NCBI GenBank assembly: GCA_020832445.1
Contig: JAFIEO010000041.1
Span: 1 to 64,000 of the forward strand
Direction of reading: 5' to 3'
DNA from: Paracoccaceae bacterium
GTDB lineage: Bacteria > Pseudomonadota > Alphaproteobacteria > Rhodobacterales > Rhodobacteraceae
DNA length: 64,000 nt
The position numbers and the translations under genes were made by a program. How positions within the stretch are numbered: position 1 is the stretch's first letter; each line of letters opens with the position of its first letter. Shown here in pieces: positions 1 to 64,000 of the stretch. Under the pieces are notes generated by a model. That model was not told the DNA's origin, did not search any database, and saw nothing but the letters and a program-made list of their open reading frames with translations.

Positions 1-20
1 GGCCATATGGCCCAATTCAC

Positions 21-50
21 CCCCCGAGGATATTTTTGCCAGATTGAAAG
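21..50 (+). repeat. Short intergenic element, copy 1 (CCCCCGAGGATATTT type)
   Basis: The core CCCCCGAGGATATTT is followed by TTGCCAGATTGAAAG. It matches 4563-4592 at about 25 of 30 positions. Here it lies just beyond the cobK stop codon. Similar elements are, from memory, frequent between genes in Rhodobacteraceae, but I cannot confirm that here. The function is unknown. Confidence 0.5.
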
Positions 51-69
51 CGTATTTGGGGCCGTGTGG

Positions 70-801
70 TCAGCTGCGCACCCAGTCAAGGACCGATGCG
101 ATGTCATGGGTCTGCGCGCGGTCGGGCAGGGCGGGGCGGTCGATCATCAGGACCGGAATCTGCAACTGGCGCGCGGCGATCAGTTTTGCCTGCGCGCCGG
201 TGCCGCCCGCATTCTTGGACACAACCAGATCGATGCCATGCGCCTGCATCAGCCCCTTGTCAGAGGTCACATCAAACGGACCACGGTCGATGATGATATG
301 GTGGTCGGGCAATGGCGGCGGGGTTTGCGGCGGATCGACCAGACGCAGAAGGTAGCGATGCGCAGGCCGGGCCGCGAAAGCATGCAGATGCATCCGCCCG
401 AGGGCCAGCATGATGGTGCGCCGTGGCACGTTGAGGGCGGCCACGGCAGCAGGGATGTCCGCAACATGCGTCCACAGATCGCCATCGCCTGCGATCCATG
501 CAGGGCGGGTCAGCGCCAGCAGCGGCGTGCCCGCAAGCCGGGCTGCGCGCACTGCATTGGTGCTGATCGTGGCAGCGAACGGATGGGTTGCATCGACCAG
601 GTGGGTGATATGATGTGTGCGCAGATATTGCGCCAACCCGTCCGCGCCGCCAAACCCGCCCACGCGCACCGGCACCGGCTGGGGTTTCGGGCGATCAACA
701 CGGCCTGCATAGCTGAGGGTCGCGGGCAGGCCTGCGCGGGCCAGTTCGGCGACAAGGCGTGTGGCCTCTATTGTGCCGCCGAGGACAAGGATATTTTGCA
801 T
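70..801 (-). CDS. cobK: Precorrin-6A reductase CobK
   Basis: This 243-residue protein belongs to the CobK/CbiJ family, which reduces precorrin-6A to dihydro-precorrin-6A with NADPH in aerobic cobalamin synthesis. The N-terminus MQNILVLGGTIEATRL carries the family's glycine-rich nucleotide-binding start. Further family blocks are VDATHPFAATIS near residue 70 and SKNAGGTGAQAK near residue 195. An upstream in-frame ATG at 906 would add 35 residues of unrelated composition, so I chose the start at 801. That start codon overlaps the cobL start codon on the other strand. The surrounding cob genes support the assignment. Confidence 0.93.
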   Translation of the reverse strand: MQNILVLGGTIEATRLVAELARAGLPATLSYAGRVDRPKPQPVPVRVGGFGGADGLAQYLRTHHITHLVDATHPFAATISTNAVRAARLAGTPLLALTRPAWIAGDGDLWTHVADIPAAVAALNVPRRTIMLALGRMHLHAFAARPAHRYLLRLVDPPQTPPPLPDHHIIIDRGPFDVTSDKGLMQAHGIDLVVSKNAGGTGAQAKLIAARQLQIPVLMIDRPALPDRAQTHDIASVLDWVRS

Positions 802-2002
802 GGCTGAGCGTGCCCCGTGGTTGACGATTGTCGGACTTGGTGAAGATGGCCTGAACGGGCTGTCAGATGCAAGCCGTGACGCGCTGTCGCGTGCCGAGAT
901 CGTCATGGGGGCAGCGCGTCATCTGGCGTTACTGCCGGAGCTGGACTGCGAGGTGCTGGAATGGCCGGTGCCGTTTGGCGACGGTATCGAGTTGTTGCTG
1001 GCGCAGCGGGGGCGGCGTGTGGTGATGCTGGCCTCGGGCGACCCGTTCTGGTTTGGCGCGGGCACAAGCGTGACGCGGCACCTGCCGCGCGAAGACTGGG
1101 TGGCGCTGCCTGCGCCATCGGCGTTTTCGCTGGCCGCTGCGCAGTTGGGCTGGCCGTTGGAGAGTGTCGCCTGTCTGGGGCTGCATGCAGCGCCCCTGAC
1201 ACGTCTGCGCCCGTATCTGGCGCGGGGGGTGCGTGTGCTGGTTCTGCTGCGCGATGGCGCGGCGGTGGGTGGCCTTGCGGGATATCTGGCGGGGCTTGGG
1301 TTTGGCGACAGCCGCTTGCATGTCATGGAAGCGCTTGGCGGCGGGCGTGCGCGTGTGCGTCTGGCCGTGGCCGGGGACTATGCGTTGCACGATGTGGCGC
1401 ATCCGGTTCTTGTGGGGCTGGAGGTTGCAGGCGCGGGCGCGGCGATGCCGGTTGTGGCGGGCCTGCCTGATGACATGTTTGCCCATGACGGACAGATCAC
1501 TAAAAAAGCGGTGCGCGCGCTGAGTTTGTCTGCATTGGCCCCGCGTGCGGGCGAGATGTTGTGGGATATCGGCGCGGGGTCCGGTTCGGTCGGGATAGAA
1601 TGGGTGCTGGCCCACCCGTCCATGCGCGCGATAGGCTTCGAGATGAATGCTGTGCGTGCCGCACGGGCGCGTGAGAATGCGCATAATCTGGGCGCTGACC
1701 GCCTGCATGTGATAGAGGGGCGCGCGCCACAGGTGCTGTTGGACCAGCCCTTGCCCGATGCGGTGTTTATCGGGGGGGGCATGTCGGAGCGGATGCTGGA
1801 GCAGTTATGGGATATGCTGCCCCAAGGTGTGCGGGTGGTGGCCAATGCCGTGACACTGGAAAGCGAGGCGTTGCTGGCGCAGTGGCACGCGCGTGCAGGT
1901 GGTAATCTGATGCGGCTGGAGATGGCCGAGGCAGCGCCGCTGGGCGGCAGGCGCGGCTGGCGCGCCGCTTATCCGATTGTGCAATGGAGTGTGGCGCGAT
2001 GA
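800..2002 (+). CDS. cobL: Precorrin-6Y C5,15-methyltransferase (decarboxylating) CobL
   Basis: This 400-residue two-domain enzyme methylates C5 and C15 of precorrin-6Y and decarboxylates the acetate side chain, giving precorrin-8. The N-terminal half (MAERAPWLTIVGLGEDG, then MLASGDPFWFGAG) is a CbiE-type tetrapyrrole methyltransferase. The C-terminal half, from about residue 215, is a CbiT-type SAM methyltransferase with the motif WDIGAGSGSVGIEW. The start at 800 aligns with the family N-terminus; a longer start at 761 would run into cobK. The gene ends in an ATGA overlap with cobE, so translation is probably coupled. Confidence 0.95.
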   Translation: MAERAPWLTIVGLGEDGLNGLSDASRDALSRAEIVMGAARHLALLPELDCEVLEWPVPFGDGIELLLAQRGRRVVMLASGDPFWFGAGTSVTRHLPREDWVALPAPSAFSLAAAQLGWPLESVACLGLHAAPLTRLRPYLARGVRVLVLLRDGAAVGGLAGYLAGLGFGDSRLHVMEALGGGRARVRLAVAGDYALHDVAHPVLVGLEVAGAGAAMPVVAGLPDDMFAHDGQITKKAVRALSLSALAPRAGEMLWDIGAGSGSVGIEWVLAHPSMRAIGFEMNAVRAARARENAHNLGADRLHVIEGRAPQVLLDQPLPDAVFIGGGMSERMLEQLWDMLPQGVRVVANAVTLESEALLAQWHARAGGNLMRLEMAEAAPLGGRRGWRAAYPIVQWSVAR

Positions 2003-2388
2003 TTGTTGCAGGGTTTGGGTGCACGTCGCGGGCGGGGCCTGCCAGTTTGCGCGCGCTGATTGCGCGCATGGCGCAGCATGCCGGTGTGGACGCGCTTGCC
2101 TGTCTGGAAGGGCGCGCGGACATGCTTGGGCCGCTGGCGCGGATCGCGGGCCTGCCGATGATCGCCATTCCGGTGCAGGCGATTGACGGGATTGCCACGC
2201 CGACGCAATCTGCCCGCGTGCTGGCGGCATTTGGCACAGGCAGCGTGGCCGAAGCCTGCGCGCTGGTTGCGGCCGCGTCTGGCGTTGATGGTAATGGCAC
2301 AAGGGCAGGGGCGCAGATCATGGTTGCGCGCATTGTGTCGCAAGACAGGCAGGCGACCTGCGCGCTGGCAAGAAGGGTGTTGCAATGA
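1999..2388 (+). CDS. cobE: Cobalamin biosynthesis protein CobE (CbiG C-terminal domain family)
   Basis: This 129-residue protein opens with [17 protein letters not shown], typical of the CobE/CbiG C-terminal family. In the anaerobic route that domain is part of CbiG, which opens the delta-lactone ring. The exact role of stand-alone CobE in the aerobic route is not settled. Later blocks such as [19 protein letters not shown] also fit the family. It overlaps both neighbours by ATGA (1999-2002 and 2385-2388), so it belongs to the cobLEMB translationally coupled series. Confidence 0.85.
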
Positions 2389-3170
2389 GTGTTCATTTCA
2401 TCGGGGCAGGGCCGGGGGCTGCGGATTTGCTGACCTTGCGCGGGCGCGATTTGATCGCGCAATGCCCTGTGTGCCTGTATGCGGGATCGCTGGTGCCGCA
2501 GGCTGTGCTGTCGCATTGCCCTGTGGGGGCGCGCATTGTGAACACCGCGCCCTTGTCGCTGGACCAGATTATGGAGGAGATCACCGCCGCCCATGCACAA
2601 GGCCATGATGTGGCGCGGCTGCATTCGGGGGATCTGTCGGTATGGTCCGCCATGGCCGAGCAGTTGCGCCGTTTGCGCAGTCTTGGCATTGACTATACCG
2701 TCACGCCGGGCGTGCCCGCGTTCGCGGCGGCGGCGGCGGCGCTGGGGGTCGAGTTGACGCTGCCGGAAGTGGCGCAATCGCTGGTTCTGACCCGCACGCC
2801 GGGGCGTGCCAGCACCATGCCCCCGCGCGAGACATTGGCGAATTTCGCCCAAACCGGCGCGACACTGGCCATTCACCTGTCGATCCAGAACCTGACGCAG
2901 GTGGTGGCTGATCTGACGCCGTTTTACGGCGAGGATTGCGCGGTTGCGGTCGTGTGGCGGGCAAGCTGGCCCGACCAGCGGATTATTCGCGCGACACTGG
3001 GCCGTATTGAAGCTGAAATCGACGGCAGCATGGAACGCACAGCGCTTATTCTGGTGGGGCCTGCGCTGGCGGCCGAGGGGTTTTCCGAAAGTGCGCTTTA
3101 TGCGCCCGACTATGACCGCAGGTTCCGCCCCCAGACGGCAGACTCGGTCTATAAGGACAGTATCGAATGA
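2385..3170 (+). CDS. cobM: Precorrin-4 C11-methyltransferase CobM
   Basis: This 261-residue SAM-dependent tetrapyrrole methyltransferase converts precorrin-4 to precorrin-5. It starts with [20 protein letters not shown], the first SAM/tetrapyrrole motif. It continues with [15 protein letters not shown] and [16 protein letters not shown], the second and third motifs. The block [14 protein letters not shown] is characteristic of CobM/CbiF. It is joined to cobE and cobB by 4-bp ATGA overlaps. Length and motif order match full-length family members. Confidence 0.95.
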
Positions 3171-4483
3171 TTCCGGGATTGATGATTTCCGCCCCCGCAT
3201 CAGGCACGGGCAAGACGACTGTGATGTTGGGGGTCTTGCGCGCCTTGCGGGATGCAGGTCTGGCTGTTCAACCGTTCAAAAGCGGGCCGGATTATATTGA
3301 TCCCGCCTTTCACCGCGCAGCCAGCGGGCGCGAGGCGTATAATCTGGACAGCTGGGCCATGGGCGGTGATCTGATGGATGCCATCGCCGGACAGGCCGCG
3401 CAGGCCGACATTGTGCTGGCCGAAGGGTCGATGGGGCTGTTTGACGGCGTCGCGAAGCCGGGCGCGTCCGGGCATGGGGCCAGCGCCGAGCTGGCGCAGC
3501 GGATGGGCTGGCCGGTGGTGCTGGTCGTCGATGTGTCGGGGCAGGCGCAATCGGCGGCAGCGGTGGCGCTGGGTTTTGCGCGATATTGGCCCGATCTGCC
3601 CTTTGCGGGGGTGATCCTGAACCGTGTGGCCAGCCCGCGCCATGAACGGCTGGTGCGCCTGGGTATGGAGGCGGCGGGCCTGCCTGTGCTGGGGGCCTTG
3701 CCACGGCGGGGGGATCTGGTGTTGCCGGAGCGTCATCTGGGGCTGGTGCAGGCTGTGGAGCACCCGGACCTTGAGCGCGCGATATCCGGCTATGCGACAT
3801 TTCTGCGCGATCATGTCGATCTGGACGCGCTGGTGCAATGCGCGCGCGCCGGTCGGAACTATGGTACGGCCCCGCTGCCCAAGCCGCCCGCACAGCGCAT
3901 AGCGCTTGCGCGCGATGCCGCGTTTTCATTTACGTATCCGCATTTGCTGGAAGGATGGCGGCGCGCGGGGGCCGAGGTGATACCGTTTTCGCCGCTTGCT
4001 GATGAAGCGCCTGACCGCGACGCCGATCTGGTCTGGTTGCCGGGGGGATACCCTGAATTGCATGCAGGCCGTCTGGCGGCCGCAACGCGGTTTCGCGAGG
4101 GCTTGGGTGCGCATGCGCGCACCCGCCCCGTGCATGGGGAATGCGGCGGCTACATGGCGTTGGGAGAGGCGTTGATCGACAAGGAGGGCGTGCGCCACCA
4201 GATGGCGGGGCTGTTGGGATTGGTGACATCATATGCGCAACGCAAGATGCATCTTGGATACCGGCGGGCCGAGTTGCGCCTGCCAATGCCGGGGTTCGCG
4301 CCCGGTGCGGGCCTGCGCGGGCATGAATTCCATTACTCGACAATCCTTGCGCAGCCCGATGCGCCACTGGCAAAGGTGCGCGATGCCCAAGGCGATATTG
4401 TGCCGGAAACCGGATCATGCAAGGGCCATGTCAGCGGGACATTCTTTCACCTGATTGCCGACGATCAGGTAAAAGAGTCATGA
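3167..4483 (+). CDS. cobB: Cobyrinate / hydrogenobyrinate a,c-diamide synthase CobB
   Basis: This 438-residue enzyme amidates the a and c side chains of (hydrogeno)byrinate using ATP and glutamine. The N-terminal dethiobiotin-synthetase-like domain has the P-loop [12 protein letters not shown] at residues 6-17. The C-terminal glutamine amidotransferase domain has [10 protein letters not shown] around residue 325, with the likely catalytic Cys. The start overlaps cobM by ATGA. A paired hairpin and a short repeat lie downstream, before cobA. Confidence 0.95.
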
Positions 4484-4526
4484 TGCGCGCTGCGATATGC
4501 GGATTTTTGTGACATGAAGAAGGGGA

Positions 4527-4571
4527 AGGGGGCTGTCTGCCCCCTCGGGCCTGCGGCCCTTACCCCCGAGG
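4527..4571 (+). terminator. Paired hairpins between cobB and cobA
   Basis: AGGGGGC-TGTCT-GCCCCCT (4527-4545) is followed by GGGCC-TGC-GGCCC (4547-4559). An alternative stem pairs CCTCGGG (4543-4549) with CCCGAGG (4565-4571) and excludes the second hairpin. There is no clear T-run, so this may be a factor-dependent terminator or an attenuator rather than a simple intrinsic terminator. Confidence 0.5.
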
Positions 4572-4592
4572 ATATTTAGACCAGAATGAAGG
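4563..4592 (+). repeat. Short intergenic element, copy 2 (CCCCCGAGGATATTT type)
   Basis: CCCCCGAGGATATTT is followed by AGACCAGAATGAAGG, matching the copy at 21-50. It ends 7 bp before the cobA start codon, so it covers the cobA ribosome-binding region (AAGGGGCAG). Part of it can pair with the upstream hairpin sequence. Confidence 0.5.
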
Positions 4593-4599
4593 GGCAGAG

Positions 4600-5331
4600 A
4601 TGCGCGGGTTTGTGTCATTTGTGGGGTCCGGGCCGGGTGATCCGGAACTGTTGACGCTGAAGGCCGTGGCGCGGTTGAAGCAGGCGGATGCGGTTTTGTT
4701 TGACGATCTGTCGTCGGGGCCGGTTCTGGGGCATGCGCGGCAGGGGGCGGAACTGGTGGCTGTGGGCAAACGCGCAGGCCGCCCGTCGCCCAAGCAGGAC
4801 CATGTCAGCCGGTTGCTGGTGGAGTATGCCTTGGGGGGGGCGCGGGTGGTGCGGTTGAAATCCGGCGATCCGGGTGTATTCGGCCGGCTGGAGGAGGAGA
4901 TCACGGCATGCCGTGCTGCGGGCATCGGATTTGAGGTGATCCCCGGTGTCACATCGGCCAGTGCGGCGGCTGCGGCGGCCGGTATACCGCTGACGCGGCG
5001 CCTGAATGCACGGCGGGTCCAGTTTGTCACCGGCCATGATGTGCACGGTTCCTTGCCTGAAGGGTTGCATATGGCGGCATTGGCAGACGCGCAGGCGATG
5101 ACAGTTGTGTTCATGCCCAAGCGTACGTTTCCCGAACTTGCGCAATCGTTGATGGCGGCGGGCCTGCCTGCCGACACGCCCGCGCTTCTGGCCGAGAATG
5201 TAAGCCACCCTGACCAGAGCCTGACACGGTCCACAGTCGGGCAGCTTGCGGTCGCGTTGATGGATGCGCCGGGGCAGGGCGGGCCTGCGTTGATACTTTA
5301 CGGGCCTTTGTCGGACGGGGACGGGGCATGA
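4600..5331 (+). CDS. cobA: Uroporphyrinogen-III C-methyltransferase (SUMT) CobA
   Basis: This 243-residue enzyme methylates uroporphyrinogen III at C2 and C7 to give precorrin-2, the entry step to corrinoids. Motifs are FVGSGPGDPELLTLKA at the N-terminus, VVRLKSGDPGVFGRLEEE near residue 90, and VIPGVTSASAAAAAAGIPLT near residue 115. It is a single-domain SUMT without the oxidase/chelatase part of CysG. An AAGGGG ribosome-binding site precedes the start. It overlaps cobF by ATGA. Confidence 0.94.
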   Translation: MRGFVSFVGSGPGDPELLTLKAVARLKQADAVLFDDLSSGPVLGHARQGAELVAVGKRAGRPSPKQDHVSRLLVEYALGGARVVRLKSGDPGVFGRLEEEITACRAAGIGFEVIPGVTSASAAAAAAGIPLTRRLNARRVQFVTGHDVHGSLPEGLHMAALADAQAMTVVFMPKRTFPELAQSLMAAGLPADTPALLAENVSHPDQSLTRSTVGQLAVALMDAPGQGGPALILYGPLSDGDGA

Positions 5332-6077
5332 TCGAGCTGAGCCTTGTGGGGATCGGAACCGGCAATCCCGAGCACCTGACGCGCGCCGCGATCCGGGCCT
5401 TGAACGAGGCGGATCTTATTTTGCTGCCGCGCAAGGGGGCGGAGAAGGCGGAGTTGCTGGATTTGCGCCGCATGGTCTGTGCCGATGTTTTGAGCGCCGA
5501 TGTCAAACTGGCCGAGTTCGACCTGCCTGTGCGCGACAGCCGCGGGGAATATCTGGGGGGGGTGCAGGATTGGCACGAGGCCATTGCACAGGCTTGGGCG
5601 GGCCAGATTGCAGCGCATCTGCCGGACGGCGGGCGGGTGGCGCTGATGGTCTGGGGCGATCCGTCGCTATATGACAGCAGCCTGCGCATTGCCGCGCGGC
5701 TGGGTGCGGACGGAATGGCGCTGCGGGTGTCTGTGGTGCCCGGAATCACCAGCCTGTCGGCCCTGACTGCGGCACATGCGATTGCGCTGAACACGATTGG
5801 CGCCCCGGTGATTATTACAACCGGCCGGCAGTTGCGCGAGGGCGGCTGGCCTGACGGTGCGGATAGTGTGGCGGTGATGCTGGATGCGGGCAGTGCATTT
5901 GATGTGCTGCACCCCGAGGGGGTGTATATCTGGTGGGGGGCCTATCTGGGCATGCCGCAACAGGCACTGGTGGCGGGGCCTTTGGCTGATGTCGGGGCGC
6001 GGATCACGCGGATGCGTGCCGAGTTGCGGGCCGCGCATGGATGGATCATGGATATCTACCTGTTGCGCCGTGGCTGA
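5328..6077 (+). CDS. cobF: Precorrin-6A synthase (deacetylating) CobF
   Basis: This 249-residue SAM-dependent methyltransferase adds the C1 methyl group and removes the acetyl group, giving precorrin-6A. The N-terminus IELSLVGIGTGNPEHLT and the blocks MVWGDPSLYDSSLRIA and VVPGITSLSALTAAHAIALN are distinctive for CobF. CobF is specific to the aerobic (oxygen-dependent) pathway, which fits the other genes here. It is the last recognisable gene of this cob series; the sox cluster follows. Confidence 0.94.
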   Translation: MIELSLVGIGTGNPEHLTRAAIRALNEADLILLPRKGAEKAELLDLRRMVCADVLSADVKLAEFDLPVRDSRGEYLGGVQDWHEAIAQAWAGQIAAHLPDGGRVALMVWGDPSLYDSSLRIAARLGADGMALRVSVVPGITSLSALTAAHAIALNTIGAPVIITTGRQLREGGWPDGADSVAVMLDAGSAFDVLHPEGVYIWWGAYLGMPQQALVAGPLADVGARITRMRAELRAAHGWIMDIYLLRRG

Positions 6078-6500
6078 GTGACCTGTGCCGCGGTATGGCC
6101 ACACGCCATGCGTGCAAAGGCTGTATTCCGGCGCGGGATTTGCAGGGATGCGCGGTTCCCTGAATCGGTGACACCCCGGGCACGCGACGGGCTGATTTTC
6201 AGGTCGGTGTTGTGTTTGGACAGAAGCGACGCATACTTATCCCGTATCGCGCCAAGACAGAAACTACCGCATAATTTAATAAAAACAATTTGTTAAGCAG
6301 GTCATAAAAAATACATTCAGAAAATCTGATTTTATGTTGCGACAATATGTCCTATCGGGTTATCCTGCATCAGGAGGAGTAGACCAGACCACACAAGCGC
6401 GCCTTGCATGGACAGCTACGCAGCGGTTGAAGGGCAAACCCTTACGTTGCACGCACCGTGCGCCGAATGGTCCGGGACACAGTTAACGGGAGTGAGGTTT
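6078..6500. other. Intergenic region between cobF and soxY
   Basis: The 423-bp gap changes from GC-rich (6078-6240) to strongly AT-rich (6245-6345). No convincing gene is seen; a 72-codon reading frame that starts as cobF ends has no recognisable family. The AT-rich part holds the candidate sox promoter and a small inverted repeat. CAGGAGGAG at 6371-6379 resembles a ribosome-binding site but has no suitably spaced start codon. Confidence 0.6.
6290..6329 (+). promoter_or_regulatory. Candidate sox promoter with inverted repeat
   Basis: TTGTTA (6290-6295), a 16-bp spacer and TACATT (6312-6317) give a plausible -35/-10 pair. The inverted repeat TCAGA-AAA-TCTGA (6317-6329) sits directly on its downstream edge, where an ArsR-type repressor such as SoxR could block transcription. 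No regulator gene is in the window, so this is inference from position and symmetry. Confidence 0.35.
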
Positions 6501-6917
6501 ATGGGATATTCACGGCGGCATACCCTTGCAATGGGCCTTGGCGGGCTTTTTGTGACGGTGGTTCCAATCCGCGTGTCGGCAGATGCGGAAGGGCTTATAG
6601 AAGCCTTTACCGGCGGGGCAGAAATTGTAGAGGGGCCGCTGGATATCTCGGCGCCCGAGATTGCAGAAAACGGCAATGCCGTTCCGGTTACCGTGACATG
6701 CCCGGATGCAAAATCCATTCGTATTCTGGCCCCTGCCAACCCCAATCCGGAAGTGTGCACAGTGCATTTCGGCCCGCTTGCAGGACGCCATTCTCTCACA
6801 ACGCGTATTCGCATGGCAGAAACGATGGATGTGATTGCCCTTGCCGAAATGGCGGATGGCACGTTTGTGCAGGCGGCTGCGAATGTGCGCGTCACCATCG
6901 GCGGGTGTGGCGGCTAG
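6501..6917 (+). CDS. soxY: Thiosulfate-oxidation carrier protein SoxY
   Basis: This 138-residue periplasmic protein carries sulfur intermediates on its C-terminal cysteine as part of the SoxYZ complex. It ends with the swinging-arm motif VTIGGCGG, whose Cys is the attachment site. The N-terminus SRRHTLAMGLGG is a Tat signal. I chose the ATG at 6501 because it places the Tat motif at residues 4-5 and follows GGGAGTGAGG; an upstream ATG at 6408 adds 31 unrelated residues. soxZ follows 95 bp later. Confidence 0.94.
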   Translation: MGYSRRHTLAMGLGGLFVTVVPIRVSADAEGLIEAFTGGAEIVEGPLDISAPEIAENGNAVPVTVTCPDAKSIRILAPANPNPEVCTVHFGPLAGRHSLTTRIRMAETMDVIALAEMADGTFVQAAANVRVTIGGCGG

Positions 6918-7012
6918 GGCAGATGCCCCCCGTTTCACATGTCCCGCGCGGTTATCGTTGGCGTGGCCAGATGCAACGCGGCCCCAACGCCAGAGTATAA
7001 GGAGTTTAGTCT

Positions 7013-7345
7013 ATGTCCGGTTTTGATGCCCGTCCTCGCGTCCGTGTCCCGCGAACTGCCTCTGTCGATGAGGTGGTTCTGGTGCGCACGTTGATCAACC
7101 ATCCCATGGAAAACGGCCACCGTATCGATACGGACGGCAATACTGTTCCGCGCCATATCATCAACCGCTTCACCTGCACATTCAACGGCGAGACGGTTAT
7201 CGACATGGAAATTGAACCCAGCCTGTCGGCAAACCCCTTCATCGAATTTGAAGCGCGTGTGCCGGAGTCGGGTGAATTTGCGTTCACCTGGCTGGATGAT
7301 GACGGCTCTGTCTATGAAGACAGTGCCAGCATTACCGTAGGATAG
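7013..7345 (+). CDS. soxZ: Thiosulfate-oxidation protein SoxZ
   Basis: This 110-residue immunoglobulin-like protein pairs with SoxY to form the sulfur carrier complex. The blocks RVRVPRTASVDEVVLVRTLINHPME and FTCTFNGETV, and the C-terminal VYEDSASITV, are typical of SoxZ. It has no signal peptide, as expected for a protein exported with SoxY. It has a strong ribosome-binding site, AAGGAG. In the classical order soxA would come next, but here 104 bp lead directly to soxB. Confidence 0.95.
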   Translation: MSGFDARPRVRVPRTASVDEVVLVRTLINHPMENGHRIDTDGNTVPRHIINRFTCTFNGETVIDMEIEPSLSANPFIEFEARVPESGEFAFTWLDDDGSVYEDSASITVG

Positions 7346-7449
7346 GCTTGGCCAGGCGTTAGGCGTTTTATTCAGACAACCGATACCACGGCTGGACGCG
7401 GGAGAAAATTTCCGCGCCCCGTAGGGCTATGTCAAAAAGGGAATATGCC

Positions 7450-9135
7450 ATGATTTCGCGGCGAGAGTTTTTGCAGGCGTCCCTTGCTGCCTCGGCATTG
7501 CTGGGGGTGCAGGGCGGTTGGTCGCGGGTCGCGGCGCAGCAAAGCCTGCATCAGGACGACTTGTTGCAGTTTGACACGTTCGGGAATGTCTCGTTAATCC
7601 ATATCACCGACATCCATGCGCAACTGAAACCGGTCTGGTTTCGCGAAGCGTCTGTCAAGCTGGGTGCGGCGCCGGTGCGGGGCCAGCCGCCGCATCTGGT
7701 CGGGCAGGATTTTCTGGCGCATTACGGGCTGGATGCCACATCTGCCATGGCGCATGCACTGACGCATGATGATTTTGTAGCGCTGGGTCAGGCATATGGG
7801 CGCATGGGGGGCATGGACCGGGTGGCCACTGTCGTCAATGCCATCCGCGCCGACCGCCCGGATGCGCTGTTGTTGGACGGGGGCGACACATGGCACGGGT
7901 CCATGACCGCGCTGCGCAGCAATGGGCAGGATATGGTCAATGTGATGAACGCGCTGGGCGTGGATGCGATGACATCGCATTGGGAATTTACGCTTGGCGC
8001 GGACCGTGTGGATGAAATTGTGTCGGACCTGCCGTTTGCGTTTCTGGGGCAGAATATTTTTGACACCGACTGGAATGAACCGGTTTATGACCCCTACCGC
8101 CTGTTTGAACGCGGGGGCGTGCGGGTTGCCGTTATCGGGCAGGCCTTTCCCTATACGCCGATTGCAAACCCGTCCTGGATGTTTCCGGGGCTGAGTTTCG
8201 GCATACGCGAGCAGCGCATGCAAGACATGGTCAACGAGGTGCGCGGGCAGGGCGCCGATCTTGTGGTGGTTCTGTCGCATAACGGGTTTGATGTGGACCG
8301 CCAGATGGCCGCGCGGGTGCAGGGCATTGATGTTGTGCTGACGGGTCACACGCATGACGCCTTGCCCGAACCACTGCTGGTGGGCGAGACATTGTTGATT
8401 GCATCAGGATCAAACGGCAAGTTTGTCACGCGGCTTGATCTGGATGTGCGCGACGGGCGCATGATGGGCTTCCGCCACAAGCTGATTCCGGTATTTGCGG
8501 ATGTGATTGAACCCGACGCCGATATGGCCGCCCTGATAGACGCCGAACGCGCCCCCTATCTGAATGAGCTGACCGAAGTCGTGGGCCATACCGACAGCCT
8601 GTTATACCGGCGCGGTAATTTCAACGGCACATGGGATGATCTGATCTGCAATGCCTTGATGGTTGAGCGTGACGCGGAAATCGCGCTGTCGCCCGGTGTG
8701 CGCTGGGGGCCAAGCCTGATGCCCGGGGATGCGATCACCCGCGAAGATATCTATAGCATGACCGCCATGAGCTATGGGCAGGTGTATCGCCGCGAAATGA
8801 CAGGCGCGGAATTGCACGGCGCGCTGGAAGATATTGCCGAAAATCTGTTCCACCCCGACCCCTATTTCCAGCAGGGCGGCGATATGGTGCGCGTGGGCGG
8901 GCTGGGCTACCGGATTGCTGTTGATGCGCCCATGGGCGAACGGATTTCAGACATGGTGCATCTGGCCAGCGGCGAGGCTGTCGATATGGACCGCGCCTAT
9001 ATGGTTGCGGGCTGGGCCAGCGTGAATGAAGGCACGCAAGGGCCGCAAATCTGGGATGTGGTGGAAAGCTATATTCGCCAGCAGGGCCGTGTCAGCGTGC
9101 CCGAAAGCACAAACATTGAGGTGGTGACGGGCTAA
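7450..9135 (+). CDS. soxB: Thiosulfohydrolase SoxB
   Basis: This 561-residue periplasmic binuclear-metal hydrolase releases sulfate from SoxY-bound thiosulfonate. A Tat signal (ISRREFLQASLAASALLG) begins at residue 2. 5'-nucleotidase-like metal motifs follow: HITDIHAQL near residue 49, LLLDGGDTWHGS near 139, SHWEFTLG near 175, VLSHNGFD near 275 and LTGHTHDALP near 298. I chose the ATG at 7450, preceded by AAAAAGGGA, over 7429 because it puts the Tat motif at the usual position. Confidence 0.95.
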   Translation: MISRREFLQASLAASALLGVQGGWSRVAAQQSLHQDDLLQFDTFGNVSLIHITDIHAQLKPVWFREASVKLGAAPVRGQPPHLVGQDFLAHYGLDATSAMAHALTHDDFVALGQAYGRMGGMDRVATVVNAIRADRPDALLLDGGDTWHGSMTALRSNGQDMVNVMNALGVDAMTSHWEFTLGADRVDEIVSDLPFAFLGQNIFDTDWNEPVYDPYRLFERGGVRVAVIGQAFPYTPIANPSWMFPGLSFGIREQRMQDMVNEVRGQGADLVVVLSHNGFDVDRQMAARVQGIDVVLTGHTHDALPEPLLVGETLLIASGSNGKFVTRLDLDVRDGRMMGFRHKLIPVFADVIEPDADMAALIDAERAPYLNELTEVVGHTDSLLYRRGNFNGTWDDLICNALMVERDAEIALSPGVRWGPSLMPGDAITREDIYSMTAMSYGQVYRREMTGAELHGALEDIAENLFHPDPYFQQGGDMVRVGGLGYRIAVDAPMGERISDMVHLASGEAVDMDRAYMVAGWASVNEGTQGPQIWDVVESYIRQQGRVSVPESTNIEVVTG

Positions 9136-9152
9136 CGCCCGGATGTATTTGC

Positions 9153-9171
9153 GGCCCGCGGGAGGCGGGCC
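9153..9171 (+). other. Hairpin between soxB and soxC
   Basis: GGCCCGC-GGGAG-GCGGGCC is a perfect 7-bp stem in the 60-bp gap. It sits just upstream of the strong soxC ribosome-binding site AGGGAGG. It may stabilise the mRNA or act as a weak attenuator. No T-run follows. Confidence 0.35.
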
Positions 9172-9195
9172 TGACTGCTAGGGAGGACATGGCAG

Positions 9196-10491
9196 ATGTC
9201 GGAAGAACTTACAGGCGGTGCCCATTCTGGCCGGCCTAGTGCAACCAGCAGGCGCGGGTTTTTACGCGGCGCAGGGCTGGCAGGTGCGGGGCTGGTTGCG
9301 GGAACGGGTGTTGCGCGCGCGGCCTCGCCCGATCCGCTGATTACCGAAGTGCAGCCTTGGGCGCAGTTTCTGGGCGACGGTGTGGATGCGGCCCCCTATG
9401 GCAAGCCATCGCGTCATGAAGCGCATGTCATCCGGCGCAATGTGGAATGGTTGACGGCGGATACGTCCAGTTCGGTCAATTTTACGCCGATCCACGAACT
9501 GGACGGGATAATCACGCCCAATGGTGTGTGCTTTGAACGCCATCATGCAGGTGTTGCCGATATCGCGCCGCAGGATTACCGGCTTATGATCAACGGCCTG
9601 GTCGACCGCGAACTGGTGTTCACGCTGCAAGATCTGTTGCGCCTGCCGCGCGAAAACCATGTGTATTTTCTGGAATGCGCGGCCAATTCCGGCATGGAAT
9701 GGCGCGGGGCGCAGCTCAATGGCGCGCAATTCACCCATGGGATGATCCATAACTGCATGTATACGGGCGTGACCCTGCGCACGTTATTGAATGAAGCGGG
9801 CGTCAAACCAGAAGGCAGTTGGCTTCTGGCCGAAGGGGCGGATGCATCGGCCATGTCGCGGTCGATCCCGATGGAAAAGGCGCTGGATGATTGCATGATC
9901 GCCTTCAAGATGAACGGCGAAGCGCTGCGCCCCGAACAGGGCTATCCGGTGCGGTTGATCGTGCCGGGCTGGGAAGGCAACATGTGGGTCAAATGGCTGC
10001 GCCGTCTGGAAGTGGGCGATGCCCCCTGGCACCACCGCGAGGAAACGTCGAAATACACCGACCTTCTGGCCGACGGGCGCGCGCGCCGCTTTACATGGGA
10101 AATGCACGCGAAATCGGTCATCACCAACCCCAGCCCGCAAGCCCCCATTCTGCACGGACATGGGCCTACGGTGATAACTGGCTTAGCATGGTCTGGCGTG
10201 GGCAAGATCGCGCGGGTGGATGTGTCCATTGATGGCGGGCGCAACTGGGCGCAGGCGCGTATCAGCGGGCCAAGTTTCGACAAGTCGCTGCACCGCTTCT
10301 ATTTCGAATTCGATTGGGACGGGCGCGAGTTGCTGCTGCAATCGCGCGCCATTGATGATGCGGGCTATGTCCAGCCCACCAAGGAAGCCTTGCGCGAATT
10401 CCGCGGGGTCAGTTCCGTCTACCACAATAACGGCATCCAGACCTGGCATGTCCATTCAAACGGGGAGGCCGAGAATGTCGAGGTTTCTTAA
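9196..10491 (+). CDS. soxC: Sulfane dehydrogenase molybdoprotein SoxC
   Basis: This 431-residue periplasmic molybdenum protein of the sulfite oxidase fold forms Sox(CD)2 with SoxD and oxidises the SoxY-bound sulfane atom by six electrons. The Tat signal is SRRGFLRGAGLAGAGLVAG (residues 18-36). The likely Mo-ligand Cys is in VYFLECAANSGMEWRG near residue 160. The C-terminal dimerisation domain includes GVGKIARVDVSIDGGRNW near residue 335. Its last 17 bp overlap soxD, so the two subunits are probably translated together. Confidence 0.95.
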   Translation: MSEELTGGAHSGRPSATSRRGFLRGAGLAGAGLVAGTGVARAASPDPLITEVQPWAQFLGDGVDAAPYGKPSRHEAHVIRRNVEWLTADTSSSVNFTPIHELDGIITPNGVCFERHHAGVADIAPQDYRLMINGLVDRELVFTLQDLLRLPRENHVYFLECAANSGMEWRGAQLNGAQFTHGMIHNCMYTGVTLRTLLNEAGVKPEGSWLLAEGADASAMSRSIPMEKALDDCMIAFKMNGEALRPEQGYPVRLIVPGWEGNMWVKWLRRLEVGDAPWHHREETSKYTDLLADGRARRFTWEMHAKSVITNPSPQAPILHGHGPTVITGLAWSGVGKIARVDVSIDGGRNWAQARISGPSFDKSLHRFYFEFDWDGRELLLQSRAIDDAGYVQPTKEALREFRGVSSVYHNNGIQTWHVHSNGEAENVEVS

Positions 10492-11557
10492 ATCCACACT
10501 GATCTGCGCAGGTGCGGCCTTCGCGGCCCTGCCTGTCATGGCGCAAACCTATGGTCTGGGGCGCGCGGCCCTGCCCGAAGAAGTCGCCGCATGGGATATT
10601 GATATCCGCCCTGACGGGGCGGGCCTGCCGGACGGGTCCGGCGATGTCTGGACGGGCGAGGACTTATACGAGGCGCAATGCGCCCATTGCCACGGCACGT
10701 TTGGCGAAGGCATGGGGTCCTGGCCTGTCGTCGCGGGCGGTCACGGCACATTGACGCATGAGCACCCTGAAAAAACGATCGGGTCTTACTGGCCGTATCT
10801 GTCGACCGTGTGGGATTATGTCAACCGCGCCATGCCCTACGGGATGGCGCAATCCCTGACGCCGGATGAGGTTTATGCGATCACGGCTTATCTGATGTAT
10901 CTGAATGATCTGGTTGATGATGATTTTGAACTAAGCCGCGAAAACTTCACGGACGTTCGCCTGCCCAATGAAGATGGCTTCTATATGGATGACCGAGTGG
11001 AGCTGGAATGGCCGCTGTTCACCCAAGAACCATGCATGAGCGATTGCAAACCTGAAGTGCAGGTAACCATGCGCGCGGCGGTTCTGGATGTCACGCCGGA
11101 TGACCCCATTGCGGATGCGCGGCGCGCGCAGGCGCGGGCCATGGCTGCGGCATCGGGCGGCGGGGATGCACCAGCGTCAACGTCTGATGCGGAACCCGAA
11201 GCAAAACCCGACGAAGAAGCCAGCGCAGCCCATAGCCCTGAACTGATTGCACAGGGCGAAAGCCTGTATCGGGCCTGTCGCACCTGCCATCAGGTGGGCG
11301 ACGGGGCGCGCAACGCGGTCGGGCCAATGCTGAACGGCATACTCGGCCGGTCAGCGGGCACGGTGGACGGGTTTCGCTATTCGCCGGTCTTGACCGAAGC
11401 GGGCGATACAGGTTTGATCTGGACAGAGGAGACAGTGTCAGAATTTATCGCCGACCCGCGCGGATATTTGCCCCGCAACCGGATGTCCTATGCCGGCATG
11501 CGCGATGCGGATGAACGGCGCGCGCTGGTTGCCTATCTGTCCACCTATTCGGAGTGA
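10475..11557 (+). CDS. soxD: Diheme cytochrome c subunit SoxD of sulfane dehydrogenase
   Basis: This 360-residue periplasmic cytochrome has a Sec signal peptide (residues 1-23, ending VMA) and two CxxCH haem sites, CAHCH at 69-73 and CRTCH at 268-272. They lie in separate cytochrome domains joined by an Ala/Glu/Pro-rich linker around residues 225-255. It passes electrons from SoxC to small c-type cytochromes. The start at 10475 lies inside the end of soxC, preceded by GGGGAGGCC. Confidence 0.93.
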   Translation: MSRFLKSTLICAGAAFAALPVMAQTYGLGRAALPEEVAAWDIDIRPDGAGLPDGSGDVWTGEDLYEAQCAHCHGTFGEGMGSWPVVAGGHGTLTHEHPEKTIGSYWPYLSTVWDYVNRAMPYGMAQSLTPDEVYAITAYLMYLNDLVDDDFELSRENFTDVRLPNEDGFYMDDRVELEWPLFTQEPCMSDCKPEVQVTMRAAVLDVTPDDPIADARRAQARAMAAASGGGDAPASTSDAEPEAKPDEEASAAHSPELIAQGESLYRACRTCHQVGDGARNAVGPMLNGILGRSAGTVDGFRYSPVLTEAGDTGLIWTEETVSEFIADPRGYLPRNRMSYAGMRDADERRALVAYLSTYSE

Positions 11558-11563
11558 GGATTG

Positions 11564-12304
11564 ATGAAGGTCAACAGCATAAAGACAATCTTGGCGGCAG
11601 GGGTCACCCTTGCCGCCATGGGTGCGGCAGGGGTGCAGGCGCAAACCGGCAGCGGTGCCGAGCCGTTGGGAAATGCCGAGCATGGGGCGGAATTGTGGGA
11701 ATATGAATGCGCGGCATGCCATGAAATGGGGCGCGGTGCCGAAAACGGGATTGGCCCGCATCTGACGCGGATCTATGGCAGGCGCGCGGCAGATGTGGAC
11801 GGGTTCACCTATTCGGACTCGATTGAACGTATGGGCCGTGACGGCCTGCGCTGGACGTTTCGCACACTCGATGCCTATATCGAAAATCCTTATGCTTTGG
11901 TATCCGGCACCCGCATGAGTTACCCCGGACTGCCCGACGCGCAGGACCGCGCGGATATTCTGGCCTTCATGCGCCAGTTTTCCGACATGCCCGCAAATAT
12001 TCCCGAAGCCGAACCCACAGCGCGCCGTATCGAGCTTGAACTGCCGCCCGAAGTGCTGGCCATCCGCGGGGACAGGGAATGGGGCGAATATCTTGCCAGC
12101 GAATGCACGACCTGTCATCAACGTGATGGCGCGGCCATGGGCATACCGTCCATAACATACTGGCCGGAGGACCGTTTCGTGGTTGCCATGCATGCCTATA
12201 AGGAAGGGTTGCGCCCGCATGCGGTTATGCAAAATGTTGCACGCAGGCTGGATAACGAAGAAATCGCGGCATTGGCCGCCTATTTCGCGACAATAGATGA
12301 CTGA
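11564..12304 (+). CDS. soxE: Diheme cytochrome c SoxE
   Basis: This 246-residue periplasmic protein has a signal peptide ending near AGVQA (residues 22-26) and two haem motifs, CAACH (49-53) and CTTCH (181-185). Its position between soxD and the flavoprotein gene soxF matches SoxE of Paracoccus-type clusters, the cytochrome partner of the sulfide-oxidising flavoprotein SoxF. The N-terminal half resembles the second domain of SoxD (GIGPHLTRIYGRRAADVDGF). It overlaps the upstream reach of soxF by only a few bases. Confidence 0.85.
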   Translation: MKVNSIKTILAAGVTLAAMGAAGVQAQTGSGAEPLGNAEHGAELWEYECAACHEMGRGAENGIGPHLTRIYGRRAADVDGFTYSDSIERMGRDGLRWTFRTLDAYIENPYALVSGTRMSYPGLPDAQDRADILAFMRQFSDMPANIPEAEPTARRIELELPPEVLAIRGDREWGEYLASECTTCHQRDGAAMGIPSITYWPEDRFVVAMHAYKEGLRPHAVMQNVARRLDNEEIAALAAYFATIDD

Positions 12305-12329
12305 GCACATCAGTAAGGGAGGAAACCTG

Positions 12330-13595
12330 ATGGAACTGAAACGACGCACTATTTTGGGCGGGATGGCGGCAGGGGCCGCGATCTTGTCCGCGCCCGCCGT
12401 GCTGGGCCAGACGCGCCCGCGCGTGGTGGTGATTGGCGGCGGATCGGGCGGGGCCACGGCGGCGCGCTACATTGCGCGCGACAGTCAGGGCGCGATTGAT
12501 GTGACGCTGGTTGAACCATCGCGCGTTTACTACACCTGCTATTTTTCAAACCTGTATCTTGGCGGGTTCTGGGAACTGGACAATATGGGCCATTCCTATG
12601 GCACGCTGGCCGCGCGCCACGGCATCAATGTGGTGCATGACTGGGCTGTGGGTGTGGACCGCGATGCGCAGACTGTCACACTGGCGGGCGGCGATACGCT
12701 GCCCTATGACCGGCTGGTGATTTCACCGGGCATCGATTTCCGCGAAGACAGTGTGCCGGGCTGGTCGGTTGCCGCGCAAAACCGCATGCCGCATGCCTAT
12801 AAGGCAGGCAGCCAGTCGGAATTGTTGAAGGCGCAGGTGGAAAACATGCGCGAAGGTGGCACCTATTGCATGGTCGCGCCGCCCAACCCATACCGTTGCC
12901 CCCCCGGCCCGTATGAGCGCATCTCGATGGTCGCGCATGTGCTGTCGCAGACCAACCCGACTGCGAAAATCCTGATTGTGGACCCGAAGGAGAACTTCTC
13001 GAAACAAGGTCTGTTTGAGGATGGCTGGGCGCGTCACTACCCCGGCATGATTGAACGTGTCGGCCCTGATTTCGGCGGCGACATCGTGTCTGTCGACCCG
13101 GACGCAATGACGGTGTCCATTGATGGCGTGGTGGAGAATGTCGATGTCTGCAACGTCATTCCGGGCCAGAAGGCGGGACGCATTGCCGAACTTGCAGGCA
13201 TCACCGATGACAGCGGCTGGGCACCTGCCGTTCCTGCCAATATGAAAAGCCGGATGGATGACAAGGTCTATATCCTTGGCGATTCTGCGGCGCAGGGCGA
13301 CATGCCGAAATCAGGCTTCTCGGCCAATAGTCAGGCCAAGGTTGCGGCGAATTCCATCCGGCACGAACTGACCGATGCACGCCTGTTCCCCGCGCGCTAT
13401 GCCAATACCTGCTGGTCGCTGATTGCGACAGATGACGGGGTGAAAGTGGGCGCATCATATGAGCCGACGGACGAAAAGATCGCCAGTGTCGAAGGGTTTA
13501 TCAGTCAGGTGGGCGAAGATGCCGACCTGCGCCAGCAAACCTATGAGGAAAGCATCGGCTGGTATAACGGCATCGTGGCCGACATGTTTACCTGA
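12330..13595 (+). CDS. soxF: Sulfide dehydrogenase flavoprotein SoxF
   Basis: This 421-residue FAD protein resembles the flavoprotein subunit of flavocytochrome c sulfide dehydrogenase. A Tat signal (LKRRTILGGMAAGAAIL) is at the N-terminus. The FAD-binding motif VVVIGGGSGGATAARYIA follows near residue 32. Cysteines in YYTCYFSN and NPYRCPPGP are candidates for the redox disulfide. I chose the ATG at 12330 because AAGGGAGG lies 7 bp upstream. With SoxE it probably oxidises sulfide or polysulfide in the periplasm. Confidence 0.92.
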   Translation: MELKRRTILGGMAAGAAILSAPAVLGQTRPRVVVIGGGSGGATAARYIARDSQGAIDVTLVEPSRVYYTCYFSNLYLGGFWELDNMGHSYGTLAARHGINVVHDWAVGVDRDAQTVTLAGGDTLPYDRLVISPGIDFREDSVPGWSVAAQNRMPHAYKAGSQSELLKAQVENMREGGTYCMVAPPNPYRCPPGPYERISMVAHVLSQTNPTAKILIVDPKENFSKQGLFEDGWARHYPGMIERVGPDFGGDIVSVDPDAMTVSIDGVVENVDVCNVIPGQKAGRIAELAGITDDSGWAPAVPANMKSRMDDKVYILGDSAAQGDMPKSGFSANSQAKVAANSIRHELTDARLFPARYANTCWSLIATDDGVKVGASYEPTDEKIASVEGFISQVGEDADLRQQTYEESIGWYNGIVADMFT

Positions 13596-13608
13596 ACAGC
13601 CCCGAACA

Positions 13609-13637
13609 ATTCGGGCGGCCCCCACGGCCGCCCGAAT
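13609..13637 (+). terminator. Hairpin terminator after soxF
   Basis: ATTCGGGCGGCC-CCCAC-GGCCGCCCGAAT forms a perfect 12-bp stem 14 bp after the soxF stop codon. There is no strong T-run. It lies between convergent genes, so it may serve both directions. Confidence 0.7.
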
Positions 13638-13653
13638 ATGCGCACAATCAAGG

Positions 13654-13677
13654 CCCTGTCAGTGCACGCTGACAGGG
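13654..13677 (-). terminator. Hairpin over the DUF1150 stop codon
   Basis: CCCTGTCAG-TGCACG-CTGACAGGG is a perfect 9-bp stem that covers the last codons and stop codon of the DUF1150 gene. It is a possible terminator or mRNA-stabilising 3' structure for the hsp20 operon. Confidence 0.4.
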
Positions 13678-13883
13678 TCATAATCATTCTGGCGCGCCAT
13701 GACGAAAGCCATTGTCCTGTCGGTGACAACGGCCATCTGTTCACCTTCTTCATGGTGGATGGCGTAAAGCTGTGCCACATTGGGCAGCTGTGCGCGGATT
13801 TCTTCGGGCAGATCGCTTGCCTTGATGGGGCGGACATAAACGATTGGCCGGTCTGATCGGTTCATTGGATAGATATTGTCCAT
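13659..13883 (-). CDS. DUF1150 family protein
   Basis: This 74-residue cytoplasmic protein starts MDNIYPMNRSDRPIVYVRPI and contains LPEEIRAQLPNVAQLYAIHHEEGEQMAVV, the pattern of the DUF1150 family found next to hsp20 in Rhodobacteraceae. Its function is not known. The start at 13883 has AAGGAAAGGA upstream; an in-frame ATG 24 bp earlier would place that sequence inside the gene. It lies 16 bp after hsp20 and probably shares its heat-shock transcript. Confidence 0.85.
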   Translation of the reverse strand: MDNIYPMNRSDRPIVYVRPIKASDLPEEIRAQLPNVAQLYAIHHEEGEQMAVVTDRTMAFVMARQNDYDPVSVH

Positions 13884-13899
13884 GGGTCGCGTCCTTTCC

Positions 13900-14316
13900 T
13901 TAGCCACGTTTGATTGTGATGGTTTGCACTGTGTCTTCTGGTTCTTGTCGGTTCAGGTCAATGTGCAACAGTCCGTTTTCCAGACAGGCCTGCGCGACAT
14001 CGACCCCCTCGGCCAAGGCAAAAACGCGCTGGAACTGACGCGCGGCGATGCCACGGTGCAGGAATACGCGGTCTTCCTTGTCATCATCATGCTGCTGGCC
14101 ATGCACCATAAGCTGGCGCTTCTCGACAGTGATTGAAAGATCATGTTCGCGGAACCCTGCCAGTGCAAGGGTAATGCGAAAGCTGTTCTTGCCTGTCACT
14201 TCGATATTGAAGGGCGGATACCCATCCGCACCTGTGCGTGCCGTGCGTTCAACAAGGCGTTCCAGTTGATCAAACCCCAACAGCAAGGGGTGAGAAGGAA
14301 AAGTCAGTTTACTCAT
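13900..14316 (-). CDS. Small heat-shock protein Hsp20 (IbpA-like)
   Basis: This 138-residue alpha-crystallin-type holdase chaperone protects unfolding proteins from aggregation. The family start HPLLLGFDQLERL is followed by GYPPFNIEVTGKNSFRITLALAGFREHDLSI, the beginning of the crystallin domain. The C-terminal GLLHIDLNRQEPEDTVQTITI ends in an I-x-I-type motif. A heat-shock-like promoter lies about 60 bp upstream. Confidence 0.92.
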   Translation of the reverse strand: MSKLTFPSHPLLLGFDQLERLVERTARTGADGYPPFNIEVTGKNSFRITLALAGFREHDLSITVEKRQLMVHGQQHDDDKEDRVFLHRGIAARQFQRVFALAEGVDVAQACLENGLLHIDLNRQEPEDTVQTITIKRG

Positions 14317-14375
14317 CAGCCCGGCCCTTTCGTAAGCGACATTGCTGCGGGCCCCGTTGCGGCGACCCTTGATAA

Positions 14376-14406
14376 ATATATGGGGTGGTTGTGCAAAATC
14401 GCAAGG
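14376..14406 (-). promoter_or_regulatory. Candidate sigma-32-type promoter for hsp20
   Basis: Read on the minus strand, CCTTGCG is followed after about 16-17 bp by CCATATAT. This resembles the alphaproteobacterial RpoH pattern (CTTG with a C-rich -10). The -10 lies about 60 bp upstream of the hsp20 start. The call rests on pattern and gene function. Confidence 0.45.
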
Positions 14407-14516
14407 CGCGGCGTAACGCTGGCACAGATGAATCCGCGCAGGCCTGCACTAATGCTTTTGCGAACCGGAATTTGCAGCTATTATAAGCGCAGGTTACACA
14501 AAGATGACGGGCAAAA

Positions 14517-14735
14517 ATGAACTCTCCTCAGGAAATGGATCATGAAGGCGTGCTGCGCGTCAAACTGGAAGTTTTGCGGCAGAAGCACCGTGATCTGGAC
14601 GAGGCGATTGACGCCTTGCAGGAAAAGGGGGCGTTGCAGCAATTGACCATCCAGCGCCTGAAGAAGGAAAAACTGCGCCTGAAGGACCAGATTTCCCGTA
14701 TCGAGGATGAACTGACCCCCGATATCATCGCGTGA
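14517..14735 (+). CDS. DUF465 (YdcH-like) small coiled-coil protein
   Basis: This 72-residue, highly charged helical protein contains [22 protein letters not shown] and [20 protein letters not shown], the DUF465 pattern. Proteins of this family are short coiled coils of unknown function. It lies divergent from hsp20 and directly upstream of the purE promoter. The start at 14517 is the likeliest; a second ATG at 14535 has AGGAA only 1-2 bp upstream, which is too close. Confidence 0.85.
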
Positions 14736-14740
14736 TGCAA

Positions 14741-14768
14741 TTGCACCCGCGCAAGCCATCGCTATAGT
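14741..14768 (+). promoter_or_regulatory. Sigma-70-type promoter of purE
   Basis: TTGCAC (14741-14746), a 16-bp spacer and TATAGT (14763-14768) lie 28 bp upstream of the purE start codon. This is one of the best -35/-10 matches in the window. Confidence 0.6.
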
Positions 14769-14796
14769 GCGCGCAAACACATTTTCCGGGGGCAAG

Positions 14797-15285
14797 ATGA
14801 CGGATATCAAGGTTGGGATCATCATGGGCAGCCAGTCCGACTGGCCAACCATGCGCGAGGCCGCAAAACTGCTGGATGATCTGGGCATTGCCTATGAAGC
14901 ACGAATTGTGTCCGCGCATCGCACCCCTGACCGGCTGTGGGAATACGGGCGTGGCGCGGTTGGGCGCGGGCTGCAAGTAATCATTGCAGGTGCGGGCGGG
15001 GCCGCGCATCTGCCGGGCATGATGGCGTCAAAAACGCGGGTGCCGGTGATTGGTGTGCCGGTGCAGACGCGTGCCTTGTCGGGTGTGGACAGCCTGTATT
15101 CAATCTTGCAAATGCCGCGCGGTTTTCCGGTGGCAACCATGGCCATTGGCGCGGCCGGTGCGGCCAATGCGGGCCTGATGGCGGCGGGCATTCTGGCGCT
15201 GAACGACCCTGATCTGGCCGCGCGACTGGACAAATGGCGCAGTGATCTGTCGGCCTCTATACCAGAGGAACCCAGCGATGACTGA
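14797..15285 (+). CDS. purE: N5-carboxyaminoimidazole ribonucleotide mutase PurE
   Basis: This 162-residue enzyme moves the carboxyl group of N5-CAIR to C4, forming CAIR in purine synthesis. The class I motifs are all present: [12 protein letters not shown] at residues 8-19, [14 protein letters not shown] near 39-52 and [15 protein letters not shown] near 67-81. The ATG at 14797 follows GGGGGCAAG; an upstream ATG at 14767 overlaps the promoter. It overlaps purK by 8 bp. Confidence 0.96.
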
Positions 15286-16354
15286 AGCGCTTGAAGCGGG
15301 CCGCGTCATCGGCATTCTTGGCGGTGGACAACTGGGGCGTATGCTGTCTGTGGCTGCGGCGCGGCTGGGGTATCGGTGCCATATCTATGACCCCGCACCC
15401 CTGCCACCAGCGGGGCATGTCGCCGAAAAGGTCGTTACCGCCGCGTGGGATGATGTGGACGCATTGCGCGAGTTTGCGGCAGGTGTGGATGTCATTACGT
15501 TCGAGTTTGAGAATATCCCGACCGCCACACTGGACCTGCTGGAGCCGCTGCGCCCCATCCGCCCGGCCAGGCACGCGATGGCCGTGTCGCAGGACCGCCT
15601 GACGGAAAAGGAATTTTTACAGGGCCTTGGGTTGCGCACTGCCCCATATGCAGCCGTTGAAACAGCCGCGGAACTGGACGCGGCCCTGTCGCAGATTGGC
15701 ACACCCGCCATTCTGAAAACCCGCCGTCTGGGCTATGATGGCAAAGGGCAGGTGCGGCTGCACACAGGCCGCGACGCGGCAGATGCGTTGGCCGCCATGC
15801 AGGGTGCAGAGGCCATTCTGGAAGGGTTCGTCAGCTTCTCGCATGAAGTGTCGGTCATTGCGGCGCGCGGGCTGAGCGGCGAAGTGGCGGCCTATGATCC
15901 CGGCGAGAACCTGCACAGTGACGGCATTTTGCGCGAAACCCGCGTGCCTGCGCGCCTAAGCCCCGCGCTGCGCAGCGATGCGGTGTTGATGGCTGCGAAA
16001 ATACTGAACGCACTGGATTATGTGGGTGTTCTGGGGGTGGAACTGTTCGTCACGGCAGACGGGTTGGTGGTGAATGAAATTGCCCCGCGCGTGCATAATT
16101 CCGGCCATTGGACACAGAATGGCTGCGCGGTGGACCAGTTTGAACAACATATTCGTGCGGTTGTTGGCCTGCCGTTGGGCGATGGCGGGCGGTATGCGGA
16201 TGTTGTGATGGAAAACCTGATCGGGGATGACATGGACCGTGTGCCGGAGCTGTTGAAGGCGCGTGATGCGGCGCTGCATCTGTATGGCAAACCCGAACGC
16301 CGCGCGGGGCGGAAAATGGGCCATGTGAACCATATTCAGCGCCACAAAGGGTAG
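15278..16354 (+). CDS. purK: N5-carboxyaminoimidazole ribonucleotide synthase PurK
   Basis: This 358-residue ATP-grasp enzyme carboxylates AIR with bicarbonate to N5-CAIR, the substrate of PurE. The N-terminal block is [22 protein letters not shown]. The ATP-grasp region includes [14 protein letters not shown], and [17 protein letters not shown] is the metal and substrate site. The start inside the end of purE implies coupled translation. A hairpin and repeat R1 copy 1 follow. Confidence 0.96.
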
Positions 16355-16398
16355 ACCGGCACGGCCGAGTATGTTGCAGGACACGCAAAAACAAAAGG

Positions 16399-16442
16399 TT
16401 AGCGTGTATCACGTGCATGTGAATGGAGGCGATACACGCTAA
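16399..16442 (-). repeat. Diverged copy of the R2 44-nt hairpin module
   Basis: TTAGCGTGTATC and GATACACGCTAA form a perfect 12-bp stem around a 20-nt loop. Read on the minus strand, the 44 nt match the first 44 nt of R2 (40205-40248) at 31 positions. Three of the differences are paired changes across the stem that keep base pairing. It may act as the purK terminator. Confidence 0.6.
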
Positions 16443-16476
16443 TTCTGTCCTGAAGGGGACGTTCATGCTGGGAATA

Positions 16477-16673
16477 AGCCCGCGCTATCGGTGGACCGGG
16501 GTCTGCCGATCCGACATTGGTAAAGTTCACTTTATGCCCGCTGCATACTCCCAAGATCAAAGGCTTGGGACACCATCAGAATAATCGGCAGGCCGCGGGA
16601 CGGCCCGCCGATGGCGCGGCGGCCTTCGGCCTTGATTCCGCGCCTTGGGCATTCCCAATGTTCGCAAAAGGCC
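16477..16673 (-). repeat. Dispersed structured repeat R1, copy 1
   Basis: This copy of about 197 bp has inner inverted arms (GCGCTATCGGTGGACCGG against CGGCCCGCCGATGGCGC). Its middle holds AAGTTCACTTTATG and GCTGCATAC, and one end is GCAAAAGGCC. It is in the opposite orientation to copies 2 and 4. It sits between the convergent 3' ends of purK and the hydrolase gene. Confidence 0.8.
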
Positions 16674-16722
16674 ACAAACCGTATATCCCCCCCTGACCGG
16701 ACCACGCGCGGGCGACGTTGTG

Positions 16723-17595
16723 TTACCCGTCGTTTTCGTCGGTGTCGGTCAGATTGCGCAGAATATCGGGCTTTATCCAACGGCTGAACGCTTCCGTATC
16801 TGGAATATGCTGCAACAGATTGCGATCCAGAATGGACTGGAACGCGCCTTTCTCGGTCAGGGTGCCAAACGGTGTGGGTGTTGCCAGATAGCGCAGCGCA
16901 TCGGGCAAGGTCATGTCATGGTTGAATTCGCCATGTTCCAGAAATTCAAGTGTATGGGCAATCACCAGCGGGTTGTTCATGATGAAGGTATGCGTGGCAG
17001 AGACAACGATATGATCGCGCATACCCTCCAGCCGCGTGCTTTCGACCGAAACCTTGCCATCATCCGCCCCGTCAATCAGCGAGGACAGCAGCGGATTCAG
17101 CGAAACATCCCCCGCGATGATACCCAGATCATAATCCGGGGCGGCGGGAAGTGTTTGGGGCGTGGCACCTTCTTTCGTGCCAAGTTCCAGCCCGGCAGGA
17201 CCGTTCAGCCATGTAAACGCTTCAATATCGGAAAAATAATCCACCAGTTCCGACCCGTGATTGGGCGGTGCCAGCATCACAACCCGCCCCATCTGCGCAG
17301 GGCGCCCGCGATCCAGCCAAGCGCGGGCCAGAATGCCGCCCATCGAATGGGTTACAAAATGCACCGGCCCCGCATCACAATCCTGAATGGCCAACCCCAC
17401 ATGTCGCAGCAGATCCTTGATCGGTGCCGCGGTGGACGGATAGCCATGATTGACTGTCTGGTAGCCATGCAGTTCCAGCGCTTCTTCCATCACCGCCATG
17501 GAATGTTCACTACGCGCCAGCCCGTGCAGCAACACCACACAATCGGCAATTGCAGGGGCAGGGAACAGGCACAGTGCGATCAGAATCTTCTTCAT
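16723..17595 (-). CDS. Secreted alpha/beta hydrolase (lipase-like)
   Basis: This 290-residue protein has a clear signal peptide ([17 protein letters not shown]). An oxyanion-type motif [13 protein letters not shown] follows. The nucleophile elbow is [12 protein letters not shown], with Ser in T-H-S-M-G-G. The C-terminal THTFIMNNP supplies a possible catalytic His. It resembles PGAP1-like/EstA esterases; the substrate is unknown. The ATG at 17595 gives the signal peptide directly, whereas a start at 17790 would add 65 unlikely residues. Confidence 0.75.
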
Positions 17596-17814
17596 GCAGC
17601 CAATATAAGGTTGGCTGGTGTCATGCACCAGTGGTGACACGCGCAGATGACGTAACTGCGATGGGCCGTCATATTTTTGCGGCAGCGGGCCTGCGCCGGT
17701 CGCGTGGGAAACTGAGTATTTCAGGCAAGATGAAGCTGGATCAAAGCTTCCCGAATATGGCGACATGCATGTTTCGCAAGGGGCCTGCAAGGACGCGCAG
17801 GCCCCTTTGATGTG

Positions 17815-18780
<966 letters not shown>

Positions 18781-18851
18781 TCAGGCGCAATGTAGGCATG
18801 TGGACCGCCAGCACAAGGGGCATTCAATGTCGCATATGTGGCGAACAATTT

Positions 18852-18861
18852 GTTGCGCAAC
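18852..18861. promoter_or_regulatory. Palindrome in the trxB-lrp divergent region
   Basis: GTTGCGCAAC is a perfect 10-bp palindrome in an A/T-flanked stretch 68 bp upstream of the Lrp-type gene. It is a candidate operator for autoregulation. The evidence is symmetry and position only. Confidence 0.3.
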
Positions 18862-18928
18862 TTTGAAATATTATTGCGCGTGCGGGCGCTTCAGCATACA
18901 TAAGGCGAAAATACCAAGGAGTTATCGT

Positions 18929-19429
18929 ATGTCAGGCAGCAAGCTTGATCCCATCGATCGCAAGATACTGGCCGAATTGCAGGCAGATGGCCGCATGACG
19001 AATGTAGAACTGGCCAAGCGTGTGGGAATTTCTGCGCCGCCTTGTCTGCGGCGTGTGCGCACCCTGGAAGAGGCCGGATATATTCGCGGATATCATGCGC
19101 AGGTCAATGCGCGCGATCTTGGATTCGAGGTGCAGGTTTTTGCAATGGTCGGTCTGAACAGCCAGGCCGAAGCGGATTTGTCGCGCTTTGAGCAGCGGTG
19201 TCGTGAATGGCCGTTTGTGCGCGAATGCCACATGCTGAACGGCGAGATTGACTTCATCCTGAAATGCGTGGCCCCTGATCTGTCAAGTTTCCAGAGTTTT
19301 CTGACAGAAGATCTGTTGGCCGCCGACAATGTTGCGACGGTCAAGACGTCGCTTGTTATTCGCTGCGCGAAGGCCGAACCGGGCGTGCCGTTTGATGTGC
19401 TGGAAGCGCGCGCGGTTGATATGGGGTAG
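18929..19429 (+). CDS. Lrp/AsnC family transcriptional regulator
   Basis: This 166-residue regulator has an N-terminal winged helix-turn-helix (LDPIDRKILAELQADGRMTNVELAKRVGIS, then LRRVRTLEEAGYIRGY) and a C-terminal ligand-binding RAM domain. AAGGAG lies 9 bp before the ATG at 18929, so I preferred it to an upstream in-frame start at 18800. The regulon is unknown; amino-acid responsive control is usual for the family. It is divergent from trxB. Confidence 0.9.
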   Translation: MSGSKLDPIDRKILAELQADGRMTNVELAKRVGISAPPCLRRVRTLEEAGYIRGYHAQVNARDLGFEVQVFAMVGLNSQAEADLSRFEQRCREWPFVRECHMLNGEIDFILKCVAPDLSSFQSFLTEDLLAADNVATVKTSLVIRCAKAEPGVPFDVLEARAVDMG

Positions 19430-19868
19430 AAGGTGCGCGGCTGTTCATCCGGCAGACGGGGGCGTGCAATGTTTTGTTTTGGATTGCGGGCAGTGCGTTT
19501 GGCCTTTTGCAGACATCGGGAAAGCCCCAAGGCGCGGAGCAAAGGCCGAAGGCCGCCGCGCCATCGGCGGGCCGTCCCGCGGCCTGCCGATTTGGCCAGC
19601 AACTCGCCAAGCCTTCGAAGTAAGGGATATGCAGCCTGCATAAAGTGAACTTCACCAACGTCGGATCGGCAGACCCCGGCCCACCGATGGCGCGGGCTTT
19701 GTCCCCGCGCGAATGACCGCAAAAGGCCAGAAGCAGCCAGACCTTGCGGCTCCCCAGATACGCTTTAGAGTGTATCTTGTTGATTCGCATTCACAAGACA
19801 TGCTCTAACTTGTTGATTTCGCATGTTCGAGAAGCTCAAAACCGGTTCCCACTTTTGAGCAACATGCT
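19430..19868. other. Convergent intergenic region holding R1 and R2 repeats
   Basis: This 439-bp gap separates the 3' ends of the Lrp-type gene and the Tad-linked ATPase. It contains R1 copy 2 (19501-19728) and nearly all of R2 copy A (19765-19872). The first 70 bp show no recognisable feature. Confidence 0.8.
19501..19728 (+). repeat. Dispersed structured repeat R1, copy 2
   Basis: This is the most complete copy (228 bp). Outer ends GGCCTTTTGC and GCAAAAGGCC are perfect inverted repeats. Inner arms of about 30 bp (19558-19591 and 19665-19693) are also inverted. The centre holds two small palindromes, ATGCAGCCTGCAT and GTGAACTTCAC. It lies between convergent genes. Confidence 0.85.
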
Positions 19869-19872
19869 CTAA
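19765..19872 (+). repeat. 108-bp repeat R2, copy A (intact)
   Basis: It begins TTAGAG and ends CTCTAA. The first 44 nt can fold with TTAGAGTGT opposite ACATGCTCTAA. The second part includes AAAACCGGTTCCCACTTTTG and ends AACATGCTCTAA. It is nearly identical to copy B and has exactly the same length once the IS110 element is removed from B. Its last bases include the stop codon of the adjacent ATPase gene. Confidence 0.85.
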
Positions 19873-21179
19873 CGCGCAATATCTTCCATCTGGACGAACA
19901 TGTTTTTCCATGCCCGGTCAATCAGTTCCGGTGACATGTGGCGCGGTTTGCCTTCAAAATCGCAGATATTTATCATCTGGTCGATCAGAAAGATCGGCTG
20001 ATAATTGGCATATACATTGTCTATGGTCGGGTATTTCTTCTGGATCATGTAGATGATGGCGTCTTCATCCAGTGGCATCTTGCGTTTTTTGGCGACCATC
20101 GCAAAGATTTTCAGGAAATCGGCCTGACTGGGACCATCAATCTTGACCTTGTAGAAAATACGCCGCAGGGCCGCCTGATCGAATATTTCATTCGGGTGAA
20201 AGTTGGTCGAAAAGATCACTAGCGTGTCGAAGGGCACAATGAACTTTTCCCCTGACGCAAGCGCCAGAATATCATAATTCATTTCCATAGGCACGATCCA
20301 GCGGTTGATAATCGCCTGTGGCGGTTCTTCCTGTCGGCCCAGATCGTCGATGATGAACACGCCGCCCATCGCTTTGAATTGCAGCGGGGCCTGATAGGTG
20401 CGCGATGTGGGGTTATAGTTCAGATCCAGCATCGACAACGTCAGTTCCCCGCCGGTAATCACTGTCGGGCGTTCGCAATAGACATACCTGTTGTCAAAAC
20501 GGTTCCCGCTTTGGCGGAGCAGCGACGGGTTGTCGTCGGATGTCTTGACCAGCTTATGCACGATCGGGTCATAAACGCTGATCACCTGACCTGCGGTTTC
20601 AATGGCGCGGGGGACATAAATACAATCCCCCATCGCCGCGCGAATACCATTCGAGATTGAGGATTTACCGTTTCCCGGTGGTCCATACATCAGGATGGAA
20701 CGCCCCGAACTGACGGCAGGGCCAAGATCATCCATCAGACTTGGCGGCAGGATCAGATCGCCCATCGCGATCTTCAATTCGCGCCGGGTGATCTTGATGT
20801 TGCGAATGGACTGGCGCTGAAGCTGTTCGCGGTAGCTGTCCAGCGGCACCGGCATTGGTCCGTAGTATTCGGATTGCGACAGGGCATACATGGCGCGCGC
20901 CTTGCCCGCCTCTGTCAGTTCAAAAGATGCCTCATTTCCGTCATCCCCGGCTTTTGTGCTGCGCGCTTCAAGCAGGCGTTCGCCGCGCACCAGATCAACC
21001 AGTTCTATCGTTTGCGGGATCGGCATGCAGATATGACGCGCAATATCCGTGATCCGCGACAGCGACATGCGGTAGACGGTCTTGATCAGGATATCGCGCA
21101 TCAGCACTGTGCTTAGTCCGGTCGCGGCAAGCGTTCGCAATGGCGCGGGTGGCTGGATATGTGCTGTAGGGCTGTTCAT
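19869..21179 (-). CDS. AAA family ATPase linked to the Tad pilus locus
   Basis: This 436-residue cytoplasmic protein has an N-terminal region that looks like a winged helix (residues 25-95). An AAA-type core follows, with Walker A GPPGNGKSS at 166-174 and Walker B VFIIDDLG near 285. A sensor-like VIFSTNFHP lies near residue 338. It is encoded in the same direction as the Tad genes, 56 bp after the prepilin peptidase, but it is not the classical TadA motor. The function is unknown; pilus assembly or regulation is plausible from context. Confidence 0.7.
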   Translation of the reverse strand: MNSPTAHIQPPAPLRTLAATGLSTVLMRDILIKTVYRMSLSRITDIARHICMPIPQTIELVDLVRGERLLEARSTKAGDDGNEASFELTEAGKARAMYALSQSEYYGPMPVPLDSYREQLQRQSIRNIKITRRELKIAMGDLILPPSLMDDLGPAVSSGRSILMYGPPGNGKSSISNGIRAAMGDCIYVPRAIETAGQVISVYDPIVHKLVKTSDDNPSLLRQSGNRFDNRYVYCERPTVITGGELTLSMLDLNYNPTSRTYQAPLQFKAMGGVFIIDDLGRQEEPPQAIINRWIVPMEMNYDILALASGEKFIVPFDTLVIFSTNFHPNEIFDQAALRRIFYKVKIDGPSQADFLKIFAMVAKKRKMPLDEDAIIYMIQKKYPTIDNVYANYQPIFLIDQMINICDFEGKPRHMSPELIDRAWKNMFVQMEDIAR

Positions 21180-21235
21180 GGCGATTGCTCTGACTTTTGG
21201 GGGCAGATTATATGGGGCGGATCCCTGAGATTGGG

Positions 21236-21742
21236 TTAAATGGCTGTGCCGTTACCAAGAAAGGCCGCAAGGGCGATGTAGAATAACAATGCAGGCCCAA
21301 GTGCCAGCCCCAGCGGGAATTCGCGCCTGTGCCAGCTTTCCCATTCCGGCAGCATGCGCAAGGCGACCGGTGTGCGCCGCAAAATGCGATGCGCGGCAAA
21401 GCTGACAAGGATGACCACACCCAGCAGCGGCAAAAACAGGCTAAGGTCCCCAAGCGCGATGAACGGGGCCATGGCGGCGGCAAATTTCGCGTCCCCCGCG
21501 CCCAGAAGTCCCACAGATGTCAGCACGAAACCCACACCCAGAACGGCGGCGAAATTGGCCCAGCCCCACGCCCATGTCTGCAAGGGCAGCGCGATCAACC
21601 CGACAACCAGATAAATGCCAATAAGGGTCAACACGGCCTTGTTGTGGATTTTCATCCATTTCATATCGCTCCATGCGACCCACAGGCTGATGGGTGCGAT
21701 GAAAGGCAGGAACCACAGCGCTGCCGTGCTGCTAAGCATCAT
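21236..21742 (-). CDS. tadV: Prepilin peptidase TadV/CpaA
   Basis: This 168-residue integral membrane aspartic protease of the type IV prepilin peptidase family should cleave the Flp leader. The first catalytic Asp is in AWSDMKWMKIHN (D26). The second is in the GxGD motif GLLGAGDAKFAAA (D84). Several hydrophobic segments span the protein. Its first codon overlaps the stop of the upstream TPR lipoprotein gene, so translation is probably coupled. Confidence 0.9.
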   Translation of the reverse strand: MMLSSTAALWFLPFIAPISLWVAWSDMKWMKIHNKAVLTLIGIYLVVGLIALPLQTWAWGWANFAAVLGVGFVLTSVGLLGAGDAKFAAAMAPFIALGDLSLFLPLLGVVILVSFAAHRILRRTPVALRMLPEWESWHRREFPLGLALGPALLFYIALAAFLGNGTAI

Positions 21743-22599
21743 CAGCCGCGCCCTCCGCCTTCAAGGGCGCGAAGGGCGCGCACGGCCTCGTCGAAATGCT
21801 GCGGATGGGTTTCGATGGCTTCGCTCAGCATGGTGCGACCGACATTGGTGTCGCCCTTGCGGATGGCGGCAATGGCCATTGTATGCAGCATCATCGCGCG
21901 TTCTTGCTGGGTCATGCGCACCATGGGCAGACTGTAATTGCCTTGTGCAGCCCGCGCCAGCGCCATGTTGTTCTTGGCTGTGAACATGTCGGGGTCATGT
22001 TGCAGGGCCTGCGCAAACAGGGCTTCGGCATCGCGCGGGGCGCCGCGTGTCAGTTTGGAATACCCCCAGTTGTTCAGCACACTTGCAGGACGTGTGGTCA
22101 GCCCCGCTGCGGTTTCATAGAAATGATCGGCCTTTTGCCATTGCTGCTTGCTGTCGGCGATGATGGCTTCCAGACGGTAGCGATCAAAGCTTTCATGCGT
22201 GGGCGGGATGGCGTTCAATGTCCGCTCGGCCTCGTCCCAGCGGTTGGCGCGCACCAGCGCATCGGCCAGCATGACGCGGTCGTCATGGGTGGCATCGGGA
22301 TGGTCTGCCACCGTTTTCCAGACCGGCACCGCGTCTGATACGCGCCCGGCGCGCACAAGCGAGCGCGAAAGTCCGCGCTGGTTGCCCAGATGGCTGGGGT
22401 CACGTTGCACCTGTGCCTGAAAATATGACACGGCTTCTTCAGGGTTGCCCGCCGAAAGCATCAGATCAGCCATGTTCTGATTGTCGACATCAATAACGCT
22501 GTCGATGGCACGGGACACGGAATCCTGCTTGCTGCCCTCGCATGCAGATACGAAAAAGGCACTGCCCAACAGCAGCGCAATCAATCCGGGGTGGCGCAT
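21742..22599 (-). CDS. tadD: TPR lipoprotein TadD
   Basis: This 285-residue lipoprotein has a signal with lipobox FVSAC near residues 16-20. It contains tetratricopeptide-like helices (for example NPEEAVSYFQAQVQRDPSHLG and RDAEALFAQALQHDPDMFTAKNNMALA). TadD proteins are outer-membrane-associated assembly factors (pilotins) for the Tad secretin. I chose the ATG at 22599 because it yields the lipoprotein signal. It follows a second TPR lipoprotein gene. Confidence 0.85.
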   Translation of the reverse strand: MRHPGLIALLLGSAFFVSACEGSKQDSVSRAIDSVIDVDNQNMADLMLSAGNPEEAVSYFQAQVQRDPSHLGNQRGLSRSLVRAGRVSDAVPVWKTVADHPDATHDDRVMLADALVRANRWDEAERTLNAIPPTHESFDRYRLEAIIADSKQQWQKADHFYETAAGLTTRPASVLNNWGYSKLTRGAPRDAEALFAQALQHDPDMFTAKNNMALARAAQGNYSLPMVRMTQQERAMMLHTMAIAAIRKGDTNVGRTMLSEAIETHPQHFDEAVRALRALEGGGRG

Positions 22600-22618
22600 T
22601 TTTGCGTCCTCACTGCTC

Positions 22619-23206
22619 TTATAGTGGCGCAGACAGCAGCAGATACCTGCCACTTCCACGCCGCATCAGCGAAAGCTGATGTGCCTCGATCTCATCATAG
22701 CCTGTTTCGGCAGTCTTTTCGATGGCTAAACGCAAGTTATCGCGTATTTCGCGCGAGTGCCCGCTGTCAAAGGCGAAAGCGTTGCGAAAATGCAATTGCG
22801 CCTCGCCCCAGCGGTTCTGTTCGGCCATTGCGACGCCCAGATTGTTATGTGCAGGCACAAATCGCTGGTCCAGTTCCAATGCACGGCGCAAAACCTGCTC
22901 GGCCTGCTGGACACGGCCCAGCCGCAGGTTTGCAGACCCGATGGCCGAAAGCGCATCCACCGATGTGCCCTGTTCGGACATGGCACGGTAATAGGCCCGC
23001 AACGCCAGATCGAATTCCCCCGCCGCCATAAGCCTGTGTCCCACGATCAGCCCATCCACCGCCTCCGCGACATCGCTACGGGTGGCTTGCTGGCCCATCT
23101 GGTCCGGCCCCATGCCAAGATCGATCTGGTTACCTTGCGGGGCAGGGGCGCAGGCGGCCACAACAACAGCGACACACGCGAAAACAACTGGAACAAACTG
23201 CGGCAT
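22619..23206 (-). CDS. Second TPR lipoprotein of the Tad locus (TadD-like)
   Basis: This 195-residue lipoprotein has lipobox VVAAC at residues 15-19. TPR-type repeats are centred on LGRVQQAEQVLRRALELDQRFVPAHNNLGVAMAEQ. It lies between tadC and tadD; its start overlaps the tadC stop. It may be a paralogue of TadD. The exact role is unknown. Confidence 0.8.
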   Translation of the reverse strand: MPQFVPVVFACVAVVVAACAPAPQGNQIDLGMGPDQMGQQATRSDVAEAVDGLIVGHRLMAAGEFDLALRAYYRAMSEQGTSVDALSAIGSANLRLGRVQQAEQVLRRALELDQRFVPAHNNLGVAMAEQNRWGEAQLHFRNAFAFDSGHSREIRDNLRLAIEKTAETGYDEIEAHQLSLMRRGSGRYLLLSAPL

Positions 23207-24183
23207 TAATTCCCCATGATGGCCGCCGGGTTAAGTTCTGTCATCACACCAACGACAGAAGGGCCGATCAAAATGATCAGCAATGGCGGCACCGTGAACA
23301 TCATAGTGCCCAATGTCATCTTGGTCGGCAAGAGGTTGGCCTTTTCTTCCGCGCGCATGATGCGTTTATCGCGCATTTCGGCAGCAAAGACACGCAACGC
23401 CTGTGTGATCGAGGTGCCATAGGTTGCCGCCTGCACCATAACGGTCACAAAAGATGTGATGTCGGGCAGATCGACACGTTTCGCCATCTCGCGCAAGACT
23501 TCGCCGCGTTCGCGTCCCGCGCGCACCTGATCGCCCACGGTGGTCAGTTCTTCGCTGAGGGCGGGATATGCAGGGCGGATTTCCTGCGCCACGCGCTGGA
23601 TTGACTGGTCAAGCGACTGGCCAGCCTCGACGCAGATCAGCATCATGTCCAACGCATCGGGAAAGCCTGCCATGACTTCTTCCTGACGGGCGGCGGCGCG
23701 TTGCTCGACCCAGCGGCGCGGGAAGAAATAGCCGATCAGCATGGGGAAAACCATGACGGCTGCAAGCACCGCTATCCCGTCCAGTTTGCCAGGCAGGATA
23801 ACGAATACCAGCAGCAACGATAAGGTAATCCCGCCAATCGCCAGCAGAAACTGGATCGCATGCATGTCGCGCACGGCGTTTTTGCCATGATACCCCGCGA
23901 GGACCATTTTCTTGCGTGCCTCGGACAGTTCCTTTTCGTCAGTGGGTTCAAGAAACTTGGCATATTTGCGCAAGGCCGCCATATCCAGCCCGGTGCTGGC
24001 GCGCCGCAGCGTCTGGGCATTGCCCGCGCTGCTGCGTGCCCGTTGCGCGGTTTCGCTGAATTTCGCCATCGGGTCGGGGCGTGCATTGGCAACGAAGGCC
24101 AGTCCGGCGACTGCAACCAGAACCAGGCCGCCAATCCCTGCCAGCATGATCATACCAAATGCACCCTGAAACATGTCCAACAT
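23206..24183 (-). CDS. tadC: Tad inner-membrane platform protein TadC
   Basis: This 325-residue type II secretion F-domain membrane protein has a hydrophobic N-terminal segment (MIMLAGIGGLVLVAVAGLAF). The family block MAGFPDALDMMLICVEAGQSLDQSIQRVAQEI lies near residue 168. C-terminal membrane segments end the protein. With TadB it forms the membrane platform that couples the TadA ATPase to pilus assembly. It lies 45 bp after tadB. Confidence 0.92.
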   Translation of the reverse strand: MLDMFQGAFGMIMLAGIGGLVLVAVAGLAFVANARPDPMAKFSETAQRARSSAGNAQTLRRASTGLDMAALRKYAKFLEPTDEKELSEARKKMVLAGYHGKNAVRDMHAIQFLLAIGGITLSLLLVFVILPGKLDGIAVLAAVMVFPMLIGYFFPRRWVEQRAAARQEEVMAGFPDALDMMLICVEAGQSLDQSIQRVAQEIRPAYPALSEELTTVGDQVRAGRERGEVLREMAKRVDLPDITSFVTVMVQAATYGTSITQALRVFAAEMRDKRIMRAEEKANLLPTKMTLGTMMFTVPPLLIILIGPSVVGVMTELNPAAIMGN

Positions 24184-24228
24184 TTTACGCCCGTCCTTGT
24201 TAAATTGACCTGTTCTTCAGGGGCCGAA

Positions 24229-25200
24229 TTACACTTTGATATTTGTCATCTTGCGCATGTACAGAATGTTCACCACCAGAAACACGCATACGACAACAGA
24301 CAGCGGAATATACATCGGGGTTTCCTTTACGCTGTCATAGTAGTCGGGTTTGATTGCCTGAATCATAACCATGGCACCAATCGGAAACGCAGACAGGAAC
24401 ATACCGGACCATTTTGCTTCTGCTGTGATGGCCTTGACGCGGCGGAACAGTTTGAAACGCGCGCGGATCACCTTGGACAATCCTTCCAGAATTTCGGCCA
24501 GGTTGCCGCCGGATTTTTGCTGGATGGACACTGACACTGCCAGAAACCGCAGATCCTGCATGTCGATACGTTCACCGAATTCGGCGATTGCTTCGCCCGC
24601 GTCACGCCCATAGGCGACCTCATCCGCGATAAGCCCCAGTTCGGTGCCCAGCGGGTCTGCCACTTCTTCCGAAGCGATGGTCAACGCGGCAACAAAAGGG
24701 TGCCCCACGCGCAGGCTGCGCACAATCAGTTCAATGGCTTCGGGCAGTTGTTCTTCGATGGCCGCGACGCGCTTTTTCGCCTTGCTTGCCAGCCAGAAAT
24801 ACACCCCGCCGAAACCGAACGCCCCCGCAAGTGCAATGCGCAGGCCCATGGCTGTCGATGTGCCTAGCGTCAGTAATACAAAGCTGAATGCCGACAAACC
24901 GCCCATCAACATGATCAGGTTCGCAGGTGAAAAGGCGACATTGGCCTTGCGCGCATGGGATTCCAGCAACCCATATAGCGGCAGCGCGGACACCCCGCGC
25001 CCATGCGCCCCGCGTTCCTTGCGCAGGTGTTCCATCACGTCTTTTTTGGTCTGGCCTTGATCCATCAGATCAAGACGCCGGTTCATTTTATTGGAATGTT
25101 CGATGCTTTTGCCGAACGCCAGCAGATAGATCCCCTGCACGACCAGAACAACCGCGCCGAATATCGCCAGATAGATGAGAGAGCCAAATGACATTGACAT
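24229..25200 (-). CDS. tadB: Tad inner-membrane platform protein TadB
   Basis: This 323-residue membrane protein has an N-terminal transmembrane segment (LIYLAIFGAVVLVVQGIYLLAF). The type II secretion F domain includes LPEAIELIVRSLRVGHPFVAALTIASEEV and the block QQKSGGNLAEILEGLSKVIR. It is the partner of TadC. GAGG lies 6 bp before the start at 25200; a second ATG follows two codons later. It starts 3 bp after the tadA stop codon. Confidence 0.92.
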   Translation of the reverse strand: MSMSFGSLIYLAIFGAVVLVVQGIYLLAFGKSIEHSNKMNRRLDLMDQGQTKKDVMEHLRKERGAHGRGVSALPLYGLLESHARKANVAFSPANLIMLMGGLSAFSFVLLTLGTSTAMGLRIALAGAFGFGGVYFWLASKAKKRVAAIEEQLPEAIELIVRSLRVGHPFVAALTIASEEVADPLGTELGLIADEVAYGRDAGEAIAEFGERIDMQDLRFLAVSVSIQQKSGGNLAEILEGLSKVIRARFKLFRRVKAITAEAKWSGMFLSAFPIGAMVMIQAIKPDYYDSVKETPMYIPLSVVVCVFLVVNILYMRKMTNIKV

Positions 25201-25203
25201 GCG

Positions 25204-26658
25204 TTACCTCGGCCCTGTGGGTTCATAAAGCGTTGCGGGAAGATCATAGCCCCAGCGGGCAAAACGTTCAGCAAAACTGGACCGAAGGCCCGTTGCCGTG
25301 AAATGGCCGACAATCTTGCCGCCGGGTTCCAGCCCCGTGCGTTCGAAGCGGAAAATTTCCTGCATGGTAATGATTTCGCCTTCCATACCGGTGATTTCCG
25401 TGATGGACATCATCCGGCGCGACCCGTCCTGTAGACGCGACACCTGCACGATAAGGTTCACAGCCGATCCGATCTGGCTGCGCACGGCGCGTAGCGGCAT
25501 TTCCAGCCCCGCCATTGCAACCATATTTTCCAGCCGGCTGATCCCGTCGCGGGCATTATTGGCGTGAATTGTGGTCATCGACCCGTCATGGCCGGTGTTC
25601 ATGGCCTGCAACATGTCGATCACTTCCTCGCCGCGCGTCTCGCCCACGATAATCCGGTCCGGGCGCATACGCAGGGCATTGCGCAGACAGTCGCGCTGGG
25701 TGACGGCACCTTTGCCTTCCATGTTGGCGGGGCGGCTTTCCATGCGGCCCACGTGGATCTGTTGCAGCTGCAATTCTGCGGTATCTTCGATCGTCAGTAC
25801 GCGTTCTTCATTGCCGATAAAGCTGGACAGCGCGTTCAAAGTCGTGGTTTTGCCCGAGCCCGTTCCGCCCGACACAATGACATTCAGCCGCGTGGCCACT
25901 GCAGCTTCAAGATACAGTGCCATTTCAGGGGAAAATGCCCCGAAATCGACCAGATCCTGAATGCCCAGTTTCTCTTTCTTGAACTTCCGAATCGATACAA
26001 GCGCGCCATCCACTGCCACCGGCGCGACCATAGCGTTGAAGCGCGACCCATCCGCCAGACGGGCATCCACATAGGGGTTGGATTCGTCCACACGGCGACC
26101 GACCGCTGACACGACCTTGTCGACAATCCGCATAAGGTGGCGGTCATCGCGGAAGGTGACATCGCTAAGCTCAAGTTTGCCCGCGCGTTCGATAAAAATC
26201 TGCTTTGGACCGTTGACCAGAATGTCGTTGATCGTGTCATCGCCCAGCAACGGTTCCAGCGGGCCAAGGCCCATGACCTCGAAGTACAGATCATGGTTCA
26301 GCATCATCCGCTCGTCATGGTTCAGCACCACATCGAATTCTGAAAGTGCCTCTGCAACGATTGCGCTGATTTCTGCGCGCACTTCGGCCTCGCTGGCTTT
26401 TTCCAGCGCGGCAAGGTTCAGGTCTTCCAGCAAGCGTTTATGCAGATCGCTTTTCAGGGCGTTGATGCGCAATCTTCGTTGCGCAATCTTGTCGGGCACA
26501 TCTGCGCGCGCCGCTTTGCGGGCTTCCTGACGTGTGGCAGGGGCAGGCTGTGGCGCCGCGCTGCTTGGGGATGGGGCCACTTTCGGTTTCGGGGCGTCCT
26601 GCACCGGTGCGGCGGGAACTGGCTTGATGCTGGTGTCTTTGCGATAACGTGCGAACAT
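25204..26658 (-). CDS. tadA: Tad secretion ATPase TadA/CpaF
   Basis: This 484-residue cytoplasmic motor ATPase powers Flp pilus assembly. Residues 1-60 are Pro/Ala-rich and variable. The conserved core contains [22 protein letters not shown], Walker [17 protein letters not shown] near residue 267, the Asp box ([10 protein letters not shown]) and [29 protein letters not shown]. It lies 14 bp after tadZ and 3 bp before tadB. Confidence 0.95.
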
Positions 26659-26672
26659 TGATACGAACCTTG

Positions 26673-27896
26673 TTATTCTGCCGCGATTTTCGCAGTGCCC
26701 TTGGCTTCGGACAGTGCGATTGCAAGCTTGCGGATTTCTTTGCCTGCGGGGTTCTTCGCGGCGAATTCCCCCAGTGGCAGGCCGTGATCATTGGCGTCAC
26801 GCACCTGCGCGCCGCCATCCGGGATTAATGTCGAAAAGGAAATGCCAAGGCTTTCCGCCATGCGTTTGGCGCGTGATCTGCCGCCAAGGTCGGTGAAGCG
26901 TGGCGCGCGGTTCAGCACGAAATGGAACTTGTCCATCGACAGGCCGTCAGCTTTCAGTGCGCGGATCAGGCGCAGGGTGTTTTGCGCGCTGCGCATATCC
27001 AGTTCCATAATCGCAAAATACTGTTCAGCGGCACTCAGGACGGTTTCGGTCCAATGGACAATTGTTCTGGGCATATCGATGATGACGGTATCAAAACTGT
27101 CGCTTGCAATGCCGATCACGCGCTCGATCTCGTCCGGGGACAGCAGGTCAAGTGGCAACATATCGGATGGCGCGGTCAGCACATGCAGTTTTTCCTGAAA
27201 ACGCTGCAAAGCCGAGAAAAAGGCGTCACGGTCCAGTGTGCTGGTCTGGGACAGCATTTCATAGACTTTTTCTGTCCGTGGCAGGTCCAGATATGTCGAC
27301 ACAGTGCCCGACTGAAAGTCCAGATCCAGGATACAGACCGAAGGATCGGATTTGCCCTGCGCCAGCATCATTTCCCATGCCAGATTAACTGCAAAGGTCG
27401 TAGCACCCGCACCCCCCGCCAGTGACTGAACAGCCAGAACCGTTCCGTTGCGACCGCTTGGCGTGGGCGCAAACTGTGCGCTGGCCGCGGTCTGGGCGGA
27501 TTTGTGCAGCCGCTCTATCGCATCTTTCAGGGCGTTTTCAGGCAAGGGGTAGGGTACAAAATCATCCGCACCTGCCCGCAGCATCTGATGCAGCAAGATG
27601 GGCGACAGCGATTCCGCAATCAACAAAATCCGAATGGATTTTGCCGCCGCGCGTTCGATGATTAGCTTTACAAGATTTGTTTGTGCTGCGTCCTCATCAT
27701 CCAGCGCAATGGCCAGCAACTCAAGGTCTGAAGCGTCGGGATCATCCAGAAATGATACAGTTTCGATGAAAGTCAGTTCGCCCCATGTATCGGCGAACAC
27801 AGCTTCCATGTCTTCGATCAGCAGGTCGAAGTTACGCACGTCCCGACACACCGTGCAGGCCCGAATCCTTGGTTCTTCGTTTACGCCACCCGTCAT
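26673..27896 (-). CDS. tadZ: Pilus-localisation protein TadZ/CpaE
   Basis: This 407-residue protein has an N-terminal response-regulator-like domain (residues 10-120) and a MinD/ParA-like domain. The P-loop position reads LAGGAGATTFAVNLAWE, without the usual lysines of deviant Walker A motifs, so ATP hydrolysis may be weak or absent. TadZ/CpaE proteins place the Tad machine at a cell pole. GAGG lies 8 bp upstream of the start. Confidence 0.88.
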   Translation of the reverse strand: MTGGVNEEPRIRACTVCRDVRNFDLLIEDMEAVFADTWGELTFIETVSFLDDPDASDLELLAIALDDEDAAQTNLVKLIIERAAAKSIRILLIAESLSPILLHQMLRAGADDFVPYPLPENALKDAIERLHKSAQTAASAQFAPTPSGRNGTVLAVQSLAGGAGATTFAVNLAWEMMLAQGKSDPSVCILDLDFQSGTVSTYLDLPRTEKVYEMLSQTSTLDRDAFFSALQRFQEKLHVLTAPSDMLPLDLLSPDEIERVIGIASDSFDTVIIDMPRTIVHWTETVLSAAEQYFAIMELDMRSAQNTLRLIRALKADGLSMDKFHFVLNRAPRFTDLGGRSRAKRMAESLGISFSTLIPDGGAQVRDANDHGLPLGEFAAKNPAGKEIRKLAIALSEAKGTAKIAAE

Positions 27897-28024
27897 TCAA
27901 TCAACCTCATACAAACGAACATGCCACGCGGGCATCGGTTGAGGGATGGGTAGTGTTGCAACCAGCCCTCGACACGCGTCCAAGATTGTCCACGAATCTG
28001 GCAAGAATTAGGCCAAAGAAATGC

Positions 28025-28039
28025 AATTGTTCGACAATT
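28025..28039. promoter_or_regulatory. Inverted repeat upstream of tadZ
   Basis: AATTGT-TCG-ACAATT has six-base arms in an AT-rich stretch, with CCAA and TTGG further out on either side. It is a candidate operator for the tadZ transcription unit. Evidence is symmetry and position only. Confidence 0.3.
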
Positions 28040-28175
28040 TTGCCTTGGATCAGCGCAATGAAGCGCGTTCGCAACCCTGCGCATGCCATCTTTAGACGGG
28101 GCAAATGGGGGGATTTATCTGGTTTTCCCTATACCAGAGCGCTTGCGCCGCCATTGTGACAGCTTTCCAATGACA

Positions 28176-28201
28176 TACCCGCAACGCCTTTGTTGCGGGT
28201 A
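28176..28201 (-). terminator. Hairpin after the OmpA lipoprotein gene
   Basis: TACCCGCAAC-GCCTTT-GTTGCGGGTA is a perfect 10-bp stem lying 28 bp beyond the OmpA gene stop codon. No T-run follows on the minus strand, so termination may be factor-assisted. Confidence 0.5.
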
Positions 28202-28228
28202 ATCCTTGTCATCAGATTAAGGCAGGCG

Positions 28229-28852
28229 TCACAAGGTATTGTCGGAAAGTGTCGGCCTTGAGGTTGCGCTGCTTACATATTCGCGGTGCAGGATGCGGGC
28301 ATACTCGCCATTCATCACGGTTGGATGGCGGCGGATGGCGCCGGCAATTTCCGTAACTGTGCGCCGGTTGGCGCGTTCACGCCCCTGGGTGACGATCAGC
28401 GGCTGGGATTCGCCGCGCGAAACCGTCGCAATGATACTGTCGCGCGGGACACCTTGCCGCATCAGATATGCGCGCGCGGCATCCGCGCGGCGCTGACCAA
28501 GGCGCTGGTTATACGCAGCACTGCCCACGGCATCGGTATGGCCAAAGATACGGAAACGAAGTTCGGGGAAATGTTTCATCCAATGTGCCTGATGGCGCAG
28601 GATTCTTTGCGCGTCGGCGTCAAGCGTTGCACTGTCGAAGGCGAAATTCACCATCGCGGGCACTTCTGCCTCGAAGCGGCGGGTCATGATTTCTGCAATG
28701 TTGATGCGGCCTGTCTGAACCAGTGTGTTATGCATCGTCGGGTTGCCGAAGCCGCCTTCATCAAGTGCCAGTCCCGCTTCACGGGCGTTGGGGCCACCAC
28801 AGGCAGCAAGAGCCACCCCTGCGGCACCAAGCATGAAAAAACGTCTGTTCAT
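28229..28852 (-). CDS. OmpA-family lipoprotein of the Tad locus
   Basis: This 207-residue protein has a lipoprotein signal (MNRRFFMLGAAGVALAAC, lipobox LAAC). An OmpA-type peptidoglycan-binding domain includes FAFDSATLDADAQRILRHQA, RIFGHTDAVGSAAYNQRLGQRRADAARAY and IATVSRGES. It lies 46 bp after the secretin gene. It may anchor the secretin complex to the cell wall. Confidence 0.85.
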   Translation of the reverse strand: MNRRFFMLGAAGVALAACGGPNAREAGLALDEGGFGNPTMHNTLVQTGRINIAEIMTRRFEAEVPAMVNFAFDSATLDADAQRILRHQAHWMKHFPELRFRIFGHTDAVGSAAYNQRLGQRRADAARAYLMRQGVPRDSIIATVSRGESQPLIVTQGRERANRRTVTEIAGAIRRHPTVMNGEYARILHREYVSSATSRPTLSDNTL

Positions 28853-28898
28853 CGAATCTACCCGTTTGCTGTTGACCGGCTACGACTGCTGGCCTGCC

Positions 28899-30305
28899 TT
28901 AATCAAATACATATCCGTAGGACCCGCCGAAATCCTGCCGCGCCACTTCACCTTCGGCACCGCTGTTGCGCGATGTCAGACGACCGCTCAGGAACAGATC
29001 ACGCTCGGACGGGGGGCGCACACGGTCTGTGGGCAGCATCAGGGCCTCGCCGCGGGTGGGCGTGACCAGATGCGCGGTGATGATGATCACCAGCTCCGTC
29101 TGGCGGCGTTCATATCCGGAACTGCGGAACAAGGCCCCCAGAACGGGAATTTCCGACAACCACGGCACAGACGCGGAATTCGCGCGGAAGTCATCTTCCA
29201 GAAGCCCCGCGATTGCGAAGCTTTCGCCATCGCGCAATTCGACTGTCGTTTGGGTGGCGCGTGTGCGGAAGGCCCGCGCGGGAATGCCGCCTGCGCCAAT
29301 ACCGTCACCGCTTAGTGCCTGATCGATGGAACTGACCGACGCGTTCAGCGTCAGGTTGATGACATTGTCATCCAGCACGCGCGGGGTGAACGAAAGCTCT
29401 ACGCCAAAGGGGCGGTATTGCACGGAAATATTGCCATCGCCGCTCGCCACGGGAACCGGAACCTCGCCACCCGCCAGAAACGAGGCTTCCTGCCCCGAAA
29501 GCGCGGTCAGGTTCGGTTCGGCCAGCGTGCGGGCCATGCCTTGCGATTCCAGTGCTTCCAGAAGCACCTGCGCGGTCAGGCTGCCACCGCCCACAGTGAA
29601 GCCAAGCGCGCCTTCGCGCCCCGATGACGAACCGGGCAGCAAGCCACCGCCGGCGGCGCCATCAAGCGCGCCTGTGCCCAGCCGCACATTCGGGCCAGAA
29701 CTGATGCTGGAATTCAACTGGAAGCTCATCCCAAGCTGTTTGCGCACCTGACGGTTCATCTCGGAGAAGCGCACCTTCAGCATGACCTGCTGCGTGCCCC
29801 CCACACTCATCAGGTTTGAAACACGCTCGGGGGCGTAGCGTTGCGCCAGTTGCATCGCGGCATCCAGACGCGCGGCGGTGGACACAACCCCTGACAGCAC
29901 AATCCCGTCATTGGCTGTGCGCACTTCAATACGTTCATTGGGCAGGATCTGGCGCAATCTTTCGCGGAATTCGGCAATGTCGGGGGTCACCTGCACATCG
30001 ACATTTGAAAACAGGCTGCCATCTGCACCAAGGATTGTCAGCGTGGTGCGACCGGGGGCCTTGCCCAACACATAGATCGAACGGTCCGACAGCGTGGAAA
30101 TATCGGCAATGCCAGGATTGGCGATGGACAGTTCCGCAAAGGGGGTATCCGTTTCCACCACCACAGCCCTGTTCATCGGAACGCTAAGCGTGGTGGATGC
30201 TGCGCCGTTCAGAACGCGTAATGTTTCAGAATATGCGCCGGACGGGGCCACAAGCGCAATCGCGCTTCCTGCAAGCAGCGCCGCCGCCAATGTCTTGAAA
30301 TTCAT
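28899..30305 (-). CDS. cpaC: Tad secretin CpaC/RcpA
   Basis: This 468-residue outer-membrane secretin forms the pore for the Flp pilus. It has a Sec signal (MNFKTLAAALLAGSAIALVAPSGA). An N-terminal pilus-secretin domain follows (RAVVVETDTPFAELSIANPGIADI) and a BON-like block (LRQILPNERIEVR). The secretin core has LEALESQGMARTLAEPNLTALSGQEASFLAGGEVPVPVA and WLSEIPVLGALFRS. I chose the ATG at 30305 because it begins the signal peptide. Confidence 0.93.
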   Translation of the reverse strand: MNFKTLAAALLAGSAIALVAPSGAYSETLRVLNGAASTTLSVPMNRAVVVETDTPFAELSIANPGIADISTLSDRSIYVLGKAPGRTTLTILGADGSLFSNVDVQVTPDIAEFRERLRQILPNERIEVRTANDGIVLSGVVSTAARLDAAMQLAQRYAPERVSNLMSVGGTQQVMLKVRFSEMNRQVRKQLGMSFQLNSSISSGPNVRLGTGALDGAAGGGLLPGSSSGREGALGFTVGGGSLTAQVLLEALESQGMARTLAEPNLTALSGQEASFLAGGEVPVPVASGDGNISVQYRPFGVELSFTPRVLDDNVINLTLNASVSSIDQALSGDGIGAGGIPARAFRTRATQTTVELRDGESFAIAGLLEDDFRANSASVPWLSEIPVLGALFRSSGYERRQTELVIIITAHLVTPTRGEALMLPTDRVRPPSERDLFLSGRLTSRNSGAEGEVARQDFGGSYGYVFD

Positions 30306-30541
30306 TTGAACCTGCCTCGAACAACTGCCTGTTTCATTGCGGGGTTTTCCCCATTTTGCCAAAGGATGGCCTAAATCTGATTTTTTTGCAAGTTTTCAGT
30401 GCTTGACCGCAGTTCTTGATGTGAATTTTGCAACGTTGGCCCGTGCACCGACCTGATCTGGCGGCAATTGGTGGAATGCTAACAGCATGTAGTAGGGGGC
30501 GGGTGGGCGTTTGTGCCGTGCGGCGCGGGTTTTGCACGGCA

Positions 30542-30572
30542 AAAGGCGCGCGATGGATGATCGCGCGCCTTT
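30542..30572 (-). terminator. Intrinsic terminator after cpaB
   Basis: AAAGGCGCGCGAT-GGATG-ATCGCGCGCCTTT is a perfect 13-bp stem. Read on the minus strand it ends in TTTT, 26 bp after the cpaB stop codon. It separates cpaB from cpaC. Confidence 0.8.
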
Positions 30573-30597
30573 GATCCGGCCAGAGGTTGAAAAAATG

Positions 30598-31440
30598 TCA
30601 GTTTGTGCAGGGCGTCTCAATCAGGACAAGCTGGTTGCCGCGGCGTGTGCGCACATGGCAGGTGCGTTCGGCCTCGACCACGACCCGTTCTTCGCGCACG
30701 ACCCCCAGCAGGCGATCTTGCGTCATCTCAATCGCGCCCGAGATGGAATCGTCATTGATGCCCACCAGTGCCAGCGACAACCGGCCCGAACTTTGTGCCT
30801 GTGCCAATGCTGCGGCCTGTTCCGGCAGCGCCTCGACGGTGACGTTGCGTGCAAGCGTAGCTTCCGAGCGGCGTTCCATATCGGCGCTTTGGTCCACGGC
30901 GATGATGCGCATGCGCGGTTCAATCAGGCTGGTCATGTCGCCGGATTCGCGGGACCGGCCCGTCCAGAACACATCGACATGATCCCCGGGCCGCAAGAAC
31001 CCTGCAACGCCGCTGGTCTGGTTCACGTCAATCGTAAATGCGCGTTTTCCAGGTGTCAGGTGCGATGTGATGCCAGCTTCCTTGCCCGGTTCGGTCAGTT
31101 TGCTGGTCAGCAGCGGTTCGCGGGTGTCCATGGCGCGCAGGACGGTGCGGTGTGGAATGTCATTGGGGAAAATTTCGTCAATATCGGTGAAACTGCCAAC
31201 CGGAACCGAATTCGCGGGGAAGGGGGCGGTGATCAGATCTGCCGGTGTCATGCGTTCGCCATAGCGCAGGTTGCGGCGGGTCAGGTAGACATCGACGGTT
31301 TCAGGGCCGGAATTGGCCTGAGCGGAACGGGCAGCGACCAGTTCGCGTTCCATCTGGCCGACATATTGCTGGGTCTGGTAGACGGCAAAGCCTGCAAGCC
31401 CAAGCCCTGCCAGAAGAACTGCTGCGAATAAAAGGCGCAT
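30598..31440 (-). CDS. cpaB: Flp pilus assembly protein CpaB/RcpC
   Basis: This 280-residue protein has an N-terminal membrane anchor (MRLLFAAVLLAGLGLAGFAVY). An SAF-like domain follows (VDVYLTRRNLRYGERMTPADLITAPFP). The family block GKRAFTIDVNQTSGVAGFLRPGDHVDVFWTG is near residue 130. CpaB/RcpC is a periplasmic partner of the secretin. AAGGAA precedes the start. Terminators lie on both sides, so it may be transcribed alone. Confidence 0.9.
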   Translation of the reverse strand: MRLLFAAVLLAGLGLAGFAVYQTQQYVGQMERELVAARSAQANSGPETVDVYLTRRNLRYGERMTPADLITAPFPANSVPVGSFTDIDEIFPNDIPHRTVLRAMDTREPLLTSKLTEPGKEAGITSHLTPGKRAFTIDVNQTSGVAGFLRPGDHVDVFWTGRSRESGDMTSLIEPRMRIIAVDQSADMERRSEATLARNVTVEALPEQAAALAQAQSSGRLSLALVGINDDSISGAIEMTQDRLLGVVREERVVVEAERTCHVRTRRGNQLVLIETPCTN

Positions 31441-31601
31441 TGCGTGTTTCCTTACGATTTACACTTTTGTGGCCCATGCGGGGCCGAACCATCATTCCCT
31501 TGAAACTACCCGATAACTGCGGCGTCTTATGGGCCCGAGTGTGGCAAGTTTTGGGACAATTCATCACATATGGGTGGCGTCGGCCCTTTTGATGAATGGG
31601 A

Positions 31602-31634
31602 AAAGCGGCAGGATGCCTGTGCCCCTGCCGCTTT
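31602..31634 (-). terminator. Intrinsic terminator after flp
   Basis: AAAGCGGCAGG, an 11-nt loop and CCTGCCGCTTT form a perfect 11-bp stem. Read on the minus strand the stem is followed by TTTT. It lies 51 bp after the flp stop codon, so flp probably makes a short separate transcript. Confidence 0.8.
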
Positions 31635-31684
31635 GTGTATCTGATTGGCGATGCGTTTAGGTTGCTATCGCCAAGGGACTGCTA

Positions 31685-31912
31685 TCAGCCTTCACCTTCA
31701 TCATCATCGTTGGGGGTCGTTGGTGTGACGCCGATTTCTGTTCCTGCAACCGAGGTCGAAATCCGATCAGCCAAGTTGTTTACGCCACCGGAAACCGATG
31801 CGATAACGGCAATGCCCAGGCCCACGATAGCGGCGGTCAGAACGACCCAATCCACGGTGACAGCACCAGATTCGTCAGCGGCGAAGTTTTTGATGTTTGC
31901 GAACAGTTTCAT
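31685..31912 (-). CDS. flp: Flp/Fap pilin
   Basis: This 75-residue pilin has the short charged start MKLFANIKNFAADESG, then one hydrophobic helix VTVDWVVLTAAIVGLGIAVIASVSGGV, and an acidic tail ending DDDEGEG. The position usually occupied by Glu-Tyr after the cleavage glycine reads Asp-Trp here. TadV should process it after ESG. AGGAGAA precedes the start. A terminator follows, as expected for a very abundant subunit. Confidence 0.88.
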   Translation of the reverse strand: MKLFANIKNFAADESGAVTVDWVVLTAAIVGLGIAVIASVSGGVNNLADRISTSVAGTEIGVTPTTPNDDDEGEG

Positions 31913-32242
31913 AATGTATTCTCCTGATTTGAACGTTTACTACTCTGCCTAACCGGTTACTCAGACCATGTTTTGTTCACCGCTTGGCTGAGACTGAATA
32001 AGCCAGTGAATCGTGTTCTGATTTGGGCGAAAAAGGTACGATTTTCGCGCGTCTGCTTTTTTTTACGTTTTTTTTATTTTTGTGGATTCAGCAGGGCAAA
32101 GGCTGAATCGCACAATCCCTACGCAGCGCATTTTTTGCATATTACACTGTTTTATAAGGGTTATTTGCCATGTTGAATAGGCTGGATTGAAACCCGATTT
32201 CAGGTCATACTGCTACAAAAAGCTGAAAGAGCAGTTAATCAG
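31913..32242. other. Divergent promoter region of flp and the lytic transglycosylase gene
   Basis: This 330-bp gap is AT-rich, with a long T-run around 32060-32085, unlike its surroundings. No gene or repeat is recognised. It must hold the flp promoter and probably that of the downstream gene, but I cannot single out a convincing -35/-10 pair. Confidence 0.5.
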
Positions 32243-33103
32243 ATGCAAAAAATCGTGCCTTCGCGCCATTGTCCGCTTTGGGCCGCGCCGTTGATTCTGG
32301 GTGCGGCATTGTCGGTCATGCCCGACCTTGCGGTCGCCGAGGGGGCGGATTTTACGTTCCGGCGCGTGGTCCCCGGCGCAAATGCCGGCCCGCGCATCAC
32401 GGTGCAGATAGATCCTGAAGAACAGGCAAGGTTCATGGCCGCACGCCCCACCCCCCAGACCATCGCGCGTTCTGGCAGCAATGGGCAGGGACCGGCGGCG
32501 GCGCCCGCGTCCAGTCTGGCGTGGTTCTGGGACAGCGTCTCGCCCAAGCTGGGGGACAGTTCGGGGCGGTTCATGTCGGCGATGACGGCGCTGAATGCCC
32601 CGCCGCAAGGGCGCGATGTGCCGGTGCCGCGTTTGCAGTTCCTGCAAGAACTGGCGCAGGCCCACGGGCCGGATATTTTGCGCGCCACGGTCGGCACGAA
32701 TGTGTCACCCGCGCTGGTACTGGCGGTCATAGCGGTGGAATCGGCAGGGCGCGCCGATGCGGTCAGCCATGCCGGTGCACAAGGGCTTATGCAACTGATC
32801 CCCGCAACTGCGGCGCGGTTTTCGGTGGCGGATGCGTTTGACACCGGCCAGAATATCCGCGGGGGCGTTGCGTATCTGAACTGGCTGATGGGCCATTTCG
32901 ACAATGACATCGTGCTGGCGCTGGCGGGCTATAACGCAGGCGAAGGCGCGGTGCGGCGCAATGACGGCGTGCCGCCTTTTGCCGAAACGCGCGACTATGT
33001 GCCAAAGGTGCTGGCATCGTGGCTGGTGGCGCGTGGTCTGTGCGCAAGTTTGCCGGAACTGCCCAGTGACGGGTGTGTTTTCCGCATCGGACAGGCGGGG
33101 TAG
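32243..33103 (+). CDS. Lytic transglycosylase (SLT domain)
   Basis: This 286-residue secreted or periplasmic enzyme has a signal region (WAAPLILGAALSVMPDLAVA). The SLT domain begins near residue 150, with catalytic Glu in LAVIAVESAGRADAVS, then GAQGLMQLIPATAARF and LALAGYNAGEGAVRR. It cleaves peptidoglycan glycan strands with formation of anhydromuramic ends. Its place beside the Tad locus may indicate a role in opening the wall for the pilus, but this is inference. Confidence 0.88.
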   Translation: MQKIVPSRHCPLWAAPLILGAALSVMPDLAVAEGADFTFRRVVPGANAGPRITVQIDPEEQARFMAARPTPQTIARSGSNGQGPAAAPASSLAWFWDSVSPKLGDSSGRFMSAMTALNAPPQGRDVPVPRLQFLQELAQAHGPDILRATVGTNVSPALVLAVIAVESAGRADAVSHAGAQGLMQLIPATAARFSVADAFDTGQNIRGGVAYLNWLMGHFDNDIVLALAGYNAGEGAVRRNDGVPPFAETRDYVPKVLASWLVARGLCASLPELPSDGCVFRIGQAG

Positions 33104-33120
33104 CGCGGTGAGTGCATCAT

Positions 33121-33327
33121 GTTTGCGCTCATTCGCGCTTGGACAACGCCCGCGCCATCGGTGGGCCGGGGTTTGCCGATCCCACGTTATAGGAATGTAC
33201 TTTATGCGGGCTGCATACTGCTGTGTTCAAGGGCTTGGCGTGTTACCAGAATAATCGGCAGGCTGCGGGACGGCCCGCCGATGGCGCGGCGGCCTGCGGC
33301 CTTGATTCCGCACCTTTGGGCATCCCC
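33121..33327 (-). repeat. Dispersed structured repeat R1, copy 3
   Basis: This copy, in the same orientation as copy 1, begins TTTGCGCTCATTCGCGC. It contains the arms GCGCCATCGGTGGGCCGG and GGCCCGCCGATGGCGC. The centre has TACTTTATGCGGGCTGCATA. It fills most of the 251-bp gap between the 3' ends of the transglycosylase gene and choV. Confidence 0.8.
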
Positions 33328-33354
33328 TTCAGGTCAACCCCACCGCGCGCTGCG

Positions 33355-34395
33355 TCAGTTCACCACCCCGCGTTTCGAGGTCAGGGCGGCCAGAACAGAT
33401 TGCGGGGTCACATACCCGAGTGTGCGCCCTTCATCTGCCACCGCAAGGCAGGTGGTGCGCGTGTCCATCAAATCCATGACCTGCCGGATGGGCATATCGG
33501 CATCAATGGTCTTGATGGCAGCAGGCGTGTTTGCGCGTGCCAGTGCATCCCGCGCGCGCAACACTTGCAGCGGGTTCATGTTGGCCACGAAATCGGCGAC
33601 ATACTGGTTGACCGGGCGGGAATAGATCTGCGCGGGCGTGCCACATTGAATGATGCGCCCGCCTTCAAGAATGGCAATGCGGTTGCCCAGCTTGAACGCC
33701 TCGTCCAGATCATGGCTGACAAACACGATGGTGCGTTTCAGACGCTGCTGCAATTCCAGCAGTTCATCTTGCAGTTTCGCGCGAATCAACGGGTCGAGCG
33801 CGGAAAACGGTTCATCCATCAGCAAGATCGGCGCATCTGTGGCAAAGGCCCGCGCCAGCCCCACGCGTTGCTGCATGCCCCCCGACAGCGCACTTACAGG
33901 CTGATCGGCCCATTGCGACAGGCCCACAAGTTCCAGCTGTCCGGCAACCTTGTCGCGCCGCTCTCGCCGTGGCACGCCTGCCAGTTCCAGCCCGAAGCCC
34001 ACATTTTCGCGCACGCTGCGCCATGGCAGCAGGCCGAATTGTTGAAACACCATCGCGACAGTGCGCGTGCGCAACCGGCGCAGGGTGGCACGGTTGGCCT
34101 TGGGCACACTGACCAGCGCGTCCCCGTCATGAACCTGCACATCCCCCTGAACAATGGGATTCAACCCGTTCACGGCGCGCAGCAATGTCGATTTTCCAGA
34201 CCCTGACAGGCCCATCAGGACGACAATTTCACCATGCCCCACATCCAGCGTGCAATCATGCACGCCTAACACCTGTCCGGTGGCGCGCTTGATGTCATCG
34301 CGGCTTTGGCCGGTTTCCATCAGGGGGATCGCCTTATAGGGGTTCTTGCCGAACACGATGGAGACGTTGCGAAAGCGAATGGCGGGGTCGGTCAT
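33355..34395 (-). CDS. choV: Choline/betaine ABC transporter ATP-binding protein ChoV
   Basis: This 346-residue ATPase of the glycine betaine/proline/choline import family has Walker [18 protein letters not shown] near residue 58. The signature is LSGGMQQRVGLARA and Walker B is ILLMDEPFSALDP near residue 180. The C-terminal part after about residue 270 has CBS-like sequence. The insert MLETGQ-like segment before Walker A (IPLMETGQSRDDI) is typical of the ProV/OpuAA/ChoV group. It overlaps choW by ATGA. Confidence 0.92.
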   Translation of the reverse strand: MTDPAIRFRNVSIVFGKNPYKAIPLMETGQSRDDIKRATGQVLGVHDCTLDVGHGEIVVLMGLSGSGKSTLLRAVNGLNPIVQGDVQVHDGDALVSVPKANRATLRRLRTRTVAMVFQQFGLLPWRSVRENVGFGLELAGVPRRERRDKVAGQLELVGLSQWADQPVSALSGGMQQRVGLARAFATDAPILLMDEPFSALDPLIRAKLQDELLELQQRLKRTIVFVSHDLDEAFKLGNRIAILEGGRIIQCGTPAQIYSRPVNQYVADFVANMNPLQVLRARDALARANTPAAIKTIDADMPIRQVMDLMDTRTTCLAVADEGRTLGYVTPQSVLAALTSKRGVVN

Positions 34396-35234
34396 GGCTT
34401 CACCTCTACGCGCAGCATACGGTCCAGCATAATGGCGACTGTGACGATGACCGCGCCCGCCTCGAACCCCAGGGACGCGTTGACGGTGTTCAACGCGCGC
34501 ACAATCGGCACGCCCAGACCGGGTGCGCCGACCAGCCCTGCAATCACAACCATGGACAGCGACAGCATGATGGTCTGGTTCAGCCCCGCCATGATCTGCG
34601 GAAAGGCATAGGGCAGTTCCACCTTGCGGATGCGCTGGCCGGTGGTCGCGCCAAACGCGGTGGCGGCTTCACTCAGGGCGGTGGGGGTGGAACGGATGCC
34701 AAGTTCTGTCAGCCTGATGGCCGCAGGCATGGCGAATATGACCGTGGCCACCAGCCCCGGCACCATGCCCAGCCCGAACAGCACCAGAACAGGTATCAGA
34801 TACACAAACACCGGCAATGTCTGCATCAGGTCCAGAACCGGTGTCAGTGCGCGGTAAAACCGCGGGTGATGGGCGGAATATATGCCTAACGGCACGCCGA
34901 CGCCCATGCACACGATGCATGATGCCAGCACCAGCGTCAGGGTCTGCATGGTCAGCACCCAATAGCCCTGATTCAGCGCAAATAACAGGCATGCAGCCAC
35001 AATCAGCACGGGCACCAGACGGCGTTGCAACACCCAAGTCACGGCGCAGAACCCCGCGATGATGGCGAAGGGATGCGGGGTTTGCAGCATCGTTCCCAAC
35101 AGGCCGATAATGCTGCGCAGGGCGGCTTCTACCCCGTCAAAGGCCGTGATGAACGTATCCTGTAGCCAGTCAAAGGCGGCGGCGATGCTGCGCCCGACAG
35201 GGATTTTTGCATCGGTGATGGGTTTTGTAAGCAT
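34392..35234 (-). CDS. choW: Choline/betaine ABC transporter permease ChoW
   Basis: This 280-residue membrane protein has about six hydrophobic segments. The binding-protein-dependent permease motif (EAATAFGATTGQRIRKVELPYAFPQIMAGLNQ) is near residue 195. I chose the ATG at 35234; an upstream ATG at 35351 would start inside choX. The order choX-choW-choV on one strand matches the Sinorhizobium-type choline importer. A hairpin between choX and choW may lower permease expression. Confidence 0.9.
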   Translation of the reverse strand: MLTKPITDAKIPVGRSIAAAFDWLQDTFITAFDGVEAALRSIIGLLGTMLQTPHPFAIIAGFCAVTWVLQRRLVPVLIVAACLLFALNQGYWVLTMQTLTLVLASCIVCMGVGVPLGIYSAHHPRFYRALTPVLDLMQTLPVFVYLIPVLVLFGLGMVPGLVATVIFAMPAAIRLTELGIRSTPTALSEAATAFGATTGQRIRKVELPYAFPQIMAGLNQTIMLSLSMVVIAGLVGAPGLGVPIVRALNTVNASLGFEAGAVIVTVAIMLDRMLRVEVKP

Positions 35235-35270
35235 GTCGGACACGCATCTGCTCCAGTTCTGGCAGGTGGC

Positions 35271-35287
35271 CCCGGACATGATCCGGG
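35271..35287 (-). terminator. Intra-operon hairpin between choX and choW
   Basis: CCCGGA-CATGA-TCCGGG lies 18 bp after the choX stop codon and before the choW start. It is suited to protect choX mRNA or partially stop transcription so that the binding protein exceeds the permease. There is no T-run. Confidence 0.4.
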
Positions 35288-35304
35288 ACCACAACGCAGG
35301 ATTA

Positions 35305-36231
35305 TCAGTCGTCCAGTGCTGCCAGCACAGCGTCCAGCCCGTCATCGCCATCGCGGGTGGTCACGCCGTCCAGCCATGGGGTCAGGGCATCACGATTGGC
35401 CGACAACCATGTGCGTGCCGCATCTTCGGGCACGGCACCATCATTCAGGATGGCACCCATGATTTCGTTTTCCAACTCCAGCGTGAATTCCAGATTATTC
35501 AGGAACTGGCCCAGATTTGGGCATTCCTCGACCAGACCGGCGCGGGTGTTGGTATAGACTTCGGCACCGCCGAAATCGGGGCCGAACCAGTCATCGCCGC
35601 CCGCCAGATAGGTCAGGTCGAAATTGGCATTCATCGGGTGCGGCTCCCACCCCAGAAAGACAACGGGTTCATCACGACGGTCGGCGCGGGCCACTTGTGC
35701 CAGCATGCCTTGTTCCGAACTTTCGACAACTTCGAATGCCGACAGGCCAAAGGCATCTGCCTCGATCATGTCCAGAATCAGTCGATTGCCGTCATTGCCC
35801 GGCTCAATCCCGTAAATGCGGCTTTCCAGCGCTTCGGCTTGTGTGACAATATCTTCGAAATTTTCAATCCCAAGGGCCGCGCCCGCGGCATTGGTGGCCA
35901 GCGTGTATTTCGCACCGGAAAGGTTGCGGCGCACGGTGTCCACTGTGCCCGCGTCGCGGTAGCTGGCGATGTCGGCCTCCATCGTGGGCATCCAGTTGCC
36001 AAGGAACACATCCACATCGCCATTGGCCATGGATGTATAAGTCACAGGCACAGACAGAACCAACGTGGTGGTGTCATAGCCTAGCGCGTCCAGTATCGTG
36101 GTCGCCACAGCGGTTGTGGCGGTGATGTCTGTCCAGCCCACATCGGAAAACGTGATCTGCTCGCATGTCGCAAATGCAGGGGCGGCGACAAATGTTGCAG
36201 CGGCGGCAAGTGTTGTCAGACGAAGGGTCAT
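35305..36231 (-). CDS. choX: Choline/betaine ABC transporter substrate-binding protein ChoX
   Basis: This 308-residue periplasmic protein has the signal MTLRLTTLAAAATFVAAPAFA. The mature protein has ITFSDVGWTDITATTAVATTILDALGY and DVDVFLGNWMPTMEADI, typical of choline/betaine-binding proteins (OpuAC-like). VVFLGWEPHPMNANFDLTYLAGG is also conserved. The ATG at 36231 is preferred because GGGAG is 8 bp upstream; an ATG two codons earlier is too close to it. It is divergent from betI across a palindrome. Confidence 0.92.
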   Translation of the reverse strand: MTLRLTTLAAAATFVAAPAFATCEQITFSDVGWTDITATTAVATTILDALGYDTTTLVLSVPVTYTSMANGDVDVFLGNWMPTMEADIASYRDAGTVDTVRRNLSGAKYTLATNAAGAALGIENFEDIVTQAEALESRIYGIEPGNDGNRLILDMIEADAFGLSAFEVVESSEQGMLAQVARADRRDEPVVFLGWEPHPMNANFDLTYLAGGDDWFGPDFGGAEVYTNTRAGLVEECPNLGQFLNNLEFTLELENEIMGAILNDGAVPEDAARTWLSANRDALTPWLDGVTTRDGDDGLDAVLAALDD

Positions 36232-36258
36232 AGGCATTTCTCCCGGTTTTGATTTTTC

Positions 36259-36274
36259 TTGATTGACCAATCAA
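36259..36274. promoter_or_regulatory. Likely BetI operator between choX and betI
   Basis: TTGATTGACCAATCAA is a perfect 16-bp palindrome 28 bp upstream of choX and 61 bp upstream of betI. It resembles the half-site reported for BetI operators of other bacteria (TTGATTG). It would allow choline-responsive control of both divergent units. Confidence 0.65.
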
Positions 36275-36334
36275 TAAACAATCAGCTAGTCATCTTGCAA
36301 CCAAAAACATGACTTGTCGTTACAGGGATTGACT

Positions 36335-36922
36335 ATGCCGAAGCTAGGAATGGAGCCTATCAGGCGCGACGCGCTGATCAAGGCAGCAATTGCCGAGATT
36401 GGCGCAACCGGCGCGCTGGAGGTGACGGTCAGCCGTATCGCGCGGCGCGCGGGCATGTCATCGGCACTGGCGCATCATTATTTCGGATCGAAAGAACAGA
36501 TGTTTCTGGCGGCCATGCGGCATATTCTGGCCGTCTATGGCGCGGAAATGCGCGGCGCGCTGGCCATGGCCAATGGGCCGGAGCAACGCTTGCAGGCGCT
36601 TATCCGCGTGTCATTCAGCGGAGCCAACTTTCGCCGTGACGCGGTGTCGGCATGGTTGAATTTCTATGTGATGGCGCAGCGCAATGCGCAGGCGGCGCGC
36701 CTGCTGCGCATTTATCAGCAACGCATACGCAGCAATCTGCGCCATGCCCTGCGTCCGCTTGCAGGGGACGGGGCGGCGGCGGATCTGGCAGAAGGGGCGG
36801 CGGCCATGATCGACGGTGTTTACCTGCGCGAAGCACTGGGTCCGGATGAACCCAATGGCCAACGCGCCGAGCAACAGGTTGCAGGATGGCTGCAATCCGC
36901 TTTGGACAAGAGGGCAAGATGA
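36335..36922 (+). CDS. betI: Choline-responsive TetR-type repressor BetI
   Basis: This 195-residue TetR-family regulator begins [19 protein letters not shown], the characteristic BetI start. A helix-turn-helix follows ([32 protein letters not shown]). The block [30 protein letters not shown] is also typical. AGGGA lies upstream of the ATG at 36335, and the 7-residue longer start lacks a site. ATGA overlap with betB implies coupled translation. Confidence 0.94.
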
Positions 36923-38370
36923 AAGCACAACCGAAAGCCAGCCATTTCATTGCAGGCGACTGGGTCGAGGATACAGCCGGCGCAGCATTCGACAGCATCC
37001 ACCCCGCCACAGGCGAGGTGATCGCGCGGCTGCATGAAGCAACGCCCGACATCATGTCGCGCGCACTGGACGCGGCGCAGGCAGCGCAACCTGCGTGGGC
37101 GACGCTGGCACCGGTGGAACGTGGACGCATCCTGCACCGCGCGGCAATGATCCTGCGCGCGCGCAATCACGACCTGTCGGTTCTGGAAACACTGGATACG
37201 GGCAAACCGTTGCAGGAAACGCTGGTGGCCGATGCCGCATCAGGCGCGGATGCGTTTGAATATTTTGCGGGCTTCGCCCCCACTGTAACCGGCCAGACCA
37301 TCGCGCTGGGTCGCGACATGGCCTATACCCTGCGCGAGGCACTGGGCGTGTGTGTGGGCATTGGTGCGTGGAATTACCCCATCCAGATTGCCAGCTGGAA
37401 GGCCGCGCCCGCGCTGGCATTTGGCAATGCGGTGGTGTTCAAACCGTCAGAGGTGACGCCCCTGAGCGCGCTGGCACTGGCAGAAATCCTGCATGAAGCG
37501 GGCTTGCCTGCGGGGCTGTTCAATGTGGTGCAGGGGCGTGGTGCCGTGGGCGCGGGGCTGGTCACCGATGCGCGTGTGGCGAAAGTATCGCTGACAGGAT
37601 CGGTGCCCACGGGGCGCAAGGTCTATTCCGCCGCAGCCGAGGGCATTCGCGCGGTAACGATGGAGCTGGGCGGCAAATCACCGCTGATCATTTTTGACGA
37701 TGCGGATGTGGAAAACGCGGTCAGCGCAGCGATTCTGGCCAATTTCTATTCGTCGGGGCAGATTTGTTCCAATGGCACGCGGGTGTTTGTGCACCGCGAT
37801 ATTAAGCAGGCATTTCTGGACCGGCTGGCCGCGCGCACCCGCCAGATCAGGCTGGGTGACCCGCTGCACGAGGATACGCAGATGGGTCCGCTTGTCTCGG
37901 ATCAGCAAATGCACAAGGTGCTGGGCCATATCGCAGACGGGATAAAGGCAGGCGCGCGGCTGGTTTGCGGGGGCGCGCGGCATGGAGAGGTCGGGTGTTT
38001 CGTCCAGCCCACGGTTTTTGCCGATGTGCGCGACGATATGGCACTTGCGCGCGAGGAAATCTTCGGCCCCGTCATGTCGGTGCTGGATTTCACCGATGAG
38101 GGAGAGGTGATCACCCGCGCGAACGCGACCGAATACGGGCTGGCGGCGGGCGTGTTTACCCGTGATCTTGCGCGCGCCCACAGGGTTGCGGGCGCGTTGC
38201 AGGCGGGCACCGTGTGGGTGAATGCCTATAACCTGACCCCCGTGGAAATGCCTTTCGGGGGCGTCAAGGCCAGTGGCGTGGGGCGCGAAAACGGGCATGC
38301 CGCGCTGGAGCATTACACGCGCATCAAATCGGTCTATCTGGGGCTTGGGGATGTTGATGCACCCTATTGA
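36919..38370 (+). CDS. betB: Betaine aldehyde dehydrogenase BetB
   Basis: This 483-residue NAD(P)-dependent aldehyde dehydrogenase converts betaine aldehyde to glycine betaine. The cofactor site includes [31 protein letters not shown] near residue 150. Catalytic Glu is in [14 protein letters not shown] near 250 and catalytic Cys in [16 protein letters not shown] near 285. The C-terminal [17 protein letters not shown] is conserved. The gene starts within betI and is followed by betA after 115 bp. Confidence 0.95.
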
Positions 38371-38397
38371 CCGCGCAACCTGGCTTGACCTTGCGGA

Positions 38398-38430
38398 CGC
38401 GCACCTTGCGGTGCGCGACACCATTTTTTT
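38398..38430 (+). terminator. Hairpin with T-run between betB and betA
   Basis: CGCGCACC-TTGC-GGTGCGCG is an 8-bp stem, followed 6 bp later by seven or more T residues (38424-38430). This has the form of a weak intrinsic terminator, so some transcripts may stop before betA. Confidence 0.5.
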
Positions 38431-38485
38431 CAGGCGCGCCGATTGGGCGCGCAGGCGCAATTGCCGCGGGCAGGGGTAAATTGAT

Positions 38486-40126
38486 ATGAACGCCGATTAT
38501 ATCATTGTCGGGGCAGGGTCCGGTGGGTCCGCCGTTGCTGCCCGGCTGACCGAAGCAGGGCATTCGGTGTTGATTGTTGAAGCGGGTGGCAGTGACATCG
38601 GCCCGTTTATCCGCATGCCGGGTGCGTTGTCCTACCCGATGAACATGCGCCGCTATGACTGGGGCTTTCGGACGGAGCCGGAGCCGCATCTGGGCGGGCG
38701 GACACTCGCATGCCCGCGCGGGCGCGTGATCGGGGGATCGTCCAGCATAAACGGCATGGTCTATGTGCGCGGTCATGCGCGTGATTTTGACCATTGGGCT
38801 GAAAGCGGTGCCAGCGGTTGGGGGTATAGCGATGTGCTGCCCTATTTCAAACGCATGGAAAACTGGCATGGTCCCGCCCCGTCGCAATGGCGCGGCACGG
38901 GGGGGCCGCTGCATGTCACGCGCGGTGCGCGCGATAATCCGTTATTCAACGCTTTTATTGAGGCCGGCGCGCAAGCGGGCTACCCGCTGACCGAAGATTA
39001 CAACGGTACCGCGCAAGAAGGTTTCGGCGCAATGGAAGCCACGATCTGGCGTGGTCAGCGCTGGTCGGCCGCCGATGCCTATTTGCGCCCCGCATTGGCG
39101 ACAGGGCGCGCGCGCCTGATCAGGGGTGAAGTTGCGCAGGTTGTGTTCGATGACGAACAGCGCGCAACGGGGGTTCGGTTGACCGATGACCGTGTGCTTC
39201 ATGCCAATGCAGAAGTTATTCTGGCCGCATCAAGCATCAACACCCCGAAACTGCTGATGCTGTCCGGTATTGGCCCTGCGGCGCATCTGGCCGAGCATGG
39301 GATCGCTCTGCGCGCCGACCGCCCCGGTGTGGGGCAAAACCTGCAAGACCATCTGGAGCTGTATCTGCAATATTCCGCAACCCAGCCGATCACGCTGTAT
39401 AAATACTGGTCCTTGCCGGGCAAGGCCTGGGTCGGGGCAAGATGGCTTTTTACACGCAAGGGGCCGGGGGCGTCGAACCAGTTCGAGGCCTGTGCCTTCA
39501 TCAGGTCGCGGGCGGGGATCGATTACCCGGATATCCAGTATCATTTTCTGCCGATTGCCGTGCGGTATGATGGCAAGGCCGTGGCAGAGGGGCATGGATT
39601 CCAAACCCATGTCGGGCCGATGCGGTCCAAAAGTCGCGGTTGGGTGAAGCTGCGTTCGCCACGCCCGCAAGATGCGCCGCGCGTGTGTTTCAACTACATG
39701 AGCCACCCTGATGACTGGACCGAGTTTCGCAGCTGCATCCGCCTGACCCGTGAAATCATGGGGCAGGCAGCGTTCAAGCCCTTTATGGGCCATGAAATAC
39801 AGCCCGGTGCGGCGGTGTCCGAGGATGCGCAGCTTGATGCGTTTATTCGTGAACATGTCGAAAGCGCGTATCACCCCTGCGGCACGGCCCGAATGGGCAA
39901 AGCGGATGACCCCGCAGCGGTCGTCGACCCGCAGGGGCGTGTGATCGGCGTGCGTGGTTTGCGCGTTGCCGACAGCTCGATTTTTCCGCGCATCACAAAT
40001 GGTAACCTGAATGCACCATCGATCATGGTCGGTGAAAAAATCGCCGACCATATTCTTGGGCGCAGGCTTCCGGCCGAGAATCTGGCGCCTTCCGTGCACC
40101 CCGACTGGGCGCGCCAGCAGCGTTGA
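38486..40126 (+). CDS. betA: Choline dehydrogenase BetA
   Basis: This 546-residue GMC-family flavoprotein oxidises choline to betaine aldehyde, usually at the inner membrane. The FAD motif [21 protein letters not shown] is at the N-terminus. GMC signatures are [18 protein letters not shown] near residue 78 and [20 protein letters not shown] near 250. The active-site region [15 protein letters not shown] is near residue 455. It completes the betIBA module. Confidence 0.95.
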
Positions 40127-40204
40127 AAGCGCGTTCTGGCAAGCATCGCGCATGGCTGCATTGCAGGGAAATGACGGGTCTGGCTTGCAGTGTTTCGGTA
40201 TATT

Positions 40205-40308
40205 TTAGAGCATATCACGTTCATTCGCATTCACGAGACATGCTCTAACTTATTGATTTCGCATGTTCGAGAAGCTCAAAACCGGTTCCCACTTTTGCGC
40301 AACATGCT
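40205..40308 (+). repeat. 108-bp repeat R2, copy B, left 104 bp
   Basis: TTAGAGCAT (40205-40213) pairs perfectly with ATGCTCTAA (40240-40248), forming the 44-nt hairpin. The rest matches R2 copy A through AACATGCT, where the IS110 element begins. The missing final CTAA is found beyond the element at 41505-41508, giving the same 108-bp total as copy A. Confidence 0.85.
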
Positions 40309-40325
40309 TGTCTTATGCTGATGCC

Positions 40326-40555
40326 GGCTCTTATGCGAAGAAAGAGCCAGTGCGCGCCACGCCATTTATGGCGCGCACTGGCGGTGGCTTGATCGTCACG
40401 GGCTTGGTCGTGATGGACCGTTTTAGAGTGTGTTCAGCCATCGTCTTCGCCTGAGGCCTGAACGGAGTGCGGCGGATCAGGAAACGATCCGGGGGATCGT
40501 TTCCTCGCCAAACGAGCGGCGTAAAGCCCTCTGCGACAAGCATAGGACAGCGAAG
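40326..40555 (+). ncRNA. Candidate bridge RNA of the IS110 element
   Basis: The non-coding left end holds a 14-bp perfect hairpin (40346-40382, loop CGCCATTTA) and a 12-bp one (40479-40505, AGGAAACGATCC-GGG-GGATCGTTTCCT). TTAGAGTGTGTT (40423-40434) can pair with the insertion target AACATGCTCTAA, with ten Watson-Crick and two G-U pairs. GACAAGCAT (40535-40543) is complementary to ATGCTTGTC across the left border. In a circular form, TTGATC (41487) and TATGCT (40314) would make a promoter with a 17-bp spacer. The RNA ends are estimates. Confidence 0.5.
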
Positions 40556-41490
40556 ATGAACAAGGATACCATCGGAATATACATCTCGAAAGATGCGCTC
40601 GATGCGCATCGGCTGAGCACAGGCGCGGCAGCGCAATTTGCCAATTCTCAGACTGGTCTGCGGGCACTGCGCCGCTGGATCGGGGCGGATTCGCCCGGTT
40701 TGATCGTCTACGAGGCGACCGGCGTTTATCACGGACCCCTTGAGCGCGCTTTCGCCGGGGTTCTGCCGCTGGTGAAGGTAAACCCGCTTCAGGCACGGCG
40801 CTTCGCGCAGGCCTGCGGAACACGGGCGAAAACTGACGCGGTGGATGCACGTATATTGGCTGTTATGGGGGCCGCCCTCGATCTGGAGCCGGACAAGCTG
40901 TCTGACGAAAATCAACCTGCGCTCAAGGAGTTGCAAATCGCGCGCATGGCCCTGATCAAAGATCGCACCCGCTTGATGAACCGTCTCAAGACCCAGACTC
41001 TGCCGTTGACAAAGCGCCAGACCAAGTCACGACTTACGCAGATCACGCGGCAGCTTGAGGAGCTGGATGCCGAGTTGCTCACGCAGGTGTGGGCCTGTCC
41101 ACAGCGCGAACGCGCTTTCGATATTCTCTGCTCAATCCCGGGGTCGGGGCAGTCACGGCGGTTGCCATGATCATCGAATGCCCCGAAATCGGAACACTGG
41201 GCAGAAAGCAGATCGCCAGCCTCGCAGGCTTGGCACCAATGACCCGACAATCCGGCAAATGGCGTGGTGTGGCGTTCATACAGGGCGGGCGCAAGTTCCT
41301 GCGCGACGCGCTCTACATGCCCGCCCTAGTCGCCGCCCGCCACAACCCGGATCTGCGACAGAAATACCAGACCATGATCAAGGCCGGAAAGCCCGCCAAA
41401 GTCGCGCTGACAGCCCTCATGCGAAAGCTTATCGAACTGGCCAACGCACTCGTCCGACAAGACCGCGAATGGACGCCAAAAACAGCTTGA
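40556..41490 (+). pseudogene. IS110-family transposase (DEDD type), frameshifted
   Basis: The N-terminal RuvC-like domain has the DEDD residues D13 (IYISKDALDAH), E53 (IVYEATGVY), D94 and D97 (AKTDAVDARIL). The C-terminal Transposase_20 region has LAGLAPMTRQSGKWRG with the likely catalytic Ser. The two parts are in different frames: near CCCGGGG (41137-41143) the family sequence IPGVGAVTA is recovered only by a -1 shift or one extra G. The first frame ends soon after at 41170. It is probably inactive unless the shift is a sequencing error. An AGGACAG site precedes the start. Confidence 0.85.
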
Positions 41491-41504
41491 TCAAGACAGA
41501 TACT

Positions 41505-41508
41505 CTAA
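41505..41508 (+). repeat. Repeat R2, copy B, right-end remnant
   Basis: CTAA directly after the right-hand CT core supplies the last four bases of R2 copy B. It is too short to recognise alone; the call depends on the 104+4 bp match to the 108-bp copy A. Confidence 0.6.
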
Positions 41509-41697
41509 GATCGGAGGAAACGTTGTAGCTTATTTATTTTGCCCAATTCCGGGTCGAAGAAAAGTCTATCACCTTTTTCGGGATTACGTTGATCGAGTTC
41601 CGCTAACCCTGTCGGGGGTTGCAATGGTGCGCGTGGATGGCCTTTGCGCGCCGGAAAACGCAGAAGTGGCAGAAGTGTCAGCATTGTCAGGCTGCGT

Positions 41698-42348
41698 TCA
41701 GCGAATGCCTGCGATCTGCGTGCTGGTCACCTGTGCGCCGCCTTCCAGCACAAGAAGGATTTGTCCGTTGTTGTTGCGCACTTCCATAACAGGGGAATAA
41801 TGGACGGCCCTGGTGGTGGAAATGTTGTCATTCCCGCGGAAATCTTCGACCGTGAACAGATAAGACCCGTGCGGAAGGGGCGTTGCCAGATCATGGGCGA
41901 GGTCAATGACAATACTACTTTGCCCTGTGCTGGCCGGAACCCGCGCAAGTTCCTGCCCGTCAATCGAGGAAATGACAAGGTCGCGGCTGGTCGCCTCGGC
42001 AACGGCGGGGGCTTGCAGTGTCAACGGCGCGCCGGAGTAGCGGACGGGCGCATCTGTCGCCACTTCCTTGTTCAGCCAGTTTGCCAGATCAGAAAACATC
42101 ATCTGGTCTGTCAGCCTGCCAAGAAGCTGATTGGTCTGAATCTGCTGCTCGACACCGGAAAATGTTGCAAGCTGGACCGCGAAATCGGATGATTCGACAG
42201 GATTTAGCGGGTTCTGGTTTTGCATCTGCGTGGTCAGCATACGCAGAAACATCGCAAAATCCGACCCGTCAGTGAAAGCGCTTTTCCCGCCTTGGGGCGT
42301 GCTGCCGACGGCTGGTGCACTGACCGAGTTGTTTTCGATACTGAACAT
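41698..42348 (-). CDS. flgD: Flagellar hook-capping protein FlgD
   Basis: This 216-residue scaffold caps the growing flagellar hook. The N-terminal block DFAMFLRMLTTQMQNQNPLNPVESSDFAVQLATFSGVEQQIQTN is diagnostic. A C-terminal FlgD Ig-like region includes PLPHGSYLFTVEDFRGN. I chose the ATG at 42348, preceded by GAGAGAG. It lies downstream of fliK on the same strand. The usual next gene flgE is absent; the IS110 element and betA follow. Confidence 0.93.
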   Translation of the reverse strand: MFSIENNSVSAPAVGSTPQGGKSAFTDGSDFAMFLRMLTTQMQNQNPLNPVESSDFAVQLATFSGVEQQIQTNQLLGRLTDQMMFSDLANWLNKEVATDAPVRYSGAPLTLQAPAVAEATSRDLVISSIDGQELARVPASTGQSSIVIDLAHDLATPLPHGSYLFTVEDFRGNDNISTTRAVHYSPVMEVRNNNGQILLVLEGGAQVTSTQIAGIR

Positions 42349-42444
42349 ATTCTCTCTCAATGGTTTGGAACGCTTGGTGTGCGCAGCAGGGGGAATGGAT
42401 AAGGCGGGATATTCAGTTTCTTGCCATCTACAATTTGATGATGC

Positions 42445-43887
42445 CTATAGCCGCAGGTCCATTCCGGTGGAATGCGAAGCGACAGGCGGCCGCTCCGGGT
42501 TTTTGCGGGGCGGGTTCGGGGGGCTGGTTTCAAGAAGTTGCAGCCGGTGTGCTGGCCCGTCCCCGCCATGTTCTGCCAGTTTCAGATCAACATTTGTAAA
42601 CCCGAGGGCCGTAAGATCATCAAGCAGCAGATTCAGCGACCGCTTCAGCATGTCAAGCATATCAAGTCGGCCGGCCAGCATTGATATCTGGACACTGCCG
42701 TCTGCTGTTGAAACTGCAATCCTTAATTTGCCGCCCATCCCGTCCAGCATGTCCAGTTCAAAAACCGGGTCCCCGTTTGCTGTCGCTGCCTGTATCGCCT
42801 GTGCAATTCCTGCGGAAAACGCCGCATCGTTTCGCAACAGGGATGTTGTCGCACGGGCGGCATGGTTTGCGGGCGCGTCGGTCGCGGCCAGATTTGCGAA
42901 ATCGGCAATGTGCACCGGTTGGTCGCGAACTGTCAGATCCGGCTGCTCATGTCGCGGAATGCCGGTCGTGTCCAGTGCGATGGGCGTCGCCAGCTGCTGG
43001 ATCACCGATAGTGCCCCTGCGGGCATAGCGACATACCCGTCAGGTGAGGGCGTGGTGGCGATCCCTGCCTGATTGTCGGATTTTTGTGCCTGCACGGATG
43101 TGGTTTTCGTATGTGAATGGGCCTGATGTTCAGCTGCGATTGTTGCGCCCGTCAGCGTTGCAGGAATGTGCAGGGGCGCTGTGTTTGTCCCACCGGCGGA
43201 AAGTGCAAGTTGCAATGCGGTATCTGCTGGCTGTGTCAGGACGGCATCGGGTGTGAATGTCCCGAAGGGATGATCATAGACCGCATTTATCATGGATGTC
43301 GCAAATGCAGCTTCGCCACGCGCGTTCGGCATAGCGTGAAATTCAAGCGCGCCAAGGGACCGGATGCGTGCAATGGCCAGACGGTCTGGGCTAATATTAT
43401 TATGCAAGGGCAGGGCTTGCATGTCGAGTTTTGTGTGCGCCTTTGCCTGCGTGGGCACCTCCTCCTCCGCTGACGGAGTATGCAAAGGCGACGGCGCATT
43501 TCCGGGCAGGATTGCGGGTTCGTCGCCGCTTGCCGGCGTTGATGATTCCGCATCCGGCAAGTGCGGCGCTTCAATGGCGGGCGTGTCCACATCGACGTTA
43601 GACAGGTCATGCGTATTGGCCGGCTTCTGTACCAGCGATTCAGGGCTGTCCTCCAGAGCCACTATATGTGTGATGTCATCTTCGCCGTCCGGCAGATCGG
43701 TATCCTGTTGTGTGTCGCGCGCATGTGGCGCTGGCGCGTGCTGATCATTGCGCGGCGCAGATGTTGTCATTGAGGCCAGTATCCGCGCAAACTCCGTGCC
43801 GTGTTGTGACGGACGTACAGGTGCGTTTGCAGCGGCGGGGGGCGTGCCTTGCGATGCTGGTATATCTGGTATGGGTCCGATGATCAT
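42445..43887 (-). CDS. fliK: Flagellar hook-length control protein FliK
   Basis: This 480-residue protein has a low-complexity Pro/Ala/His-rich N-terminal part (to about residue 300). The C-terminal Flg_hook domain includes VFELDMLDGMGGKLRIAVSTADGSVQISMLAGRLDMLDMLKRSLNLL. It acts as a molecular ruler and switches export from hook to filament substrates. The ATG at 43887 has AGGAGG 5 bp upstream; a GTG one codon earlier is too close. flgD follows. Confidence 0.85.
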   Translation of the reverse strand: MIIGPIPDIPASQGTPPAAANAPVRPSQHGTEFARILASMTTSAPRNDQHAPAPHARDTQQDTDLPDGEDDITHIVALEDSPESLVQKPANTHDLSNVDVDTPAIEAPHLPDAESSTPASGDEPAILPGNAPSPLHTPSAEEEVPTQAKAHTKLDMQALPLHNNISPDRLAIARIRSLGALEFHAMPNARGEAAFATSMINAVYDHPFGTFTPDAVLTQPADTALQLALSAGGTNTAPLHIPATLTGATIAAEHQAHSHTKTTSVQAQKSDNQAGIATTPSPDGYVAMPAGALSVIQQLATPIALDTTGIPRHEQPDLTVRDQPVHIADFANLAATDAPANHAARATTSLLRNDAAFSAGIAQAIQAATANGDPVFELDMLDGMGGKLRIAVSTADGSVQISMLAGRLDMLDMLKRSLNLLLDDLTALGFTNVDLKLAEHGGDGPAHRLQLLETSPPNPPRKNPERPPVASHSTGMDLRL

Positions 43888-43986
43888 CACATCCTCCTGG
43901 ATGATCCATAATCCAACAAAGTAATTACCGAATCTTTACCAGCGGGCAGGTATTTTAGGGACGCAACTCTTGAAAGGGTCATTCAG

Positions 43987-44286
43987 ATGTCGGGAATCAC
44001 TTCGCTACATGCGCATATGCCTGTGCAGGAGAAACAGTCGAATACGCGCGCGCACCAGCATCACGCAAGTGCGGTCGAGTTCGAGGCACTTGTTCTTGCC
44101 GAATTGTTGCGCGCGGCCGGCGCCGGAAAACCAATTTCCGGGTTCGAAGGCGGGTTGGGGGAAGACCAGTTCGCATCGTTTCTGGTGGATGCGCAGGCGC
44201 GCGCCATCGCAGCAAGGGGCGGCATCGGGCTGGCGGAAATGGTGATGCGCGCCAGCGAAAAGGACGGGGGCACCGGACATGTCTGA
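43987..44286 (+). CDS. Rod-binding protein (FlgJ N-terminal / CheL-like)
   Basis: This 99-residue protein has the FlgJ-type rod-binding pattern: AVEFEALVLAELLRAAG, then GEDQFASFLVDAQARAIAARGGIGLAEMVMRA. It lacks a peptidoglycan hydrolase domain, as in other alphaproteobacteria, where it is often called CheL. It is divergent from fliK and overlaps the flgN-like gene by 8 bp. Confidence 0.85.
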   Translation: MSGITSLHAHMPVQEKQSNTRAHQHHASAVEFEALVLAELLRAAGAGKPISGFEGGLGEDQFASFLVDAQARAIAARGGIGLAEMVMRASEKDGGTGHV

Positions 44287-44617
44287 AAGGATGGCCGCGC
44301 AGCTTCGGGCGCTGCTGGAGGATGAAAAGCAAGCCCTTCTGCGGGCGGATTTCGACAGTCTTGCGCATTTGGCCGACCGCAAGGAAGCGTTCATTGAGGA
44401 ATTGTCTGCGCAGCCGTTGCACGGCAAGGCCCTTCGCGAATTGCGCGATGCCAATGCGCACAATCAGGCGTTGCTGGCGGCGGTTGCCAAGGGGGTTTCA
44501 GCAGTGCGCCTGACGGTCTTGCAGCATCATAAGGCAAGAAATACATCATTTTATCAAAAGGATGGTTCGCAAAGCCCACTTTTGCCGCAGGCAGGAAAAC
44601 TCGCCCGCCGTGCCTGA
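44279..44617 (+). CDS. FlgN-like flagellar export chaperone
   Basis: This 112-residue, mostly helical protein has LRALLEDEKQALLRADFDSLAHLADRKEAFIEEL, the FlgN pattern. FlgN chaperones hook-associated proteins FlgK and FlgL to the export gate. It overlaps the rod-binding gene and precedes the flagellin leader region by about 220 bp. The match is to overall pattern rather than invariant residues. Confidence 0.7.
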   Translation: MSERMAAQLRALLEDEKQALLRADFDSLAHLADRKEAFIEELSAQPLHGKALRELRDANAHNQALLAAVAKGVSAVRLTVLQHHKARNTSFYQKDGSQSPLLPQAGKLARRA

Positions 44618-44778
44618 GGGGCGCGTTTACCAGTTTTGCAAGAAACTGGGCTGAAGGACTGCGAATCACGTCGGCGTTCACGCTCTGGTAACTTGCTTGA
44701 TCCATATTGGCACTTATCGGCAGAAGGCTGATCTGACGGGCTTTCAAATCATCGTCTGAATGCAGAATGCAGCAAACC

Positions 44779-44820
44779 TCACCCCTGGGGGGTGACCCAA
44801 AAACCATGTGCAAAATGCAC
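44779..44820 (+). promoter_or_regulatory. Two hairpins in the flagellin leader
   Basis: TCACCCC-TGG-GGGGTGA (44779-44795) and GTGCA-AAA-TGCAC (44808-44820) lie just upstream of the fliC start codon at 44838. Such leader structures are possible targets of FlbT, which is encoded in the same gene group and is known in Caulobacter to act on flagellin mRNA. Confidence 0.45.
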
Positions 44821-44837
44821 AAATCGAAAGGCATAAC

Positions 44838-46136
44838 ATGTCAAGCATTCTGACCAATACCGGCGCGATGGTGGCCCTGCAAACGATGCGCGGGATCAAC
44901 AAGAATATGGCGCAAACGCAAAGCGAGATCTCAACCGGTAAATCGATCAACTCGGCCAAGGATAATGCAGCGGTCTGGGCTATTTCCAAAACCATGCAGG
45001 CAGATGTCAAAGGGTTCTCTGCAATCTCCGACAGTCTGGCGCTTGGCCGCTCCACTGTGGCTGTTGCAACCCAGGCTGCCGAAACTGTAACTGACCTGCT
45101 GACGCAGATGAAAGGAGCAATTGTTTCCGCGCAGGAAGACAATGTCGATCGCGGCAAAATCCAGACTGACGTCGTTGCGCTGCGTGAACAGATCACCTCG
45201 ATCACCACCGCTGCGCAGTTCAATGGTCTGAACCTGTTGTCAAACCGTGAACAAACTGAAGGATCGGGAACGGTAAATATCCTGTCCTCGCTTGACCGCG
45301 CGTCTGACGGCACTGTCGCATCCGCCAATATTGGTGTGGCAAAGCAGGATCTTGGAACCAATGCGACGGATTGGGATGTGGGCACCGCATCGACCGCGGC
45401 AACCTTGAACCTCGACGGGCTGGCGACCGCGACTGCGATTGCGGGCGCTGCGACACCCGGATCGCAAACGCTTGATATTGAGAACGTTGTCGCGGGCATG
45501 GGTGTTCAGATCAACATCTCTGCCTCTGGCGGTGACGTTGGCGCAGCGTTTGACGATGCAACCCGTGCGGTCAGTTATGTCGCACGCGACGGTGACACAC
45601 AGGCGGATATGGCAAACGGTCTTGCAAATGCCTTTAACGAACGTGTAGCGGCTGCTATCGAAGCGGGCACGCTGAGTGAGAATACGACGATCGGTGCGTC
45701 TGTTGCGGTTGCGGCAAATGGTGTTGCCACGATTACGTTCACTGGTGAAACCGGCGCGGCGGGCGATACATTCAGCCTGCAAGCGGTGCAGACCGATGGT
45801 GTTGAAATCGGTGGTCGTCTGGAAGCCCTCAACGATATTGATGTCAGCACTGCGGCTGGTGCGCGTTCCGCCCTGACCGAGATTGAAGGGTTGATCCAGA
45901 CAGCTATCGACTCGGCTGCCGCTTTTGGTTCGGCCCAGACCCGTATCGACACACAGGCAGAATTCATCAAGAACCTGTCAGACGCACTGACAACCGGTAT
46001 CGGCAGTCTTGTCGATGCGGATATGGAAGCCGCATCTGCACGTCTGCAGGCGCTTCAGGTGCAACAGCAGCTGGCGACCCAGTCGCTGTCGATTGCAAAC
46101 CAGCAGCCCCAGAACATTCTGGCGCTCTTCCGCTGA
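44838..46136 (+). CDS. fliC: Flagellin
   Basis: This 432-residue filament protein has the conserved N-terminal coiled coil (SSILTNTGAMVALQTMRGINKNMAQTQSEISTGKSINSAKDNAAVWAIS). A variable central part is rich in Ala, Gly, Asp and Thr. The C-terminal coiled coil ends SLSIANQQPQNILALFR. I chose the ATG at 44838 because it gives the standard flagellin N-terminus. A hairpin and then flaF and flbT follow. Confidence 0.96.
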   Translation: MSSILTNTGAMVALQTMRGINKNMAQTQSEISTGKSINSAKDNAAVWAISKTMQADVKGFSAISDSLALGRSTVAVATQAAETVTDLLTQMKGAIVSAQEDNVDRGKIQTDVVALREQITSITTAAQFNGLNLLSNREQTEGSGTVNILSSLDRASDGTVASANIGVAKQDLGTNATDWDVGTASTAATLNLDGLATATAIAGAATPGSQTLDIENVVAGMGVQINISASGGDVGAAFDDATRAVSYVARDGDTQADMANGLANAFNERVAAAIEAGTLSENTTIGASVAVAANGVATITFTGETGAAGDTFSLQAVQTDGVEIGGRLEALNDIDVSTAAGARSALTEIEGLIQTAIDSAAAFGSAQTRIDTQAEFIKNLSDALTTGIGSLVDADMEAASARLQALQVQQQLATQSLSIANQQPQNILALFR

Positions 46137-46145
46137 TAAGATCAA

Positions 46146-46170
46146 GTGAGTCCCCGTTTCGGGGGCTCAC
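46146..46170 (+). terminator. Hairpin between fliC and flaF
   Basis: GTGAG-T-CCCCG-TTT-CGGGG-G-CTCAC forms an 11-position stem with one T-G pair, 10 bp after the fliC stop codon. It is probably a partial terminator that keeps flaF-flbT below flagellin level. There is no long T-run. Confidence 0.65.
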
Positions 46171-46214
46171 ATCTTCATCAGTAAGTTAATTCATTTCCAG
46201 AACGGGGATTCAGG

Positions 46215-46592
46215 ATGAACGCCCATGTCATGGCTGCCGCTGCTTATGGTGTGCCCAATACCGCATATAAGACCCCACGCACGATCGAGTATGAATTGAT
46301 CTCGAAAATCACTTCTCGACTGAGCACTGCGATAAAGGCTCAGCCTTTTAATTTCGCAGCCGTGGCCGAAGCGATGCATGAAAACCGCAGGCTGTGGGTC
46401 GAACTCGCAATGGACCTAGCGACCCCCGGCAACCAGTTACCGGATATCCTGCGACTGCAACTGCTGGGGCTTGCCCAATTCTCACTTCGTCATATTGATC
46501 AGGTGCTGGACGGCAAGGATAATGCCGATGTGCTGGTTGATATTAATCTGGCCGTGATGCGGGGTCTTGCAGGAAAGGCCGGGAGCGCATGA
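46215..46592 (+). CDS. flaF: Flagellin synthesis regulator FlaF
   Basis: This 125-residue alphaproteobacterial protein is needed for flagellin production or secretion. The start MNAHVMAAAAYG is followed by RTIEYELISKITSRL and by ENRRLWVELAMDLATPGNQLPDILRLQLLGLAQFSLRH, all typical of FlaF. It overlaps flbT by ATGA. Confidence 0.92.
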   Translation: MNAHVMAAAAYGVPNTAYKTPRTIEYELISKITSRLSTAIKAQPFNFAAVAEAMHENRRLWVELAMDLATPGNQLPDILRLQLLGLAQFSLRHIDQVLDGKDNADVLVDINLAVMRGLAGKAGSA

Positions 46593-46993
46593 CAAATCTT
46601 GTGATCCGGCTTGCTCCGCATGAACGTGTCTTGCTGAATGGTGCAGTGATTGAAAATGGCGACCGGCGTGCCAGCCTGTCCGTCCGCACCCCGAATGCGC
46701 ATGTCCTGCGCCTGCGTGATGCGATTCATCCGCAACAGGCCAACACTCCGGTAAAACGTACCTGCTATCTGGCGCAACTTGTGTTGTCCGGTGATGCAGT
46801 TCCCGAGGATGCCCGCCAGCCATTATTGCGGGCCATAGAACAGCTTAGTCAGGTGTTCACCGACAACGACAGCCGGAAACTGCTGGAGGATGCGACCAAT
46901 GCTGTCATGGAAGAAGAATACTATGCTACATTGAAGGCCTTGCGCGCCTTGCTGCCGAGAGAGGCGAGGATGTTTGCCTCGGCCCCGCAATGA
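46589..46993 (+). CDS. flbT: Flagellin mRNA regulator FlbT
   Basis: This 134-residue regulator is known from Caulobacter to bind the flagellin mRNA leader and trigger its decay. LVIRLAPHERVLLNGAVIENGDRRASLSV and PVKRTCYLAQLVL are the conserved FlbT blocks. It overlaps flaF and the downstream DUF1217 gene by 4 bp each. The two hairpins upstream of fliC are possible binding sites. Confidence 0.93.
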   Translation: MTNLVIRLAPHERVLLNGAVIENGDRRASLSVRTPNAHVLRLRDAIHPQQANTPVKRTCYLAQLVLSGDAVPEDARQPLLRAIEQLSQVFTDNDSRKLLEDATNAVMEEEYYATLKALRALLPREARMFASAPQ

Positions 46994-47781
46994 GTTTTCA
47001 GCCGGTCATTCCCGTCGGGGGGCTTGCCGGCTGGGCTTTTCTGAACAAAACGCGCGAGAGGCAGGAGGCAAGTTTTATAGCTTCGCCTGCGTTAAAGAAC
47101 GATCTGGACCATTTTCGTCAGAATTTTGCGTCAATCACGTCCACCGATGAATTGGTCAAGGACCGGCGCAGTTTTCGGGTCATCCTGTCAGCCTATGGGC
47201 TGGAAGATGACATAAACAGCACGGCGTTCATCCGCAAAATCATCGATGATGGCGTAGATGACCGCAGGGCGCTTTCCAACCGCCTGACGGATAAACGCTA
47301 CAAGGCGCTGGCGCAGGATATGCAGTTTCTGGTGGCTGGGTCCACGGTGGCTGCACCTGATGATCTGCACGAACGCATCGTCGCGCAATTCCAGACCCGC
47401 AGTTTTGAGCGCGCCGTGGGCGAGCAGAATCAGGATATGCGTATGGCGATGACCCTGCAGCGGGAACTACCCAATCTTGTGCAAGGATATTCGTCTGAAA
47501 ACGCGCAATGGTTTGCGGTCTTGGGCAACGCGCCCCTGCGCAAGGCTATGGAAACGGCGCTGGGCCTGCCAAAGGAATTCGGCGCTTTGGATATTGATCA
47601 ACAGGTGGTGCGTCTGAAATCTGCGGTCACGCGGCGGTTCAATGTGTCAAGCCTGCAAGCCCTGTCCGAGCCGGAGCACATGGACAAACTGGTCAAGCGT
47701 TTCCTGGTGATGGCGCAAATAAACGAGATGCAGGTTTCCATGTCCCCTGCGTCGATTGCGCTGGCGCTGTTGCAGCGCTGA
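46990..47781 (+). CDS. DUF1217 flagellar-associated protein
   Basis: This 263-residue cytoplasmic protein contains RQEASFIASPALKNDLDHFRQNFASITSTDELVKDRR and RFLVMAQINEMQ, matching the DUF1217 family. Members are often encoded with flagellar genes in alphaproteobacteria. The function is not established. It is translationally coupled to flbT and followed by an intrinsic terminator, so it is the last gene of the fliC unit. Confidence 0.8.
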   Translation: MSFQPVIPVGGLAGWAFLNKTRERQEASFIASPALKNDLDHFRQNFASITSTDELVKDRRSFRVILSAYGLEDDINSTAFIRKIIDDGVDDRRALSNRLTDKRYKALAQDMQFLVAGSTVAAPDDLHERIVAQFQTRSFERAVGEQNQDMRMAMTLQRELPNLVQGYSSENAQWFAVLGNAPLRKAMETALGLPKEFGALDIDQQVVRLKSAVTRRFNVSSLQALSEPEHMDKLVKRFLVMAQINEMQVSMSPASIALALLQR

Positions 47782-47830
47782 ATGACGGGCTGCGACGCAG
47801 GGGCGGGAACATATGCCCCAATGCGATCGG

Positions 47831-47850
47831 GCATTCGGGCAGGCGAATGC
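47831..47850 (+). terminator. Terminator after the DUF1217 gene
   Basis: GCATTCG-GGCAGG-CGAATGC is a perfect 7-bp stem followed by a pyrimidine-rich stretch TCTTCCTGTTTTC. It lies 50 bp after the stop codon. Confidence 0.6.
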
Positions 47851-47982
47851 TCTTCCTGTTTTCTGATACGCCCTGAACAGCCGCCTTTTGATATGTGCGC
47901 GTGGTCCTTGCGCCCGCGCCCATCCTGATTTTGCTTGCAGTCCAGGTAAAAGACCTCCGATAGGTGGCGTTTTGGCGCAAGC

Positions 47983-47998
47983 CCTCCCATATGGGAGG
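47983..47998. promoter_or_regulatory. 16-bp palindrome upstream of cysD
   Basis: CCTCCCATATGGGAGG is a perfect palindrome 62 bp before the cysD start codon. It is a candidate operator for a sulfur- or redox-responsive regulator. No regulator gene is next to it. Confidence 0.45.
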
Positions 47999-48059
47999 TG
48001 ACGTTTATATTTCGGACCGTTATGCCGGATGCATGGCTCAAGAACGAGAGAAACTGCCC

Positions 48060-48968
48060 ATGCATGATGTCATCAACCTGACCCACCTTCAGCGCCTCGA
48101 AGCCGAAGCCATCCATATCATGCGAGAGGTGGTCACGCAGGCCGATAAACCGGTCATGTTGTATAGTGTCGGCAAAGACAGTGCCGTGATGCTTCATCTG
48201 GCGAAAAAGGCGTTTTATCCTGCGCCGCCGCCATTTCCGTTGCTGCATGTCGACACAACCTGGAAATTCCGCGACATGTATGCCCTGCGTGACAAGGCTG
48301 CGCGCAATGCAGGCATGCAATTGCTTGTGCATCAGAACCCGGACGCAGTGCGTCAGGGTATCAACCCGTTCGAACATGGCGGGTTACACACCGACATGTG
48401 GAAAACTGAAGGGTTGAAACAGGCACTGGACCTGCACGGATTTGACGCAGCTTTTGGTGGCGCACGCCGCGATGAAGAAAAAAGCCGCGCCAAAGAACGG
48501 ATTTTCAGCTTCCGCACTGCCAGTCACCGTTGGGACCCCAAGAACCAGCGCCCCGAATTGTGGCGCACCTATAATGCGCGCAAGAACAAGGGCGAATCGA
48601 TGCGTGTGTTTCCGCTGTCCAACTGGACCGAGTTGGACATCTGGCAATATATACATCTGGAAAATATCGAGATTGTCCCGCTGTATTATGCCGATGAACG
48701 CCCGACGGTGGTCCGTGACGGGTTGTTGTTGATGGTTGATGATGACCGCTTTGCGTTTGCGGACGGGGAAAAACCGGAAATGCGGTCGATCCGGTTCCGC
48801 ACGCTGGGCTGTTACCCGTTGACCGGCGCCGTCGAGAGCCGTGCGAAAACGCTGCCGGAGATTATTCAGGAAATGCTGTTGACCACGACATCCGAACGCC
48901 AGGGCCGCGCGATCGACCATGATCAGGCTGCGAGCATGGAAAAAAAGAAGCAAGAAGGCTATTTCTGA
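48060..48968 (+). CDS. cysD: Sulfate adenylyltransferase small subunit CysD
   Basis: This 302-residue subunit forms adenosine 5'-phosphosulfate from ATP and sulfate together with CysN. The PAPS-reductase-like fold has the PP-loop [21 protein letters not shown] near residue 34. [21 protein letters not shown] and [14 protein letters not shown] are further conserved blocks. The ATG at 48060 gives the family N-terminus [18 protein letters not shown]. cysNC follows after 13 bp. Confidence 0.95.
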
Positions 48969-48981
48969 GGGGCATGACGCA

Positions 48982-50880
48982 ATGACCGATATTTATAAAA
49001 CCGATGCGCTGATTGCCGAAGATATCGACAAATATCTGGAAACGCATCAGCACAAGACCATGCTGCGCTTTATCACCTGCGGGTCCGTGGATGATGGGAA
49101 ATCGACCCTGATCGGGCGGCTGTTATATGACAGCAAGATGATTTTCGAAGACCAGCTTGCCACATTGGAGGCGGATTCCAAACGCGTTGGCACACAAGGC
49201 GAAGGGATTGATTTCGCGCTGCTGGTGGACGGTCTGGCGGCAGAACGTGAACAGGGCATCACGATCGATGTAGCCTATCGTTTTTTTGCCACTGAAAAGC
49301 GCAAATTCATCGTCGCCGACACACCCGGGCATGAACAATATACGCGCAATATGATTACGGGTGCGTCTACGGCTGATCTGGCCGTGATCTTGATTGACGC
49401 GCGCAAGGGCATTCTGACCCAGACGCGCCGACACAGCTATCTGGCGCATCTGATTGGCATTCGCCACATTGTGCTTGCGGTCAACAAGATGGATCTTGTC
49501 GATTATGATCGCGCCGTGTTCGACCGGATCGTGACAGAGTATCGTGAATTTGCGGCAAGCATTGGCATTACCGAATTTACACCTGTGCCGATTTCGGGAC
49601 TTGCGGGCGACAATATCACCACCCGCAGCGACAACACATCATGGTATGATGGTCCCGTGCTGCTGGAGCATCTGGAAACGGTCGAGCTGAACCAGACTGC
49701 CGAACAGCTGAAGCCGTTTCGTATGCCCGTGCAATGGGTGAGTCGCCCAAATCTGGATTTCCGCGGGTTTGCGGGCACGATTGCCACTGGGCAGGTGCGG
49801 GTCGGGGATGACGTGCGGGTGCTGCCATCCGGCAAGACAACGACGATTTCGCGCATTGTCACCATGGACGGCGATCTGGATGTGGCCGTTGCAGGGCAGG
49901 CCGTGACGCTATGCTTCGCGGATGAGATTGACTGCTCGCGCGGGCAGATCATCGCGGCGGCGCAGAACCCTGTCGAGGTGGCGGACCAGTTTGAGGCGAC
50001 GATCATCTGGATGGAAGATGAAGACATGATTCCCGGTCGCGCCTATTGGCTGAAAATCGGGCCGCAGACCGTCAGCGCCGTTGTCGCACAGCCCAAATAC
50101 CAGATCAATATCAACACGATGGAGCATCTGGCTTGCAAAACGCTGGATTTGAATGCCATTGGTGTGGCCACCCTGACCACAGACCGCGAAATCCCGTTTG
50201 AACCCTATATCCAAAGCCGCGATCTGGGTGGCTTCATCTTGATCGACAAGATGACCAACCGCACGGTTGGCGCGGGGCTGCTGAATTTTGCGCTGCGTCG
50301 CGCGCAGAATATCCATTGGCAAGCGACCGATATTTCACGCGAGCATCATGCCGGCATGAAGAACCAAAAGCCGCTGGTTCTGTGGATGACGGGGTTATCG
50401 GGGTCGGGGAAGTCGACCATCGCCAATCTGGTGGAAAAGAAACTTGCGCGTATGAACCGGCATACTTTCCTGCTGGACGGGGATAACGTGCGCCATGGCC
50501 TGAACAAGGATTTGGGCTTTACCGAGGCGGACCGTGTCGAAAACATCCGCCGCGTGGGTGAAGTGGCCAAGTTGATGGCCGATGCGGGCCTGATTGTGAT
50601 TACGGCGTTTATCTCGCCCTTCCGGTCGGAACGTGACATGGTTCGGGCCATGCTGCCCGCGGGTGAATTCATCGAGGTGTTTGTGGACACCCCCTTGGAG
50701 GAGGCCGAAAAACGCGATGTGAAGGGCCTGTATGCGAAAGCGCGCGCGGGGCAGCTGAAAAACTTCACCGGGATCGATTCCCCCTATGAAGCGCCTGATG
50801 CGCCGGAAGTCCGCATAGACACCACCCGCATGACACCGGATGCGGCGGCTGATCTGATTATCTCGAAGCTGATCCCGTGA
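48982..50880 (+). CDS. cysNC: Fused sulfate adenylyltransferase large subunit / APS kinase CysNC
   Basis: This 632-residue fusion begins with a GTPase domain: [34 protein letters not shown] and [11 protein letters not shown]. It ends, from about residue 457, with an APS kinase domain containing [21 protein letters not shown] and [22 protein letters not shown]. The two activities make APS and then PAPS. The start at 48982 follows TGAGGGG. This NodQ-like fusion is common in alphaproteobacteria. Confidence 0.95.
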
Positions 50881-51002
50881 TCTGAAAAGGACATGGCGGG
50901 GCGCGAATATCGCCTTGCCATGTCGCGCCGCTTGCACCCCACGGCCCATCCCGCTAAACCGCGCATGAACCCCCGTGTATCCCTGTGCAAGCCGGAGCCA
51001 TC

Positions 51003-51293
51003 ATGTCCGAAATCGATCTGGAAACCGCGCGCAAGGTCGCCCATCTGGCGCGCATTGCCGTTCCCGATGAAAACCTGCCCGCGCTGGCGCAGGACCTGTC
51101 GCGCATTCTGACCTTTATGGAAGAATTGAACGAAGTCGACGTGGACGGCGTGGAGCCGATGACGTCGGTGACGCCGATGCGGTTGAAACGCCGCGCCGAT
51201 GTGGTCACAGATGGCGATGTTCAGGCGCGCATCCTGTCCAATGCCCCCGACGCGCGCGAAGGTTTTTTTGCAGTTCCGAAGGTGGTCGAATGA
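51003..51293 (+). CDS. gatC: Aspartyl/glutamyl-tRNA amidotransferase subunit C GatC
   Basis: This 96-residue subunit stabilises the GatCAB enzyme that converts misacylated Glu-tRNA(Gln) or Asp-tRNA(Asn). It starts [23 protein letters not shown] and continues with [22 protein letters not shown], the standard GatC pattern. It overlaps gatA by ATGA. gatB is not in the window. Confidence 0.95.
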
Positions 51294-52771
51294 GCGATCT
51301 GAACAAATTGACGCTTGCTGACGCGCGCGACCGGCTGCGTGCAGGTGACGTAACATCGGTTGATCTGACCGAAGCCTGCCTGCGCGCCATTGACGGCGCG
51401 GACCGTCTGAATGCCTTTGTGCATAAAACCCCCGATCTGGCGCTGGAGCGCGCGAAAGCGGCGGATGCGCGCATCCGGCAAGGTGATGCACCGGCAATGT
51501 GCGGCATTCCCGTGGGCATCAAGGATCTGTTCTGCACCGAAGGCGTGGCGTCACAGGCGGCCAGCGGCATTCTGAACGGCTTTCGCCCCGAATACGAATC
51601 GACCGTTTCGGCGCAGTTGCGTGATGCGGGCGCGGTCATGCTGGGCAAGCTGAACATGGATGAATTTGCCATGGGGTCCAGCAATGAAACCTCTGTCTAT
51701 GGCAATGTGATCAACCCGTGGAAAACAGATGATCGCGACCTGACACCGGGCGGGTCATCGGGCGGTTCGGCGGCAGCGGTTGCGGCCGATCTGTGCCTTG
51801 CGGCCACCGGCACGGACACGGGCGGATCCATCAGGCAGCCTGCGGCATTTACCGGAACGGTGGGGATTAAACCCACCTATGGGCGCTGTTCGCGCTGGGG
51901 CATTGTGGCCTTTGCGTCCAGTCTGGATCAGGCGGGGCCAATGACAAAAACCGTGCGTGATGCGGCCATCATGCTACAGGCGATGTGCGGCCATGATGCC
52001 AAGGATTCGACCAGCGCCGATTTGCCGGTACCGGACTTTGAGGCAATGCTGACAGGTGACATTCGCGGCAAAAAAATCGGCATCCCGCGCGAATACCAGA
52101 TCGACGGCATGCCCGCCGAAATTGCAGCGCTTTGGGCCAAAGGGGCCGATATGCTGCGCGATGCAGGCGCTGAAATCGTTGATATTTCACTGCCGCATAC
52201 GAAATACGCCCTGCCTGCCTATTACGTTATTGCCCCGGCCGAGGCGTCCAGCAATCTGGCGCGTTATGACGGGGTGCGTTACGGCCACCGCGCGAAACTG
52301 GCGGCGGGCGACGGCATTACCCAGATGTATGAAAAAACCCGCGCCGAAGGGTTCGGGGCCGAAGTGCAGCGCCGCGTAATGATCGGCACCTATGTGCTGT
52401 CGGCGGGGTTTTATGACGCGTATTATAACCGCGCGCGCAAGGTGCGCAGCCTGATCAAACGCGATTTCGACACGGTGTTTGCAGGTGGTATCGACGCCAT
52501 TCTGACCCCCGCAACCCCGTCCGCCGCGTTTGGCTTGGGCGAAATGGCCAACGCCGACCCCGTGCAGATGTATCTGAATGACGTGTTCACGGTCACGGTC
52601 AATCTGGCCGGTCTGCCGGGCATTGCCTTGCCTGCGGGGCTGGATGCGCAAGGCTTGCCGCTGGGGTTGCAACTGATCGGCCGCCCGTGGGAAGAAGGCG
52701 AGTTGCTGAAGACCGCACATGTTCTTGAGGGGGCCGCCGGATTTGTTTCCAAACCTGCGAAATGGTGGTAA
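51290..52771 (+). CDS. gatA: Glutamyl-tRNA(Gln) amidotransferase subunit A GatA
   Basis: This 493-residue amidase subunit releases ammonia from glutamine for GatB. The amidase Ser-cisSer-Lys triad is visible: Lys in [14 protein letters not shown] near residue 76, and serines in [35 protein letters not shown] near residues 152-177. It is coupled to gatC. Confidence 0.96.
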
Positions 52772-52803
52772 GTTCTGGCAAAACTGTCCGAGGCACAAGT
52801 AAC

Positions 52804-53604
52804 GTGACACGAATTTCCCTTGCTCCCGTTGTGGCACTGGCCGCGCTGATCACGCTTGTGGCGTGTGACACGGCCCCACCTTATTCCAACGTGGTTGACG
52901 CGACTGGCCGTGGTGTCGGTTTCAGCGATTATGCGCAATATATGCGTGCGCAGGAAGAACTGTCACGCATCCGTCGGCAGCAGGCCGCGCAAGGGCAGGG
53001 CGCTGGCCCGCAATTTGCATCGCAGCAACAATCCCCCCCCCAGCAAACGCGCACGGGCGACACTATTGGTGCCGAAGCTGTCGCGGCACTGCGCGGTGGG
53101 CAACCTGTGCCTGCAACACAAAGCCAGCAACAGCCGACGGGGCAGTTTGCAACTGCAAGCGCCGCGCCCCAGACCCAGACCCAGACCCAAGCGCAGGCAC
53201 CGGCCAGCAGCAGTGCAGGTGTCAGTGACCAGCAATTCACCCCGCAACCCTTTGGCACGCCGCAACAAAACCGCGTTGTGACCCGCGACCATGTTCCGCA
53301 GGTGCGCGTCAGTCAGGATGAAATCGGCACTGGCGACGGACCAAACCTGTTTGTCTATGCCCTGTCCACACGCCACAATGTCGGCGAGCAGCGCTATACC
53401 CGCCGCCACCCGCTGCGCTGGCAGCGTTGGGAAGCGGCCTGCTCGCAATTCGCGACACAGGATCTGGCGCAGGATGCGTTTCTGATGGCAGGCGGACCGG
53501 AGCGCGACCCCAACCATCTGGACCCTGATGGCGATGGTTTTGCGTGTTGGTGGGACCCGACGCCGTTCCGTCAGGCCGCAACGTCTGTGCGCGCGCGCCA
53601 ATAG
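52804..53604 (+). CDS. Lipoprotein with Gln/Thr-rich linker and calcium-binding-like end
   Basis: This 266-residue protein has a lipoprotein signal (TRISLAPVVALAALITLVAC) if translation begins at GTG 52804. Residues 60-165 are rich in Gln, Ala and Thr, including a QTQTQTQAQAP run. The C-terminal part has a conserved-looking domain ending DPNHLDPDGDGFACWWDP, similar to an excalibur-type calcium-binding motif. No family is recognised with certainty. The gene follows gatA and precedes an amidase gene, which suggests envelope function. Confidence 0.7.
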   Translation: MTRISLAPVVALAALITLVACDTAPPYSNVVDATGRGVGFSDYAQYMRAQEELSRIRRQQAAQGQGAGPQFASQQQSPPQQTRTGDTIGAEAVAALRGGQPVPATQSQQQPTGQFATASAAPQTQTQTQAQAPASSSAGVSDQQFTPQPFGTPQQNRVVTRDHVPQVRVSQDEIGTGDGPNLFVYALSTRHNVGEQRYTRRHPLRWQRWEAACSQFATQDLAQDAFLMAGGPERDPNHLDPDGDGFACWWDPTPFRQAATSVRARQ

Positions 53605-53610
53605 GTTCAT

Positions 53611-54273
53611 ATGCGGGCAGTGTGGCACCCCTCGCCGAATTTCGGGCCACGGCGCGATGGTTTGCAACCTGAACTGGTTGTGTTGCATTATACGGGCATG
53701 AAAACCACGCAGGCTGCGTTGCAGCGTCTGTGTGATCCCGCGTTCGAAGTGTCGGCCCATTACCTGATTTCGCCGCAGGGCGCGTTGTTTCTACTGGTGG
53801 CTGAAGACCAGCGCGCGTGGCATGCAGGGGCGGGTCAGTGGTGTGGCAGGTCTGATGTCAATTCGCGGTCACTCGGGGTTGAACTGGCCAATCGTGGCGA
53901 CAGGCCGTTCTCGCATGTGCAAATGATTGCGCTGGAAACCTTGTTGCGCCAGATCCTTGAACGGTGGCGGATTGCCCCCGTGGATGTGATTGCGCATTCT
54001 GATATGGCCCCGGACCGCAAGGAAGACCCCGGCGCGCGGTTTGACTGGCGCAGACTGGCGCTGCAAGGGCTGGCGCTATGGCCCGAAGGGCTGGGGCAGG
54101 ACCGTCCGTTGCGCGACAGCCTTGATGCGATCGGCTACCCTGATGCGGCGCCAGACAAGCGGCTGCAAGCCTTTCGCTTGCGGTTCAGACCATGGGGGCA
54201 GGGGCCGGAATGCGCGCAGGACCGGATGCGCGCGGCCGCCGTGGCCGACGGGATTATTGCCGCGCGTCGGTAG
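53611..54273 (+). CDS. N-acetylmuramoyl-L-alanine amidase (AmpD/amidase_2 type)
   Basis: This 220-residue zinc amidase is of the amidase_2 family. The zinc ligand His is in LVVLHYTGMKT near residue 26. FEVSAHYLISPQGALFLLVAEDQRAWHAG is near residue 45, LGVELANRGDRPF near 90, and VIAHSDMAPDRKEDPGARFDW carries the last ligands near 130. No signal peptide is visible, so a cytoplasmic AmpD-like recycling role is likely. R1 copy 4 lies downstream. Confidence 0.9.
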   Translation: MRAVWHPSPNFGPRRDGLQPELVVLHYTGMKTTQAALQRLCDPAFEVSAHYLISPQGALFLLVAEDQRAWHAGAGQWCGRSDVNSRSLGVELANRGDRPFSHVQMIALETLLRQILERWRIAPVDVIAHSDMAPDRKEDPGARFDWRRLALQGLALWPEGLGQDRPLRDSLDAIGYPDAAPDKRLQAFRLRFRPWGQGPECAQDRMRAAAVADGIIAARR

Positions 54274-54616
54274 GATTTGGTGCTTGCTGTTTTGGTAGCT
54301 CCGACAGTGTTTTGTCCCGCACCTATGGTGCTTTCGTTCGGATTTTCTGGCTTGAAGCGGTCATTGAACCGCCCCAAGGCGCGGAGCAAAGGCCGCAGGT
54401 GGCCCGCGCCATCGGTGGGCCGTCCCGCGGCCTGCCGATTTCGCTGATGGTGATTCAATCCTTAGAAGTCAGGAGTATGCCGCCTGCATAAAGTGAACTT
54501 CACGGGCGTCGGATCGGCAGACCCCGGCCCACCGCTGGCGCGGGCTTAGTCCCCGCGCGAACGACCGCAAAACCCAAGACACGCAAGCAGCCCGGCCCGT
54601 TTGGTCACAACTTGCC
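54274..54616. other. Convergent intergenic region with R1 copy 4
   Basis: This 343-bp gap lies between the 3' ends of the amidase and DUF2244 genes. R1 copy 4 occupies 54371-54573. The first 97 bp and the last 43 bp show no recognisable feature. Confidence 0.8.
54371..54573 (+). repeat. Dispersed structured repeat R1, copy 4
   Basis: This copy is in the same orientation as copy 2. It begins CCCCAAGGCGCGGAGCAAAGG. It has the arms GCGCCATCGGTGGGCCGTCC and CGGCCCACCGCTGGCGC, and in the middle ATGCCGCCTGCATAAAG and GTGAACTTCAC. It ends GACCGCAAAA. It lies between convergent genes. Confidence 0.85.
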
Positions 54617-55081
54617 CTATCGCAAATGGCGTAGGGCGCGCGACAGGTCATCATGCAGCGTTGCACGTTCTTCAGGGCTTAGGAACCGCCCGAGTTCCAC
54701 TTCGCGCCCTGCACCGCGCAGGGTCAGGTAATTTTCGACCGGTCCGCCCTTTTCCTTCAGCGACACTTGCACCCAGAACGGGTTGGCCTGCCAATGCTGC
54801 GGGGGCTGGCGGGGCGTGATATGGGTCAGTTCGATTTCGTCGCGCGTCAGGCGCAAGGTTTCTTGCAGCGACTCCCGGTCGGTGCGGTTGCGCATCAGCG
54901 CATACCACAAGGCCCAAAGCGCCACGCCCAGAAAGGGCAACAACCCCCACAGAACCGGTGTGCCCAGAACGCCGATCAAGGGCAGCGCCAGGAAAAACGC
55001 GCTTAGCCCTATGACGCGGACAAAGCCACGGTTTCCCATGGAAATATTCGGCCGAAGGTGAAGCTGGTATTCGGCACCCAC
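54617..55081 (-). CDS. DUF2244 family membrane protein
   Basis: This protein of about 154 residues has the DUF2244 pattern: YQLHLRPNISMGNRGFVRVIGLSAFFLALPLIGVLG, a second membrane segment (LWGLLPFLGVALWALWYALM) and a C-terminal domain with GREVELGRFLSPEER. The function is unknown; the family is often encoded near cytochrome oxidase genes. The start is uncertain. I chose GTG 55081 because the next upstream ATG lies beyond the ctaD terminator at 55097-55127. Confidence 0.75.
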   Translation of the reverse strand: MGAEYQLHLRPNISMGNRGFVRVIGLSAFFLALPLIGVLGTPVLWGLLPFLGVALWALWYALMRNRTDRESLQETLRLTRDEIELTHITPRQPPQHWQANPFWVQVSLKEKGGPVENYLTLRGAGREVELGRFLSPEERATLHDDLSRALRHLR

Positions 55082-55096
55082 TGCGGTGGCCAACGC

Positions 55097-55127
55097 AAAG
55101 GCCCCAGGCGGGGTGCCCGGGGCCTTT
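55097..55127 (-). terminator. Intrinsic-type terminator after ctaD
   Basis: AAAGGCCCC and GGGGCCTTT form a 9-bp stem with an additional GGC/GCC pair inside. It lies about 40 bp beyond the ctaD stop codon. Only three T residues end the stem on the minus strand. Confidence 0.7.
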
Positions 55128-55166
55128 GGTGTTATCGTCCATGATGCTGGCATTGCTTATGCTGCC

Positions 55167-56834
55167 TCAATGGGCTGGTTGCTTGTCCCAGTCCTCGCGC
55201 TTGGGAAGTTGCTCGAACGTATGCTCGGGCGGCGGCGAGGGCAGGGTCCATTCCAGCGTGTCCGCATGCTCGTTCCAGTAATTCTTTTCCGTCACGCGGC
55301 GACCATATTTCAGCGTGTAGAACACGATGCCGATGAAGAACAGGAAGGATGCAAAGCTGATGAACGCACCGATGGAGCTGACATAGTTCCACAGCGCATA
55401 GGCTTCAGGGTAGTCGATGTAGCGGCGTGGCATACCCTGACGGCCCAGAAAGTGCTGCGGGAAGAAGGTGATGTTGGCACCGATGAACATGGCCCAGAAA
55501 TGCAGCTTGCCAGCCCATTCGGGGTATTGCCGCCCCGACATCTTGCCCATCCAGAAGTAAATCCCTGCGAACAATGCGAACACCGCCCCCAGTGACATCA
55601 CATAATGGAAATGCGCCACCACATAATAGGTATCGTGATAGATGCGGTCGATGGGGGCCTGTGACAGAACCAGACCTGTGACCCCGCCCACCGTGAACAG
55701 GAACAGGAACCCGAATGCCCATAGCATTGGCGTTTCAAACGACACGGACCCGCGCCACATAGTTGCGATCCAACTGAAGATCTTGATGCCGGTGGGCACC
55801 GCAATCACCATGGTTGCCATCATGAAATAGGTCTGCTGCGTCAGCGACATGCCCACCGTGTACATGTGGTGTGCCCAGACAATGAAGCCCAGAACCGCGA
55901 TTGCGATCATCGCCCAGACCATCGGCATATAGCCAAAGATCGGCTTGCGCGAGAAGGTGGCAATCACATGGCTGATGATGCCGAAGCCGGGAATGATAAT
56001 GATATACACTTCCGGGTGGCCAAAGAACCACAGGATATGCTGATACAGGATCGGATCGCCGCCACCCGCCGGATCGAAGAAGGTGGTGCCGAAATTCCTG
56101 TCTGTCAGCAGCATCGTGATCGCACCTGCCAGAACCGGCAGCGCCAGCAGGATCATCCATGCGGTGATGAAGATCGACCACGCAAACAGCGGCACTTTGA
56201 ACAGGGTCATGCCTGGTGCGCGCATGTTCAGGAATGTGGTGATGATGTTGATGGCACCCAGAATAGACGATGCGCCCGACACATGGACCGCGAAAATCGC
56301 AAGGTCCATGGAATAGCCCGCTTCATTGGTGGACAGCGGCGGGTACAGAACCCAGCCGACGCCCGACCCAAGCTGGCCGTTGCCGCCCGGCGACAGAACC
56401 GATGCGACTGCCAGTGCCGAACCCGCAACGAACAGCCAGTAGGACAGGTTGTTCAGGCGCGGGAACGCCATGTCGGGCGCGCCGATATGCAGCGGCATGA
56501 AGTAGTTGCCGAAACCACCGAACAGCGCCGGGATCAGCACGAAGAACATCATCAGGATGCCGTGCGCGGTGACCAGCACGTTCCAGATATGGCCATTTGG
56601 CGTGCATTCCTCCTGTGCGGTGAAGCTGGCGCCTTCCATGCACATATACTGAACGCCGGGTTCCATCAGCTCCAGTCGCATATAGATCGAGAATGCGACC
56701 GCGATGAAGCCGACTATACCGGCGGTAAAGAGATACAAGATCCCGATATCTTTATGATTCGTGGACATGAACCAGCGGGTGAAGAACCCGCGGGTGTCTT
56801 CGTGCCCGTGATCATGGGTGGCTGCGTCGGCCAT
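55167..56834 (-). CDS. ctaD: Cytochrome c oxidase (aa3) subunit I CtaD
   Basis: This 555-residue, twelve-helix haem-copper oxidase subunit reduces oxygen to water and pumps protons. Haem and copper ligands are in [36 protein letters not shown] (with the cross-linked His-Tyr), [10 protein letters not shown] and [18 protein letters not shown]. The N-terminal [13 protein letters not shown] is typical of subunit I. An FNR-type box lies about 190 bp upstream. The other subunits are not in the window. Confidence 0.96.
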
Positions 56835-57025
56835 TGGCTACTCCAGTTCCCGGTTCCTGTCGCGTTGTTCGCGACTGCTTTCCTTCGTAAACGGGTGGCT
56901 TTCCCGCCCGCGCGTCGTCCGTCCTGCGTGATCAGAGATGTCTGATTTCACACAAGCGGTATATTATGGTTCTAGAATGTGACATGCGTTTGGGCAACGT
57001 CAATATGTCGCAAATGCGGGTTTTT

Positions 57026-57039
57026 TTGATCTGGATCAA
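57026..57039. promoter_or_regulatory. FNR/FnrL-type box upstream of ctaD
   Basis: TTGAT-CTGG-ATCAA is a perfect match to the FNR consensus TTGAT-N4-ATCAA. It lies between the lipB stop codon and the ctaD start, 192 bp before the latter. It suggests oxygen-responsive control of the aa3 oxidase. Confidence 0.7.
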
Positions 57040-57067
57040 AGGGCCTGTGACATGATGACGCGGCGAA

Positions 57068-57748
57068 TCAAGCGCAGTCTGGTGGTGTGTCGCCAAAGAC
57101 CTGCGCAAAAGCTTGCAGCAGGGCCAGATCGACATCTTCCAGCGTGACCGGCAGCCCAAGATCGACAAGCGATGTGACACCATGTTCCCTGATTCCACAG
57201 GGGATGATTCCGTCGAAATGATCAAGGTCGGGTTCAACATTGATGGACAGGCCGTGAAAGCTGACCCAGCGGCGCAGTTTGATCCCGATTGCGGCAACCT
57301 TGTCTTCGCGCACGGTGCCGTCTGGGGCAGGGGCCTTGTCGGGGCGCATGACCCAGACGCCCACACGGCCCGCGCGCCGTTCGCCGCGAATGCCGAACTG
57401 GTCCAGCGTGGCTATCACCCATTCTTCCATCTGGTGCACAAAGCACCGAACGTCGCGCCCGCGCCGGTTCAGGTCCAGCATCGCATAGGCGACACGCTGG
57501 CCGGGGCCATGGTAGGTATATTGTCCGCCGCGCCCCGCATTGAACACCGGAAACCTGTCGGGGGCAGTCAGATCCTCGGGGCGTGCGCTGGTGCCTGCGG
57601 TGTACAAGGGCGGGTGTTCCAGCAGCCATATCGCCTCAGTGGCGTCACCGGCGGCAATGCGCGCAACGCGGTCTTCCATGGCGCGCAGGGTTTGGGTGTA
57701 ATCCGACAATCCGGGCAGGGTGCGCCATTCGACGGGGGCGGTGGTCAT
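57068..57748 (-). CDS. lipB: Octanoyl-[ACP]:protein N-octanoyltransferase LipB
   Basis: This 226-residue enzyme moves the octanoyl group from acyl carrier protein to lipoyl domains. [22 protein letters not shown] near residue 75 and [37 protein letters not shown] near residue 150 (catalytic Lys and Cys) are the family blocks. I chose the ATG at 57748, 5 bp after GAGG, rather than an ATG five codons earlier. Confidence 0.95.
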
Positions 57749-57839
57749 GTGATCCTCTTGCATTCGAGCAAAAAAAGAATGGGCCTGTGCGAAAACTCAC
57801 GCTAATGTGACGACATGTTATTTCAGCAGGAGTATTCTG

Positions 57840-59519
57840 ATGTTTGCCAGATATAGCCTAATAGCGGCGCTGTCTATCAGTGTGGCAGTGGTCCCTTTGG
57901 ACCGGGCGCAAGCGCAAGAAGGAATTGTCGGGGGAATTATCGGGGGCATCATTGGCGGCGCGATTGCCAATGACCAGCGCAACCGCACGCAGCGGGCGCA
58001 GCCGCAGGTTCGCCAGCGCACCACAGCGCCGCGCCCCGCCGTCAGCAATGTGCAGCGTGAACAGAACCGGTCCGTGCAGACCGCGCTGAACCATTTTGGC
58101 TGGAATGTGGGCACGGCCGATGGTTCCATCGGGCCAAGATCGCGCGCGGGTATTTCCGAGTATCAGGCGTTTCTGGGTTTCGCCGGAACGGGGCAGTTGT
58201 CGGAATTTGAACGCAACATTTTGCTGACGGCCCATCAACGCGCCATTTCCGGCGGGCCACAGGTGGCGCAAACCGTGTCCAGCCATCCGCAAGGGCTGCG
58301 TGGTCTGGTGCTGGTGGTCCGTGACGAGATGTCGGGCCGCAGCCCTGCGCAAAGTGCGGGCAATTACGGGCTTCCAGCAGCGGTGGCCAGCGCGGTCGAT
58401 GAAATCGCGGCCTCATCCGACCCAAGTGCTGCGCAGCTTGTCCAGCGGGCAGGGTTCATCCAGCTTGCCGATCTGAACGGCGACGGGCGCACCGATTATA
58501 TTCTGGATACATCAGTGACAGGCAGTGCGTTCTGGTGCAGCGCGCAGGCCTGCACGGTGCAAGTGTTCGTATCGACGCCCGAAGGCTATGTGCGCAACGA
58601 TTTTCAGGCATTCAATGTGACACCTGCCATGTTCACCTGCACGCGGGGCACATGCGAGTTGGGCGCACCCCAACAGCCGGTGACTGTGGCTGCCGCCCAG
58701 CCGGCAGTGCCCGCCGTGCCATCGCCCACAACTGACGTCGCGCTGTCTGTGCCATCGGCGCAACCGGCCGCGCGCAACCCTGATGCGGGTTCTGATATTG
58801 GTGCCAGCCCCGCCGCTGCACCCGCGATCCCCAATTTCTTTGGGGGTGGCGCACAGGCCCAACGGTCGCTGGCGTCGCATTGTGACCGTGTGAACCTGTT
58901 GACCAACGCCAATGGTGGCTTTGCCACGCGCGACACCATGACCGACGCGTCACAGGTTCTGAATGAACAATTCTGCCTTGCGCGCACCTATGCCATGGCA
59001 GATGGCGAGGAACTGATTGCGCAGGTGCAGGGGGTGAGCGCGGCGCAGATTACAGAGCAATGCATGGCATTTGCACCTTCGCTGCAACCCTTTGTCTCGG
59101 CGCTGTCGGTCCAGTCCCAAGATGAGGTGATGCAATCTGTCAGTGCATTCGTGCTGCAAACCGGCATGAGCCCGCAACAACTGACCGACACCGCGCGCAT
59201 TTGTCTGGCCGTGGGATATCGTCAGGACAATATGGATGTGGCGGTTGGTGCGGCGCTGTTGCTGACCACCTTGGGGGAACGCGCCTATGGCGAGTTGATG
59301 GGCCACCATCTGGTTCAGGGTTTTGGCGCGACCAGGCGGGATGATCTGGCGCTGGCGTGGTTCGAGTTGGGGTTTGACCCTGCAAAGCGCGCGGTCTTTG
59401 CGCCCATGCAGCCCGAACGTGACAGCCTGTTGCGCGACGCGGTATTCGGCCAGACCCCGCAACAGGCGGCACCTGCCGCACCCGCCACATTGCCGGTTTT
59501 TGCCATCCCGCAGGAGTGA
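57840..59519 (+). CDS. Secreted peptidoglycan-binding-domain protein of unknown function
   Basis: This 559-residue protein has the signal peptide MFARYSLIAALSISVAVVPLDRAQA. A glycine-zipper segment follows (GIVGGIIGGIIGGAIAND). A peptidoglycan-binding-like domain (VQTALNHFGWNVGTADGSIGPRSRAGISEYQAFLGF) lies near residue 80. An EF-hand-like DLNGDGRTDYILDT lies near 220, then a Pro/Ala linker and a helical C-terminal domain with an SEL1-like feel. AGGAG is 8 bp before the start. The role is unknown; cell-envelope location is likely. Confidence 0.75.
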   Translation: MFARYSLIAALSISVAVVPLDRAQAQEGIVGGIIGGIIGGAIANDQRNRTQRAQPQVRQRTTAPRPAVSNVQREQNRSVQTALNHFGWNVGTADGSIGPRSRAGISEYQAFLGFAGTGQLSEFERNILLTAHQRAISGGPQVAQTVSSHPQGLRGLVLVVRDEMSGRSPAQSAGNYGLPAAVASAVDEIAASSDPSAAQLVQRAGFIQLADLNGDGRTDYILDTSVTGSAFWCSAQACTVQVFVSTPEGYVRNDFQAFNVTPAMFTCTRGTCELGAPQQPVTVAAAQPAVPAVPSPTTDVALSVPSAQPAARNPDAGSDIGASPAAAPAIPNFFGGGAQAQRSLASHCDRVNLLTNANGGFATRDTMTDASQVLNEQFCLARTYAMADGEELIAQVQGVSAAQITEQCMAFAPSLQPFVSALSVQSQDEVMQSVSAFVLQTGMSPQQLTDTARICLAVGYRQDNMDVAVGAALLLTTLGERAYGELMGHHLVQGFGATRRDDLALAWFELGFDPAKRAVFAPMQPERDSLLRDAVFGQTPQQAAPAAPATLPVFAIPQE

Positions 59520-59540
59520 TCTTGCACGTCATCAATTGCC

Positions 59541-59584
59541 GACAAATCAAGGGCGCGCTGTTACTTGCGCGCCCTTGATTTGTC
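59541..59584 (+). terminator. Long perfect hairpin after the peptidoglycan-binding protein gene
   Basis: GACAAATCAAGGGCGCGC, an 8-nt loop TGTTACTT and GCGCGCCCTTGATTTGTC make a perfect 18-bp stem. It starts 21 bp after the stop codon. It is a strong terminator candidate although the T-rich part lies within the stem. Confidence 0.75.
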
Positions 59585-59680
59585 CGCAGGTCCGTGATGT
59601 TGGTGCTTTCGTAAGATCGGCGCGTTTTTCCCCTTCACAAGCGCCAAGTGACCGAGTATGACGCCGCAACCAAGTCATGT

Positions 59681-59767
59681 GCGGTCGTGGCGGAATTGGT
59701 AGACGCGCAGCGTTGAGGTCGCTGTGGGGTAACTCCCGTGGAAGTTCGAGTCTTCTCGACCGCACCA
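59681..59767 (+). tRNA. tRNA-Leu (anticodon GAG)
   Basis: The acceptor stem GCGGTCG pairs with CGACCGC, followed by A and an encoded CCA. The D-loop region (GGCGGAATTGGTAGACGC) and a T-arm with GTTCGAGTC are present. A long variable arm (GTGGGGTAACTCCCGT) marks a class II tRNA. The anticodon loop TTGAGGT has GAG at 59715-59717, reading CUC and CUU leucine codons. Confidence 0.95.
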
Positions 59768-60027
59768 TTTTTCCAAACTTCAGGCATTTTTCTGGACTGG
59801 AACAAGTCCATGAACGGTATCAATGCGCCTCTGAATGGCAGTTGAATTGTCCTGCATGCATGATTATTGCAGCCTATGTGCCTGCTTTTGGATGATTTTG
59901 CCGTAAATCCTACTGAATTAAACTATAATCCGGTATATTCCGAGTTACCGGTTGCAATGTGGGGGGGCGTTGGTTTTACTAGTGGCATGAAAAGAGCGGA
60001 ATACCGCCGATACACGGGGAGATCAGC
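59768..60027. other. Leader region of the polyamine-type ABC transporter operon
   Basis: This 260-bp gap has no gene. TATAAT (59924-59929) is a good -10 sequence, but no well-spaced -35 is visible; TTGCCG lies 20 bp upstream of it. Just before the transporter gene GGGGAGATC serves as ribosome-binding site. No tRNA-derived repeat that would mark an integration site is seen. Confidence 0.4.
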
Positions 60028-61131
60028 GTGAGCGCACCTGAAAAGCGCGACGGATTTGTCGTATTTGATGGCGTCCAGAAAAGCTATGATGGCGAAACAC
60101 TGGTGGTCAAAGACTTAAACCTTTCTGTCGCCAGGGGAGAGTTTTTAACCATGCTTGGCCCGTCGGGGTCCGGCAAAACAACCTGCCTTATGATGCTGGC
60201 AGGGTTCGAGACTGCAACACATGGCGAAATCCTGCTGGATGGGCGCCCGATCAATTCGGTGCCCCCGCATAAACGCGGCATCGGGATGGTGTTTCAGAAC
60301 TACGCCTTGTTTCCGCATATGACCGTCGGTGAAAACCTGTCCTTTCCGCTTGAAGTGCGCGGGCTTGGCAAATCCGACAGGGAAAAGAAAATCATGCGCG
60401 CGCTGGACATGGTGCAGATGGGGGCATTTGCCAACCGCAGGCCAGCGCAGCTTTCCGGTGGCCAGCAACAGCGTATCGCACTTGCCCGCGCACTGGTATT
60501 TGAACCCGAACTGGTGTTGATGGACGAACCGCTGGGCGCGCTGGACAAACAGCTGCGCGAACATATGCAGTTTGAAATCACCCGCCTTGCGCATGATCTG
60601 GGCATCACAACAGTCTATGTCACGCATGACCAGACCGAAGCGCTGACCATGTCCGACAATGTCGCCGTGTTTGATGACGGGCGTATCCAGCAGCTTGACC
60701 CGCCTGATGTGCTTTATGAAGCGCCGTGCAACAGCTTCGTTGCGCAGTTCATCGGTGAAAACAATACTTTAAACGGCATTGTTAAAGAGATTAAGGGCGA
60801 AACCTGCATTGTTGAACTTGACGGTGGCGAAGTGATCGATGCCAAGCCAGTCAATGTGCAAAAAGTTGGGGAACGCACAACTGTTTCCATTCGTCCCGAA
60901 CGGGTCGAGGCCAACAAAAGCAGGCTGGATGACGATGCCCACACAATCAAGGCCGAGGTGATGGAATTCATCTATATGGGCGATGTGTTCCGCACGCGCC
61001 TGAAAGTAGCCGGAAATGAGAATTTTATCATGAAAACCCGCAACGCACCCGATCAGGTGCGCCACAAGCCGGGGGACATGATAGAAATCGGCTGGATGCC
61101 GACAGATTGTCGCGCGCTCGACCACGCTTAG
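60028..61131 (+). CDS. potA: Spermidine/putrescine-type ABC transporter ATP-binding protein
   Basis: This 367-residue importer ATPase has Walker A MLGPSGSGKTTCLMMLAGFE near residue 43. Then follow GMVFQNYALFPHMTV, the signature LSGGQQQRIALARAL near residue 140, and Walker B LVLMDEPLGALD. The C-terminal TOBE domain includes VSIRPERVEANK. The start codon is GTG after GGGGAGATC. The family transports polyamines or related cations; the true substrate is unproven. The binding protein and permeases follow. Confidence 0.88.
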   Translation: MSAPEKRDGFVVFDGVQKSYDGETLVVKDLNLSVARGEFLTMLGPSGSGKTTCLMMLAGFETATHGEILLDGRPINSVPPHKRGIGMVFQNYALFPHMTVGENLSFPLEVRGLGKSDREKKIMRALDMVQMGAFANRRPAQLSGGQQQRIALARALVFEPELVLMDEPLGALDKQLREHMQFEITRLAHDLGITTVYVTHDQTEALTMSDNVAVFDDGRIQQLDPPDVLYEAPCNSFVAQFIGENNTLNGIVKEIKGETCIVELDGGEVIDAKPVNVQKVGERTTVSIRPERVEANKSRLDDDAHTIKAEVMEFIYMGDVFRTRLKVAGNENFIMKTRNAPDQVRHKPGDMIEIGWMPTDCRALDHA

Positions 61132-61230
61132 GGCGGGGCGCGCGGCCAACAATTGCATGGACCGGGGACGGGACAGCTTGCAAAACGCCAGATCAACTCT
61201 GGCGAGATTAACCAACCTAGGAGGCTATCT

Positions 61231-62334
61231 ATGTCATCGACTACAAAACTGTTTGGTCTAAGTGCCGCTGCCAGTGTTCTGGCACTCAGCGCAGCCGCGC
61301 AAGACCCGGTTTCGCTGACCATCGTATCATGGGGCGGCGCCTATACTGCCAGCCAGCAACGCGCTTATCATGAACCATACATGGAAGCGAACCCGCATGT
61401 AACAATCAACAATGACGACGGGTCGGCCAATGCGCTGGCCGGTCTGCGTGCGCAGTCCCAGGCGGGCAACGTGACCTGGGATCTGGTCGACATGCTGCCA
61501 TCGGATGCACAGCTTGCCTGTGACGAAGGCATCATCATGCAGATCGATCATGATGAAATGCTGGCCGCAGCCCCCGATGGCACACCTGCCAGCGAGGATT
61601 TCCTGCCCGGCAGCCTTGGGGAATGCTTCATTCCGCAAATCGTGTATTCGACCGTTCTGACCTATCGTCCGGGCGCATTCCCTGATGATGCGCAGCCCAG
61701 CACCATTGCTGATCTGTTCGACACCGAGAACTTCCCGGGTCGTCGCGCATTGCAGGACCGTCCGGGCACAAACATGGAATGGGCGCTTTACGCCGATGGT
61801 GTGGACCCCGAAGATATCTATGATGTGCTCAGCACCCCTGAAGGTGTGGACCGCGCCTTTGCGAAACTGGACACCATAAAAGATGACATCATCTTCTGGA
61901 CAGAAGGTGCGCAGGCACCACAGCTTCTGGCAGATGGCGAAGTGGCCTTTGCCACCGGCTATAACGGCCGTATGTTCGATGCCATCGAAGTCGAAGGCAT
62001 GGATGCGTCCATCATCTGGGATGGTCAGGTCGTCGAATGGGACGGTTGGGTTGTGCCTGCGGACGGTCCGAACCTTGATGTCGTGATGGACTACCTGCAT
62101 TTCGCCACCGACACACAGCGTCTGGCGGATCAGGCCAAGTTCATCAGCTATGGTCCTGCACGTGCATCTTCGGCCGAACTGGTCGGGCAGCATGCCGATC
62201 TGGGAATTGACATGGCACCGCATATGCCAACCAATCCCGACAACTACTTTGCGCCAATCGTTCTGGATAACGACTTCTGGGTCGATTACGGCGACGAGCT
62301 GCGCGAGCGGTTTGCAAACTGGATGCTGCAATAA
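61231..62334 (+). CDS. potD: ABC transporter substrate-binding protein (PotD/PotF-like)
   Basis: This 367-residue periplasmic protein has the signal SSTTKLFGLSAAASVLALSAAA. The mature start DPVSLTIVSWGGAYTASQQRAYHEPYMEANP is typical of spermidine/putrescine-type binding proteins. Further blocks are WDLVDMLPSDAQLACDEGI and FSTGYNGRM-like FATGYNGRMFDAI. AGGAGG lies 8 bp upstream of the ATG at 61231. It is the second gene of the transporter operon. Substrate not proven. Confidence 0.85.
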   Translation: MSSTTKLFGLSAAASVLALSAAAQDPVSLTIVSWGGAYTASQQRAYHEPYMEANPHVTINNDDGSANALAGLRAQSQAGNVTWDLVDMLPSDAQLACDEGIIMQIDHDEMLAAAPDGTPASEDFLPGSLGECFIPQIVYSTVLTYRPGAFPDDAQPSTIADLFDTENFPGRRALQDRPGTNMEWALYADGVDPEDIYDVLSTPEGVDRAFAKLDTIKDDIIFWTEGAQAPQLLADGEVAFATGYNGRMFDAIEVEGMDASIIWDGQVVEWDGWVVPADGPNLDVVMDYLHFATDTQRLADQAKFISYGPARASSAELVGQHADLGIDMAPHMPTNPDNYFAPIVLDNDFWVDYGDELRERFANWMLQ

Positions 62335-62430
62335 TCCTGCATCCCTGACGATTTCGGGCGCGCGCAACCGCGCGCCCGATACCCAGACTGTCTGACCGTC
62401 TGTCCTGCCTATGCTGCAAGGAAATTACCT

Positions 62431-63720
62431 ATGTCTCAGGCCGATGCGACCCAAGCTGCGCCCCCCAAACGTGAAAAACTGTTTACCGCAGATGGCACGC
62501 CACTGCGCAAGGCGCTGGAGCGCGCGAACCGCCGCCGCAAGCTGACCGCGTTGGCACTGGTGGGGCCGCTGCTGGCGTTTATCCTGATCTTTTTTGCCTT
62601 TCCGATTGCACAGATGATGTGGCGGTCGGTTGATAACCCGCAGATCGTTAATGCATTGCCCCGCACGCTTCAGGCACTCGATACCTGGGACGGCCAGGGC
62701 TTGCCGAATGAGGCTGTTTTCGCAGCCCTTCACGCCGATATGATAGAAGACCTTGATCGCCCGCGCCGCGAGCAGACGATCGGTCCGCTTGGCATTCGAC
62801 TGAACTATGAACTTAGTGCCGCGCGCAGTGCGATTTCGCGCACATCGCGTGCAGTGCAGAATTTTGAAGCGCCGTATTCCGACGCGTTCATGGACGCGCA
62901 TCGTTTGTGGGGGCAGCCGGAATTGTGGCGCATTATCAAGCGCGAAGGGCGACCGCTGACACTGTCCTACTACGTTGCGGCAACCGACCGTGAATATGAC
63001 GAGGCAGGAAATATCGTCAAACGGCCAGAGAACCGGCAGATCTACGTCTCGCTTTTCGGTCGAACGCTGGCGCTTAGTCTTGCCATTACCTTCATGACGT
63101 TCGCGCTTGGTTTCCCGATTGCCTATTTCCTGGCGAATATGCCGATGCGCTACGCCAATTTGCTGATGATCGCTGTGCTGTTGCCCTTCTGGACATCGCT
63201 TCTGGTTCGAACATCTGCGTGGATTGTGCTGTTGCAACAACAAGGTGTCATAAACGAATTACTGGTCAATATAGGGTTAATATCGGACGCTAACCGAATA
63301 AGTATGATCTATAACCAGACCGGCACAATCATTGCGATGACGCATATTTTGCTGCCCTTTATGGTGTTGCCGCTATATTCAGTGATGCGCACCATACCTG
63401 TCAGCTACACCCGTGCGGCCAAAAGCCTTGGGGCCACGCCGTGGACTGCATTCCGCCGCGTGTATTTCCCGCAAACATTGCCTGGTATCGGGGCAGGGGG
63501 TGTTTTGGTGTTCATCATCTCCATCGGGTATTACATCACGCCCGCGCTTGTGGGCGGTCAGTCGGGCCGGATGATTTCCAATGAAATCGCACGTCATATC
63601 CAGCAATCGCTGAACTGGGGCCTGGCGGCCGCGCTTGGAACAATGCTGCTTGTGGGCGTTCTGGTGCTGTATTGGCTGTATAACCGGCTTGTCGGCGCTG
63701 ACAGCCTGAAATTTGGGTAA
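62431..63720 (+). CDS. potB: ABC transporter permease (PotB-like)
   Basis: This 429-residue membrane protein has a first hydrophobic segment (LALVGPLLAFILIFFAFPIAQMMW near residue 37). A periplasmic or cytoplasmic insert of about 140 residues follows. The permease core has LSLAITFMTFALGFPIAYFLAN and the EAA-type motif YTRAAKSLGATPWTAFRRVYFPQTLPGIGAG near residue 327. The insert makes it longer than the usual PotB of about 280-300 residues. It is 12 bp upstream of the next permease gene. Confidence 0.88.
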   Translation: MSQADATQAAPPKREKLFTADGTPLRKALERANRRRKLTALALVGPLLAFILIFFAFPIAQMMWRSVDNPQIVNALPRTLQALDTWDGQGLPNEAVFAALHADMIEDLDRPRREQTIGPLGIRLNYELSAARSAISRTSRAVQNFEAPYSDAFMDAHRLWGQPELWRIIKREGRPLTLSYYVAATDREYDEAGNIVKRPENRQIYVSLFGRTLALSLAITFMTFALGFPIAYFLANMPMRYANLLMIAVLLPFWTSLLVRTSAWIVLLQQQGVINELLVNIGLISDANRISMIYNQTGTIIAMTHILLPFMVLPLYSVMRTIPVSYTRAAKSLGATPWTAFRRVYFPQTLPGIGAGGVLVFIISIGYYITPALVGGQSGRMISNEIARHIQQSLNWGLAAALGTMLLVGVLVLYWLYNRLVGADSLKFG

Positions 63721-63732
63721 AGGGGCATAGAG

Positions 63733-64000
63733 ATGGCACTTCCCGCCTATTACACCGCCAAGGACAAGATCTGGCATTATGCCTTTCGGGTGATCTGCTT
63801 TGCTATTTTCTTTTTCTTGCTGGCGCCGATCCTGATCATGATCCCGCTAAGTTTCAATGCGCTGCCCTATTTCACGTTCACGCGCGAAATGCTGACATTG
63901 AACCCCGATGGATTCAGTCTGCGCTGGTATCAGGACTTCTTGGCGTCTGACAGCTGGAAGCGGTCTATTCGCAACTCCTTCGGGATCGGGATCGCGGCGA
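63733..64000 (+). CDS. potC: ABC transporter permease (PotC-like), partial
   Basis: The first 89 codons are present and the gene runs off the window. It starts MALPAYYTAKDKIWHYAFRV, has a hydrophobic segment FAIFFFLLAPILIMIPLSFNA, then LRWYQDFLASDSWKRSIRNSFGIGIA, which matches the start of PotC-type permeases. The ATG at 63733 is 12 bp after the previous gene. It completes the ABC transporter. Confidence 0.85.
   Translation, partial: MALPAYYTAKDKIWHYAFRVICFAIFFFLLAPILIMIPLSFNALPYFTFTREMLTLNPDGFSLRWYQDFLASDSWKRSIRNSFGIGIAA

What the first reader, a model, noticed from the sequence alone, without database searches (positions are those of the whole stretch)
40309..41504. IS110 element with a candidate bridge RNA and a circle-junction promoter
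Read directly: the 247-bp left end has two perfect hairpins (14 and 12 bp). Joining the right end to the left end through the CT core would give TTGATC-N17-TATGCT (41487-41492, then 40314-40319), a promoter that exists only in the circle form. TTAGAGTGTGTT (40423-40434) can pair over 12 nt with the target AACATGCTCTAA (two G-U pairs). GACAAGCAT (40535-40543) is complementary to the left border. Established: IS110-group elements encode a bridge RNA in their long left end and use a CT core. Inference: this element encodes such an RNA aimed at the R2 repeat.
Basis: partly seen in the sequence, partly recalled or inferred. Interest (0 to 1): 0.8.

Follow-up and report, generated by a model that had tools for sequence, protein, structure and literature searches.

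The report
Decayed RNA-guided IS110 jumping gene
This is a worn-out copy of a known kind of bacterial jumping gene that picks its landing site with a guide RNA; its relatives show which RNA letters read the landing site, and this copy appears to have lost both its enzyme and part of that RNA.

Summary
The element at 40309-41504 is an IS110-group insertion sequence whose long left end encodes a bridge RNA. A covariance model built from 32 relatives, without this copy, finds it at 40309-40549 (165 bits, E 6.9e-47). Across relatives two guides change in step with the insertion site: LTG (40395-40404) with the left half, RTG (40421-40428) with the right half (0 of 20,000 permutations each). The target is a dispersed repeat (12 exact AACATGCTCTAA in this genome, 0 of the reversed control). 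The junction promoter is conserved (31 of 41 junctions), but its -35-like box overlaps the transposase stop codon in 35 of 41. Two details fail: the 12-nt continuous pairing is half guide (TTAGAG), half coincidence (TGTGTT, no covariation); and the 12-bp hairpin is a 48-bp palindromic insert standing in place of five letters of the donor loop. This copy looks dead: frameshift, a catalytic acidic residue lost, donor guide broken. One oddity: REP-like palindromes stand at those same five letters in four copies from two genera. Known kind, new member.

The parts
40205..40308 (+). left part of the dispersed repeat (R2) that is the target, ending in AACATG-CT (core CT 40307-40308)
   Evidence: 12 exact AACATGCTCTAA in own genome, 0 of the reversed control; copies compared by eye; AYATGCTCTAA ends inside it at 40205 and 40238
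40309..41504 (+). IS110-group element, decayed copy
   Evidence: both ends align with relatives; uninterrupted repeat copies
40309..40549 (+). bridge RNA region (covariance-model match)
   Evidence: 165 bits, E 6.9e-47 with a model built without this copy
40314..40319 (+). TATGCT, -10-like half of the circle-junction promoter
41487..41492 (+). TTGATC, -35-like half of the circle-junction promoter; its TGA is also the stop codon of the second transposase piece
40326..40348 (+). 5' stem-loop 1
   Evidence: consensus structure, two-sided changes at 5 of 6 pairs in relatives
   Evidence: perfect 14 bp; two-sided changes at 9 of the 11 consensus pairs in relatives
40395..40404 (+). left target guide GTCACGGG plus core-matching CT
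   Evidence: covaries with left flank across elements
40421..40428 (+). right target guide TTTTAGAG (AG pairs with core CT)
   Evidence: covaries with right flank across elements
40429..40434 (+).
   Evidence: no covariation
40462..40466 (+). ACGGA, remnant of the left donor guide ACGGATAC
40467..40514 (+).
   Evidence: dispersed relatives of the palindrome
40535..40540 (+). right donor guide GACAAG, complementary to CTTGTC at the left end
   Evidence: GACAAG invariant in the 32-row alignment
40556..41146 (+). transposase, first piece (RuvC-like DEDD domain); tyrosine at the first catalytic acidic position
   Evidence: PF01548 E 3e-20; alignment
41089..41490 (+). transposase, second piece in another frame (Transposase_20 domain); frame change at about 41140-41150
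   Evidence: PF02371 E 5.2e-18
41503..41508 (+). CT core copy at the right end and right remnant CTAA of the target

Best explanation
A decayed IS110-group insertion sequence. In working relatives the excised circle joins right end to left end and makes a promoter; the transcript is a bridge RNA with a target-binding loop (LTG reads the left half of the target on the bottom strand, RTG the right half on the top strand, both covering the CT core) and a donor-binding loop (LDG reads ACGGATAC at the right end, RDG reads CTTGTC at the left end); the DEDD recombinase then joins circle and target at CT. This copy was aimed in that way at one end of a dispersed palindromic repeat between betA and flgD. 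Since then it has lost activity: the reading frame of the recombinase is broken, one catalytic acidic position is changed, and a palindromic insert stands in place of the core-side part of the LDG. Shown here: element borders, RNA structure and guide-target covariation across relatives, repeat target, conserved junction letters, the lesions. Inferred from the published IS621 mechanism: promoter use, transcription, RNA-protein complex, strand exchange, and that the lesions abolish movement.
For: Model R1 from 32 relatives without this copy matches 40309-40549 at 165 bits; the consensus fold has 44 pairs, 29 with at least one two-sided compensatory change. Guide-target pairing: LTG mean 4.64 of 7 against 2.98 permuted (49 distinct LTGs), RTG 3.41 of 4 against 1.76 (32 distinct RTGs), 0 of 20,000 permutations each; the same with one element per 95, 85 or 75% cluster; pairing drops when the target is slid. 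RTG pairs, G-U included, at all of +1 to +4 in 23 of 32 distinct RTGs. Repeat target. Junction: at least 4 of 6 consensus letters in both promoter boxes in 31 of 41 distinct junctions, against a mean of 0.07 of 41 after shuffling letters. Lesions: frame change, Tyr where 9 of 9 aligned relatives have Asp, insert in LDG. Published: mutation of D11, E60, D102, D105 or S241 abolished IS621 recombination (PMC11208158, passages).
Against: This copy's own LTG fits its own target only moderately (score 4.0 of 7), so its aim rests mainly on the RTG and on the clade. 9 of 32 distinct RTGs miss at least one of +1 to +4. The permutations do not fully remove common descent. In 35 of 41 junctions the TGA of the -35-like box is the end of an open frame of at least 100 codons, so coding constraint may explain part of that conservation. 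No RNA or circle reads. The frame change could be an assembly error in a 99-contig genome; the changed catalytic position and the insert would remain.
Confidence: 0.92

Rival explanations
1. One continuous 12-nt guide (40423-40434) reads the whole target top strand, unlike IS621.
For: 12 of 12 positions pair counting two G-U; 0 of 2000 shuffles.
Against: The left half shows no covariation and is fully paired in 1 of 47 rows, while the LTG does covary. This copy differs by one letter from the TGTGATC of its nearest relatives, which completes the match.
Confidence: 0.03
2. The palindrome in the donor-binding loop is a working variant of the loop and insert-bearing elements still move, by themselves or with help from intact relatives.
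For: Palindrome at the same letters in this copy, L018, L148 and L179; this copy and L018 lie at different sites; the apical stem beside it is kept in the centroid structure, though not in the minimum-energy one; in G320 that palindrome has no third copy at E <= 0.01 besides its two IS110 copies; the transposase of L179 is open for 128 codons up to the contig end.
Against: The insert removes TAC of the LDG. Of the five carriers of a long donor loop, four have a broken transposase: window, L018, L102 and L148, which matches for about 42 codons only; L179 cannot be judged and has an in-frame insert beside its second catalytic residue. Among elements with both ends known, 0 of 3 carriers against 44 of 50 others have a long open frame (p 0.0036).
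Confidence: 0.1
3. The element is intact and active; the frameshift is an assembly error.
For: Ends, core, target and most of the RNA are intact.
Against: A catalytic position is changed and the LDG is broken independently of the frameshift; the only other match of this RNA model in this genome (G000:C38) has lost the end of its transposase and no right end was found there.
Confidence: 0.03
4. The left-end hairpins are only an attenuator or terminator of the transposase gene, no guide RNA.
For: Strong folding (z -4.78); ISPpu9 has sRNAs and a structured 5' region (PMC8450116, search listing and start of abstract only).
Against: Such a role does not predict the guide-target covariation.
Confidence: 0.02

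Closest known systems
IS621 (IS110 group, E. coli) and its bridge RNA
   Same: Long left end with RNA upstream of the DEDD recombinase, target and donor loops with LTG, RTG, LDG, RDG, CT core, natural promoter across the joined ends (PMC11208160, PMC11208158, passages); insertion into REP sequences (PMC1525189, passages)
   Different: RTG signal reaches five letters beyond the core here against a four-base RTG in IS621, though longer RTGs are published for orthologues; distance of the LTG core from the next helix varies by a letter among relatives; this copy is broken
ISRm19 (IS110, Sinorhizobium meliloti)
   Same: Alphaproteobacterial IS110 element inserted in REP sequences, 4 of 4 copies (PMC1525189, passages)
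   Different: Sequences not compared here
ISEc21 seekRNA (IS110)
   Same: Guide RNA from the region upstream of the transposase that matches both target strands (PMC11187229, passages)
   Different: Published short form is 74 nt; length of the RNA here unknown
ISPa11 / ISPpu9 / ISPpu10
   Same: IS110-family elements aimed at REP sequences (PMC1525189); ISPa11 and ISPpu10 are among the bridge RNAs analysed in PMC11208160
   Different: Other hosts and repeats; ISPa11 is of the IS1111 group with the RNA downstream

Membership tests
IS110 group | DEDD RuvC-like domain plus Transposase_20 domain | tested here: met
   PF01548 73 bits and PF02371 65.6 bits in the two pieces; NCBIfam 'IS110 family RNA-guided transposase' 94.9 and 92.6 bits, each piece alone under the whole-protein cut-off of 140
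IS110 group | Intact catalytic DEDD residues in this copy | tested here: not met
   Tyr at the column where 9 of 9 relatives have Asp; residue roles from PMC11208158, matched by motif
IS110 group | Long non-coding left end upstream of the gene, short right end | tested here: met
   247 bp against 14 bp
IS110 group | Bridge RNA with target- and donor-binding loops | tested here: met
   Model match, consensus structure
IS110 group | Guides covary with insertion sites across elements | tested here: met
IS110 group | Intact donor guides in this copy | tested here: not met
   LDG cut by insert; RDG intact
IS110 group | CT core at both borders | tested here: met
IS110 group | Promoter across the joined ends | tested here: inconclusive
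   Letters conserved in 31 of 41 junctions but the -35-like box overlaps the stop codon in 35 of 41; activity not testable
IS110 group | Expressed RNA bound to the recombinase; circle intermediate | not testable with these tools
   no reads available
IS1111 group | RNA downstream of the gene, long right end | tested here: not met
   right end 14 bp
IS1111 group | Subterminal inverted repeats of 7-17 bp | not tested
   not searched for as such
REP-like repeat (target R2) | Short dispersed palindromic repeat in intergenic DNA | tested here: inconclusive
   12 exact copies of one end against 0 control, 10 of 12 in the same context by eye; coding or intergenic position of the copies not checked

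The most novel reading that the evidence does not exclude
A REP-like palindrome is delivered again and again to the same five letters (TACNN after ACGGA) of the left donor guide of IS110 bridge RNAs, by insertion with site preference or by conversion between elements. It cuts donor recognition while leaving the target loop whole, and so either silences the element or turns it into a form moved only by intact relatives. (Lowered slightly from my first estimate of 0.2, because one search shows a related palindrome in the transposase gene of one carrier too, so the donor loop is not the only place hit.)
Probability: 0.17. Interest if true: 0.65.

Novelty: new member of a known kind. Interest (0 to 1): 0.38.

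Why it matters
It extends guide-target covariation, published for IS621-like elements, to a group of elements in the alphaproteobacterial genomes searched, with letter-level assignment of the guides, and shows one of them aimed at a dispersed repeat. If the recurrent palindrome in the donor guide is real targeting, it would be a natural way of disarming (or making non-autonomous) an RNA-guided transposon, and a natural test of how much of the donor guide is needed.

Tried and rejected
Rejected: continuous 12-nt guide; a described Rfam family for the RNA (no match at gathering thresholds); the 12-bp hairpin as an ancestral part of the RNA. Tried without use: a loose pattern for insert-bearing loops (CTGMACGGAGTNCNGNGG, 394 genomes, 151 with a match) returned hits that I judge mostly chance; only part of the list was printed, and of the printed hits I looked at the DNA of a few: among those the ones in an IS110 element were the two known in G320. 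Weak model matches L168 and L169 carry no such palindrome. Plasmid search with the G320 palindrome gave 3 records, each covering 40% of the query. An orthologous empty site was looked for: the near relative G020 (94% in betA) lacks both element and repeat between betA and flgD, so the empty-site argument rests on repeat copies inside the genome.

The tree question: with the insert columns left out, this copy goes with L046 (87/93 support) and L018 lies nearest L044; forcing the two insert carriers together is rejected at p-AU 0.027. This was tested after seeing an earlier tree and is modest evidence.

Rows dropped: for the LTG test 22 of 93 rows (truncated or odd left ends), then repeats of one LTG, leaving 49 distinct LTGs; for the RTG test 38 of 93 rows without a usable right end or RTG, leaving 55 rows and 32 distinct RTGs. 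The better of two LTG offsets was allowed equally in observed and permuted pairs. For the donor-loop length 79 of 93 rows could be parsed. For the open-frame count 56 rows had both ends; I dropped 3 duplicates by hand and entered the counts by hand.

Full report
What was checked. The element 40309-41504 lies between betA (38486-40126) and a flgD-like gene (41698-42360, minus strand; gene names by my reading of the translations). One relative's match coordinates (G020) equal those in a Roseinatronobacter sp. S2 plasmid record, so the host is probably of that genus (inference).

Borders and target. The genome holds 12 exact AACATGCTCTAA (0 of the reversed control); two of the 12 sites are the two ends of one repeat (L012, L013). 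By eye 10 of the 12 stand in the same context...GGTTCCCACTTTTGAGCAACATGCTCTAA with few changes. The window reads ...CACTTTTGCGCAACATGCT, then the element, then CTAAG. So the element sits in this repeat, with a CT at each border. A related relic (L022, genome G017) lies in the same betA-flgD gap on the other strand, in what I read as another arm of a repeat copy, whereas G020 has neither repeat nor element there.

Relatives. A DNA search of 100 related genomes (25 with a match, own included) and a protein search of species genomes (168 relatives, best 80 kept) gave left ends with the same plan. Thirty-two of them, without this copy, were aligned. Their consensus fold has two 5' stem-loops, a target loop and a donor loop; 29 of 44 pairs have at least one two-sided compensatory change. 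The model made from it matches the window at 40309-40549 with 165 bits, and 36 of 295 genomes of the family, 12 of 37 of the genus and 16 of 385 of the class, own genome included each time.

Guides. From 93 model matches in 98 sources of my choice I read LTG, RTG and flanks by alignment column. Examples: L140 RTG GTGCCTGAG with right flank CAGGCA; L058 and L114 RTG ..ATCAAG with flank TGATT; L112 RTG CTTCAGAG with flank CTGAA; L082 LTG CAAAACCG with left flank GAAAACCG. Permutation of flanks among elements never reached the observed pairing in 20,000 trials, for LTG and for RTG, nor with one element per 95, 85 or 75% cluster. RTG positions +1 to +5 carry the signal; +6 carries none and +7 never varies in the guide, so it says nothing. 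Sliding the target destroys the pairing (RTG 4.09 to 1.77 of 5; LTG 4.12 to 3.43 of 6 one way and 3.61 the other). Against: 9 of 32 RTGs miss one or more of the first four letters, and the permutations do not fully remove common descent. Three sites of one element (L049-L051) share GWGAAAGGCT|CTAA, but they share letters further out too, so they are repeat copies and no clean test.

It is well above chance in this one sequence (0 of 2000 shuffles), but it contains the RTG. The six letters beyond it do not covary and pair fully in 1 of 47 rows.

Junction promoter. In 41 distinct right-left junctions the -35-like box has at least 4 of 6 consensus letters in 37, the -10-like box in 34, both in 31, at 17-nt spacing; letter shuffles give both in 0.07 of 41 on average. 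But in 35 of 41 the TGA of the -35-like box ends an open frame of at least 100 codons, so the stop codon may account for part of it. PMC11187229 speaks of a promoter generated when the ends are brought together, and PMC11208160 of a natural sigma-70 promoter in RE-LE (passages). Promoter use here is inference.

This copy is dead (inference from three lesions). The transposase is in two frames. At the column where 9 of 9 relatives have Asp it has Tyr; by motif this is D11 of IS621, whose mutation abolished recombination (PMC11208158, passages). The donor loop, AACGGA-TACAG-AGCGG in L046, L016, L044 and L055, reads AACGGA-[48 bp]-AGCGG here. A relative with a 311-aa open frame exists (L046). The only other match of this RNA model in the genome has lost its transposase end, and no right end was found there.

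The insert. Similar palindromes occur in 29 of 149 genomes of the family (own included), one to six per genome at the threshold used (forms), and in 12 plasmid records, but a 32-letter stretch of it is found with up to 3 mismatches only here in this genome. Among 79 of 93 RNAs that could be parsed, 5 have a donor loop longer than 50 nt: the window, L018, L102, L148, L179. Four of them hold a REP-like palindrome, each right after ACGGA and each where relatives have TACNN (the comparison for L148 and L179 is L140, of another genus). L018 is in the same genus at another site, with the insert 45 of 48 letters alike (counted by eye). L148 and L179 are two copies in genome G320 with a different palindrome, which has no third copy there at E <= 0.01. 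A more distant palindrome that I read as the same family stands in frame in the transposase of L179, beside its second catalytic residue, so the donor loop is not the only place hit. The two same-genus carriers are not nearest kin (p-AU 0.027, tested after a first tree). So the lesion arose at least twice if the G320 and same-genus palindromes are separate events, and perhaps three times, or it spread by conversion. Four of the five long-loop carriers have a broken transposase (window, L018, L102; L148); L179 is open for 128 codons to its contig end and cannot be judged. Among elements with both ends known, 0 of 3 carriers and 44 of 50 others have a long open frame (p 0.0036). I read it as decay, with the repeated choice of the same five letters unexplained.

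Literature. The papers listed by the searches (each a capped list of titles and abstract starts) showed none on palindromes inside bridge RNA donor loops or on this clade; only open-licence PMC papers are held, so this is weak evidence of novelty. IS110 elements in REP sequences, including an alphaproteobacterial one, were reported in 2006 (PMC1525189, passages).

Verdict.

Noticed in passing
40467-40514; L018; L148; L179: REP-like palindromes stand at the same five letters of the left donor guide in IS110 bridge RNAs of two genera; not explained.
   Followed up: partly
L216 (G320:C773), transposase on the minus strand: In one of these copies a further palindrome-like stretch lies in frame inside the transposase, beside the second catalytic residue, as if such repeats can enter reading frames without a stop.
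   Followed up: partly
L255 (G017) betA-flgD gap, L022: A related IS110 relic lies in the same intergenic gap as in the window, on the opposite strand; G020 has neither repeat nor element there.
   Followed up: partly
L131 (G000:C38:20773): Second IS110-type bridge RNA in the window's genome with an uninterrupted donor loop, but the transposase end is gone and no right end was found; what follows looks to me like another transposon.
   Followed up: partly
L134, L171-L173 (G315): Eight matches with the same RNA score; the four fetched show three distinct left flanks that share GGGCT, and the two readable right flanks share CGAAGC: a natural experiment on target tolerance.
   Followed up: no
L145: LTG appears shifted by one more letter toward the next helix than in the rest, so the loop length between core reader and helix may vary.
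   Followed up: no
19798-19872: An uninterrupted copy of the target repeat with two ACATGCTCTAA ends lies in the same window.
   Followed up: partly
L021 / L060: Right flank of one element starts TGTCTTG, like the element's own left end; may be a tandem or circle-derived insertion.
   Followed up: no
41488-41490: The stop codon of the transposase is part of the -35-like box; the same overlap holds in 35 of 41 junctions, a neat packing of coding end and promoter if the promoter is real.
   Followed up: partly
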